In this document: one piece after another, positions 1-38,034 of the stretch
How the letters are laid out: each line of letters starts with the position of its first letter
Position numbering within the stretch: position 1 is the stretch's first letter
From: a virus
Strand: one strand, 5' to 3'
Virus record (IMG/VR): IMGVR_UViG_3300030109_003456
Coordinates: 1-38,034 of that record
Length of the DNA stretch: 38,034 nt
Notes under the pieces: model-generated
Seen by the model: only the letters and a program-made list of their open reading frames with translations
Database searches by the model: none
Told to the model about the DNA's origin: nothing
Program-made: the position numbers and the translations under genes

Positions 1-1252
1 TAATACCTACATTATTAGCATTACTATGTCCTTGCATTTGCAAAACAGCATAATTATTATTACTTCCGTGGTCTGTTGAGGATATACAAAAGTGTCCTCT
101 TTCATCACCAAAATCTTGTGGAAGTGAACTATTTTTTAAAACCATTCTTCCATCACCTAAAAGATATAATCTTTCAACACCATTAGTGTCAAATCTAAAT
201 GGTCCATTTGACTGATTGTGCATATAAACTGTTTTAGCACTTTGTTCATAAGCCATTGTAAAGTATCTGCCTGTATTATCTGTATCTACCATATGTATCG
301 CAGGTTGCTGTGTTTCTATTACTAATCCTTTATTAGCAGAAAATCCTCTTACAATTCTTGCGTTAAGATTACTTCCAGATGAACCAATTCCAAAATTACC
401 TTCTGTATCAAATCGTGCTATTTCAGAATTATCAACACCAATAATCATATCTTTACCAGTTCTAGAAAATATAAAATCTGTACTACTATCAAATCCAATA
501 TCAATTACATTAGCTCTTGAACTAAAATTACTATCTGCTTCTCCAATTCCTATTCTACCTCCTTGAGAATTTGAATTACCTTGAACAACTAATCCATAAC
601 CTTGACTTGCAGTTTTTTGAAGAATATGTAATGGAGCTGATATAGTATGTGGTGTATAATCACCTGAATTATCAACAGTTTGTATTCCTACAAAACCTGA
701 TGACGCAATTCTCATTCTTTCAGTACTATTAGTTTTAAATAATATTCTATCAGCAGAATCAAGTGTAAGCACGTGGTCATCAGAATCAAATAATACATAA
801 CCCTTTTGAACATCAGATGAGTTTTTAAATAAAAATCCTAAATTAGCATCAGTTGCCCCACTTGTCATAGTTACATAATTATCACCACTTGGGTCTATTG
901 TTAATCCACCTGTAAATGTTTTAGCACCACTAAATGTTTGCGTACCTGAAAGATGAGCCGTGTCTGCATCAAGATAAGCAGAAGCGATAGCAGTCCCTTG
1001 CCAGACACCTGTACCTATTGTACCTACTGAAGTAAGCGAACTTGCAGTTACTCCACTAGCTAAAGTGTTACCCGTTAATGTACCAGCTGCTGCAGTTACA
1101 GTTATAGCCGATGATCCATTAAACGAAACTCCATTAATGTTTCTTGCTGTTGCTAATGTAGCAGCAGTTCCTGCAGTTATATTATCTGCAACTTTTGCAT
1201 CAGTTATTGCATTATCTGCAATCCCACCTGTTTTTATTTTAGTTAATGCCAT
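1..1252 (-). CDS. Fibre-like tail protein, C-terminus outside the window
   Basis: The frame is open from an ATG at 1250-1252 to the window edge, at least 417 residues. The N-terminus (MALTKIKTGG, then DNAITDAKVAD) is nearly the same as that of the 491-residue protein at 1518-2993, so the two are paralogous modules. The rest is rich in Ser, Thr, Gly and Asn with short beta-like repeats, as in phage fibres. Its start overlaps the stop of the 84-residue gene upstream (TAATG). A role in host adsorption is inferred from composition and position at the end of the late block. No enzymatic motif was recognised. Confidence 0.75.
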   Translation of the reverse strand, partial: MALTKIKTGGIADNAITDAKVADNITAGTAATLATARNINGVSFNGSSAITVTAAAGTLTGNTLASGVTASSLTSVGTIGTGVWQGTAIASAYLDADTAHLSGTQTFSGAKTFTGGLTIDPSGDNYVTMTSGATDANLGFLFKNSSDVQKGYVLFDSDDHVLTLDSADRILFKTNSTERMRIASSGFVGIQTVDNSGDYTPHTISAPLHILQKTASQGYGLVVQGNSNSQGGRIGIGEADSNFSSRANVIDIGFDSSTDFIFSRTGKDMIIGVDNSEIARFDTEGNFGIGSSGSNLNARIVRGFSANKGLVIETQQPAIHMVDTDNTGRYFTMAYEQSAKTVYMHNQSNGPFRFDTNGVERLYLLGDGRMVLKNSSLPQDFGDERGHFCISSTDHGSNNNYAVLQMQGHSNANNVGI

Positions 1253-1506
1253 TAATTTTTTTCCAACGTTTCCAAATGGTCTTTGTATGCTTTTTTAACA
1301 TCATCTGTCCACACTGCGTTACAAATACCTTGAACCTCTGATGATTCTTTAGATATGTCTGCATCAGGTTGTAAAACCTTTCGTGTAAACGAACGAGTTA
1401 ATTCTACATCATCTTCTTTGACAACAGTAGCTGTTCTTACTTGAACTGCTTTATATTCACCAACTATTTCTATTTTATCTTCTATAATTTCTTTTGTTAA
1501 AGACAT
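1252..1506 (-). CDS. Small conserved-type phage protein of unknown function
   Basis: 84 residues, charged, no membrane segment. It contains a stretch EYKAVQVRTATVV followed by acidic and hydroxylated residues, and Cys at about 63. A Shine-Dalgarno (AAAGGAAA) lies just before the ATG. It sits between two fibre-like genes and overlaps the next start by TAATG. Possibly a small virion or fibre-assembly protein; this rests on position only. Confidence 0.7.
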   Translation of the reverse strand: MSLTKEIIEDKIEIVGEYKAVQVRTATVVKEDDVELTRSFTRKVLQPDADISKESSEVQGICNAVWTDDVKKAYKDHLETLEKN

Positions 1507-1517
1507 AATTTTTCCTT

Positions 1518-2993
1518 TTATGTATTATAAACCAAACTAAAACCCATTACACCGTTTCCCCAATCACTATCACCTATGTAATTACCACTTACATCATTTG
1601 CATAAACCTGATTAGTGCTTCCGTACAACCCTAAGTAAGCAGGGCTACCACCTGTTATAATTGTATTTTTAGAAATTTGAGCCCCAACAATAGATGCTCC
1701 AATACCTGCTCCACTTGCATTAAATGGTAATGTTATATAAGGATTGCCTGAGCCTCCACTTTTACCACTAATAGTAACACGAACCTCTAAGTGAACTACA
1801 CGACCTACTTTAGTGTATGTACCTGATACATCATTTGTTGATGCAGTTATGCCAGTTACAGATGTAGATATTGCACCTTCTTCATAGTCGTCAAGAGCAT
1901 TAGCTGTTGCTGTATCACCATTAAATGTTATACCACCATCATCAAGAAATGTAACCTTGTGTGCTCCGCCTGGATAAAATTTTATATCTTGCCCTGATTG
2001 AAGAAACATATTTTGCGAACCTGATGTGTATAATCCATCATAACCGTGTTTAGTTATTTTGCTATTGTCAGTATGGCTTCTAACTTGCCAATACCTTGCT
2101 GTGCTTGTAATTGTAGCATCATTAGTAACGTGCAAATCACCTCCACAATTCACAACACCTGAAAAAGTAGATACACCTGTTTCAGAAATATGCAATCTTG
2201 ATGTCGTACTCCATTGAGCGTCTGCTGAACCACCTCCACCATCAAAAGTGTAAAAATATATATCTCCTTGTGTCATTCCAATAGAACTACAAGCACCACC
2301 ACCATCGTGATACATATTATTGCTACCACCTACATAAGCATTGTTAGATAAGAATGTTGCACTACCATTTCCACCACCACTATCTTGTAAAGTAGCTCCA
2401 CCCACTTTTAATCCTGCGTAACTTGATGAACTCATATTGTTAAAATCAGTAGTACCTACACCTAAATTTCCGTGGCTATCCATACGACCTTTGGTTGACC
2501 AAGTAGAACCGTCCCAACTTGCCCAATATAAACTATGTTGATAAGTATGAAACGAATACCCATCAGAAGAGACACCTACAGTTGTTAAGCTGTCATCATT
2601 TTGTATTCTTATTGTTTCGCTTGTATTGGTAGTTACTTTTGCGTGAATAATACTATCAGGGCTTGTTGTAACTACTCCTACTCGTTCTGAACTGTCTATA
2701 GTAAGAGCAGTTGTATTACCTACACCTAATTGAAGTGTACCATTATAATTATTATAAATCTTTGATGCGTCGCTACTATCTTGGAATATTCTTAGCCCAT
2801 TAGAATCACTACTTGCATTTTTAATTGTAAGAACCCCTGCATTTTGTGTAATCGCACCTGTAGTCAATCCTGTAAGAGTACCTACTTGAGTAATCCCTGT
2901 CTGTGCCCCTGTAATAGTTATTGCATCTGCGACTTTTGCGTCAGTCACACTGTTGTCAGTTAATCCACCTGTTTTTATTTTTGTTAATGCCAT
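1518..2993 (-). CDS. Fibre-like tail protein
   Basis: 491 residues. The N-terminal 30 or so residues (MALTKIKTGGLTDNSVTDAKVAD) match the paralog that starts at 1252. The middle is Ser/Gly/Asn-rich beta-type sequence. The last 120 or so residues (after DDYEEGAISTSV) look like a distinct C-terminal domain with Val/Ile-rich strands and a YNT end. The shared N-termini suggest that both attach to the same base or that one arose by duplication. A host-recognition role is inferred from composition and context. Confidence 0.75.
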   Translation of the reverse strand: MALTKIKTGGLTDNSVTDAKVADAITITGAQTGITQVGTLTGLTTGAITQNAGVLTIKNASSDSNGLRIFQDSSDASKIYNNYNGTLQLGVGNTTALTIDSSERVGVVTTSPDSIIHAKVTTNTSETIRIQNDDSLTTVGVSSDGYSFHTYQHSLYWASWDGSTWSTKGRMDSHGNLGVGTTDFNNMSSSSYAGLKVGGATLQDSGGGNGSATFLSNNAYVGGSNNMYHDGGGACSSIGMTQGDIYFYTFDGGGGSADAQWSTTSRLHISETGVSTFSGVVNCGGDLHVTNDATITSTARYWQVRSHTDNSKITKHGYDGLYTSGSQNMFLQSGQDIKFYPGGAHKVTFLDDGGITFNGDTATANALDDYEEGAISTSVTGITASTNDVSGTYTKVGRVVHLEVRVTISGKSGGSGNPYITLPFNASGAGIGASIVGAQISKNTIITGGSPAYLGLYGSTNQVYANDVSGNYIGDSDWGNGVMGFSLVYNT

Positions 2994-2994
2994 A

Positions 2995-4758
2995 TTATCT
3001 TAACCAAGTTGCTCCTATGTCGTTGTCTGAGCTTTGATTACCACCAATTACTGTTACTAATAAACCCATACCATCGACACTATTATAATTTTTTGCTTGT
3101 AACTTTATATTTCCTGTGTGCATATAAGCTAGTTGAAAATTATCTGAAAATGTACTATTAGCTAATTCATCGTGTACTGTCACAGTCTGTAAAGATGTTA
3201 TTCCACTATAACCTTGTGTAGATACAGTAAAAACACCTGCCCTACTACTTGAATCAGCAAATTTTAATTCAAACATAACCGTACCCCAACTTGAATTGTT
3301 AAATGAAATCTGAACTACATCTTGAAAAGCATGGTTATCAATATTTACAAGTTTTGTAGTAGCTTGACCATAAACACCACCCCAATAAATTCCTCCTTTA
3401 GCTCCTTGTGCCGAGTTTAAAAATAAAGAGCCACCTGTAGAGCCTCCCATTACTACATTCCCACTTTTATCTATTGTAAAAGCATCACCATCATTAAAAG
3501 ATGCTTTAAACAATGAAGAGCCTGATGCGTGTGCATGACCACCTCTATTACCATCATTTCTAACTTGTAAAATAGCATCAGATGTAGTGTAGTTATCACC
3601 TAGTGCAAAATATCCCATTCCCCCACCACTGGCTATTGTTCCACCTGTAGTTGATTTAACTACTAGATTCCAATTATCTGCATTTGTGGCATTAATCGCA
3701 CCTGCACCTGATTGTAGAGTACCTCCTGTACTACATCTTAATCCAATAACTTCAGAGTTTCTATTTTTTCCTATGTTTACACCATCAATACCAAGTATCA
3801 TTAACTCTGCACCTGTTGGTGAATAACCTGCAAATGTACCAAAATAACCACCATAAGGAGAATCTTCGTTACCTAGTTTGAATATAGATACATTGTTGTC
3901 GGTAAAGAACCTAATCAAACCACCACCTCTATAAGATGATGTTACGCTAGAGCTAAATGCTTGTTGTCCACCACTACCACCTGCTGTTTCAAAATAATTT
4001 GATGTTTTTGCATAACCCCCAATAGAAACATTTCCTGCTGGTTGTAATGCTCCACTCATAACTACAGTACCATCTGCTTCAACTAATAACTTTGAAGAAT
4101 TATTTTTCCTCATATCTAATTGACCACTTGTATTTGCAAGAATATCCCAAGCAGTTTCATTATCATTATCTCCACATAAAACAAGACTTGCACTACCACT
4201 AGCGTGTTGTATTCTAAGTGTTCTTGATGCTGAAGACGGACTTGACGTAGTAGCTGAACCTACACCAATATTTCCTGTGGTAGTAAGTGATGTCGATGCA
4301 ACCGAACCTGCAAAAGTGGCATTATGACTATTATCTAAAGTTAGAGTTACATTACCTTTAGGAGTTCCACTATCATAATCTGTATAAAATCTAATAGCAT
4401 CTCCTCTTACATTTAACTCTTCTAATCCGTAGCTAGTGCCTGAGTGAGATATTATAGAATTAACACTATCTTCATAATTCAAAGATATTCTTCTTGATGC
4501 ACCATTTTTAATTTCTAGTTCGCCTTCTAATAAACTTGCACCACTTACAGTTAATTTATTAGAACCTGATACGGCAGTACCAAGTCCAAGACTTCCCATT
4601 TGAAATCCAGTTCCGTCATCATCTACTTTAGTTGCAGTAATTGCGTCACTAGCAATATCAGCCGTAGCGATTGTTGCGTCTTGAATTTCGGTGGTTGTGA
4701 TTACATCTTGCCCTACAACTAGAGCAACGTCGGCTGGAGAATTACCGTAATAAGCCAT
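2995..4758 (-). CDS. Fibre-like tail protein
   Basis: 587 residues, low in Cys and rich in Ser, Gly, Thr and Asn. The N-terminal segment has the recurring TTTEIQDATIATADIASDAITATKV pattern typical of fibre shafts (only part of it quoted here as evidence). The C-terminal 150 residues are more hydrophobic and could be the receptor-binding or trimerisation part. It starts one base inside the stop of the 113-residue gene and ends two bases before the 491-residue gene. Function inferred from composition and neighbourhood. Confidence 0.75.
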   Translation of the reverse strand: MAYYGNSPADVALVVGQDVITTTEIQDATIATADIASDAITATKVDDDGTGFQMGSLGLGTAVSGSNKLTVSGASLLEGELEIKNGASRRISLNYEDSVNSIISHSGTSYGLEELNVRGDAIRFYTDYDSGTPKGNVTLTLDNSHNATFAGSVASTSLTTTGNIGVGSATTSSPSSASRTLRIQHASGSASLVLCGDNDNETAWDILANTSGQLDMRKNNSSKLLVEADGTVVMSGALQPAGNVSIGGYAKTSNYFETAGGSGGQQAFSSSVTSSYRGGGLIRFFTDNNVSIFKLGNEDSPYGGYFGTFAGYSPTGAELMILGIDGVNIGKNRNSEVIGLRCSTGGTLQSGAGAINATNADNWNLVVKSTTGGTIASGGGMGYFALGDNYTTSDAILQVRNDGNRGGHAHASGSSLFKASFNDGDAFTIDKSGNVVMGGSTGGSLFLNSAQGAKGGIYWGGVYGQATTKLVNIDNHAFQDVVQISFNNSSWGTVMFELKFADSSSRAGVFTVSTQGYSGITSLQTVTVHDELANSTFSDNFQLAYMHTGNIKLQAKNYNSVDGMGLLVTVIGGNQSSDNDIGATWLR

Positions 4759-5099
4759 TAGGTCATCTCCATAATAGAGACAATAATATCTACAGAAGAA
4801 CCAGCACTAGCCTTAGCTTTTATAGCGTCAGTAGCTTGTAAAACTAATTTGTTCCCCTGCATAATCTCAAGTGTACCTCCTGATGGTATTGGTAAACCTT
4901 TGCCTAAATAAACATTGGCATTGGTCTCTGTGTCGCTGGTATCTGATACAATCTGCACATCTACAGTCTTGCTACTTGCAGAAGTGTTGGCAATAGAAAT
5001 ACCAAGAACTACTGTACTCGTAGAAGATGGAGATGTGTATACAGTTGCAAGTGAAGTGGTTAAGTTTGCTTTAGTTTTTAATTTAAATGTATTAGCCAT
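4758..5099 (-). CDS. Small beta-rich virion protein
   Basis: 113 residues, almost entirely short strands: a segment TTSLATVYTSPSSTSTVVLGI, then ISIANTS, VDVQIV and a loop with GLPIPSGG. This pattern is common in small marine-phage structural proteins with an Ig-like or jelly-roll look. It overlaps both neighbours by one base (start and stop sharing), so it is translationally coupled in the fibre cluster. Probably a virion surface or fibre-accessory protein; exact role not known. Confidence 0.7.
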   Translation of the reverse strand: MANTFKLKTKANLTTSLATVYTSPSSTSTVVLGISIANTSASSKTVDVQIVSDTSDTETNANVYLGKGLPIPSGGTLEIMQGNKLVLQATDAIKAKASAGSSVDIIVSIMEMT

Positions 5100-5323
5100 T
5101 ACCCAAGTCCAATCGAAAGAGCGACTGCCTCATCAATAGCTGTTTGCTTTGCCTCTTCAGATTCCACAAAATATTTGAGATTGCCACTAGAGTCTTTAAA
5201 AAATAATTTCTTGTCATTTGTATTGATTGCTATTTCTCCAGCAACCAAAGTAGTTCCCCCACTTACGGGAGGTGTATCTCCAGCATCACTACTTCTTTTT
5301 AGCTGAAGAGTATTACTAGCCAT
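5099..5323 (-). CDS. Short paralog of the 298-residue tail protein N-terminus
   Basis: 74 residues. The first 15 (MASNTLQLKRSSDAG) closely match the start of the next protein upstream (MASNTLQVKRSSNYA). The motif AGEIAINTNDKKLFFKD parallels YGELAWSNDNKKLFVG there. It is therefore a duplicated attachment-type domain without the long shaft. It may plug or connect fibre subunits; this is inference from paralogy. Confidence 0.7.
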   Translation of the reverse strand: MASNTLQLKRSSDAGDTPPVSGGTTLVAGEIAINTNDKKLFFKDSSGNLKYFVESEEAKQTAIDEAVALSIGLG

Positions 5324-6220
5324 TTAGAATGTTCCACATTCAATGGTTGCGTCTGTCACTGCTGTAGCTTTTATTGAAGCGAATTGAGCGTTTCCTACTG
5401 AACCACTAAATGTTTCTGAGGAGTTTGTTGCGTCAGGTATGTATTTAAACACATTATCAGTGTCATCCATTCCAAAGAATCCAATCTTAGACGCACTGCC
5501 ATTATGCCATTTAAACTCTATACCTCTATCTTTATCGTCATTTGTGCCACTGCCATCTCCACCCATTGTAAAAATTGGGTCGTCAATAGTAACTGTAGTT
5601 GAATTTACTGTAGTTGTAGTTCCATCTACTTGTAAATTTCCAGTAACAGTAACGTTTCCTGTTAATGTTGGGTTAGATACCACTCCAACTGTAACTGTAC
5701 CATTGTTTTCAGATACGTCAGTCTCGTTATTAACACCAGCAAAAGTTATAGTTGAACCTAAAGCTATTGCTGTAGTATTTGAGCCATCACTAACCGTTAC
5801 ACTGGAATTAGCTAACTTTGCATTAGCAATACTACCAGCCAACATAGCGTTAGTAACACCACTAGCCTTTACTCGTATTGCATCACTATTAGTTTCAATA
5901 GAGCTGTCATCTACGTTTACGCTTAAAACTCCACTAGAGTGCCCTAAGCCGTCCCCTGCTGTAGTTGATGCTATTGAAATTGTAGTTCGATTATCCGCAT
6001 CCCCAACTGTAAGATTAGCTGTGATACCGTCACCAGCTATAACGTCATTTAATGTTGATAAGTGAAATGGAGCTGTTGTTCCATTGCTGTCAGTCTGTCT
6101 ACCGACAAATAATTTTTTATTGTCATTCGACCAAGCTAACTCTCCATATGCTAATGATGAAGGGTCAGAATTACTTGCGTAATTTGATGAGCGTTTGACT
6201 TGTAAGGTATTTGATGCCAT
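5324..6220 (-). CDS. Fibre-like tail protein with repeated Val/Thr-rich shaft
   Basis: 298 residues. The N-terminal 45 residues form the LQVKRSS...YGELAWSNDNKKLFVG module seen in many marine phage tail proteins. The middle is Ser/Thr/Asn-rich with a run GNVTVTGNLQVDGTTTTVNS, and the end contains IEFKWHNGSASKIGFFGMDD. These are typical of virion proteins that present beta-helical or collagen-poor shafts. It belongs to the fibre cluster. No enzymatic residues were recognised. Confidence 0.75.
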   Translation of the reverse strand: MASNTLQVKRSSNYASNSDPSSLAYGELAWSNDNKKLFVGRQTDSNGTTAPFHLSTLNDVIAGDGITANLTVGDADNRTTISIASTTAGDGLGHSSGVLSVNVDDSSIETNSDAIRVKASGVTNAMLAGSIANAKLANSSVTVSDGSNTTAIALGSTITFAGVNNETDVSENNGTVTVGVVSNPTLTGNVTVTGNLQVDGTTTTVNSTTVTIDDPIFTMGGDGSGTNDDKDRGIEFKWHNGSASKIGFFGMDDTDNVFKYIPDATNSSETFSGSVGNAQFASIKATAVTDATIECGTF

Positions 6221-6230
6221 ATTTTAACCT

Positions 6231-6569
6231 TTATGAAAAAGTTCCCCCGTCTACTGTTTTATTATTTAGACTCTGTGATGCGTCAAGCGTCACTACAGCC
6301 GTGTTATCTCCAAAAGAGCGTCCAGTTAAATTGTTAAGTTCAACGGCAGTTGCAGTTACTGTTGTTCCAGCTAATTTTAATCCATTGCTTCCGTTATGCC
6401 CGTTTACATTTACGTCAGTTGTACTAATCTGCAAAGCGGATTGCACACCCTCACCATCCTCAATTGGCTTCAAAGAAGTTTCTAAACCTTGATTAGTTGC
6501 ATCCTCAGAATGCACAGTCAAAAGGTCTTTGTAAGTAGTTGCTGGAGTTTTACTAGTTAAACCTGCCAT
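6231..6569 (-). CDS. Small fibre-associated protein
   Basis: 112 residues, Thr/Asn/Leu-rich, ending in a KTVDGGTFS motif. The segment GTTVTATAVELNNLTG is typical of fibre shaft modules. It follows the giant virion gene after a 48-base gap holding a GTTTAAAC site. No clear Shine-Dalgarno precedes the ATG. It is likely the first gene of the fibre cluster; function inferred. Confidence 0.65.
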   Translation of the reverse strand: MAGLTSKTPATTYKDLLTVHSEDATNQGLETSLKPIEDGEGVQSALQISTTDVNVNGHNGSNGLKLAGTTVTATAVELNNLTGRSFGDNTAVVTLDASQSLNNKTVDGGTFS

Positions 6570-6617
6570 ATTGATACGAATCTTTCACTTTTAGTATGTT
6601 TAAACAAACTCTATCGC

Positions 6618-9600
6618 TTAGTATCTACTGTAACCTTTTCTAGGTTTTTTCTTCTTTTCACGTCTTTTAATATTTTTTTGCCCGTAGCCCAAAGACTTTT
6701 CACCAGTCAGCCAATTTGTTTTTTTAAAATGTAAAAATTTTCCTACAAACGGTATATTTTTAAGAGACCTATATCCTCGTTTTTTAAGCTCTTCCATAGA
6801 TTTCTTAAAATCTCCTTCATTCTTAATACTCCTAGTTAAAAAATAACCTGCATCTCGCAGTGGGTCAGTTGCCCAATCCATTGGAGGGAGAATCATTTTA
6901 ACTACAGCATATTGTGGGTCATGCAATATATTGTAAAAAGTATATCTACTTAACAAAGCAAGTTTTAAAATGTTTGATATTATTAAATCATTTAAAGTTG
7001 TTTTCCTGCCGAACAATGCGTCTTTTAAAGTATCAGCTCCTGATTCTGCTAATGTTAAAATGATAGCTAAAGAAATTAATGGTATATATCCTTTAGACAT
7101 TCTCAATGCTTTTGCCTGTCTAATCTTACCTTGTTTTTCTAAAACCTTAGCCTGTTTAAACACCATTTGTCTTTCTTTACCAAAAAAGTCTATACGCTTT
7201 ATCATAAAAGTTTTTAACATATAAAAAACTCTTCCGTTTTCCATTTCTAAATATCTTATTGGCACTTCTGACTTAGCGACAGGCTGTATGTCGAGCAATT
7301 CGCTGTAAGCAAGAAGTTGTACAATCTCAGTGTTCTTACCGTCTGCAAGGTCTTTTATAACTTGATTACGTTCTTGACCTTTAAACTTTTCCTCTATGCG
7401 TGCTTGAAACTTTGCATCTTTAATAGATTTTTTATTTTTTAAAAAACGCTTTGCTTCTTTTTTGTATCTTAATATCACGCTATTTACGTAAGACTCTTTA
7501 CCAACTCTGTCCATATATCGTAAACCAGTAAAATAAAACACTTTATTTAATACAGAGCCTTGCCCAAGTTCTTGCAAAATATTGTCATCTATTCCTAATG
7601 TCTTTAAATTTATATCTGATTTTCTTATAAAAGCCTTAAGAACGCTTTTAGTGAATCTTGCATAATTCATTGGGTTCGTATATTGACCTTCAATACTTCT
7701 AAATAAAGCTCCTCCAAAATCTGCAATTTGAGTAATAGCACTAGAAACTGTTCCCATCGCTGTTAAATAACCTGCGTTCTTTATAAACGTTACCGTAGCT
7801 CCAGTATTACGCATTTCAAAATAACTTTTTAAAAGTTTGCGAACCCTATCTTCTTTGCCTTTGGGAATAATACCGCCATCGCTTTCCAGCTTTATTAAAA
7901 TCATACCTACTTGCTCGTCAAGCGATAAATCAGTAATGTCGCCTAAATTAAAATTATCTGATTCTATTCTAGCTTCCATCTCATTGATTAAAGCTGGAGA
8001 ATCTTTTTTGCTATCAAAAATTGGGAAGCCACTTGTGCCCAACACAAAATCTTTAATCCTTTTGTCATAAATACCATACTTGCCACTATCTTTGTCTTTT
8101 TTTATGACGTACACATCTCTACCATTACCCATAAACTCGCTTTGAGCAATGAGTCCAGCCATAGAGTTTATATAAGCACCCATAGCTTCGTGTGGTTTAG
8201 CGTAATATTTTAATTGGTCATAAGTCAGCTTTTCTATTTTTCTACTTTTTAATTCATAATTATTTGACCTGTTTGTAACACCTTTTAAATCTTTTACATA
8301 GCGGTTTGCTATTGTGGCTTTTTCTTCCTTAGTAAGTGCTTCACCTTTTTCTTCTGTAGCTCTATCTAAAACACCTTGAAGTTTGCTTTTTTGGTCTTTT
8401 GGTAATGTTTCAAATGTTTCTAAAATATATGCGTCATACTCTGTCATCCATCTAGGAAAATGTGTTTCTATGTAGTTTAAACGTAGTCCAGCTTTAAATG
8501 CAGTTTTGTGTAATTGTTCGTGGGCTTTTCTAAATTGATTGTATTTATTTAATGCATTACGTTTTTTAAAAAACTCTTCATTAGTAAGTATATTAATAAC
8601 TAATTCTTCATTGGAATTATTTAAAGCCAAATTTAAATCCATAAACAATTCTTTTAATTTTGTATTACGCAACCTGTACGCACGAGTATAGGCTTGTTTT
8701 AAAACTCTTATAAATTGCTCAGACTGGTTTAAATACTGACGTTTTATATCTAATTCACGCTTTTGAAAACGTGTAAAGGAATTCATAATTGAATCGCTTA
8801 TACGTCTCATCTGAGAACTCCATGTACGATAATAATCCCTAAATTGCTTAGGTTTCAAATCTCTCTCAGAGCGTTTTATTTTTCTTTTAGTTTTTCGAGA
8901 TACTTTTTGATTAAAGTATTGGGCGGTGGATTTTTCTTTAGCCTTTAGGCTGAATCCTTCTTGAACTCGGTCTGCACCACTTCTTTGACTTTGCTCATTA
9001 CTTTCTTGTCTAACATCCCCTTGGCTTTCATCTGTACTAACGTCTTTAGTATTTCGGGGTGTGGCAGAGACGAATCCCCCAAGAGCCTCTTGTCTTCTTT
9101 TTGCGACATCTTTATAACTTTCTCCTCTTTCAGGTTTTACTCCAGCCTGAATATACGTTTCTTTTTCAATATACCATAACACTGCTTGAACTTGGTCGAC
9201 ACCCCAATCCATGCCAGTTGTTTTAGTAAGTTTGTCTGCAATGCGTGATATTGCATTGTTCATCACTCTTAATTTTTGTCTTGAAAAATCAGGAGTTATT
9301 GAACCAGTATACCTATCAAACATACGAGCCATCCACGTATCTAACACAGCCTCTTCATGTATGCCGTGCATATTTACAATGTAAGCTCCTATTTTTTTGC
9401 CAAATACGTGTGCACCAAAATACTCTTCATTTTTAGGAGTACCTTTTGCCATTCCATATTGTTCAATTAATTCTTTACCAGTAAACTTTGTAAGCATAAA
9501 GTCTGTTAACTTTTTACCCGTTCCAAATTTGTCTACAAGTCTTCTTAATTTTTGTCCTTGTGCAGTAACTGTATTTGCCCGTACCCCACCAAAAGGCTTA

Positions 9601-12143
9601 CCAGTTTCACTCAGTCCTCCAAAGGCTTGAAACGTTCTGCCTTTTTCATCTGTATATGGTACAAAAGGTAGTTTATTATCTTCTGTTCTGCTATATACTT
9701 CCATTGCTTGGTTATAATTAATTGCAACTGGCTGACCATTACTTAGTATACCAAGTAGTGTTTTAAAATATGTTTCATTTTCACGTATATCAGGCAGTTC
9801 TTGTTCAGCAATTGAAATAGTATCTTCTATGTCTTGCCTGTACCAGCTTCTAGGTTTAGTTACAACATCAGGGTCTTGTTCGCTAAACTTGGCAATATCA
9901 GCAATTCCACGTCTAACTATTCTATTTGCAAGCCGTTTAAACGTTTCAGGTTTTATTGTTTCGCCCTTTTGTATAATAGGCTTATTAGAACGCAACCTAT
10001 CTAACACTTCTTGTGTTGATGCAAATGCAAAACCTTCCTGAGACTCTTGTCCTTGTATTGGTTCAAAGTCTTCTATAGCCTGAGTTGGCTCTGCTTGTTG
10101 CCCTAGTATCGCCATGCTGTCTAACAAGTTACCACCATCATTAGTCTCAAGTTCTTGCACAAAAGCATCTTGCAATGCGTCGGGCATGACCGTGAAGTCG
10201 GGGAGAGCTCCTTTGTCTGCATAGCCTAAGCTATTGTATACAAACGACTTACTGAAAAGCTCTTCCCCACTATACGGTAGTTGCACATCTAATTGACTTG
10301 CAACATCTTCAACACTAGCTATCCATCCGAAGATATCATCCGCAAGTTGCGAATTAGTTGTTTGTAATCTTCTGAGGACAGCTTCTGCTGTATCTTCAAG
10401 GAAATCTGCTGTAGTGGCTGAACGGCTGAGTAAGACCCGTTGGGCATCACTATCCCCTGTTTCGTAGTTAGTTGCTGGGATTGCGAGTTCGTATCGGTCT
10501 GTTCCGTCGTTGACATAACCATCATCTCCTTCCTTTAGTTTTGCTGGTTGAAATTCTTCTAAATTATTGTAATTAAGTCCTCGTATTTCGTCTTCAGTAA
10601 AAACTTGCGTTACTTCTGAATCGACAAAACCAATATCAATTTTATCGCCATGCTTAGATAGGCTGTTAACACGCTCTTGAAATAATTCTTGCTCTACAGT
10701 AACTGGTGCTATGTCTTCTAATTCTTTTGCTTGCTGTAGGTTTATTGCTCTTTCTTTTTCTTCTTCAATAATGTTGTTTACTTGGTCAGGTGAAATAGTT
10801 TGACCAATTGCTGTCATACCACCACCAAACAGTGCACCAATTGCAAACTGTTCTCTTTGTTCAGGTGTTGCTAATTTAAAATAATCGTATTTGTCAGGCG
10901 GAAGTTCTCCTAAAGCTGATGCCTTGCCTTGGTCTGTCCAAAAACCTTGCAACACTTCTTCATATCCTTCACTTATTGCACCAGCTCCTATATTACGAAT
11001 TTTTTTAATGTAACTTGTAAATGTATCTCTAAATGGCTTTGGAACCTTTGAAAACATCAAAAAAAGCTGTATTGCGTCTGCCCCTACAAGACCTACATTT
11101 TTAGCATATAACTTACTTGCCTCTATTCCAGCAGTTTCTTCATCTACTCCTTTAGCTAGAAGCTCATCGTGTAAACCAACCGCTTCCATTCCAGCCTCAA
11201 TTGGTCTTGAACCTAATGCACCTTTTACCGCTCCTTTAAAACCTCCACCAGCTATTTTAGCTATACCTCCACCTGTAGCATATAATAAAGCCAAGTTAGG
11301 TAACTGTTCAGCCATCTTTGTTCGCCAAAACGTTGGGTCAAGCATATCAGATACTTCAAAATCTTTTCCGTAATTTGGGTCAAGAGCTTGTAAAAATTCT
11401 CTATCCAGCTCAACATCTTCAGCTATTTCTTTGCGTACTCCGCCAACACGTCTACCTATCTCTTGTCTTTGTGCGTAATTAACGTTAGGTATATCAAGAT
11501 TTTCTACAGCCCACTTACCCATACCTAATAAAGAATTTGTTAATGTTTCTAATCCAATTTCTAAACTAGTATCTCTTTCAATTTGTTTTTGTGCAGGAGA
11601 TTTATTAGCGTTCGCAGATAATTTATTTTTTAATTGAGATTTAAATTCTTGTAACGGTGTGCGTCCGTTTTTAATTGCTTTATTTATTTTAGCTTCATCA
11701 TCAGGAAACTCTTCTAATAATTCAGACTTATTTTTTTCTATATCAATTGAATTTAGGGCACGTTGCTTTGCGTTCTCTTTATCCTTCTCAATCTTTCGTC
11801 TGCGTATTTCTCCAGCGTAATTAATAACAGTGGGATGGTTGTCAGCAAGTCCAGTGTATTGTGACGCAAAACCTATTTCGTTGCCAGCGTTATTATCCCA
11901 TATCTTGTCAATAACATACTCTGAAGCTTTCTTTCCAGTCTCAGGGTCTTCATAAAATGCAGTATTTAAATTAGGATTATCAGGTAAAGCCTCACCACGT
12001 TTTGCTCCAAACAAAGAATCAAGTTCGGCAGTATATATGTGAGCACCAAATTGATTGTGAGTTAAGGCTCTGTCTCCTTGTTCAAACAAGTTAACAGAGT
12101 CATATAGAAAAGTATTATCTTTTTTGAGTGGGGTAGTTGACAT
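6618..12143 (-). CDS. Giant internal virion (ejection-type) protein, 1841 residues
   Basis: 1841 residues, the largest gene in the window. It is mostly charged helical sequence. A Gly/Ala-rich hydrophobic stretch lies near residues 280-310 (LLYATGGGIAKIAGG), with further hydrophobic helices near residues 350-360 and in the last 500 residues (for example the region around ITQIADFGGALF). It ends in a very basic tail with repeated Lys/Arg. Its place just downstream of two internal-virion-like genes matches the position of T7 gp16-type core proteins, which are ejected and help DNA cross the envelope. I could not identify a lytic transglycosylase or protease motif with confidence. Confidence 0.75.
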   Translation of the reverse strand: MSTTPLKKDNTFLYDSVNLFEQGDRALTHNQFGAHIYTAELDSLFGAKRGEALPDNPNLNTAFYEDPETGKKASEYVIDKIWDNNAGNEIGFASQYTGLADNHPTVINYAGEIRRRKIEKDKENAKQRALNSIDIEKNKSELLEEFPDDEAKINKAIKNGRTPLQEFKSQLKNKLSANANKSPAQKQIERDTSLEIGLETLTNSLLGMGKWAVENLDIPNVNYAQRQEIGRRVGGVRKEIAEDVELDREFLQALDPNYGKDFEVSDMLDPTFWRTKMAEQLPNLALLYATGGGIAKIAGGGFKGAVKGALGSRPIEAGMEAVGLHDELLAKGVDEETAGIEASKLYAKNVGLVGADAIQLFLMFSKVPKPFRDTFTSYIKKIRNIGAGAISEGYEEVLQGFWTDQGKASALGELPPDKYDYFKLATPEQREQFAIGALFGGGMTAIGQTISPDQVNNIIEEEKERAINLQQAKELEDIAPVTVEQELFQERVNSLSKHGDKIDIGFVDSEVTQVFTEDEIRGLNYNNLEEFQPAKLKEGDDGYVNDGTDRYELAIPATNYETGDSDAQRVLLSRSATTADFLEDTAEAVLRRLQTTNSQLADDIFGWIASVEDVASQLDVQLPYSGEELFSKSFVYNSLGYADKGALPDFTVMPDALQDAFVQELETNDGGNLLDSMAILGQQAEPTQAIEDFEPIQGQESQEGFAFASTQEVLDRLRSNKPIIQKGETIKPETFKRLANRIVRRGIADIAKFSEQDPDVVTKPRSWYRQDIEDTISIAEQELPDIRENETYFKTLLGILSNGQPVAINYNQAMEVYSRTEDNKLPFVPYTDEKGRTFQAFGGLSETGKPFGGVRANTVTAQGQKLRRLVDKFGTGKKLTDFMLTKFTGKELIEQYGMAKGTPKNEEYFGAHVFGKKIGAYIVNMHGIHEEAVLDTWMARMFDRYTGSITPDFSRQKLRVMNNAISRIADKLTKTTGMDWGVDQVQAVLWYIEKETYIQAGVKPERGESYKDVAKRRQEALGGFVSATPRNTKDVSTDESQGDVRQESNEQSQRSGADRVQEGFSLKAKEKSTAQYFNQKVSRKTKRKIKRSERDLKPKQFRDYYRTWSSQMRRISDSIMNSFTRFQKRELDIKRQYLNQSEQFIRVLKQAYTRAYRLRNTKLKELFMDLNLALNNSNEELVINILTNEEFFKKRNALNKYNQFRKAHEQLHKTAFKAGLRLNYIETHFPRWMTEYDAYILETFETLPKDQKSKLQGVLDRATEEKGEALTKEEKATIANRYVKDLKGVTNRSNNYELKSRKIEKLTYDQLKYYAKPHEAMGAYINSMAGLIAQSEFMGNGRDVYVIKKDKDSGKYGIYDKRIKDFVLGTSGFPIFDSKKDSPALINEMEARIESDNFNLGDITDLSLDEQVGMILIKLESDGGIIPKGKEDRVRKLLKSYFEMRNTGATVTFIKNAGYLTAMGTVSSAITQIADFGGALFRSIEGQYTNPMNYARFTKSVLKAFIRKSDINLKTLGIDDNILQELGQGSVLNKVFYFTGLRYMDRVGKESYVNSVILRYKKEAKRFLKNKKSIKDAKFQARIEEKFKGQERNQVIKDLADGKNTEIVQLLAYSELLDIQPVAKSEVPIRYLEMENGRVFYMLKTFMIKRIDFFGKERQMVFKQAKVLEKQGKIRQAKALRMSKGYIPLISLAIILTLAESGADTLKDALFGRKTTLNDLIISNILKLALLSRYTFYNILHDPQYAVVKMILPPMDWATDPLRDAGYFLTRSIKNEGDFKKSMEELKKRGYRSLKNIPFVGKFLHFKKTNWLTGEKSLGYGQKNIKRREKKKKPRKGYSRY

Positions 12144-13072
12144 TATTTAGGCTTTTTTTGAACTACTCTAGCCTGTGGCAACGCATAATCAACTGCTTTT
12201 CTTGCTAGACCACTGCGTTTCTTTACTCCTTGAATATATGATTGAACCAATTCGCTAACAGAAGGAGTTTGAGATTTTAAAGCCTCAAAGTTCTTTTTTT
12301 CTTTTGACAAAATTCCTTTTATTCTGTTTTTAGTGCCTCTCAATTTATCTTTCGTTGCTTTTCTTAAATTTGCTCCCTCAACTTCTACCTTTGACACTTC
12401 CCTAGCCAAGGATGTACGAAGTTTCTCTCTATTAATTCTTTTTGCTTCTTCTTTTTTCATCTTGCCGTAACGTTTTATCTTGCCCTCAGCTTTTTTGTTT
12501 TTTAACCTATTGTCGGTGTTAACTGGCAATTTTCCTGAGCCAAATTTTTCAAAATCTTGTTGAAGTTTCATTGGAGAGTCATCTATTTGCGTAGGAGTGT
12601 TAGGTTTTCCTATTACCTGTCCACCTCTATTACCACTCATAAAAGAACTCATGCTTAATCTTAAGTTGTCTCCTAACTGTTTTAATTTTCCACCTGTGCC
12701 CATACGAGCTTGTTCTGTTTTTGGTTGGCTTGATGATTGTTGAGCGTTTTGTCCACCTTTTAATCTTTTACTAGCGTCTTCAATTATTTTATTTCTATTT
12801 AAAGCCTGAATATATCTTGGGTCATCTATATCCATTGTTTCCGTACCAACTTTTACTTGTTCCTTTGTGGCTCCTCTTATAAATCCAGCTTTTCTAGCAG
12901 GTATTATTTCACTTATATTGTCAGGAATTTCCTTCAACACAATTTTTTCATCTCTAATACGCTGGTCTTCTCTATCTTTAGCTTCTTTAGAACGTCTAGC
13001 TCTATTAAGTTTTAATAATTCGTCTAACGGATTTTTGTCTAAACCACGAATTTCAAATGGATTTTGTGCCAT
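12143..13072 (-). CDS. Basic internal virion protein
   Basis: 309 residues, strongly Lys/Arg-rich, with long predicted helices (for example KNKKAEGKIKRYGKMKKEEA). No membrane segment or Cys motif. It shares one base with the start of the 1841-residue gene, so the two are coupled. Position between the gp14-like and gp16-like genes suggests the middle internal core protein of a podovirus (gp15 role), but sequence alone does not prove it. Confidence 0.65.
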   Translation of the reverse strand: MAQNPFEIRGLDKNPLDELLKLNRARRSKEAKDREDQRIRDEKIVLKEIPDNISEIIPARKAGFIRGATKEQVKVGTETMDIDDPRYIQALNRNKIIEDASKRLKGGQNAQQSSSQPKTEQARMGTGGKLKQLGDNLRLSMSSFMSGNRGGQVIGKPNTPTQIDDSPMKLQQDFEKFGSGKLPVNTDNRLKNKKAEGKIKRYGKMKKEEAKRINREKLRTSLAREVSKVEVEGANLRKATKDKLRGTKNRIKGILSKEKKNFEALKSQTPSVSELVQSYIQGVKKRSGLARKAVDYALPQARVVQKKPK

Positions 13073-13078
13073 TACGTT

Positions 13079-13573
13079 CTACCCTCTATCCCTATTTATC
13101 CAATTTGTTAATACGTTACTATCACTGTCTATTTTTGATAAACCGCCCAATAAATCGCCATAGAAATCAGCTTGACCTTGTCGTTTAGCCAAGCTCTGTT
13201 GCATTCTCATTTGAGCCAACATTTCTTGCCTTCGCATTTGTTCGTCTTGACGCTTGAGGTCAATAGCTCTTGCTGAGTCCACAATAGATTGATTTTTAGC
13301 TTTATCTATATCCATCCCAGCCTGAGTACCAATAATGCTATTACCAAGTCCCTGTGCTTGAAGATTTCCCATAATATTGGCTTTAGCCATTTGAGCTTTA
13401 TCGCCAGCTATACCTGACTGGTCGCTAATCATTTTTCTTGCATCTGCGTCACTTATGCCTCTGCTTTTTAAAAATTTTTCAAATGCTTTAACACCTTTAG
13501 GTGTTCCTCCAAATGCCTGCATTGCTGGAGCGACTAGCCCTCCAAATAAGCCTAATGCTGTTCCTATTGCCAT
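13079..13573 (-). CDS. Internal virion protein, T7 gp14-like by layout
   Basis: 164 residues. The N-terminus is a hydrophobic Gly/Ala segment (ALGLFGGLVAPAMQAFGG), followed by an Ala/Gln/Met-rich amphipathic helical part with many QAQ and RMQQ runs. This hydrophobic head plus Gln-rich helix is typical of the small ejection protein of podoviruses. It is followed after six bases by the basic 309-residue gene and then the 1841-residue gene, giving a three-gene internal core cassette. Confidence 0.65.
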   Translation of the reverse strand: MAIGTALGLFGGLVAPAMQAFGGTPKGVKAFEKFLKSRGISDADARKMISDQSGIAGDKAQMAKANIMGNLQAQGLGNSIIGTQAGMDIDKAKNQSIVDSARAIDLKRQDEQMRRQEMLAQMRMQQSLAKRQGQADFYGDLLGGLSKIDSDSNVLTNWINRDRG

Positions 13574-13574
13574 A

Positions 13575-13817
13575 TCATCCTACTTTAGTTGCTGTTATAT
13601 AATATACTGCACCATCTATATCTTTTACATACAGCCGACCTTCGTCTTGTGTCGGGTCTGACGGTGCTATTTGTGCCTTTGTAAGACTGGCAAATTTGAA
13701 ATCTCCATTGCCTAAGTCTTTTGCTAATACTTCTTTTTTAGTAAAACTAATCGCACCTTGTTTTTGGTCAAGGTCTGTACGACTAATAATGTAAGGGTTT
13801 TTCTTTTTACTTGGCAT
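13575..13817 (-). CDS. Small virion protein of unknown function
   Basis: 80 residues, basic N-terminus (MPSKKKNPY) and a beta-type C-terminus (RLYVKDIDGAVYYITATKV). It overlaps the 137-residue gene by 11 bases and ends one base before the next gene. The Shine-Dalgarno lies inside the upstream gene. No family recognised. Confidence 0.6.
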   Translation of the reverse strand: MPSKKKNPYIISRTDLDQKQGAISFTKKEVLAKDLGNGDFKFASLTKAQIAPSDPTQDEGRLYVKDIDGAVYYITATKVG

Positions 13818-14220
13818 CTACTTCTACCTCTAGTTTATTTATTTCAATTGCAGTAGCAGACGTACTTGCTGTAGATATTTCTACCATAATACTGTTTGCT
13901 CTTCTGCCGACCATTAAACTTTTATATTTAGGTAATGGATTGCTATTGCTATCTGAGGGGTCTTCAAGCTTATCTGTACCATTAGCATTTTTATTAGCTA
14001 CTATTTGAATAGCAGAATTTTCATTCCATATTGCTGTGGACTCATCTCCATTAGCATAAATTTTGGCGGTAATGACTTCAGGGCTTGAGTAGCGTGCGTT
14101 TAAACGTCTTATGGTTGTATTTCGTGACATATCAGTAAGAGGTATCCAACCAGTCTTACGTTTTGTAATAAACTGTTCCCCGTCAGCACCGCCTAGGTGA
14201 TAAACTGTTGAATTAGCCAT
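13807..14220 (-). CDS. Virion protein paralogous to the C-terminal domain of the 381-residue gene
   Basis: 137 residues. The motifs KTGWIPL, TIRRLNARY, ITAKIY and a final IEINKLEVEVD align in the same order with the last 110 residues of the gene upstream (KTGWIMP, IIRRVNLDY, ITLKIF, RIERIEIEVD). It is thus a free-standing copy of that domain. Start and stop overlap by one base with the neighbour. A virion surface or tail accessory role is inferred. Confidence 0.7.
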   Translation of the reverse strand: MANSTVYHLGGADGEQFITKRKTGWIPLTDMSRNTTIRRLNARYSSPEVITAKIYANGDESTAIWNENSAIQIVANKNANGTDKLEDPSDSNSNPLPKYKSLMVGRRANSIMVEISTASTSATAIEINKLEVEVDAK

Positions 14221-15365
14221 TAATCATCTACCTCTATTTCAATTCTTTCAATACGCACGTTCTCATTCGCAGATTGAGTGGTCTCAATCGCTATTAGAAA
14301 ATACTTAATCCTTGTGCCTAACCTAATACTACCGTGAGTAGACGTTGATGAAGCTGAAAAGGTTTTTGTAGCAAACGGTGTGCTTACATCATCATCCCTA
14401 AATATTTTAAGTGTAATAGCACTATCACTTAAATAATCAAGGTTAACACGTCTAATTATAGCATTTTTATTAAGATTATTAGGCATAATCCATCCAGTCT
14501 TATAAATTGCTTGAAACGATTCACCTGTTCCTCCAGCGTCTAACTGATAAACGTTTCCAGCTTTTTGTATTGATTTTGTCCAATTGTCCGTTATGTTTAA
14601 TTCTTCATCTATTACACCAAGATGACCTTGAGAGCTAATATCTACAGCGTTTAAACTTTCTGCAAAAGAACGGGTCAGTATCCAAACCTTAGCTGTTTTA
14701 GAATCAGAATCTGATGCATTAAGTGTTTCTGCCATTGTTTTAAATTTAATCCACTTTCTACTAGCCGTACTGAAAGAATCAGTAGGAGTCAGGCTTTCTG
14801 CTATTGTTTTTAACTTAATCCATGTTCGTGTAGCCTTACTCCAAGAATCACTGCTAGTCATTCCCTCAGCAATAGTACGTATAAATTTCCATGTTCGTGT
14901 AACCTTACTCCAAGAGTCGCTACTGGTTATACCTTCCGCTATTGTACGCACGTGCTTCCATAGACCTGTAGCCTTACTCCAACTATCAGATGATGTTAGT
15001 CCTTCTGCTAAGGTTCTTGTTATAGTTGCACCAGTAATTGATATAGCATTGTTACTTATATCTTTTACACTAGAATCGTTTACTTTGCGTACCCAAATAT
15101 ATATACTTGAGCCTGATAAAGAAGATGGAACGTTCCAAACATAGGGATGGGTGTTATAGTTAGTTACAATAACATTAGAAGTAGAAAATGTAGTGCTTGT
15201 AGTATAATATAAATCTACGTTGTCAGTAAAATTGTTTTTTGTCCACTGAATTGTAATGTTTTGTGTGTGTTGAAACGAACCTGAGTTTGGTGCATTCAAT
15301 ACAATAGATTGGGGTTCTTGTATTGTAAACTGTTGACTGGTAGCCGTTACATTGGTTACTGCCAT
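14220..15365 (-). CDS. Tail protein with Kre9/KNH-like domain and 23-residue repeats
   Basis: 381 residues in three parts. Residues about 15-112 form an Ig-like domain resembling the Ser-Thr-rich Kre9/KNH N-terminal fold (ITIQWTKN...VWNVPSS). Residues 117 to about 250 are five and a half 23-residue repeats of the type TIAEGxTSSDSWSKATRTW. The last 110 residues form the domain shared with the 137-residue gene. The mosaic suggests a fibre or spike with a repeat shaft. It contains two GTTTAAAC-flanked regions nearby (14098, 14649). Confidence 0.7.
   Translation of the reverse strand: MAVTNVTATSQQFTIQEPQSIVLNAPNSGSFQHTQNITIQWTKNNFTDNVDLYYTTSTTFSTSNVIVTNYNTHPYVWNVPSSLSGSSIYIWVRKVNDSSVKDISNNAISITGATITRTLAEGLTSSDSWSKATGLWKHVRTIAEGITSSDSWSKVTRTWKFIRTIAEGMTSSDSWSKATRTWIKLKTIAESLTPTDSFSTASRKWIKFKTMAETLNASDSDSKTAKVWILTRSFAESLNAVDISSQGHLGVIDEELNITDNWTKSIQKAGNVYQLDAGGTGESFQAIYKTGWIMPNNLNKNAIIRRVNLDYLSDSAITLKIFRDDDVSTPFATKTFSASSTSTHGSIRLGTRIKYFLIAIETTQSANENVRIERIEIEVDD
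14640..15017 (-). repeat. Tandem 69-base coding repeats
   Basis: About 5.5 in-frame copies of a 69-base unit code for 23 residues each (core AEGxTSSDSWSKATRTW). The copies near the N-terminal side are most alike; later ones diverge (AESLTPTDSFSTASRKW, AETLNASDSDSKTAKVW). This pattern indicates expansion by slippage or unequal exchange. Copy number may vary among relatives. Confidence 0.85.
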
Positions 15366-15643
15366 TAAGGACTACCTCCACCCCCATCATCGTGCGTTGT
15401 ATGTACCTGTATAGTATAATTAGAAGCTGGGGTTACACTTTCGGGAATTGTCCATTGATAAGAAGTAAGAGAACTGTTTAAGTTTGACACGATAGTCATT
15501 ACGAAGGTTGTGCCACGATAAAGATACAAAACAGATGTTCCCCAAGTACCTGAAGCTGGACTACGTTGCCAACTAATAGTTACTGTAGATTCTTTATCGA
15601 GTACAGAACTGCTGGTAGGGTTCGTGAATGATATTGATGCCAT
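15365..15643 (-). CDS. Single Kre9/KNH-like beta-sandwich protein
   Basis: 92 residues forming one Ig-like domain: SISFTNPTSSSVLDKES, then TVTISWQRSP, a YQWTIP motif and YTIQVHT near the end. The same VTISW...W.IP pattern is in the N-terminal domain of the adjacent 381-residue protein. It ends with a Gly-rich DDGGGG tail. Likely a surface-exposed virion decoration domain. It shares one base with the next gene. Confidence 0.7.
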   Translation of the reverse strand: MASISFTNPTSSSVLDKESTVTISWQRSPASGTWGTSVLYLYRGTTFVMTIVSNLNSSLTSYQWTIPESVTPASNYTIQVHTTHDDGGGGSP

Positions 15644-15646
15644 TCA

Positions 15647-16228
15647 TTAGCTCACTTCTATCGTCCACGTTATATCAATAATATCGTTTAATGCTGGTTG
15701 TATTCTATCTGTAGATGTAAGTGTACAAGAAGCAAAAGGAGTGTCAAACCCTGCTAGATAATTATTTAAACTTATACCTAATTTAAAATCTGTTATGTAA
15801 TTGTTTGTTCCTTCAAAAGATGATATTGTTGCTTCAAAGTCACTATTAACCCATTGTGCTTGAGCTTTCCATCTTGCTTTTGTAGATGATGCCTCATCCT
15901 CTGTTTGATTGTACTTAAATAATAAAGTATCATCTACTGTAGAATCTCCCCCTTGACCTGTATACGTACCTAAAGAAGTAGGTATATCAGTTGCAATAAT
16001 ACCGCTTTGCCCTATGACAGCATTATTATCGTTTCCACCTGATGTGTATGATGGGAAGCCAAAATTGGGGTTTAAATATATGTCGGCTGTTCCTGAAGTT
16101 TCTGTAAAATGATGTATAATTTTATATATCAATCCGTTGCTAGTTGTATCAATAGCATTTCTTTTTACTACATTTTTAATAACACCTTGATTTGGTCTAA
16201 TTAATTTTAAATCAAATATTCCTACCAT
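15647..16228 (-). CDS. Tail-associated protein of unknown function
   Basis: 193 residues, beta-rich, ending in DIIDITWTIEVS. The N-terminal pattern (FDLKLIRPNQGV...NAIDTTSNGLIYKI) parallels the 179-residue protein upstream (FAEILRADGSV...NAIETMYKGFIVD), and both end with a similar ITW/ISW strand. The two are probably diverged duplicates. Role inferred as tail or fibre component. Confidence 0.6.
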   Translation of the reverse strand: MVGIFDLKLIRPNQGVIKNVVKRNAIDTTSNGLIYKIIHHFTETSGTADIYLNPNFGFPSYTSGGNDNNAVIGQSGIIATDIPTSLGTYTGQGGDSTVDDTLLFKYNQTEDEASSTKARWKAQAQWVNSDFEATISSFEGTNNYITDFKLGISLNNYLAGFDTPFASCTLTSTDRIQPALNDIIDITWTIEVS

Positions 16229-16236
16229 ATTATATC

Positions 16237-16776
16237 CTATGAAACGCTGGTTGAGCCTTTAACGGCTTGTATTACCCAGCTTATAGTAAGCTGGTCTCCA
16301 TTACCTATTGTTGTACTAGACCAATTAGAACCACTAGCTATATCTAATCCGTAATTATTATTACTTCCACTCAGCTTGTTTCTTTTTATGTAAATAGCAG
16401 AAATTGTATAGCTTTGAGTAGCACGAACAATTCCAGTAAAAGTTATACTAAAGCCATTTGTAATAGTAGTTACCGAACCCAACGTTGTTTGAGCTCCTAC
16501 ATAATATGACCCACCAGTATTTAGTACAATGCCACCTGTTCCTGTAGATGGTACTGTCAAGCTACTTGTGTTAGACCCTTGCCCACTTCCATCGTTACTA
16601 TGCAATGCACCACCTACTCTCCAAATCTTAGAAGCGTCATCGCCAACCATTGCGTCTACAATAAAACCTTTATACATTGTCTCTATAGCGTTGTCTTGTT
16701 CAAAATTTTCTACTGAACCATCTGCTCTTAATATCTCAGCAAACCATTTACCAGTTATACCTATACTATCTAACAT
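16237..16776 (-). CDS. Tail-associated protein, likely paralog of the next gene
   Basis: 179 residues, Gly/Ser/Thr-rich, no Cys. The NAIET...GFIVDAMVG start and the final QLTISWVIQAV mirror features in the 193-residue protein downstream. It lies directly after the 684-residue tail protein with a two-base gap. No catalytic motif. Probably a small structural tail protein. Confidence 0.6.
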   Translation of the reverse strand: MLDSIGITGKWFAEILRADGSVENFEQDNAIETMYKGFIVDAMVGDDASKIWRVGGALHSNDGSGQGSNTSSLTVPSTGTGGIVLNTGGSYYVGAQTTLGSVTTITNGFSITFTGIVRATQSYTISAIYIKRNKLSGSNNNYGLDIASGSNWSSTTIGNGDQLTISWVIQAVKGSTSVS

Positions 16777-16778
16777 AT

Positions 16779-18833
16779 TTAACTTTCATTGTGTGTTGTA
16801 TAAACTTTTAAATCTGAATCTATTGAAAGAAGGTCAACTGACTTTGCAGATGCAAAAGTTAATTTGTTCCACACTTCTTGACCGCTTTGTATTTTTAAAA
16901 AATCTAAAGCAAATATTTTTGTACCATCACTTCCAAATCTAAATAAAATTCTATTTTTTAAAGGGTCGTATATGCCTATTGTCTTATCAAGATTAGATGA
17001 GGATGTGTACACATCTTTTACAGCAGTAGAAACTGGCACACTACTCATATTCGCTCCAGTCATATAGATATTATCTGTACCTGCAAAAAACAAATACTGA
17101 CCAGCCTCTACTATACTATTACTGGCGACACATCCTACATTTACGTCACTTTCTCTTAAACTATAGTTTGTTGGGTTGGCGGATGGGGCATACAACTGAA
17201 ACACACCTTTTTCCATAAATATTATTAAATTATCATTCAAAGAACGCATAGCTTTTATAACTCCACCCTGAGAATCTTTTAATTGTATAAAATTAGAAAC
17301 TGGTAAAATATCAGGTGCATTTATAGAGCTAAAAATTAAAAAATCTTCATGTTTTTCAGCTTCTCCTTGAGGGTCAAGTGTAACATTTCCTGCAAAAAAT
17401 CTGCCGTTTACAAATGCACCATGTTCGTAATTGACTTTATTTTTAGTAGTTGCCAGTGGGTGCACTCTATCATTTGTTAATCCGCTATCTACAATATTAA
17501 TTTTATATTCATTACTGCCTAAAGATTCAAAATAATATCCATTAGTTAATTCACCAATCGTTATACTGCTTCCGAGCGACGTACTGTCTGAGTTTAATTG
17601 TATTGCTCTGCCTAAACTATTTGTTACTGTTAAAAATTGTGAACCTATTTTTTGAACCCATCCATTTTTTTCACCTATACCAAAGTTCCAATTATTTGTT
17701 GTTCGTGTATCGTATACAACATTTCTCCCGTAATATCCTTTTGGTGTTAAGGAAAAATTATTTGTTTGTTCACCTCCACTAGCTTGTCTTGAAGCACCTA
17801 AACTTAGAGATGCGTCCCATCCTGTATGACCAGCTCCAATATTTTGACCTAAGTATATTATAGTGTCTGTAAAAAAATTTGAATCTGTTGAAGAATCTGT
17901 TTTAATAACTGTTTCAACACCACCTATAGTAATGCTAACTTGAGGATTTGATTCACTATCAGCCCAAGCGAAAGCTGTAGCTACAGCACTTGTTATACCT
18001 CCACTTGGAAAATACACAAAGTTTCCTATTCTCGATGTAGAATTACCTGATTCCTTATCTGTTGAATTAGATTTTGTTGCAAGATTAATAGATTTGACTA
18101 ATCGATAAACAGGAACGAGCGTATCATCTGCACTAAAATGCCTATATACATTAGCCCCTGTAATTCTAGGGTTATAATCATCTGTATCAACTTTTAAAGA
18201 AAACTTAATAGCGTCGTCGTTACCAGTAACTGCTTTTTTTATAAACTGGTCTTCTAATTGTGCTTCCTGATTACCGTCGAATACGGGTGTTACTTTATAA
18301 TAATATGTTCCAGTAGCTAAATCACCTGCCTCTGTTGCTTCAAATTCTAAATTCCATGTTGTAGGATATGATGGAGAAGCAGAGTCGTATTTTAATGCGT
18401 TATGTGTATAAGCACTAAAAAAGAAACTTCTATTTATCCATTGTAAAAATCCGACGTCATTATCGTGACCATTAGCAAACCGTAAACTGTTTGCCATAGG
18501 AATAATTTTTATATCAGAAGGAGGGTTAGATGAAAATGTGTGAATAACAGTTTTATTAGAAAAATCTTTATTAAACTTAATTATTTGGTTGCTTTGGTCT
18601 TCAAATCCTATCCAATTAGCACCCCCAGTCAAGTTGCTGTCTACCCAATAAAATAGTTGAGTGAGATGTGTGCCGTTTAAGGTGCCTTTAGATTCTAATC
18701 CTTTTCTTTTAATTATCTTACCAAGAACATCTATGTCAAAATTTTCCGTATCTGAACTTGCGTTGATAGGGATATCTTCAGCATCGATATTAGTGGCTAG
18801 ACCTCCATCGAATATAGGTATCTCTATTATCAT
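16779..18833 (-). CDS. Large tail tube or stabilization-type protein
   Basis: 684 residues, beta-rich. It begins with MIIEIPIFDGGLATN...ENFDID, an opening common to phage tail/stabilization proteins of podoviruses (P22 gp10 or T7 gp12 role). The C-terminal third has repeated strand-turn units (IFMEKGVFQLYAP, LFFAGTDNIYMTG, NRILFRFG) that look like beta-propeller blades. Start overlaps the upstream gene by four bases. Assigned as the tail nozzle candidate mainly by size and order. Confidence 0.65.
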   Translation of the reverse strand: MIIEIPIFDGGLATNIDAEDIPINASSDTENFDIDVLGKIIKRKGLESKGTLNGTHLTQLFYWVDSNLTGGANWIGFEDQSNQIIKFNKDFSNKTVIHTFSSNPPSDIKIIPMANSLRFANGHDNDVGFLQWINRSFFFSAYTHNALKYDSASPSYPTTWNLEFEATEAGDLATGTYYYKVTPVFDGNQEAQLEDQFIKKAVTGNDDAIKFSLKVDTDDYNPRITGANVYRHFSADDTLVPVYRLVKSINLATKSNSTDKESGNSTSRIGNFVYFPSGGITSAVATAFAWADSESNPQVSITIGGVETVIKTDSSTDSNFFTDTIIYLGQNIGAGHTGWDASLSLGASRQASGGEQTNNFSLTPKGYYGRNVVYDTRTTNNWNFGIGEKNGWVQKIGSQFLTVTNSLGRAIQLNSDSTSLGSSITIGELTNGYYFESLGSNEYKINIVDSGLTNDRVHPLATTKNKVNYEHGAFVNGRFFAGNVTLDPQGEAEKHEDFLIFSSINAPDILPVSNFIQLKDSQGGVIKAMRSLNDNLIIFMEKGVFQLYAPSANPTNYSLRESDVNVGCVASNSIVEAGQYLFFAGTDNIYMTGANMSSVPVSTAVKDVYTSSSNLDKTIGIYDPLKNRILFRFGSDGTKIFALDFLKIQSGQEVWNKLTFASAKSVDLLSIDSDLKVYTTHNES

Positions 18834-19753
18834 AAAACATCTTGCACTTGTCCAGCACCATATTGCTGACGGCTATTAAACTGACCTTTCACTATACTTC
18901 TATTAGACATATACCGAGACATATGCCTGTCAGACACGTCATATCTACCTTCGTCTTCAAACAACATTGCTTTTATGTAGTCTATTAACATAGGATGGTA
19001 AGCCTGTAATATTGCTGGGCTATCACCAGCCTTGGCGAAGCTATATGCTAATCCAGCAGTAGTTGCACGTGCACCTAAACCTAATGAGTCCCAATTAGTT
19101 AACAAGTTATTAAAAGATGATTGCTCTATAAGGTTCATGGCTTGTTCTTCGTCAAGCTGAACTATTTGTTCGCTTGATTGAAACGTGCCTGTTATGTCTG
19201 TTAACACTAAAGTTCCCGTCTTATTGTCGTTTATATCTTCAGAAATAGTTGCTTTAGCATTAGAAGTCATACCTTGTATTTCTTTGCCGACTTGCCAATA
19301 ACCTGATTTTAAATTTGTATAATTTAATTTTTTATATGCAGTTGCACTGTCTTCTAAATTATTTACAGTAGCCACATATTGAAAGTAAAGAACACCTACA
19401 GTTGTTGGGGAAGGATACAAACATATATTATTGCCTTTAATTTCATAATTTTCAGGTGTGCCAGTTCGAAATGTTCCGTCAGAATTGCGTTTAGGAAACA
19501 TTCTGTGCTCAGGATAAGGTTTTAGTATGCGATTACGAAACTCAATGTACGAAGACATTTCAATAAAATCTTCAGGTAGCTCAATTTCTCTATCGTCACT
19601 ATCTATATAAATTCCTCGTGTACGTTCATACGACTTAGTGTGGAACGCAAAATCTTGCTGTGCCTCTTCGCCATATTTTTTGGCTTTTTGCTTTATCTCA
19701 TCGCTAGGCTCAAAAGGAACACTAGCTCGGTCTACAATCTGTGACCAAAGCAT
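18830..19753 (-). CDS. Head-tail adaptor or tail tubular protein
   Basis: 307 residues. The N-terminus is helical and the middle contains ELPEDFIEMSSYIEF and a KPYPEHRMFP segment, then YFQYVATV, a layout seen in marine podovirus connector proteins. It is coupled by overlap to both neighbours. Together with the 240-residue protein upstream it would form the ring and neck below the portal. Exact equivalence to T7 gp11 is not established. Confidence 0.6.
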   Translation of the reverse strand: MLWSQIVDRASVPFEPSDEIKQKAKKYGEEAQQDFAFHTKSYERTRGIYIDSDDREIELPEDFIEMSSYIEFRNRILKPYPEHRMFPKRNSDGTFRTGTPENYEIKGNNICLYPSPTTVGVLYFQYVATVNNLEDSATAYKKLNYTNLKSGYWQVGKEIQGMTSNAKATISEDINDNKTGTLVLTDITGTFQSSEQIVQLDEEQAMNLIEQSSFNNLLTNWDSLGLGARATTAGLAYSFAKAGDSPAILQAYHPMLIDYIKAMLFEDEGRYDVSDRHMSRYMSNRSIVKGQFNSRQQYGAGQVQDVL

Positions 19754-20475
19754 TATGCTCTACCCTGCGTACCAATTCCTTTGGGTTTTTCTATTTGGTA
19801 TCTATCGTTGAGTGCTTTTATTAAATTAATTGCATTAGTGTATGCATTTCCAGCTCTGTCAGGTTTATTGTCCATTTTCCAAAGCTGTGATTCTGCAAAA
19901 TCTATTATTGATTCTTGTAACGCTACATTTAACTCACATTCAGCAGAAAGCGTGTTAGAAGCATATTCTGTTGGGTTTTTTATAAACCAAACATCAATAG
20001 CCCCTTCAATTCCAGTAGGTTCCACATACACAGCATCTTGAAATACGTATGCTACAGGATTAGAATCTGAACCAGCTAGGTAAGAATTTTCCAGCCTTTT
20101 AGCGTCTTGAGGTTCTATCATATTTGCAAATCCTAAACTAGATTCTGTAAAACTTCCTGCACTTCCTGTTCTTTTAAAAACTTTAACTGCTATTACACCA
20201 CCTCTAATTGGGTCAATATTAAGTTTACCTGAGCCTGAGCCAGTAAACAATACTTTACCGCCAACTAAATTGTTTTCAGTATAACCATTTGTGGCATGAA
20301 GAGTAGGATGCTCATCGATAACTTGTAATTCAGTCAAATATGCATTATCAATTAAATTAACAACAGTACGTTGTGCGATATTAATTGCTTTAATTTTTGT
20401 TGCACTGGTGAAGTTAGATTCAGAAGGGTCTTCTAGTCGAAGTCCTAACATATCTACTATTTCTGTTCCAGTCAT
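19753..20475 (-). CDS. Head-tail connector protein
   Basis: 240 residues. The helical N-terminus (MTGTEIVDMLGLRLEDPSE, then INIAQRTVVNLI) and helical C-terminus (ESIIDFAESQLWKMDN, AYTNAINLIKAL) flank a beta middle. This helix-bundle arrangement is usual for adaptor proteins that sit under the portal. It is the first gene after the capsid pair and a hairpin at 20497-20520. Function from fold-like pattern and gene order. Confidence 0.6.
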   Translation of the reverse strand: MTGTEIVDMLGLRLEDPSESNFTSATKIKAINIAQRTVVNLIDNAYLTELQVIDEHPTLHATNGYTENNLVGGKVLFTGSGSGKLNIDPIRGGVIAVKVFKRTGSAGSFTESSLGFANMIEPQDAKRLENSYLAGSDSNPVAYVFQDAVYVEPTGIEGAIDVWFIKNPTEYASNTLSAECELNVALQESIIDFAESQLWKMDNKPDRAGNAYTNAINLIKALNDRYQIEKPKGIGTQGRA

Positions 20476-20496
20476 TTTTTCCCCTAATTATGTAAA

Positions 20497-20520
20497 GTGG
20501 GGTGCGTTTAAACACCCCAC
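20497..20520 (-). terminator. Hairpin after the capsid pair, loop holds GTTTAAAC
   Basis: GTGGGGTG at 20497-20504 pairs with CACCCCAC at 20513-20520 (8 bp, 8-base loop). On the minus strand it is followed by only a short T run (CTTTAC), so it would be a weak or attenuating terminator. It lies just after the capsid and small head gene, the place where T7 has its late terminator. The loop overlaps a GTTTAAAC site. Confidence 0.5.
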
Positions 20521-20530
20521 ACTTACGGTT

Positions 20531-20758
20531 TTACGATTGAGACCCTACAACAGCCCATGTACTTACGGCTGTGGCTATATACATTTTACCTGAAGCGGTA
20601 TCAACATAAATTGAGCCTTTTACTGTAGTGTGATTAGGTGCACCTTGCCCAGAGTAAAATCTTACTCCACCAATAGCAGTGTAAACAAAACCACCAGCGT
20701 CTTTTTCAGTTACCATTCCGACAGTTTTTTTGTCGGTAGCTGATTGTGCGGTTGCCAT
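20531..20758 (-). CDS. Small head protein, possible capsid decoration
   Basis: 75 residues, beta-type with GGVRFYSGQGAP and GSIYVDTASGKMYIAT. Immediately follows the major capsid gene by 12 bases. Short strand-rich proteins in this place are commonly decoration or head-fibre proteins. A hairpin follows it. Confidence 0.6.
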   Translation of the reverse strand: MATAQSATDKKTVGMVTEKDAGGFVYTAIGGVRFYSGQGAPNHTTVKGSIYVDTASGKMYIATAVSTWAVVGSQS

Positions 20759-20770
20759 AATTAACTCCTA

Positions 20771-21751
20771 TTAATATGAACTTGGTAGACCTGTTATCTT
20801 ACCCATGTAGCGAGGAGCAGAACAGGTTAATGCTCCTAGCCATAGAATCTTCGCAACCCTAGCGTCTTGATTAATCGGCTTTTGAAAGGGTTCAAATGTG
20901 AAGTTTCTCTTTCTGTGATGCCTAAACTGGATATAGTCTTCGTTTAAGAAGAACATCATACCAGCAGGACAGTGGTCGTCAGCGAATATTGGGATATCAC
21001 GGAACGTTAAATTCCTGAATCCAGCATCAGCTTCAGAACCAGCAGATGCACCAAAACGCTTCTGAGCGACTAAAGTCTCCTCATATGCGTCTAATACAAC
21101 TGGAGTTGTAACTATCATTGAAGGACGAGTCCCATCAATAGTTAATGCACTAACAGTCTCACGCAATAGTTTCTGAATGTAGTGCGTATTCGAACTGTCA
21201 GTTACGTTAGCGTAAGAATTGTTATTTGAAAGTGCTTTTACCACACCAGCATTCCACCAAGTGTAATTACCACCTGATGTATCAATGCCACCCATAGACC
21301 TTGCAGAAGATATCATATGTTGTAATCCAACAAAATCACTGCCAGTTCCAGCTTGTGTGCCATATAGTGTTGTGCCAAAAGTATCTTTCATTGATTTTTC
21401 AGCGTTTTTAACCTTTGCCTCAAGTAAGTCAATTACTCTTTCAGCACCGTCGTTAAGTGCCTCTTCCCGACCTGAAATTGAAATAGTTGCATACATTTGC
21501 TTCCATTCATACTCTGCGTCAGTAAAAGTTTCTGTAGGTGCGGTGTCCATGACATCGTATCCTGTGTAGAAACCTGAGCTTGCGTTCTTAGCGTATTCAA
21601 CAGGTTGTAAAACCTTGTTACCGCTTGCACCAGCTTTTGACTTTCTTAAAAGACGGTGGGTCAAAACGTTACTTTCGAAAATATTATCTACCAACAAAGG
21701 AACATACTGATTCTTTGTTAGGGCAGATAAGTTATCATAGTTTAAAGACAT
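20771..21751 (-). CDS. Major capsid protein
   Basis: 326 residues. It follows an acidic scaffold-like gene and precedes a small head protein, the standard head order. The N-terminus NQYVPLLVDNIFESNVL, a TFTDAEYEWKQMYATISISG strand region (20 residues quoted) and the C-terminal RYMGKITGLPS are consistent with an HK97-fold capsid protein of marine podoviruses. No delta domain or protease is apparent. Strong start with Shine-Dalgarno (GGGGGTAAAGG region) before the ATG. Confidence 0.85.
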   Translation of the reverse strand: MSLNYDNLSALTKNQYVPLLVDNIFESNVLTHRLLRKSKAGASGNKVLQPVEYAKNASSGFYTGYDVMDTAPTETFTDAEYEWKQMYATISISGREEALNDGAERVIDLLEAKVKNAEKSMKDTFGTTLYGTQAGTGSDFVGLQHMISSARSMGGIDTSGGNYTWWNAGVVKALSNNNSYANVTDSSNTHYIQKLLRETVSALTIDGTRPSMIVTTPVVLDAYEETLVAQKRFGASAGSEADAGFRNLTFRDIPIFADDHCPAGMMFFLNEDYIQFRHHRKRNFTFEPFQKPINQDARVAKILWLGALTCSAPRYMGKITGLPSSY

Positions 21752-21774
21752 TTGCCTTTACCCCCGTTATTTAG

Positions 21775-22683
21775 TTATTTAAATAACTGATAATCTTTTA
21801 ATGCAACATCCCTTGCGTGGTCAAAATCGCTAGACTTCTCAACAGTTGGACTGTGGTCGCCTTTCTTATTACTGTCCACTTCAGGTATTGCCTTAAGTTC
21901 ATCAGCCTCTTTCAATTTCTGCATAGCTTTCGTAATTGCAGATTCCTCACTAGCTCTAGCTTGTGCAAGTAGATAAGCGTCTTCTAAGTCCGATATATTT
22001 CGGTCTACGGCAATATCTAACACCTCTGATATTGCATCGCCATCATCCTTGAGCTCAGGGTGTGTAGTAACGAGAGTATTTATTTCATTTGCAACTTCTT
22101 CTTTGAGTTGCATCTCACGTACTTGAGCTTCTAGTTCGTCTACCCTGTTATCCGTTTTTTCTTCTACAACAGGTTGTTGCTCTTGAGTTTCCTCTGCTTT
22201 GTCAGAAAACTTTACGGTTGATTCCTTAAAAAACTCATGGTCTTCGCCCAATAGGTCTTTCATGGTTTCCACAACTTCATCGTCCTTCATCACACCATTG
22301 ATGCGGTCAAATTCAGCTTTTAAGGCTTTTTCTTGATTAGCAATTTCTTGAGCTTTTTGAGTATTGCTCTTTTGCCACTCAGCCTTATTGCTAGAGTCTT
22401 TAATAAACTCTTGTAGCTGTTCAGTTGTGTAAGTTTCACCATCAATTTCGATTTCATTGAAATCAACAATTTCAGGTTCACTATCATCCGCAGTAACTGT
22501 TTCTTCTGAATTTTCGGGTTGCTCAGTTTCCTGAGTCTCTACTGATTCTTCAGTCGTTACTTCACTGTCGGGACTTTCGGTTGCGGTTGTCTGTTGCTCC
22601 CCCTCATCGGGTGTAAACAGGGAGTCAGCAACTGCTACGTCTACGACTTCACCGTAAGTGCCACCTTCTATGTTCTCACTCAT
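21775..22683 (-). CDS. Scaffolding protein
   Basis: 302 residues, very acidic, Glu/Thr/Gln-rich N-terminal half and long helical middle (NKAEWQKSNTQKAQEIANQE, then ELEAQVREMQLKEEVANEI). No Cys or membrane segment. Acidic coiled-coil proteins directly between portal and capsid genes are scaffolds that guide procapsid assembly. The C-terminus ends with DHARDVALKDYQLFK, a likely capsid-binding helix. Confidence 0.8.
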   Translation of the reverse strand: MSENIEGGTYGEVVDVAVADSLFTPDEGEQQTTATESPDSEVTTEESVETQETEQPENSEETVTADDSEPEIVDFNEIEIDGETYTTEQLQEFIKDSSNKAEWQKSNTQKAQEIANQEKALKAEFDRINGVMKDDEVVETMKDLLGEDHEFFKESTVKFSDKAEETQEQQPVVEEKTDNRVDELEAQVREMQLKEEVANEINTLVTTHPELKDDGDAISEVLDIAVDRNISDLEDAYLLAQARASEESAITKAMQKLKEADELKAIPEVDSNKKGDHSPTVEKSSDFDHARDVALKDYQLFK

Positions 22684-22761
22684 AGTTCTATTTCTCCTAA
22701 ATTGTAAGAACTGTACTGTTTAAATCTCACTCTTTATATATCTTTAAAATAATAAAAACGT

Positions 22762-24516
22762 TTATATTTTATCTATAAGGTCAGGATTGTTACGCAAAGT
22801 TTCGTAAATCTCTTCTTCGTTGCCACCAAGCTCCTCAGGGGCTGGTGGTTGCTCTGCTTGTTCTTTTTCTTCTCTTATCTTAGCTAAAAGCCTTTCTTTT
22901 GAAGGCATTTCCATATTCTCAACAATATACTCAGGGTCTGTAACTATACCCAGTTGGGCAAGTTGTAAAATTTTATTTTCTACAAACATTCTATTTTCAG
23001 GTAACATACTGCCTGCTTTAGCCCTAACCATGAGGTCGATGTCTTTAAACATTACACCAATCATATCACGAGGCTCAGTCACTCCATCGTTACCAACAAA
23101 ATTGATTCGTTTTACTTTATTTCCAAGGTGTTTAAACATAGCAACCCACATAGAACCTAACGTGGTTATTGCTTGGTCTAATGTTCGAGATTTAAAGTCT
23201 ATCTTTGTAGTGCTGGCTTGGCGATATATTTGGGCTTGGACTCCACTTGTTACGTTACTGGCTTCTTTGCCTTGTGTTGCTTTATTGACTCCGCTTACCG
23301 TCTCGAATACGTCGCCAAGCAATTGATAGAAATTAAATACATAGTTAGGCATAGATGGTGGGGTAATCATTTGTACGTTACCAGCACCTTTTTTGCGGAT
23401 AATTTGTGCAGGTTTATTTGTAATTTGATTTTCTACACCTGTCGTTTCGTCAACTACCCAAGATGGATTTGCAGTTAAAGCTATATTATCTGAAACCTGT
23501 GAAGCAATTCTGTCCATAGCGAGGTTCAATGACTTTAATCTTTTTGGTTCAGGTTTTCCCCAAAACGAGTGAGGCGAACCAGTATTTTTAATACTAACAA
23601 ACGGAAAAGGGTGCGGACAGTGGTTTTCTTTGTTGTAGAACGGATACTTTGTTTTTCCATCATATAGCAATACTCCATTACTGACAATTACTTGTCTCAT
23701 GCCATTTGGATACTTCATTTTCTTTTCTTCTTTACCGTCTTGATTTATTACATATTCTTTTGAAGGGTCACGCATATAACATTCAATCACTAGGGCTCGT
23801 GGCTCTAAGTCTTCCATAGCTTTACTATGGCTTTCATAATAATTTGTTTCTTTTCCTTTTGTATCTGTTACTTGAATCTTGTCGTCGCCAAAATTTGAAG
23901 TACCTATTTTAGTAGCTGAATATTTATCTAAATTGCTCATAGGTTTTACATATTCACCATTATCAAATCTTTCTTTGATTTCATACATTGGCATAGCTGA
24001 AGCAAGACATACCCACTCAGCGTTTTCTAGCTTGGTTGCGGAAGGGTTAACGTAAAAATTAAATGGGTCTATAATATCACAATCGGGCATATCGTCTGCA
24101 TTATTCCAATGTGTTTTCATAATACCAGTTCCGTACACTAAGTAATCAAGCAATAGCTCAGGAATAATATTCTGCATATCTCTAATATTCCATAATTCAT
24201 CCATAAAGGACTGTAATGTGTCAGCCACATTCATACCCTTATCATCTCCAGTTACGGACAGTATATCAATTTTAGGCGGTCTAGATGTCAATATAGGAAT
24301 CATGGTATCTATAGCAGAAGAAATAAGGTCTACTGTAATTTGATTTTTAAATTGTGGCATATTCATGCCTTCCCAATGATTGCCTTGATATAGACCTTCT
24401 GACTCTCTCCATAGTTTTGTAACCTCAGAACGTGCCTTACGAGCAATCTGAAACATATTTTCAGTACGTTTAATTATTTCTTTATCTTGTGGGGTAGGTT
24501 TGTATTTTTCTAACAT
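22762..24516 (-). CDS. Portal protein
   Basis: 584 residues. The N-terminal region (KLWRESEGLYQGNHW) and the middle (SGVNKATQGKEASNVTSGVQ) are typical of P22-like portals of marine phages. It stands between the large terminase and scaffold genes. It forms the dodecameric DNA channel at one capsid vertex. The start overlaps the preceding 62-residue gene by seven bases. Assignment is by order, size and these motifs. Confidence 0.85.
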   Translation of the reverse strand: MLEKYKPTPQDKEIIKRTENMFQIARKARSEVTKLWRESEGLYQGNHWEGMNMPQFKNQITVDLISSAIDTMIPILTSRPPKIDILSVTGDDKGMNVADTLQSFMDELWNIRDMQNIIPELLLDYLVYGTGIMKTHWNNADDMPDCDIIDPFNFYVNPSATKLENAEWVCLASAMPMYEIKERFDNGEYVKPMSNLDKYSATKIGTSNFGDDKIQVTDTKGKETNYYESHSKAMEDLEPRALVIECYMRDPSKEYVINQDGKEEKKMKYPNGMRQVIVSNGVLLYDGKTKYPFYNKENHCPHPFPFVSIKNTGSPHSFWGKPEPKRLKSLNLAMDRIASQVSDNIALTANPSWVVDETTGVENQITNKPAQIIRKKGAGNVQMITPPSMPNYVFNFYQLLGDVFETVSGVNKATQGKEASNVTSGVQAQIYRQASTTKIDFKSRTLDQAITTLGSMWVAMFKHLGNKVKRINFVGNDGVTEPRDMIGVMFKDIDLMVRAKAGSMLPENRMFVENKILQLAQLGIVTDPEYIVENMEMPSKERLLAKIREEKEQAEQPPAPEELGGNEEEIYETLRNNPDLIDKI

Positions 24517-24698
24517 TGTGTTCCTGTAGGATAGTAGGTTGGGTCTGTTTCCATATCTAAAAACTGTGTAGCAATACCTGCAACAGCCATTTCATATTCT
24601 CGCATAGCGTGACCTTCTAGTTCAATTTCGGATGCATCATTTGTAGGCAGGGATATTTCATACTGACCATTTTCGTCAAATAAGACGATTGTTATCAA
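24510..24698 (-). CDS. Small protein between terminase and portal, TTG start
   Basis: 62 residues, acidic (ASEIELEGHAMREYEMA). The only possible start upstream of the conserved part is TTG, which overlaps the terminase stop (TTGA), with AAGGAA a few bases before it. Coupled at both ends. Small proteins at this place are common in marine podoviruses; function unknown. Confidence 0.6.
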   Translation of the reverse strand: MITIVLFDENGQYEISLPTNDASEIELEGHAMREYEMAVAGIATQFLDMETDPTYYPTGTQC

Positions 24699-26074
24699 TT
24701 CCTTATTCCCATTGTATCGCTGTCCATTGCTAGTAATTTTTCAAGCTCCCTTTGAAGGTATGGTTTTACTGAATCTTTATTAGGGCTACCTATATACATT
24801 AATCCATAACGTAAAGCATCCGCACAGTGGTCTTCCTGAGTAGTGTCTAAGTCTTCAGGTCTTCTTTCTGAGTGTACAAGCATAGGTAAAGTCCTAATTG
24901 TATTTTTACAGTTTGAGAAAAATTTAAGTCTAGGTTCACGTTTATCCTCATCATTCCATTCTAAATATTCACGCATCAAATTCCAGCCACTAATTCTATC
25001 ATTATTTGCCTTATTTACCGACACTCCATCGAACAACATAATGTCAGCAATAGACATATGAGTGGGAAGTGCGTTAGACCAGTTATTAGTATTTTGTGGG
25101 TTACGTATCCACATAGCTGGGTCAGCAAGCGTGTTTTGATATTTTTCATCTCCGCTTAATTCTTTTATTTTTTGTGTGTGGTGTGACAATGTCTTTTGTT
25201 TTTCATAATGCTCTCTATAAACGTAAGCATTTCCATCATAGTCCACAGCAATCCATAGACAAGCAAAAAAATTAGCAAAACCATAGTCAATAGCACGGTA
25301 ACGATGCCAGTCGTTAGGAATTTTAAAAGGTTGTACAACATGTTTTTCTTGCCTCCATCTTCCAAAATACTGTCCGCTAAAGACATCCCAACTACCGTTT
25401 AACCAAGCCTCTCTTAATTCTTCAGGTAATCCTTTTAGTGTATTAACGTATTGTGGGTCGTTTTTCATAAGAGTAGGATTGTCGTATACGGTTGAAGGAA
25501 TAAATATTCTTGTTCTTGTAGTTACGGGGTCTACGTACTCTTCTTCACGTGCTACATCAACAAAACGTTGTTTTACCCACATATGACCTGCACCACCAGG
25601 ATTTGTTGTGCAAAACACTTGAGGGTCTAGACCTTTGACTGTAGAACGACACGTAGATATTAATCTTAAATAATTTTCTTCTTCAGGTATAATAGTAAGC
25701 TCCTCAATAAGTATCTTATGGTATTCGTGACCAAGATACTTGTATGTAGCATCACTGTCAGCCAAGTGACCTGTTCTTATTTTAGCTCCACTAGGAAATG
25801 TAAACTCGGCAGGGTTACCAGCCACCTTAACACCTAAACTTCTGTAAAACATTTTAGCACGGTCAATCCAGTCACGGAGGTCATCATAGTTTCTACGAAT
25901 AACCAATCCTCTATATTTTTCGTTGTGCAGATAGGTGGGTTCTATCATCCAAGCTAGTCCAGCTTCGGTCTTACCTCCTCCTCTCGCACCTCCATAGCAA
26001 GTTTCAAATGAGGTTTGTTGAAGGGCTTTGGTTTGTTGCCCTTCGTGGGGTTGCCATATTATTTTTTTAGGCAT
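24695..26074 (-). CDS. terL: Terminase large subunit
   Basis: 459 residues. Walker A is GGARGGGKT at residues 28-36 and Walker B is ILIEE at 121-125, followed by the coupling-type CTTNPGG at about 155-161. The nuclease domain begins at AIDYGF with Asp 263, and DHCADALRYG near the C-terminus supplies the last metal ligand. It packages DNA through the portal and cuts it. Size is normal for the family. It overlaps the next small gene, and the start overlaps the 90-residue gene by one base. Confidence 0.95.
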   Translation of the reverse strand: MPKKIIWQPHEGQQTKALQQTSFETCYGGARGGGKTEAGLAWMIEPTYLHNEKYRGLVIRRNYDDLRDWIDRAKMFYRSLGVKVAGNPAEFTFPSGAKIRTGHLADSDATYKYLGHEYHKILIEELTIIPEEENYLRLISTCRSTVKGLDPQVFCTTNPGGAGHMWVKQRFVDVAREEEYVDPVTTRTRIFIPSTVYDNPTLMKNDPQYVNTLKGLPEELREAWLNGSWDVFSGQYFGRWRQEKHVVQPFKIPNDWHRYRAIDYGFANFFACLWIAVDYDGNAYVYREHYEKQKTLSHHTQKIKELSGDEKYQNTLADPAMWIRNPQNTNNWSNALPTHMSIADIMLFDGVSVNKANNDRISGWNLMREYLEWNDEDKREPRLKFFSNCKNTIRTLPMLVHSERRPEDLDTTQEDHCADALRYGLMYIGSPNKDSVKPYLQRELEKLLAMDSDTMGIRN

Positions 26075-26346
26075 TAACTACAGCGACATTTCCATCTACG
26101 TAATGATTTATTTACCCTTGAATTAGGGTCATTAGCAGTTGCTCTACCAGTGCGTTTCTTTTTTGTTCCACACATACGAGCACAAAATTGTTTTTTTCTA
26201 GATTTGTTTTCTCCAGTAGGGTTATCTTCAGTAACAGGGGGCTTAAGGTTGCCTCCAGTTTGTGCGTTATACGAAGCCCTGCCCCTAGCATTTAATCCAC
26301 CTGACTTGCTTTTACCTGCTTTTCTTGTCCATGCTGGTGATGCCAT
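26074..26346 (-). CDS. Basic Cys-containing small phage protein
   Basis: 90 residues. The start SPAWTRKAGKSKSGGLNARG and the middle YNAQTGGNLKPPV are characteristic of a small protein found beside terminase genes in many phages. Cys residues occur in CARMCG and near the end (WKCRCS), perhaps binding metal. It is joined by TAATG overlaps to both neighbours. Function is not known; DNA or capsid contact is a guess from charge. Confidence 0.7.
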   Translation of the reverse strand: MASPAWTRKAGKSKSGGLNARGRASYNAQTGGNLKPPVTEDNPTGENKSRKKQFCARMCGTKKKRTGRATANDPNSRVNKSLRRWKCRCS

Positions 26347-26498
26347 TATACCATCTTAGCTTTCTTTTTCTTTTGAACTGCAAAGCCACCTTTTTTCTTT
26401 TTCATTTTTTCATAGGTTTCAGGGTCTACAGTAGAATTAGCTACAGAACGGCTTGTTCCAGCTTTTTTACGCTTATTTATGTTTTCATATAAACTCAT
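26346..26498 (-). CDS. 50-residue Lys-rich small protein
   Basis: Fifty residues beginning MSLYENINKRKKAGTSRSVA and ending in a very Lys-rich tail. The KKAGTSRS motif recurs in small proteins beside marine-phage terminases. The ATG follows the small terminase stop immediately, and its stop overlaps the next ATG (TAATG). Function unknown; it could bind DNA. Confidence 0.75.
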   Translation of the reverse strand: MSLYENINKRKKAGTSRSVANSTVDPETYEKMKKKKGGFAVQKKKKAKMV

Positions 26499-26822
26499 TT
26501 ATGCCTCCGCAGATATATCTTTTATTACCTCCTCCGCAACCTTATCAACTTGAGTTGGGCGACGGGGGGCTGTTTTAGTTTTCTTTTCAGGGAGAACAAT
26601 AACACCTTGTGATATTTCTCCTTTAACATCCATTTCTACAGACTTTAGATGTGGGGCGATGCGGTCAATAAGAACGTTTATAGCTTTCCATTGATTATCA
26701 TCTCCATCCATCATAGCTGTATCAAATACTTTTTGTAGCAAAGACGGGGTCTGTGGGTGATTACGAATCCACTCTCCCCATGACTTAGCTAGATTTTCTT
26801 TTTTAGACTTACCTTTTTTCAT
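26499..26822 (-). CDS. terS: Probable terminase small subunit
   Basis: 107 residues from the ATG at 26822, preceded by CAGGGA; a longer reading from 26858 lacks a ribosome site. The sequence has a basic N-terminus (KKGKSKKEN), then SWGEWIRNHPQTPSLLQKVF and a WKAINVLIDRIAPHLKSVE helix, and a basic C-terminus. It is first in the late operon, directly before the large terminase group. Small size and order support a packaging-recognition role. Confidence 0.65.
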   Translation of the reverse strand: MKKGKSKKENLAKSWGEWIRNHPQTPSLLQKVFDTAMMDGDDNQWKAINVLIDRIAPHLKSVEMDVKGEISQGVIVLPEKKTKTAPRRPTQVDKVAEEVIKDISAEA

Positions 26823-27020
26823 TTGCAATATTCCCTGTGACAATAAATCATAACACACTTATGGAAGGTGGAAGTACCTCTCGACGGAGACGGGGCTTAC
26901 CCTCTCCTTTTTAATAGGGTAGGAGCGAGAATCTTGTACAAATCATGTACAGTTGACTCACTTCTCCTCTATATACTGAGGGTTACTAACCCTTCCCACA
27001 TATATATAGACTCTTAGACT

Positions 27021-27042
27021 GTTTAAACGTTTTTCAAAAACG
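27021..27042. promoter_or_regulatory. GTTTAAAC site fused to a second inverted repeat, candidate operator
   Basis: The palindrome GTTTAAAC (27021-27028) overlaps the perfect inverted repeat CGTTTTT-C-AAAAACG (27028-27042). It lies about 13-20 bases from the TATATATA run on the late-promoter side. A protein bound here could control late transcription; this is inference from position. Confidence 0.4.
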
Positions 27043-27220
27043 AAAAAACGTGCCTGAATCGGGTACATAATAACCACAAAATGACCTCAAAACTAATACA
27101 ATTACTAAACTTTTTTACCGACGACAAACAGCATTTATTTAACATTATTTTCATTATTTACTTGCACATATGTGATTAATGTAATTAAACTGTGTTAGTT
27201 GCTTTTTGAAAATTTTAATT

Positions 27221-27291
27221 GATTCGCTGGTGGCTTCGCCGTATGCGTAGCAGATATACCTCACCACTGTCCGAAAGCGTGAGGGCGAATC
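27221..27291 (+). ncRNA. Possible structured leader RNA, 71 bases
   Basis: GATTCGC at 27221-27227 pairs with GCGAATC at 27285-27291. Inside, CCTCAC (27259-27264) pairs with GTGAGG (27279-27284), directly stacked on the closing stem, and GGC-TTC-GCC (27232-27240) is a small hairpin. GTCCG (27269-27273) can alternatively pair with CGGAC (27296-27300), so a switch is conceivable. It is not a tRNA: there is no T-loop or anticodon stem. Function unknown. Confidence 0.35.
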
Positions 27292-27343
27292 TAGACGGAC
27301 TAAGTCTCTCGAATGCATCCGTTGACCTATGTTAATTCTCCTT

Positions 27344-27388
27344 GGGCTGGAACATTTAGATGTTACTCAGTTCGCTACTGACCAGTCC
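27344..27388 (+). ncRNA. Divergent tRNA-like element before the first gene
   Basis: GGGCTGG (27344-27350) pairs with CCAGTCC (27382-27388) with one G-U. TCAG (27367-27370) pairs with CTGA (27378-27381) around a TTCGCTA loop. The linker forms AACAT-TTAG-ATGTT, a D-arm-like hairpin absent from the other elements. The T-loop lacks the usual A at position 58, so this is a weaker member. The A-rich leader AACACAAACACAGG after it matches the other junctions. Confidence 0.4.
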
Positions 27389-27418
27389 GCAATAATTAAC
27401 ACAAACACAGGAGGCAAT

Positions 27419-27787
27419 ATGCCCTACATTAACTCTCGCTTATCCGAACAGTTTTTCACCTCAACAGACAAGTACCCTGACCTCAGGTCATTTGGTGTGC
27501 TTATCCTGAAGGTTGTTGAACAAGGTTTTATGAGCTCATTTGTGAACAGGAATCTGTACTTAAATGATTACGTTGACATCAGATTTGTCGACGGTCAGCA
27601 CCCACTAAATCTTGATAAAAGACTAATCACTCATTTTGGCAATATTTACATACCAAAACCTGACGGTGACGGTACGTTTAAATCTGCATACAAAGTGACA
27701 GAGTGGTTCTTTGACGACACTCAAGAAGAGGGTCTCGATAAAATCTTATGGATACGATACGAAGGTGACAGCGTCCCTGAAAAATAG
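27419..27787 (+). CDS. First gene of the small-gene operon, unknown function
   Basis: 122 residues. The start at 27419 is chosen because AGGAGG stands just before it; a longer reading from 27329 would translate through the leader structure. The protein has a hydrophobic FGVLILKVVEQGF segment and an acidic C-terminus. Its TAG stop shares bases with the first tRNA-like element (27786-27787). No family recognised. Confidence 0.75.
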   Translation: MPYINSRLSEQFFTSTDKYPDLRSFGVLILKVVEQGFMSSFVNRNLYLNDYVDIRFVDGQHPLNLDKRLITHFGNIYIPKPDGDGTFKSAYKVTEWFFDDTQEEGLDKILWIRYEGDSVPEK

Positions 27788-27831
27788 CCTGACTGGTAGT
27801 CATGTGGGCGGTTCAATTCCGCCCTCAGGCT
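27786..27831 (+). ncRNA. tRNA-like acceptor/T-arm element 1
   Basis: AGCCTGA (27786-27792) pairs with TCAGGCT (27825-27831), seven pairs. GGGCGG (27806-27811) pairs with CCGCCC (27819-27824) around a TTCAATT T-loop, with T54, T55, C56 and A58 in place. The 13-base linker begins C-TGG. There is no D-stem or anticodon arm. The upstream gene's stop codon overlaps the first two bases. Confidence 0.85.
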
Positions 27832-27832
27832 C

Positions 27833-27850
27833 TACGACAATCAAGTCGTA
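27833..27850 (+). promoter_or_regulatory. Post-element hairpin 1
   Basis: TACGAC pairs with GTCGTA around an AATCAA loop, one base after element 1. It is followed by ACACAAAATACAGGA and the ATG at 27871. If RNA is cut after the element, this hairpin would be the new 5' end. Confidence 0.75.
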
Positions 27851-27870
27851 ACACAAAATACAGGATTAAC

Positions 27871-28578
27871 ATGAAAAAAATAAACACTAGAGAAGCGTGG
27901 TTGCGTGAGGCAACAATTGAGATAAATCGTACACTGTTTAAACGCAGTATGTTGGATACTATGCCTGTCATAAAAGGCAGTAATGGTGAGCCAATGTGCG
28001 GTGTTGATATCAAGCCTGTACCCGTCAAGGACTTGCAGTTTAATATGGCATTTAGTCCTAACCAACGTGTAAACGCAAAAGCAAACAAAGACAGTGGTAA
28101 GCTCGACGTTAAAGTTAAGCATATCGGTCTCTGTTACTACGACTATCAGGTAGGCAAAGAAAAGTTTGGCACTGAGATTTTTATCACACCAAATTTGACT
28201 GACCCTATTCAGATACTTGGTGTCCTGATTCACGAACTTATTCATGCAATGACTAAGGGAGCAGGGCATAAGGGAGCGTTTCGCTGGATTGCTGAGGCTG
28301 TAGGTCTTCAAAAACCTATGGTAGCTACCTCTGTCGCAAGTGATACAGCACTGTATGACTACTGTCAGAAGCTCGTTAAAAAGCTCGGCAAACCACCTCA
28401 CAAGAAGTGGGTTCCAGCAAGTGGTAAGAAGCAGTCCACTCGTATGAAAAAAGTATCGTGCACCTCACATGATGGTGACGAGTACATCATTTATATGAGC
28501 AGGACTCAGATGGAGAGAGGTACTCCAATGTGCCCACTCTGTCCTGAGACAATGCCACTTTTACCAGTAGATGCTTAA
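27871..28578 (+). CDS. SprT-like zinc metalloprotease
   Basis: 235 residues from the ATG at 27871 (CAGGA upstream); a longer reading from 27802 would run through the tRNA-like element and is rejected. The zinc site is HELIH at residues 121-125 with a third ligand at His 133 (HKGAF), the arrangement of SprT-like and related peptidases. Cys 197 and the CPLC at 221-224 look like a zinc ribbon at the C-terminus. SprT/Spartan proteins cut proteins crosslinked to DNA; here the target may be a host DNA-bound protein. The target is inference. Confidence 0.8.
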   Translation: MKKINTREAWLREATIEINRTLFKRSMLDTMPVIKGSNGEPMCGVDIKPVPVKDLQFNMAFSPNQRVNAKANKDSGKLDVKVKHIGLCYYDYQVGKEKFGTEIFITPNLTDPIQILGVLIHELIHAMTKGAGHKGAFRWIAEAVGLQKPMVATSVASDTALYDYCQKLVKKLGKPPHKKWVPASGKKQSTRMKKVSCTSHDGDEYIIYMSRTQMERGTPMCPLCPETMPLLPVDA

Positions 28579-28582
28579 CAGC

Positions 28583-28590
28583 GTTTAAAC
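28583..28590. promoter_or_regulatory. GTTTAAAC site directly before tRNA-like element 2
   Basis: An intergenic copy of the palindrome, one base upstream of the acceptor strand at 28592. Being non-coding, it shows that the repeat is not just codon usage. Confidence 0.6.
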
Positions 28591-28591
28591 A

Positions 28592-28634
28592 AGCCTGAAT
28601 GGTTGCAAGAGTAGTTCGATTCTACTCTCAGGCT
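28592..28634 (+). ncRNA. tRNA-like acceptor/T-arm element 2
   Basis: AGCCTGA (28592-28598) pairs with TCAGGCT (28628-28634). GAGTAG (28609-28614) pairs with CTACTC (28622-28627) around TTCGATT. The 10-base linker starts A-TGG-TTG. Same acceptor as element 1 but a different T-stem that still pairs perfectly. Confidence 0.9.
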
Positions 28635-28636
28635 CA

Positions 28637-28652
28637 ACGGCAACTTTGCCGT
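28637..28652 (+). promoter_or_regulatory. Post-element hairpin 2
   Basis: ACGGCA pairs with TGCCGT (inner loop ACTT, or AACTTT if the last pair opens), two bases after element 2. CAACACAAACACAGGAGA and an ATG at 28679 follow. Confidence 0.8.
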
Positions 28653-28678
28653 CAACACAAACACAGGAGAACCTTACA

Positions 28679-29014
28679 ATGAAAAACAACTTCAATCAGT
28701 TGGTAGTTTGGACTGGAACTATAGTTGGTGAAGACAATGCTAAAGACTTTGAGAACTTCTTTAAAGAAGAAGGTTTTAAAGTAAAGTATGTCACAGAATA
28801 CCTAACATTACCTGATGAAAATGATACCACAAGGGAAACAGGTGGAAGGAATGATGTCTTGTTTTATGTACACGATAAAGACATTCCTAAGTTTTCTGTT
28901 TGGAGGTTAAATTTTGGTATGAAGTGGTGGGAGGATTATTTGGACAACGGTTCAGATAAAATTGTTCCACAGCAGGTGTTAACTCAGTACAAATATGGCT
29001 GGAGCAGAGCATGA
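28679..29014 (+). CDS. Small-gene operon protein of unknown function
   Basis: 111 residues. The ATG at 28679 has AGGAGA before it; a reading from 28646 would begin inside the leader hairpin. The sequence is aromatic-rich with a KFSVWRLNFGMKWWEDYL segment and acidic loops. Its TGA overlaps the ATG of the 26-residue gene (ATGA). No family recognised. Confidence 0.75.
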   Translation: MKNNFNQLVVWTGTIVGEDNAKDFENFFKEEGFKVKYVTEYLTLPDENDTTRETGGRNDVLFYVHDKDIPKFSVWRLNFGMKWWEDYLDNGSDKIVPQQVLTQYKYGWSRA

Positions 29015-29091
29015 AAGATAACATTAAAAAGTTCATTGTCTTGCTCTTAATATGGCTACCAGTAGCTATAGGTGTTCACCTCTACTGGTGA
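29011..29091 (+). CDS. 26-residue single-membrane-span peptide
   Basis: The ATG overlaps the previous stop (ATGA) and the frame ends at TGA 29089-29091. It has a basic start (MKDNIKKF) and one hydrophobic helix (IVLLLIWLPVAIGVHLYW). Translational coupling and the good span favour a real micro-protein, perhaps acting on the host membrane. The coding sequence also contains an 8-bp inverted repeat (29058-29065 with 29082-29089). Confidence 0.6.
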   Translation: MKDNIKKFIVLLLIWLPVAIGVHLYW

Positions 29092-29097
29092 CCGCCA

Positions 29098-29141
29098 AAC
29101 TCAGAATGGTTCTTGGGGTGGTTCGATTCCACCCCTGAGTT
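29098..29141 (+). ncRNA. tRNA-like acceptor/T-arm element 3
   Basis: AACTCAG (29098-29104) pairs with CTGAGTT (29135-29141). GGGTGG (29116-29121) pairs with CCACCC (29129-29134) around TTCGATT. The 11-base linker is AA-TGG-TTCTTG. Both stems differ from elements 1 and 2 with pairing kept, which is direct covariation evidence. Confidence 0.9.
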
Positions 29142-29142
29142 C

Positions 29143-29160
29143 TACTGCAATGAAGCAGTA
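29143..29160 (+). promoter_or_regulatory. Post-element hairpin 3
   Basis: TACTGC pairs with GCAGTA around an AATGAA loop, one base after element 3. ACACACACAGGAGAAA and the ATG at 29183 follow. Confidence 0.8.
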
Positions 29161-29182
29161 ACACACACAGGAGAAACATAAT

Positions 29183-29695
29183 ATGTTTGAAATCAAAACA
29201 GAAGCTACTTATCGTGTAGACTTTGATGGCTTTAATTATCCAAAGGCATTGCAAAAAAATGAGAATGGTAACTATATGTATGAGAAGGATGAAGAAGGTA
29301 ATAATGACTATAGTAAACCGATTTGGCTTGAAGGATGTGAAGGGCTTGATTTTAAAGAACTGTACGACCACGAAGGAATTCTTAAGAACGAAGTAGAGGA
29401 AGCCCTGAATGACAGTATCAACATTGACTACCCACGTAACAATTCTGACCTAGGTGTCAGTTTTGACCATACTTGGGTTAAGGATACAGTGAATCTGTTA
29501 ATCTATAAAGAAGACCCTAAGTACGGCATAACCTTCAAGGCAATGCAAACACTTCTACATGAATATGGCTACTTTCCATCTAATGAGCAGATTGAAGAAT
29601 GGGTTGAAGAAATCACGATGCATATTGATGGGCTAGAGGACTTGTTTTACTGCCAATGGGAAGACGGTTGTGACGAACTAGTGATGGGCTGGTAA
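29183..29695 (+). CDS. Acidic small-gene operon protein
   Basis: 170 residues, strongly acidic with many Asp/Glu/Tyr/Trp. The start has AGGAGAAA before it. The C-terminus (EIEEWVEEIT-like helix, then CQWEDGCDELVMGW) carries two Cys. Acidic early proteins of this kind can mimic DNA, but no family match was seen. Its TAA overlaps the next ATG (TAATG). Confidence 0.75.
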   Translation: MFEIKTEATYRVDFDGFNYPKALQKNENGNYMYEKDEEGNNDYSKPIWLEGCEGLDFKELYDHEGILKNEVEEALNDSINIDYPRNNSDLGVSFDHTWVKDTVNLLIYKEDPKYGITFKAMQTLLHEYGYFPSNEQIEEWVEEITMHIDGLEDLFYCQWEDGCDELVMGW

Positions 29696-29997
29696 TGATA
29701 CAGAAAAGTAAAGTCAAAAAGTACATCAATACTAAAGGTTTGTCGTTGAGCTCTCAATCTTATGAGAGCCTCGACAGGCTGTTGGCAGAGGTGCTTGACC
29801 AAGTGTGTTTAAACACTCTAGAAGACAGTATGAAGACAGTCATGCCTCAACATTGTGTAACGAAGACTAAAACGGTAGTTGAGAAGGCTCCACGTGATGG
29901 AGTCAACCTCAGACCAGAGTTCTATAAATTAGCAAGAAACATTCAGGACTATTGTGCTGAACAGGCAATTGTTATGAGTAGGCAGGTCAAAGGATAG
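29695..29997 (+). CDS. Histone-fold-like small protein
   Basis: 100 residues. The first 58 align by pattern with the histone fold: short helix KSKVKKYINTKG (4-15), strand-loop LSLSS (16-20), long helix of about 27 residues (21-47), then KTVMPQHC where archaeal histones have RKTIKAEDI before helix 3. Such CBFD/NFYB/HMF-type proteins bind DNA as dimers in archaea and eukaryotes and are also annotated in some phages. The C-terminal 40 residues are a separate helical tail. Coupled to the upstream gene by TAATG; its TAG lies within tRNA-like element 4. Confidence 0.6.
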   Translation: MIQKSKVKKYINTKGLSLSSQSYESLDRLLAEVLDQVCLNTLEDSMKTVMPQHCVTKTKTVVEKAPRDGVNLRPEFYKLARNIQDYCAEQAIVMSRQVKG

Positions 29998-30034
29998 TTT
30001 GGAAGTTGGGGAGGTTCGATTCCTCCCCTATCCT
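29991..30034 (+). ncRNA. tRNA-like acceptor/T-arm element 4
   Basis: AGGATAG (29991-29997) pairs with CTATCCT (30028-30034). GGGAGG (30009-30014) pairs with CCTCCC (30022-30027) around TTCGATT. The 11-base linker is TT-TGG-AAGTTG. The last three bases of the 5' acceptor strand are the stop codon TAG of the histone-fold-like gene. Confidence 0.9.
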
Positions 30035-30035
30035 C

Positions 30036-30054
30036 AACGTGCAACTTTGCACGT
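30036..30054 (+). promoter_or_regulatory. Post-element hairpin 4
   Basis: ACGTGCA (30037-30043) pairs with TGCACGT (30048-30054), loop ACTT. It is followed by CAATTAACATAAAGGAAA and the ATG at 30077. Confidence 0.8.
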
Positions 30055-30076
30055 CAATTAACATAAAGGAAAACAT

Positions 30077-30391
30077 ATGTCAAATGGCATAAAAAAGTAT
30101 CAAGTTGAAGTAGCTGTTGACCTACCAATTTCATTTACAAAGACGGTTGAAGTTGAGGTTAACGGATTCGGTTTGACCAATAAAGCTATCGAAAACAAAG
30201 TTCACCGTAAGGCTAAGAAATTAGCTGAAGAACAATGGCAAGAAGGCGAAGGTTATGGAACTGAGTTCGAACTATGTCAACCTGAAGAATATGGAATGCA
30301 TGACACGATTGATAAGGGCGACGTTCATATCATGGATGTGAAAGGCAAAAAAACGCTACGAACCAGTAGTACCATATTCGGTAGATACTAA
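30077..30391 (+). CDS. Small-gene operon protein of unknown function
   Basis: 104 residues. The start has AAAGGAAA before it. The N-terminal third has beta-strand patterns (KYQVEVAVDLPISF, KTVEVEVNGFG), and the middle is a basic helix (KVHRKAKKLAEEQW). No membrane segment. It lies alone between two tRNA-like elements. No family recognised. Confidence 0.75.
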   Translation: MSNGIKKYQVEVAVDLPISFTKTVEVEVNGFGLTNKAIENKVHRKAKKLAEEQWQEGEGYGTEFELCQPEEYGMHDTIDKGDVHIMDVKGKKTLRTSSTIFGRY

Positions 30392-30405
30392 TCGCATGAT
30401 GCGAT
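30391..30405 (+). repeat. Small hairpin after the stop codon
   Basis: ATCGCA-TGA-TGCGAT forms six pairs, starting with the last base of the TAA stop and ending one base before element 5. It could protect the 3' end of the upstream message if element 5 is cut. Confidence 0.55.
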
Positions 30406-30406
30406 A

Positions 30407-30450
30407 AGGGTAGCTTGGAGCATGGGGAGGTTCAACTCCTCCCCTACCCT
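30407..30450 (+). ncRNA. tRNA-like acceptor/T-arm element 5
   Basis: AGGGTAG (30407-30413) pairs with CTACCCT (30444-30450). GGGAGG (30425-30430) pairs with CCTCCC (30438-30443) around TTCAACT. The linker is CT-TGG-AGCATG. The acceptor differs from element 4 at the fourth pair (A-T to G-C), a compensated change. Confidence 0.9.
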
Positions 30451-30452
30451 CT

Positions 30453-30468
30453 TGGACAATTAAGTCCA
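30453..30468 (+). promoter_or_regulatory. Post-element hairpin 5
   Basis: TGGAC pairs with GTCCA around AATTAA, two bases after element 5. AATAAACACAGGAG and the ATG at 30493 follow. Confidence 0.75.
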
Positions 30469-30492
30469 TTAATAAACACAGGAGTAATTAAC

Positions 30493-30681
30493 ATGGCTGA
30501 AAAAATAACAGTCGACTTGACACCTACTTGGTCAGCAGTGGCTGAGGTGTGTATCAGGGTTTACGAGAATCCCAATTCTCCAGCAGACAGCAGAGAATTT
30601 GCTAGAGGCGAGATTAAAAGAATGGGCAATATGATTGACCGTATGGTTGAACATTTGAAAGACGAAAGCGAGGTGGAGTGA
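30493..30681 (+). CDS. Small helical protein
   Basis: 62 residues from the ATG at 30493 with CAGGAG upstream; a reading from 30415 would run through element 5. The C-terminal half is an amphipathic helix (GEIKRMGNMIDRMVEHLKDE). Its TGA overlaps the next ATG. Function unknown. Confidence 0.7.
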   Translation: MAEKITVDLTPTWSAVAEVCIRVYENPNSPADSREFARGEIKRMGNMIDRMVEHLKDESEVE

Positions 30682-30899
30682 TGGATAAGGAACTAAAATG
30701 GAACACCCTTAAAATCTATGTCATAAATAAAGATGAGTTATTCCAGCAACAAGCACCCAGCTTTAACTTTGAGCTAGATGCTGACCAGTTGCTTGAAAAA
30801 GCTCTGAAGGATGGATACGTTAGATTTTACAAGGAGCAATTTGGAGGTGAAACATTGTACTTAATAAACCAAGATTACGGAAAGCAGGTGAATAGATGA
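30681..30899 (+). CDS. Small protein of unknown function
   Basis: 72 residues. ATG at 30681 overlaps the previous TGA, with AGGTGGAG as ribosome site; a GTG three bases earlier is possible. The sequence has TLKIYVINKDELFQQ and YVRFYKEQFGGETLYLIN strands. Its TGA overlaps the next ATG (ATGA). Confidence 0.7.
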   Translation: MDKELKWNTLKIYVINKDELFQQQAPSFNFELDADQLLEKALKDGYVRFYKEQFGGETLYLINQDYGKQVNR

Positions 30900-31090
30900 C
30901 TATTGATGAATTAAAAGAGTCTTTCATACGAAGGAAGCTGATGCAGTCTAAGTTTGAAGAAGTTTTGCTCATGGCTAGTGAGCAGATGTGGGACAAGATG
31001 GATAAGATGACAGACGTTGATATATGCAACCTCTGTGACATCAATTCATTTTACGATTTAAAGGAACAGTATAATAAGGAGAAGAAGTAA
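30896..31090 (+). CDS. Small helical protein with a Cys pair
   Basis: 64 residues, mostly helical and charged (LKESFIRRKLMQSKFEEVLL), with CNLC near residues 44-47. Overlaps both neighbours (ATGA and TAATG). Function unknown; the CxxC may bind metal. Confidence 0.65.
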   Translation: MTIDELKESFIRRKLMQSKFEEVLLMASEQMWDKMDKMTDVDICNLCDINSFYDLKEQYNKEKK

Positions 31091-31287
31091 TGCCCCCATA
31101 CATTAAGCCAAGACCGAAGACTATTCGGGCGGTGGTAACTAAACCACTGGAAGACACGTTGAAAATCAGAGCTACCCAAATTGGGACTAGCAAGGAGAAA
31201 CTGATTGGACATATCCTGAACGAATGGTGTCAAAATGCACAGCTCGATTCAGAGGTGTTTAAACAAGCTCAAAGTCAATTAACATAG
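31090..31287 (+). CDS. Ribbon-helix-helix-like DNA-binding protein
   Basis: 65 residues. The pattern fits a ribbon-helix-helix regulator: strand TIRAVVTKPL (11-20), helix EDTLKIRATQIG, turn TSKEK, helix LIGHILNEWCQ. Members bind short palindromic sites as dimers. It ends the operon just before the terminator, and a GTTTAAAC copy (31257-31264) lies within its last codons. It is a candidate binder of that palindrome; this is inference. Confidence 0.6.
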   Translation: MPPYIKPRPKTIRAVVTKPLEDTLKIRATQIGTSKEKLIGHILNEWCQNAQLDSEVFKQAQSQLT

Positions 31288-31296
31288 GTTCAAAAC

Positions 31297-31334
31297 AAAA
31301 GCCCCCTTAGGAATTTCCTTTGGGGGCTTTTTTT
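31297..31334. terminator. Strong bidirectional terminator
   Basis: AAAAGCCCCC pairs with GGGGGCTTTT around a 15-base AT-rich loop and is followed by a T run on the plus strand; the flanking A run gives a T run on the minus strand. It lies 10 bases after the last rightward gene and about 60 bases beyond the end of the leftward replication block, so it serves both. Confidence 0.9.
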
Positions 31335-31395
31335 GTATCTACTAAATCCGTGCCAGTCTAAATCGCCAAACCTAGTAATTACCACAGACCATAAA

Positions 31396-31716
31396 TCACT
31401 TCTTTGGATTCATATGTAGATAAACTTCCCTCATCCTCTTCAATGCTTCTTCCAGCTCTTGTGGCGAACAATATATGTAACCGTCCTTCCGCATTTCACG
31501 ATTTCTGACAACACTTTCCACACAACCCATTGCATTTTTGACCCCAATTTTAGATTGAGCAATTGCAATACGTTCAATACAGTCCCACCAAGATTTTTTA
31601 TCACTGTAATTAGTCCTGAAGTCAAGGACATCCTGACTTTTGATTCGTTTAAACGCATCCGATTTGTAGTATTGTGTTCGCCTTCGTCGTAAACCCTCAT
31701 TTTTTCCACTCATCAT
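31396..31716 (-). CDS. Small basic protein, last of the replication block
   Basis: 106 residues (a start three bases later is equally possible). It has a basic N-terminus (GLRRRRTQYYK), a SWWDCIERIAIAQSK helix and a final EALKRMREVYLHM helix. It overlaps the upstream gene by 20 bases. A GTTTAAAC site lies inside (31647). No family recognised. Confidence 0.65.
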   Translation of the reverse strand: MMSGKNEGLRRRRTQYYKSDAFKRIKSQDVLDFRTNYSDKKSWWDCIERIAIAQSKIGVKNAMGCVESVVRNREMRKDGYIYCSPQELEEALKRMREVYLHMNPKK

Positions 31717-32032
31717 TTAACACCGTATTAAATATTGCTCCATAATTTGTTATGTCCTGTGCAGTATCTTCTAGACTCTCGTTGTTTGGGTCTTGGTCTT
31801 TCTCTAAGATATTTAATGCACGTTGAACCTTGTCGTTGATGCGAATCATTATTCCCAGCAACGCTAACTTTTTATTTCCATTCATTGCTATGTTCCCCAT
31901 ACCATAATCCATTTGCTTTTTAGCCATCAAACTAAAGCAAGTATTCATATGATTTTTTATACTGTTCATAAGTGTGGGGTACTCTTTCATCATAAACTCT
32001 GTCACGTCTTTTTCTTTAACACTTTTTGTCAT
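31697..32032 (-). CDS. Nmad1/DUF1599-like protein
   Basis: 111 residues from the ATG at 32032, which has AGGAGAAA upstream; the longer reading from 32173 lies over the next gene. The sequence AKKQMDYGMGNI, LLGIMIRINDKVQRALNIL and NESLEDTAQDITNYG follows the nucleotide-modification-associated domain 1 (DUF1599) pattern. That family is tied to phage nucleotide or DNA modification pathways. No partner modification enzymes were found in the window. Assignment is by motif memory, not by search. Confidence 0.65.
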   Translation of the reverse strand: MTKSVKEKDVTEFMMKEYPTLMNSIKNHMNTCFSLMAKKQMDYGMGNIAMNGNKKLALLGIMIRINDKVQRALNILEKDQDPNNESLEDTAQDITNYGAIFNTVLNDEWKK

Positions 32033-32264
32033 GGTCTTGTTTCTCCTTTCCATATCTTGGGAAGTCAGGGTAGATTTCTCCGTAGACTCTGTCATAGACA
32101 TTACCACATTTACCGCACCACACGAGGTGCTTGTCACCCAACCTCTTGTCGTAATTAACGTTGGCTCTGCCATACGGCTTTACCTCTTGCACTACACTTT
32201 TCTCCATTTGGTCTATGACCCATTGGATACTGCGTCTCTTTGTCCATCTTCTCTTACCATCCAT
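32016..32264 (-). CDS. Small zinc-ribbon protein
   Basis: 82 residues with CGKCGNVYD at about 50-58, a half zinc ribbon. The N-terminus is basic (KRRWTKRRS). It overlaps the Nmad1-like gene start by 17 bases and the upstream gene by 52 bases. AGAGAT precedes the ATG. Possible nucleic-acid binder. Confidence 0.6.
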   Translation of the reverse strand: MDGKRRWTKRRSIQWVIDQMEKSVVQEVKPYGRANVNYDKRLGDKHLVWCGKCGNVYDRVYGEIYPDFPRYGKEKQDHDKKC

Positions 32265-32416
32265 AATTGTATCTCTATTGCCTTCAGTCTCTCCACTAAT
32301 CTATTTGTTGACTTACCCTTCATGGTATTTTCTAGTATTAATCTTCTGTATGTTGTTCTTATATACTGCAAATTGCTTTCAAGCGTCCGCAGTTCCTTCG
32401 TCCTTGGCTTCGCCAT
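32213..32416 (-). CDS. Small coiled-coil protein
   Basis: 67 residues, almost all helical and basic (LRTLESNLQYIRTTYRRLIL, then RLVERLKAIEIQLW). A strong AAGGAGC site stands before the ATG. It overlaps neighbours by 38 and 52 bases. Function unknown. Confidence 0.65.
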   Translation of the reverse strand: MAKPRTKELRTLESNLQYIRTTYRRLILENTMKGKSTNRLVERLKAIEIQLWMVREDGQRDAVSNGS

Positions 32417-32582
32417 CGGTGCTCCTTAATAATAAATTTTGTTGTATGCTTTTTGCTATTACGTAATGATGTTCCTTTACAATACTTGGATACTTGTATC
32501 CGTATTTCTCAAAAACTTCCAATGCCATAAGCAATACTTCCACTCCCCCACTCGGTAGTGTGTACTTATCTCTACTCATCAT
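32379..32582 (-). CDS. Small protein of unknown function
   Basis: 67 residues (start could be three bases later). It has a helical middle (GVEVLLMALEVFEKYGYKYP) and Gln/Lys-rich end. The ATG overlaps the HNH gene stop. Function unknown. Confidence 0.6.
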   Translation of the reverse strand: MMSRDKYTLPSGGVEVLLMALEVFEKYGYKYPSIVKEHHYVIAKSIQQNLLLRSTDGEAKDEGTADA

Positions 32583-32985
32583 TCATTTCCTTTATTAGCT
32601 TTTTAATTCTCTCCCTTTCAATTAACTCAAATTCTTTTCTTTTTACTTTTTTTCTGTACTGGTCTTTAACCCATATTATCTCTGCAATACTAAAGTGCTG
32701 GTTAAGCAACCAAATAGCTCTCCAAGGGTGCTGGTCAACCCACTGATGACAACCAATACATAAAGCCAAGCAGTTGTACTCATTCCAGCGAGTAGGTATA
32801 TGTGCCCTACCGTATCCTAAGTGACAGCAATGCAACTTTCTTTTTTGTTTACCGTCCTTAGGGTCAAACTTTTTTTCGCACTTAGGATTTTGACATTGCC
32901 ACTTCGCCCTTTCCCTTATGAATTGACTGAAGAGCTGGTCTGTCCAAGACCTTTTAATCTTTCCGTATCCGCTATAAAAAGGCAA
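32572..32985 (-). CDS. HNH-type nuclease, NinG/Rap-like in character
   Basis: 137 residues. It has Cys pairs at CQNPKC (31-36) and CLALCIGC (72-79) and a central LHCCHLGYG with the HNH-like histidine, then an HQWVDQHPW end. Zinc-bound beta-beta-alpha nucleases of this size are common in phage recombination regions; lambda NinG (Rap) is a comparable Holliday-junction enzyme. The precise subfamily is uncertain. Confidence 0.75.
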   Translation of the reverse strand: MPFYSGYGKIKRSWTDQLFSQFIRERAKWQCQNPKCEKKFDPKDGKQKRKLHCCHLGYGRAHIPTRWNEYNCLALCIGCHQWVDQHPWRAIWLLNQHFSIAEIIWVKDQYRKKVKRKEFELIERERIKKLIKEMNDE

Positions 32986-32987
32986 TC

Positions 32988-33185
32988 TTAGCTACGCTTT
33001 CCTTCTATTTCTTTTGCAGTTCTATCTAACTCCTGTTGCAATCTTTGTATCATAGCAAAGTCATCGTTATCAATCTTCATCCTCAGTATTGATTCCTGCA
33101 ATCTCCTCAATTTCTTTCGCAAGTTCTGAAGTTCCCAGTTTTTCTGAATACTCATCGCTTCTTCTTGTGTTAATCCTTTTCCCAT
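32988..33185 (-). CDS. Coiled-coil protein overlapping the upstream gene by over 90 bases
   Basis: 65 residues, helical (LQNLRKKLRRLQESILRMKI). The ATG has a very good AAGGAGAAGAG site, yet it lies 116 bases inside the 3' end of the 203-residue gene in another frame. The strong ribosome site and coiled-coil pattern support real expression. Function unknown. Confidence 0.6.
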   Translation of the reverse strand: MGKGLTQEEAMSIQKNWELQNLRKKLRRLQESILRMKIDNDDFAMIQRLQQELDRTAKEIEGKRS

Positions 33186-33681
33186 TACTCTTCTCCTTAT
33201 GTAGTTCGTTGTTGTATTTAATCTGTAAATGATTTACTAACTGTGGATAGTTAGCCCCCTCTTTAACTTCTTTGAACTGTAAATCACCAAAAATATCAAA
33301 ATACCTAATATAACTTTTAGGCAAGTCTTGACCAGCACTACACTTACACGCATACACTACTGTAGTGTAACTTCTAATTGTTTTTTCTTGCTTCGGACTT
33401 ATAAGCCTAGGCACATATCCAACACCACCACAAAAATAGCAATCATCGTAAGTCTTTAATTGGGACTGCTCCCTATTAATCAATCCCAGCGAATTAATAA
33501 TTCCCCACACCTGCTTAATCGTAGGAAATTTATCTTCATCATCTCTAACGTGTTTAAACAGCTTTCTTGATTTCTCATTACCAAGCCTGTCAAATATCTT
33601 AAGGTACTCATTGAATTGTGCGTCCATCGGTCTCTTCCCATGAACCGCAAACATTGTAGTCAGTAGCTCTTCATTAGACAT
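33070..33681 (-). CDS. Zn-finger protein beside the replisome organizer, possible helicase loader
   Basis: 203 residues from the ATG at 33681, which has GGAAGGGG upstream (a TTG two codons earlier is an alternative). The N-terminus is helical (MSNEELLTTMFAVHGKR). CYFCGGVGYVP and CKCSAG in the middle form a probable zinc site. It directly follows the replisome-organizer-like gene, the place where lambda-like phages have a helicase loader or interacting protein. Role inferred from order. Confidence 0.55.
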   Translation of the reverse strand: MSNEELLTTMFAVHGKRPMDAQFNEYLKIFDRLGNEKSRKLFKHVRDDEDKFPTIKQVWGIINSLGLINREQSQLKTYDDCYFCGGVGYVPRLISPKQEKTIRSYTTVVYACKCSAGQDLPKSYIRYFDIFGDLQFKEVKEGANYPQLVNHLQIKYNNELHKEKSNGKRINTRRSDEYSEKLGTSELAKEIEEIAGINTEDED

Positions 33682-34387
33682 ACTCAAACCCCTTCCTTAC
33701 TTTTTCCTGTGCTGGTGGTACTTCATTATAACGCTCATTCTTAAACCACAGGTGACTGGTCTTTATGTACTGCTCGTCCGTTCTTTTAAAGTACAGGTCA
33801 ATCGAGTCCTGAACCGCCTCGACCCCTACCTTGCTCACTGCAACCATCCACCATTTTTTCGTTAGCCCCTTGTCCCCTCTTCTCCAAGGTCTACCTTCAC
33901 TATTGACCCATGACTCCCACGCTACTTGGAATGCTTTTTTCAAGTATTCCTTTTCCCTTTTTTCCTTGATTTCCTTATCAGATAAATCAATATTCTGTTT
34001 ATTATATTCTTTATTATATAATACTTTATTATTAGTAGACTGATTTGGTTTTTGCCTCTCCTCTCGACCACTAGACAGATTTGACCCTACCTTGACCAAA
34101 TGTGTCTTGTGGCTTATGGTGATTTTTCTTTTTTCCCATTCACCATTAATCTGCCTTGGCTTCTTGTAATTAATAAAACCACGCTGTCTTAAAAGAGATA
34201 TGTGTCTGCTTACCTGACGCTCAGATAAGTTTAGTATCTCGCCTATGTACCTGTTCGAAGCATAGCAAGGCTCATCGTCCGTTACTAGGTTTTGGATGAT
34301 TGCAAATATTAATTTTTGATGCAGGGTCAAGTCCAGCTCAAAGACTTCTTTATGTATCCATACCCCTTTAAAAACATTAGACTTCAT
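33674..34387 (-). CDS. Replication initiator / replisome-organizer-like protein
   Basis: 237 residues. The N-terminal 100 form a winged helix-turn-helix: LTLHQKLIFAIIQNLV, then YIGEILNLSERQVSRHISLL (recognition helix) and GFINYKKP wing. The C-terminal part (WVNSEGRPWRRGDKGLTKKW and later a DLYF helix) resembles the helicase-interacting portion of phage initiators such as O-type proteins. It would bind the origin and load the host helicase. Overlaps the next gene by eight bases. Confidence 0.7.
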   Translation of the reverse strand: MKSNVFKGVWIHKEVFELDLTLHQKLIFAIIQNLVTDDEPCYASNRYIGEILNLSERQVSRHISLLRQRGFINYKKPRQINGEWEKRKITISHKTHLVKVGSNLSSGREERQKPNQSTNNKVLYNKEYNKQNIDLSDKEIKEKREKEYLKKAFQVAWESWVNSEGRPWRRGDKGLTKKWWMVAVSKVGVEAVQDSIDLYFKRTDEQYIKTSHLWFKNERYNEVPPAQEKVRKGFEYV

Positions 34388-34841
34388 TGAACAATACCTC
34401 AGAATTAGTTAATTCTTTTATGGGCAACAATATTATCTTGGAGTTAAAATCGTCTCCCCCTACCCTATTGCGGTCTGTGTCTATATATTTTCTACACATC
34501 CTTTTTAGCACCTCTGTTTTTACAAAGAAAGCTATACAATCATTTTGGTCTTTATCAACTAATATATATGCTATGTACTCAGCCTCAGTTGTTGATATTC
34601 CGCTAGGTTTATTCCTGTAGCTATACTCTACTGCTATGTTACCAGTTTTGTGTGCCTGATAATCTTTTTTTACTTCTACTGTTTTTAAAATGTCTGACCA
34701 TTCAGACTCGGAAAGTTTGCCTTCAAGAAGGTTTATGTCAAATCGCTTGTCAGCCTGTCCGCTATCACGAACTTGCTTCGTTATATCTTTTAACTGTTCA
34801 CTGTTTAAACGTAGTGTAATACTACTCTTCTTGTCTTGCAT
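34377..34841 (-). CDS. PD-(D/E)XK-type nuclease, phage endonuclease-like
   Basis: 154 residues. VEVKKD in the middle is the E-x-K part of the PD-(D/E)XK core, followed by HKTGNIAVEY and KPSGISTTEAEY, a series typical of small phage nucleases. Upstream acidic residues (FDINLLEGKLSESEWSD) give the remaining acidic ligand. It may process DNA ends or branches. It overlaps the basic 66-residue gene and the initiator gene. Confidence 0.65.
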   Translation of the reverse strand: MQDKKSSITLRLNSEQLKDITKQVRDSGQADKRFDINLLEGKLSESEWSDILKTVEVKKDYQAHKTGNIAVEYSYRNKPSGISTTEAEYIAYILVDKDQNDCIAFFVKTEVLKRMCRKYIDTDRNRVGGDDFNSKIILLPIKELTNSEVLFNEV

Positions 34842-35022
34842 TTTTTTTGGCTTGTTTTTGTTGACGCTTCCAGCGTTTTATGGCTATGTGTTTTTTTCTT
34901 CGCATCTGTTTACGAGCTTTAGCTCCACGATTCACTAAATCATACGAGAGTCTGTTATTATAAATACCAGTACAGTCCTTATTATTAAATACAGAACTCT
35001 CGCATAATCTATAAGAGGTCAT
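34822..35022 (-). CDS. Small very basic protein
   Basis: 66 residues; the second half is Lys/Arg/Gln-rich (ARKQMRRKKHIAIKRWKRQQ). Two Cys in the first 20 residues. Overlaps the SSB-like stop by TAATG. Probably a nucleic-acid binder. Confidence 0.55.
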   Translation of the reverse strand: MTSYRLCESSVFNNKDCTGIYNNRLSYDLVNRGAKARKQMRRKKHIAIKRWKRQQKQAKKNARQEE

Positions 35023-35240
35023 TAAAAAGGCAGTCCGTCATCTGCGTCTTGTTTGCCTTGGGGTTCGCTGACCTTCAAACTCATGTAAGCCTTACCTTCT
35101 TTTGACTTGGTCTTCCATCCAGCAACGTTCCATTTAGTTCCGTCTAGCGTAAATGTGCCAGTCATGTCAGGGGCTTTATCGTTTCCCTTTTTATCATTAG
35201 GGAATAATGAGCCTGATTTTTCTTTTTGTTCGTAAGCCAT
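35022..35240 (-). CDS. SSB-like small protein with acidic tip
   Basis: 72 residues. The C-terminus ends DADDGLPF, like the acidic tip of single-strand binding proteins that recruits partners. TGTFTLDGTKWNVAGW and KAYMSLKVSEP form a short OB-like strand set. It is small for a full SSB. It sits between two nucleases, fitting a recombination role. Confidence 0.6.
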   Translation of the reverse strand: MAYEQKEKSGSLFPNDKKGNDKAPDMTGTFTLDGTKWNVAGWKTKSKEGKAYMSLKVSEPQGKQDADDGLPF

Positions 35241-36061
35241 TACTTAGCTCCTTTACTTAGGTTAAAAGTCTTTCGTGGTTCAAACCTTTTTGGAAATATC
35301 CATGCACCCTTTTTCCCATGCATACTTAAAGCAAGTCTCATAATATGTCGCCAGTCTTCAGCTAAACTCCAACTAACTTCTGATAGCTTATAAGTAGGTT
35401 TTCTTCTGTATCCACTTTTTATGTACAATGTGTATAATTTTTCAATTTTATTTTTAGGGAACATATGATTATGTAATAATCCGTAAGCAACCAACTGATA
35501 ATCGTGGCTCTCGACTTCTGTCCCTGTTTTAATATCAAGTATAGATGGAACACCGTTTAAACACCCTATCCAATCAACTGTACCAGCATAAGGAATTTCA
35601 TTGTGAAATAGCTTTAATTCAGTTTCCCAAGTGTCAACATCATTATCCTCCTCAAATTGACAAAAGCTCTCAAGGTACAATTGAACGGTTCGCTGGACAG
35701 ACATAAATCCGCCACCTTCCGATAAGTCCTGTTGATTAATGAAGCGTTGAATACACTCAGATATGGTGGAGAGGTTTACCGTTCTGAGATTCAACAAGTC
35801 TTCACACAAAATGTGTACAACCGTACCAAGATGAGCTTTATAATCCCTAATATTATCAGCATAACGTCCGTTGTTTTTTAGCCATTTATCAAAGTGTGCT
35901 CCTTTTGAAAGCACTAGACCGAGGATTGTTGTCACTGATATAGCTAAAAATGGGTTTTCTGAATCGTCAGTTGGGTCTTTATAAGCTCGACCCAATGGGG
36001 TAGTTTGACGAATAGCATTAGGGAAATAGTTATCTAAATATTTGTTTTTTTTCTTAGTCAA
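35240..36061 (-). CDS. PD-(D/E)XK exonuclease, Cas4/RecB-like
   Basis: 273 residues; the start must be TTG because a TGA lies two codons upstream in frame. Active-site pattern: His 83 (GTVVHILCE), Glu 148, Asp 163 in AGTVDW, Asp 176 and Lys 178 in DIKTG, and a QLVAYG motif near 189-194. This is the RecB/Cas4 nuclease fold used by phage recombination exonucleases. It overlaps the excisionase-like gene and feeds the SSB-like protein. Confidence 0.8.
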   Translation of the reverse strand: MTKKKNKYLDNYFPNAIRQTTPLGRAYKDPTDDSENPFLAISVTTILGLVLSKGAHFDKWLKNNGRYADNIRDYKAHLGTVVHILCEDLLNLRTVNLSTISECIQRFINQQDLSEGGGFMSVQRTVQLYLESFCQFEEDNDVDTWETELKLFHNEIPYAGTVDWIGCLNGVPSILDIKTGTEVESHDYQLVAYGLLHNHMFPKNKIEKLYTLYIKSGYRRKPTYKLSEVSWSLAEDWRHIMRLALSMHGKKGAWIFPKRFEPRKTFNLSKGAK

Positions 36062-36251
36062 CCCTCAAGCCCTCTATAAACGTTGTTAAGTCATCAGCAT
36101 GAATTCTGTATCCACCATTGTTTGGCAGTCTGTGAGCACTCAACTTATTTATAGCTATATAAGAGCGTATAGTCTTAGGGGTCGTTTGTAGTATTTTAGC
36201 TACTTCGTTAACCTTGTAAAATATTGCTTGTGGTTTATTTGCGTTTTTCAT
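36054..36251 (-). CDS. MerR/excisionase-like HTH protein
   Basis: 65 residues. FYKVNEVAKILQTTPKTIRS is a MerR-type recognition helix, and HRLPNNGGYRIHADDLTTF the wing, as in excisionases and helix-turn-helix domain 17 proteins. It lies back-to-back with the integrase, separated by a 77-base control region. It may act as excisionase or as the leftward regulator. Confidence 0.75.
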   Translation of the reverse strand: MKNANKPQAIFYKVNEVAKILQTTPKTIRSYIAINKLSAHRLPNNGGYRIHADDLTTFIEGLRVD

Positions 36252-36328
36252 TATATTAGATTCGTTGAATACCTTTGATATGATAAAAGAAACTACAAAA
36301 TTACAAATAAATATGCAACAGTTATATT

Positions 36329-37300
36329 ATGGCACTAATTAAAAGAAATCAAATATATTATTACCAAGACCCGTCAACTTTAAAAAGGACTTCTTTAAAA
36401 ACTAAGTGTAGAAAAACAGCACAGAAAATTAAAAAAGACTTAGATGAAAGATATACACGTTACAAGCTAGGTTTAATTAGTAGAGAAGAATATTTAGCAA
36501 GACCTGTTGAAAAAACAATACAAGACATATACAATATATATAGCACAGCAGAGCTTTCTTCAAAAAAAGTTATAAGGTATTACACTTCTAAACTAACACC
36601 GTTTTGCAAAAAATATGGTGCAACCGCAATTCAAGATTTTACATATAAAGATGCTTGTGATTATAAATCTGATTTATTAAAAAACAACACTAGTAAAACA
36701 GCAAACAATCATTTAAGTGAAATTAAAAGAATGTTTGAATGGGCTAAGAACGCAAAATATTTAAAAGAAAATGTATTTAACATACGAGGTTATTTACCCT
36801 CAATTAAACCTACAAAACCTAGATACGCTATACCTTTAAAACATATATTATATGCAATTAATAAATCTGAAAATATTTCTGATAGAGTGTACTGGACGAT
36901 ACTGCTTCATACTGGGTTAAGAAGAAATGATGCTGGTAACTTAACTGAAGACAATGTAGTTCGTGGTATTTTTCAGCAAAAATCAAAAGAATTTAGAAAA
37001 ATAATGATTACTGACACTTTAAAAAACTATGGAATTTTAATATATAAAGCAATGGCAACTGACAATGAGCAGAAAAAAAGTTTAAAAAGATTTCAAACAA
37101 TTATACAAAATAAATTTGGATATTATACAGATTTTCACAGTATAAGGCATACGACTATGACTCTCCTAGTTAATACGGATGGATTTGACGAAACGCAGGT
37201 TGGTAGAATTTTAGGAACGGAAAGCAGTGTTGCTAGTTATGCACACATAGATTTTGAAAGAGCTACAAAAGCAATTAGCAAATTAATTGGTAACGCTTAA
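36329..37300 (+). CDS. int: Tyrosine recombinase (phage integrase)
   Basis: 323 residues. Catalytic residues visible: Arg 198 in HTGLRRND, His 270 and Arg 273 in HSIRHT, and Tyr 304 in SYAHI. The LGH box found in most relatives is LGT (Thr 297), a missing second histidine. The N-terminal 150 residues form the core-binding and arm-binding parts. No obvious Shine-Dalgarno precedes the ATG. It marks a temperate lifestyle; I could not find the attachment core by eye. Confidence 0.9.
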   Translation: MALIKRNQIYYYQDPSTLKRTSLKTKCRKTAQKIKKDLDERYTRYKLGLISREEYLARPVEKTIQDIYNIYSTAELSSKKVIRYYTSKLTPFCKKYGATAIQDFTYKDACDYKSDLLKNNTSKTANNHLSEIKRMFEWAKNAKYLKENVFNIRGYLPSIKPTKPRYAIPLKHILYAINKSENISDRVYWTILLHTGLRRNDAGNLTEDNVVRGIFQQKSKEFRKIMITDTLKNYGILIYKAMATDNEQKKSLKRFQTIIQNKFGYYTDFHSIRHTTMTLLVNTDGFDETQVGRILGTESSVASYAHIDFERATKAISKLIGNA

Positions 37301-37302
37301 TT

Positions 37303-37464
37303 GTGAACAAAGAGTCTGTTACTTTACGCTTACCTGAAGTAATTAAAAATAACACTCCTTTAGCAGTTCAAGCAATGGTATATGGAAACACTTTTGCTTC
37401 GTTTAAACACTTTATAATATATTTAATGTGGCAAATATGGCTACTGTTATATTTTCATGCCTAA
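37303..37464 (+). CDS. Possible 53-residue protein with GTG start
   Basis: An open frame starts at GTG two bases after the integrase stop. The start (VTLRLPEVI) looks like a ribbon-helix-helix strand and the end is hydrophobic (IYLMWQIWLLLYF). It holds a GTTTAAAC site at 37401. A TATAAT lies at 37413-37418 within it. It may be a real coupled gene or a chance frame in the integrase 3' region. Confidence 0.35.
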   Translation: MNKESVTLRLPEVIKNNTPLAVQAMVYGNTFASFKHFIIYLMWQIWLLLYFHA

Positions 37465-37471
37465 AACACAA

Positions 37472-37495
37472 AGCCCTCAGATTTCTCCAAGGGCT
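37472..37495 (-). terminator. Terminator of the late operon end
   Basis: AGCCCT (37472-37477) pairs with AGGGCT (37490-37495), and on the minus strand it is followed by TTGTGTTTT. It lies after the endolysin stop and before the integrase end, so it separates converging transcripts. Confidence 0.65.
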
Positions 37496-37543
37496 CTTAA
37501 ACACAGGAAAACAAAAGTTTTTCCCTTTTTCCTTACTGTAAAG

Positions 37544-37945
37544 TTAATTTAAAATTTCGAAATGAACAAGGTCTTTAAATGTTTCTGTGCCTTTTGTTTT
37601 GCCTTTAATTCCAAATAACTTATCACCATTCCAATCACCGCCCCATCTCAACTTAATACCCATCATACTAGCATAAGAAAACATTGCACCAGCAAGGTAA
37701 TCAAACCTAGCTAGATTCTCCCAGTCAACTGGATATGGGGCTATGTCTACAGCTCTGCCAGTCAAGTGCTTACTATTCATTGTCTTTGTTCTACCCTTGT
37801 CAAATAATTCTTTTTGACGTTCTTGAGAGCGTAAACCTTCAATGATTGTTATGTCATAGTCTTTTACAACTGCATGACATAAGGCTACAAGTCTTGGGTC
37901 AACACCGTTTAAACGAGCTAAAGATGTTGTACCTAATTTAGCCAT
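37544..37945 (-). CDS. M15-family peptidase endolysin
   Basis: 133 residues from the ATG at 37945 (overlapping the upstream stop, TAATG); a longer reading begins further upstream without support. The motifs EGLRSQERQKELFDKG, SKHLTGRAVDIAP (His 60, Asp 67) and HFE (His 128) match the zinc L-alanyl-D-glutamate or D-Ala-D-Ala peptidase (M15) lysozymes of phages such as T5. It cuts the peptidoglycan cross-bridge at lysis. No signal peptide, so a holin would be needed. Confidence 0.85.
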   Translation of the reverse strand: MAKLGTTSLARLNGVDPRLVALCHAVVKDYDITIIEGLRSQERQKELFDKGRTKTMNSKHLTGRAVDIAPYPVDWENLARFDYLAGAMFSYASMMGIKLRWGGDWNGDKLFGIKGKTKGTETFKDLVHFEILN

Positions 37946-38034
37946 TAAAAATTTTCTTTTATAAAGGGCTTTACTACATCGTTCCACACTTGGTCATCAT
38001 CTTTACCTTTAGATTGTTTGACTGCCCAGTCACC
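37945..38034 (-). CDS. C-terminal end of a late gene, cut by the window
   Basis: Only 29 residues are visible (start outside). The sequence is charged and ends KPFIKENF. It is coupled to the endolysin by TAATG. A lysis or structural protein is possible; nothing more can be said. Confidence 0.5.
   Translation of the reverse strand, partial: GDWAVKQSKGKDDDQVWNDVVKPFIKENF

Follow-up and report, generated by a model that had tools for sequence, protein, structure and literature searches.

Five gene junctions in a 38,034-nt viral DNA (the window; IMG/VR record IMGVR_UViG_3300030109_003456) carry small tRNA-like elements without an anticodon arm, which belong to a widespread, unannotated RNA family. 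No match to the family was found in Rfam, and we found no description of such elements in the open literature. The chances seem to us about even that these are undescribed, very widespread tRNA mimics, armless apart from a D-arm of 2 bp and the T-arm, with which DNA phages of unrelated hosts punctuate their early operons into protected mRNAs via the tRNA-maturation enzymes of the host, and that the cluster A leader RNA is an enlarged member. If so, tRNA punctuation, known in mitochondria, would also be a common phage strategy, and the elements would be, to our knowledge, the smallest natural tRNA mimics. They would have escaped notice in genomes already sequenced because tRNA finders overlook them.

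Anatomy of the elements and their surroundings

The initial annotation had placed five elements at five gene junctions, and our scan bore out these positions; the elements are 43-46 nt long and on the sense (+) strand, with the acceptor stem paired 7/7 and the T-stem 6/6 in each. E1 (27786-27831) consists of the acceptor strand AGCCTGA, the linker CTGGTAGTCATGT, the T-arm GGGCGG-TTCAATT-CCGCCC and the closing strand TCAGGCT. E2 (28592-28634) has AGCCTGA and TCAGGCT around the linker ATGGTTGCAA and the T-arm GAGTAG-TTCGATT-CTACTC. The acceptor strands of E3 (29098-29141), AACTCAG and CTGAGTT, enclose AA-TGG-TT-CTTG and GGGTGG-TTCGATT-CCACCC, those of E4 (29991-30034), AGGATAG and CTATCCT, enclose TT-TGG-AA-GTTG and GGGAGG-TTCGATT-CCTCCC, and those of E5 (30407-30450), AGGGTAG and CTACCCT, enclose CT-TGG-AG-CATG and GGGAGG-TTCAACT-CCTCCC. 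The T-loop is the 7-nt TTCRANT in all five, and the outermost A-U pair is that of tRNA positions -1 and 73. In two cases the acceptor stem contains part or all of the upstream gene's stop codon: E1 shares its first two bases with the upstream TAG, and acceptor bases 5-7 of E4 are the TAG of the upstream gene.

The linkers, of 13, 10, 11, 11 and 11 nt in E1 to E5, all contain the TGG noted earlier. The claim that a D-stem is missing proved wrong, as the two bases before the TGG pair with the two after it (for example AA-TGG-TT, TT-TGG-AA and CT-TGG-AG). This 2-bp mini D-arm co-varies, with 19 of 19 paired in four pair types (A3), and the pairing is present in 48 of 66 cases versus 12.8 expected under a swap null.

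The scan that recovers E1 to E5 found no further element on either strand of the window and no full element in 200 random windows of the same dinucleotide composition. T-arms number five in the window versus 0.71 per window in dinucleotide-matched random sequences. Neither ARAGORN nor Rfam at the gathering threshold gave a match in the window.

Each of the five is followed after 1-2 nt by a second hairpin (hairpin 2) and then by a Shine-Dalgarno sequence and a start codon. These hairpins, all on the + strand, are TACGAC-AATCAA-GTCGTA (27833-27850) after E1, ACGGCA-ACTT-TGCCGT (28637-28652) after E2, TACTGC-AATGAA-GCAGTA (29143-29160) after E3, ACGTGCA-ACTT-TGCACGT (30037-30054) after E4 and TGGAC-AATTAA-GTCCA (30453-30468) after E5. 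The initial annotation lacks hairpin 2, and its end coordinate, 30468, coincides with the last base of the fifth such hairpin. Neither the elements nor hairpin 2 fit an intrinsic terminator, a G+C-rich hairpin with a T run behind it: there is no T run, and an A-rich leader and a start codon come next.

The genes concerned are all on the + strand, and most encode proteins without assigned function: the gene ending in E1 (27419-27787), the gene after E2 (28679-29014), the gene after E3 (29183-29695), the gene with its stop inside E4 (29695-29997) and the gene between E4 and E5 (30077-30391). The gene between E1 and E2 (27871-28578) resembles SprT-like zinc metallopeptidases in a match below the Pfam cut-off. 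The first gene past E5 (30493-30681) is followed by tightly packed, element-free genes.

A family of RNAs at gene boundaries

Many different stem sequences occur across the family, with pairing preserved. In A3, 13 of the 15 pairs change on both sides while pairing is 100%, and the covariation score is 0.88 versus 0.19 when shuffled and at most 0.21 when slid. Among 80 sites chosen by the TGG and T-arm only, the acceptor reaches at least 5 bp in 72, versus 10.8 expected and a maximum of 19 under the swap null. The helix of acceptor and T-stem is 11, 12 or 13 bp long, not always the 12 bp of a standard tRNA. A nearby upstream stop and a downstream start flank 87 of 91 elements versus 37% of random positions, with medians of 7 nt from the stop and 37 nt to the start; the stop codon itself is contained within the element in 24 of the 91. 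The bases at both ends are conserved as well: position -1 is A in about 82 of 95 elements, position +1 is a purine in most, and the base after N73 is C (an encoded C74) in about 86 of 95, with C75 almost never present. Hairpin 2 was found in 56 of the 95 elements versus 16% of controls, and begins 1-2 nt past N73 in 32 of these 56; about 40% of elements have none.

Homologs are many. A strict scan of cultured phages found an element in 11 of 12 early-operon gaps of Mycobacterium phage Papyrus, 6 of 7 of Gordonia phage Aleemily and 7 of 14 of Mycobacterium phage Fowlmouth; in the same three phages it gave 0 of 33 gaps on the reverse strand and 0 of 660 in shuffles. Early operons carry up to a dozen elements per genome, and a role in punctuation would account for the regular gaps of 80-130 nt between early-operon genes of some actinophages. 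Both the covariation and the homologs that the initial annotation had proposed to look for are thus present, and its tRNA-like, anticodon-less family stands as to fold, gene-boundary placement and conserved bases at both ends (A-1 and C74), while the missing D-arm does not.

Matches in Kuttervirus and haloarchaeal viruses were mostly of the T-arm only and were set aside. An ARAGORN call of tRNA-Phe in two sequences (L034 and L018) raised the possibility of a full tRNA replacing an element; at its core (L034:4165-4208) lies an ordinary element, and the tRNA-Phe is probably an artefact. A pattern search of bacterial genomes returned no elements. A terminase search returned one relative, at 85%, whose contig was binned with a Flavobacteriales MAG; the retrieved stretch has next to nothing on the side where the window has its element region. 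Neither this MAG nor 60 genomes from the same order gave a match to the element model, a weak negative with part of the candidates scored.

Comparison with known RNAs

In mitochondria, tRNAs and tRNA-like folds (t-elements) at gene borders direct RNase P and RNase Z to cut polycistronic RNA. In the phage elements, too, an acceptor-T-arm helix of some 12 bp stands between genes in sense orientation, but t-elements are few, individual and mitochondrial, whereas the phage elements are armless, recur as a family and have a D-arm of 2 bp and a second hairpin that is fixed. In mascRNA and MEN beta, a tRNA-like fold makes the 3' end of the upstream transcript via RNase P and RNase Z; unlike the phage elements, these are single copies with a fuller cloverleaf in mammalian nuclear long non-coding RNAs. 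Repeated RNase III sites between the early genes of T7 yield hairpin-protected mRNA ends, but those sites are plain double-stranded hairpins and not tRNA folds.

With a TTCRA-loop T-arm stacked on a 7-bp acceptor stem the elements are tRNA-like, but their linker of 10-13 nt is too short for an anticodon arm, and they are not transfer RNAs (RF00005): ARAGORN calls no tRNA in them, and no Rfam tRNA match appears even at E up to 10. The tRNA-like domain of tmRNA also has an acceptor and a T-arm, and its D-loop is closed by a very short D-stem or none. At 43-46 nt, however, the elements have no mRNA-like domain or tag, ARAGORN calls no tmRNA, and the Rfam tmRNA models give fragments of 11-14 bits only. 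Weak antisense matches to Rfam Plastid-ycf2 were taken as chance. Degenerate tRNA genes were rejected because the stems co-vary and a genome may hold up to a dozen copies of one form.

RNase P cleaves model substrates that consist of the acceptor stem, T-stem and T-loop alone (PMC11143913). These have the same minimal helix and T-loop as the phage elements but are laboratory constructs, whereas the phage elements also possess a mini D-arm with GG and have no encoded CCA. Cluster M mycobacteriophages carry CR3/CR4 repeats between many genes, with upstream stem-loops and a ribosome-binding motif (PMC7953290), and hairpin 2 resembles their second stem-loop. The gaps of the cluster M phage Estes contain no T-loop element or acceptor helix and hold two plain stem-loops instead, and the elements are therefore not CR3/CR4 stem-loops.

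Proposed processing of the operon transcript

From the anatomy, co-variation, recurrence, placement and end bases described above, we infer a processing signal for host tRNA-maturation enzymes, cut mainly on its 3' side by RNase Z, a reading to which we give an even chance. At each junction the polycistronic phage mRNA would contain a minimal tRNA mimic, in which acceptor and T-stem are predicted to form one continuous helix, 11-13 bp long, and the T-loop could be docked by the GG in the 3-nt mini D-loop. The host enzymes would take it for a tRNA precursor and cut the operon transcript into shorter mRNAs, with the main cut by host RNase Z 3' of the base equivalent to N73. The upstream mRNA would then keep its stop codon and gain a tRNA-like 3' end. 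The downstream mRNA would have its new 5' end, which may resist 5'-dependent decay, 1-2 nt ahead of hairpin 2, and carry its own Shine-Dalgarno sequence and start codon after the hairpin. At some junctions RNase P may make a cut on the 5' side. Such compact processing sites might also serve in synthetic operons.

The most abundant phage RNA includes a larger cluster A relative of the element. In L5, about 90% of an abundant transcript has its 3' end at 51,140-51,190, where there is no terminator (PMC5712189). When this position is transferred to D29 by distance from the genome end, it falls at about the place where the tRNA-like RNA of cluster A ends, which as cleavage evidence is suggestive only. 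In D29 this RNA is on the minus strand, with its 3' side at 47,981 and its 5' side at 48,084. The cluster A leader RNA as an enlarged member would explain the unassigned 3' end of this heavily studied mycobacteriophage RNA.

A 5' cut by host RNase P alone, which would leave the mini-tRNA and hairpin 2 as the blocked 5' end of the downstream mRNA and end the upstream mRNA just past its stop, is unlikely in our judgement. The conserved A-1, the frequent purine at +1 and C74 are RNase P determinants, the 11-13 bp from T-loop to cleavage site suit its ruler, the enzyme needs the T-loop and not the D-loop (PMC4919913), and hairpins of acceptor plus T-arm serve as its substrates (PMC11143913). C74 counts against RNase Z, to which it is not obviously of use, and fits the L15 contact of RNase P; the elements that have no hairpin 2 and the helices of 11 or 13 bp also speak against our main reading. 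Yet a 5' cut would separate the upstream mRNA from its stop in the 24 of 91 cases with the stop inside the element, and for this reason we hold the RNase Z cut likelier; an RNase P cut also leaves unexplained why hairpin 2 begins 1-2 nt past N73 and agrees less well with the published L5 3' end than a cut on the 3' side. Rather improbable, too, is an uncut structural block, in which mini-tRNA and hairpin 2 would bind tRNA-handling factors or ribosomes and protect the mRNA or insulate the translation of neighbouring genes. The conserved fold adjoins translation signals, stop codons within some elements hint at a link with translation termination by the ribosome, and the double stem-loops of Estes in the same gaps indicate that structure alone may suffice there; but the tRNA fold with its T-loop, docking GG and conserved end bases across very different phages would be left unexplained.

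Excised mini-tRNAs could instead act in trans as free small RNAs, perhaps as decoys that draw off modification enzymes or tRNA-targeting defences, and the number of copies in early operons and the place of the cluster A relative in an abundant RNA would suit this. So would the failure to delete the L5 region 51,195-51,407 (PMC5712189), but L5 toxicity has not been attributed to the tRNA-like RNA; with no anticodon arm as a target for anticodon nucleases, and a placement tied to stops and starts that suggests a role in cis, we think this very improbable. Least credible of all is that the elements are mainly short shared sequences for the exchange of gene cassettes. Between the window and a relative (L003), a cassette of gene, element and hairpin 2 and a second one of gene, E4 and gene have been gained or lost, the breakpoints coinciding with elements, and the L003 counterpart of the gene at 29183-29695 stands behind a different element. 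The stems vary widely with pairing preserved, however, the opposite of what homologous recombination needs, and both the strand and the distance to the start codon are strict.

Five elements in the window and their architecture

The window comes from a 41,956-base IMG/VR virus record (bases 1-38034) and carries terminase, portal-like and integrase genes. All five mini-tRNA elements placed at its gene junctions by the initial annotation (E1-E5, + strand, 27786-30450) were recovered there by sequence inspection and by a mechanical scan. When both strands were searched for a TTCRA T-arm with a fully paired (7/7) acceptor, these were the only matches, and no full element occurred in 200 random sequences with the window's dinucleotide composition. 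ARAGORN and Rfam returned no match to the elements; at a loose threshold Rfam gave weak antisense or fragment matches only. Together with the downstream 40 nt, all five fold more stably than shuffles (z -2.5 to -3.7), with caution on single-sequence folding, as part of the region of E1 and E3 pairs otherwise in the lowest-energy fold. A short ORF at 29011-29091 (MKDNIKKFIVLLLIWLPVAIGVHLYW), possibly a membrane peptide, ends 6 nt before E3 (29098-29141).

From its 5' end, the module consists of an acceptor strand starting with A, a mini D-arm of 2 bp closing TGG (the last acceptor base is sometimes used), a linker of about four bases, a T-arm with a 6-bp stem and a 7-nt loop, and the 3' strand of the acceptor, which runs on directly from the T-stem. 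A C follows directly; a second stem-loop, hairpin 2, starts 1-2 nt past the acceptor and is followed by a Shine-Dalgarno sequence, e.g. ACACAGGAG, and the start codon. The helix measures 13, 12 or 11 bp in 47, 33 and 15 of 95 elements, respectively. The elements had been described as lacking a D-stem, which is contradicted by the 2 bp around TGG: these are paired in 19/19 elements of the alignment A3 (pair types UA, CG, AU and GC) and in 48 of 66 distinct sites, against 12.8 expected with halves swapped. The mini D-arm played no part in sequence selection.

Co-variation and placement of the family

A pattern comprising TGG, spacing and T-arm only, without the acceptor, matched at least 119 stretches in IMG/VR. 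Among the matches listed, an acceptor of 5 bp or more is present at 72 of 80 distinct sites; exchanging 3' halves among the 80 sites (500 trials) gave a mean of 10.8 and a maximum of 19. The stems are highly varied (AAGGATG, AGCTATG, AACCTGA, AAGGAAA, AAAGCGT, AGACACA and others). Both sides change in 13 of the 15 A3 pairs (covariation 0.88 vs 0.19 shuffled), where acceptor pairing is partly by construction because A3 membership demanded a full acceptor; neither the swap test nor the D-arm is affected by this. With one mismatch tolerated, acceptors contain G-U pairs six times, G-A once and A-C never, as expected for a sense-strand RNA. The claim that pairing is kept while the stems differ is supported, and homologs exist both in IMG/VR and in the cultured phages Papyrus, Fowlmouth and Aleemily.

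As the sequences are not independent, the following figures are descriptive: 87 of the 91 elements with enough flank have a stop before them and a start after them (37% of random positions), at median distances of 7 nt from stop to element and 37 nt from element to start; in 24/91 the last base of the stop codon falls within the element, several times as TAG at acceptor bases 5-7; in tRNA numbering, about 86/95 have C74, about 82/95 have A at -1 and only 5-6 have C75; hairpin 2 accompanies 56/95 (16% in controls), with its onset 1-2 nt past N73 in 32/56.

L003, a relative, is 99% identical to the window over E1-E2 and 88-95% in the remainder of the region. Ahead of the gene that begins MFEIK, AGCCAGT...ACTGGCT with hairpin AGAGC-AATTAA-GCTCT in L003 stands against AACTCAG...CTGAGTT with ACTGC-AATGAA-GCAGT in the window. 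The two helices and the hairpin differ in sequence yet remain paired, and the start region is the same. The difference is due to the insertion, at this point in L003, of an additional gene that carries an element of its own. The insertion (L003:7115-7644 vs window 29141-29183) also brings its own hairpin 2. A second cassette (gene, E4 at 29991-30034, gene) is missing from L003. Therefore cassettes come and go, with breakpoints at the elements.

A separate group, AGGTAA(A/G)TGGCA...CCT followed by ATTGG (L013, L023, L056, L058, L059, L063, L103, L105), has a conserved stretch downstream that closes with a GTCTAGACGGTGGGATAG-like motif, and seems to belong to a larger structured RNA. The contig DQKQ01000231.1, assigned to a Flavobacteriales MAG, encodes a terminase 85% identical to the window's, a possible host hint, though the contig is possibly mis-binned. 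R1, the covariance model of the family, found no element in 60 genomes of that MAG's order among the part of the candidates scored, the genomes' own tRNAs included.

Modules in cultured phages

Annotated records reached by searching with an element of Mycobacterium phage SWU2 show the module in the gaps of at least 50 nt of the small early-type gene operons of three phages: Aleemily, which infects Gordonia, and Papyrus and Fowlmouth, both from Mycobacterium. The order is stop, mini-tRNA, A73-C74, hairpin 2, Shine-Dalgarno (GAGGATGGAAA-like in Papyrus and Fowlmouth) and ATG. A strict scan placed elements in 6/7 gaps of Aleemily, 11/12 of Papyrus and 7/14 of Fowlmouth, compared with 0/33 on the reverse strand, 0/660 in shuffles and 4/183 coding chunks.

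By eye, diverged or enlarged forms are visible in some additional gaps of Fowlmouth. At 36,855-36,980, 37,930-38,135 and 41,025-41,211 an extra arm lies between mini D-arm and T-arm; in form, these enlarged elements fall between the minimal element and a full tRNA. Since elements at 35,844-35,887 (L161:7844-7887) and 34,981-35,020 (L161:6981-7020) reach into the 5' portions annotated for genes 47 and 43, the true starts of these genes probably lie further downstream. The Fowlmouth gap 34,093-34,178 contains two plain, Estes-like stem-loops in place of the tRNA-like element, so the two forms seem interchangeable in first position. An earlier description exists of cluster M repeats preceded by stem-loops (PMC7953290). 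The gaps of the cluster M phage Estes (73.6-81.4 kb) lack the tRNA-like element and carry two tandem plain stem-loops before ACACGGAGAAGGGAA; these have no tRNA features and are likely a functional counterpart of the module.

Cluster A RNA and proposed processing

In D29, R1 also matched a T-arm upstream of gene 89, within a 104-nt tRNA-like RNA (47,981-48,084, minus strand; GGGTAGC...T-arm...GCTACCC-A-C). The RNA is conserved among the relatives in cluster A: 13 of its pairs co-vary, it has two additional arms, and hairpin 2 often comes after it. In D29 and L165-L170 it is four-armed, 96-112 nt long and upstream of gene 89. By arithmetic, its 3' end lies ~1,128-1,198 nt from the right genome end in several relatives; with an L5 genome length that we take to be 52,297, the position transferred to L5 would be 51,099-51,169. 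In L5, an extremely abundant stable RNA is reported to run from Pleft (51,672) to 51,140-51,190, the interval in which about 90% of transcripts end; no terminator lies there, and the 3' end is described as unclear. Smaller species of 100-400 nt occur, and deletion of 51,195-51,407 failed (PMC5712189). The transferred position would overlap the published interval, which suggests that the tRNA-like RNA lies at, or close to, the point where this transcript ends for a reason still unexplained.

The element family is absent from Rfam 15, and a full-text search of open papers found no description of such elements; the subscription literature may contain an earlier notice. The working principle is tRNA punctuation, and the RNA family and its use in phages appear to be new.

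RNase Z uses the same half of a tRNA as RNase P. Bare acceptor/T-arm hairpins are substrates of RNase P (PMC11143913), which requires the T-loop and not the D-loop (PMC4919913), and 5' hairpins stabilise bacterial mRNAs (PMC3997798). We propose that host RNase Z and/or RNase P would cut at the element, with a putative 3' cut after N73. RNase P recognition is favoured by C74 and A-1. Three observations argue for the cut after N73: the placement of hairpin 2, the stops retained in a quarter of the elements, and the L5 3' end. Both cuts would be allowed, and the proposed 3' cut is weighed higher than the 5' cut.
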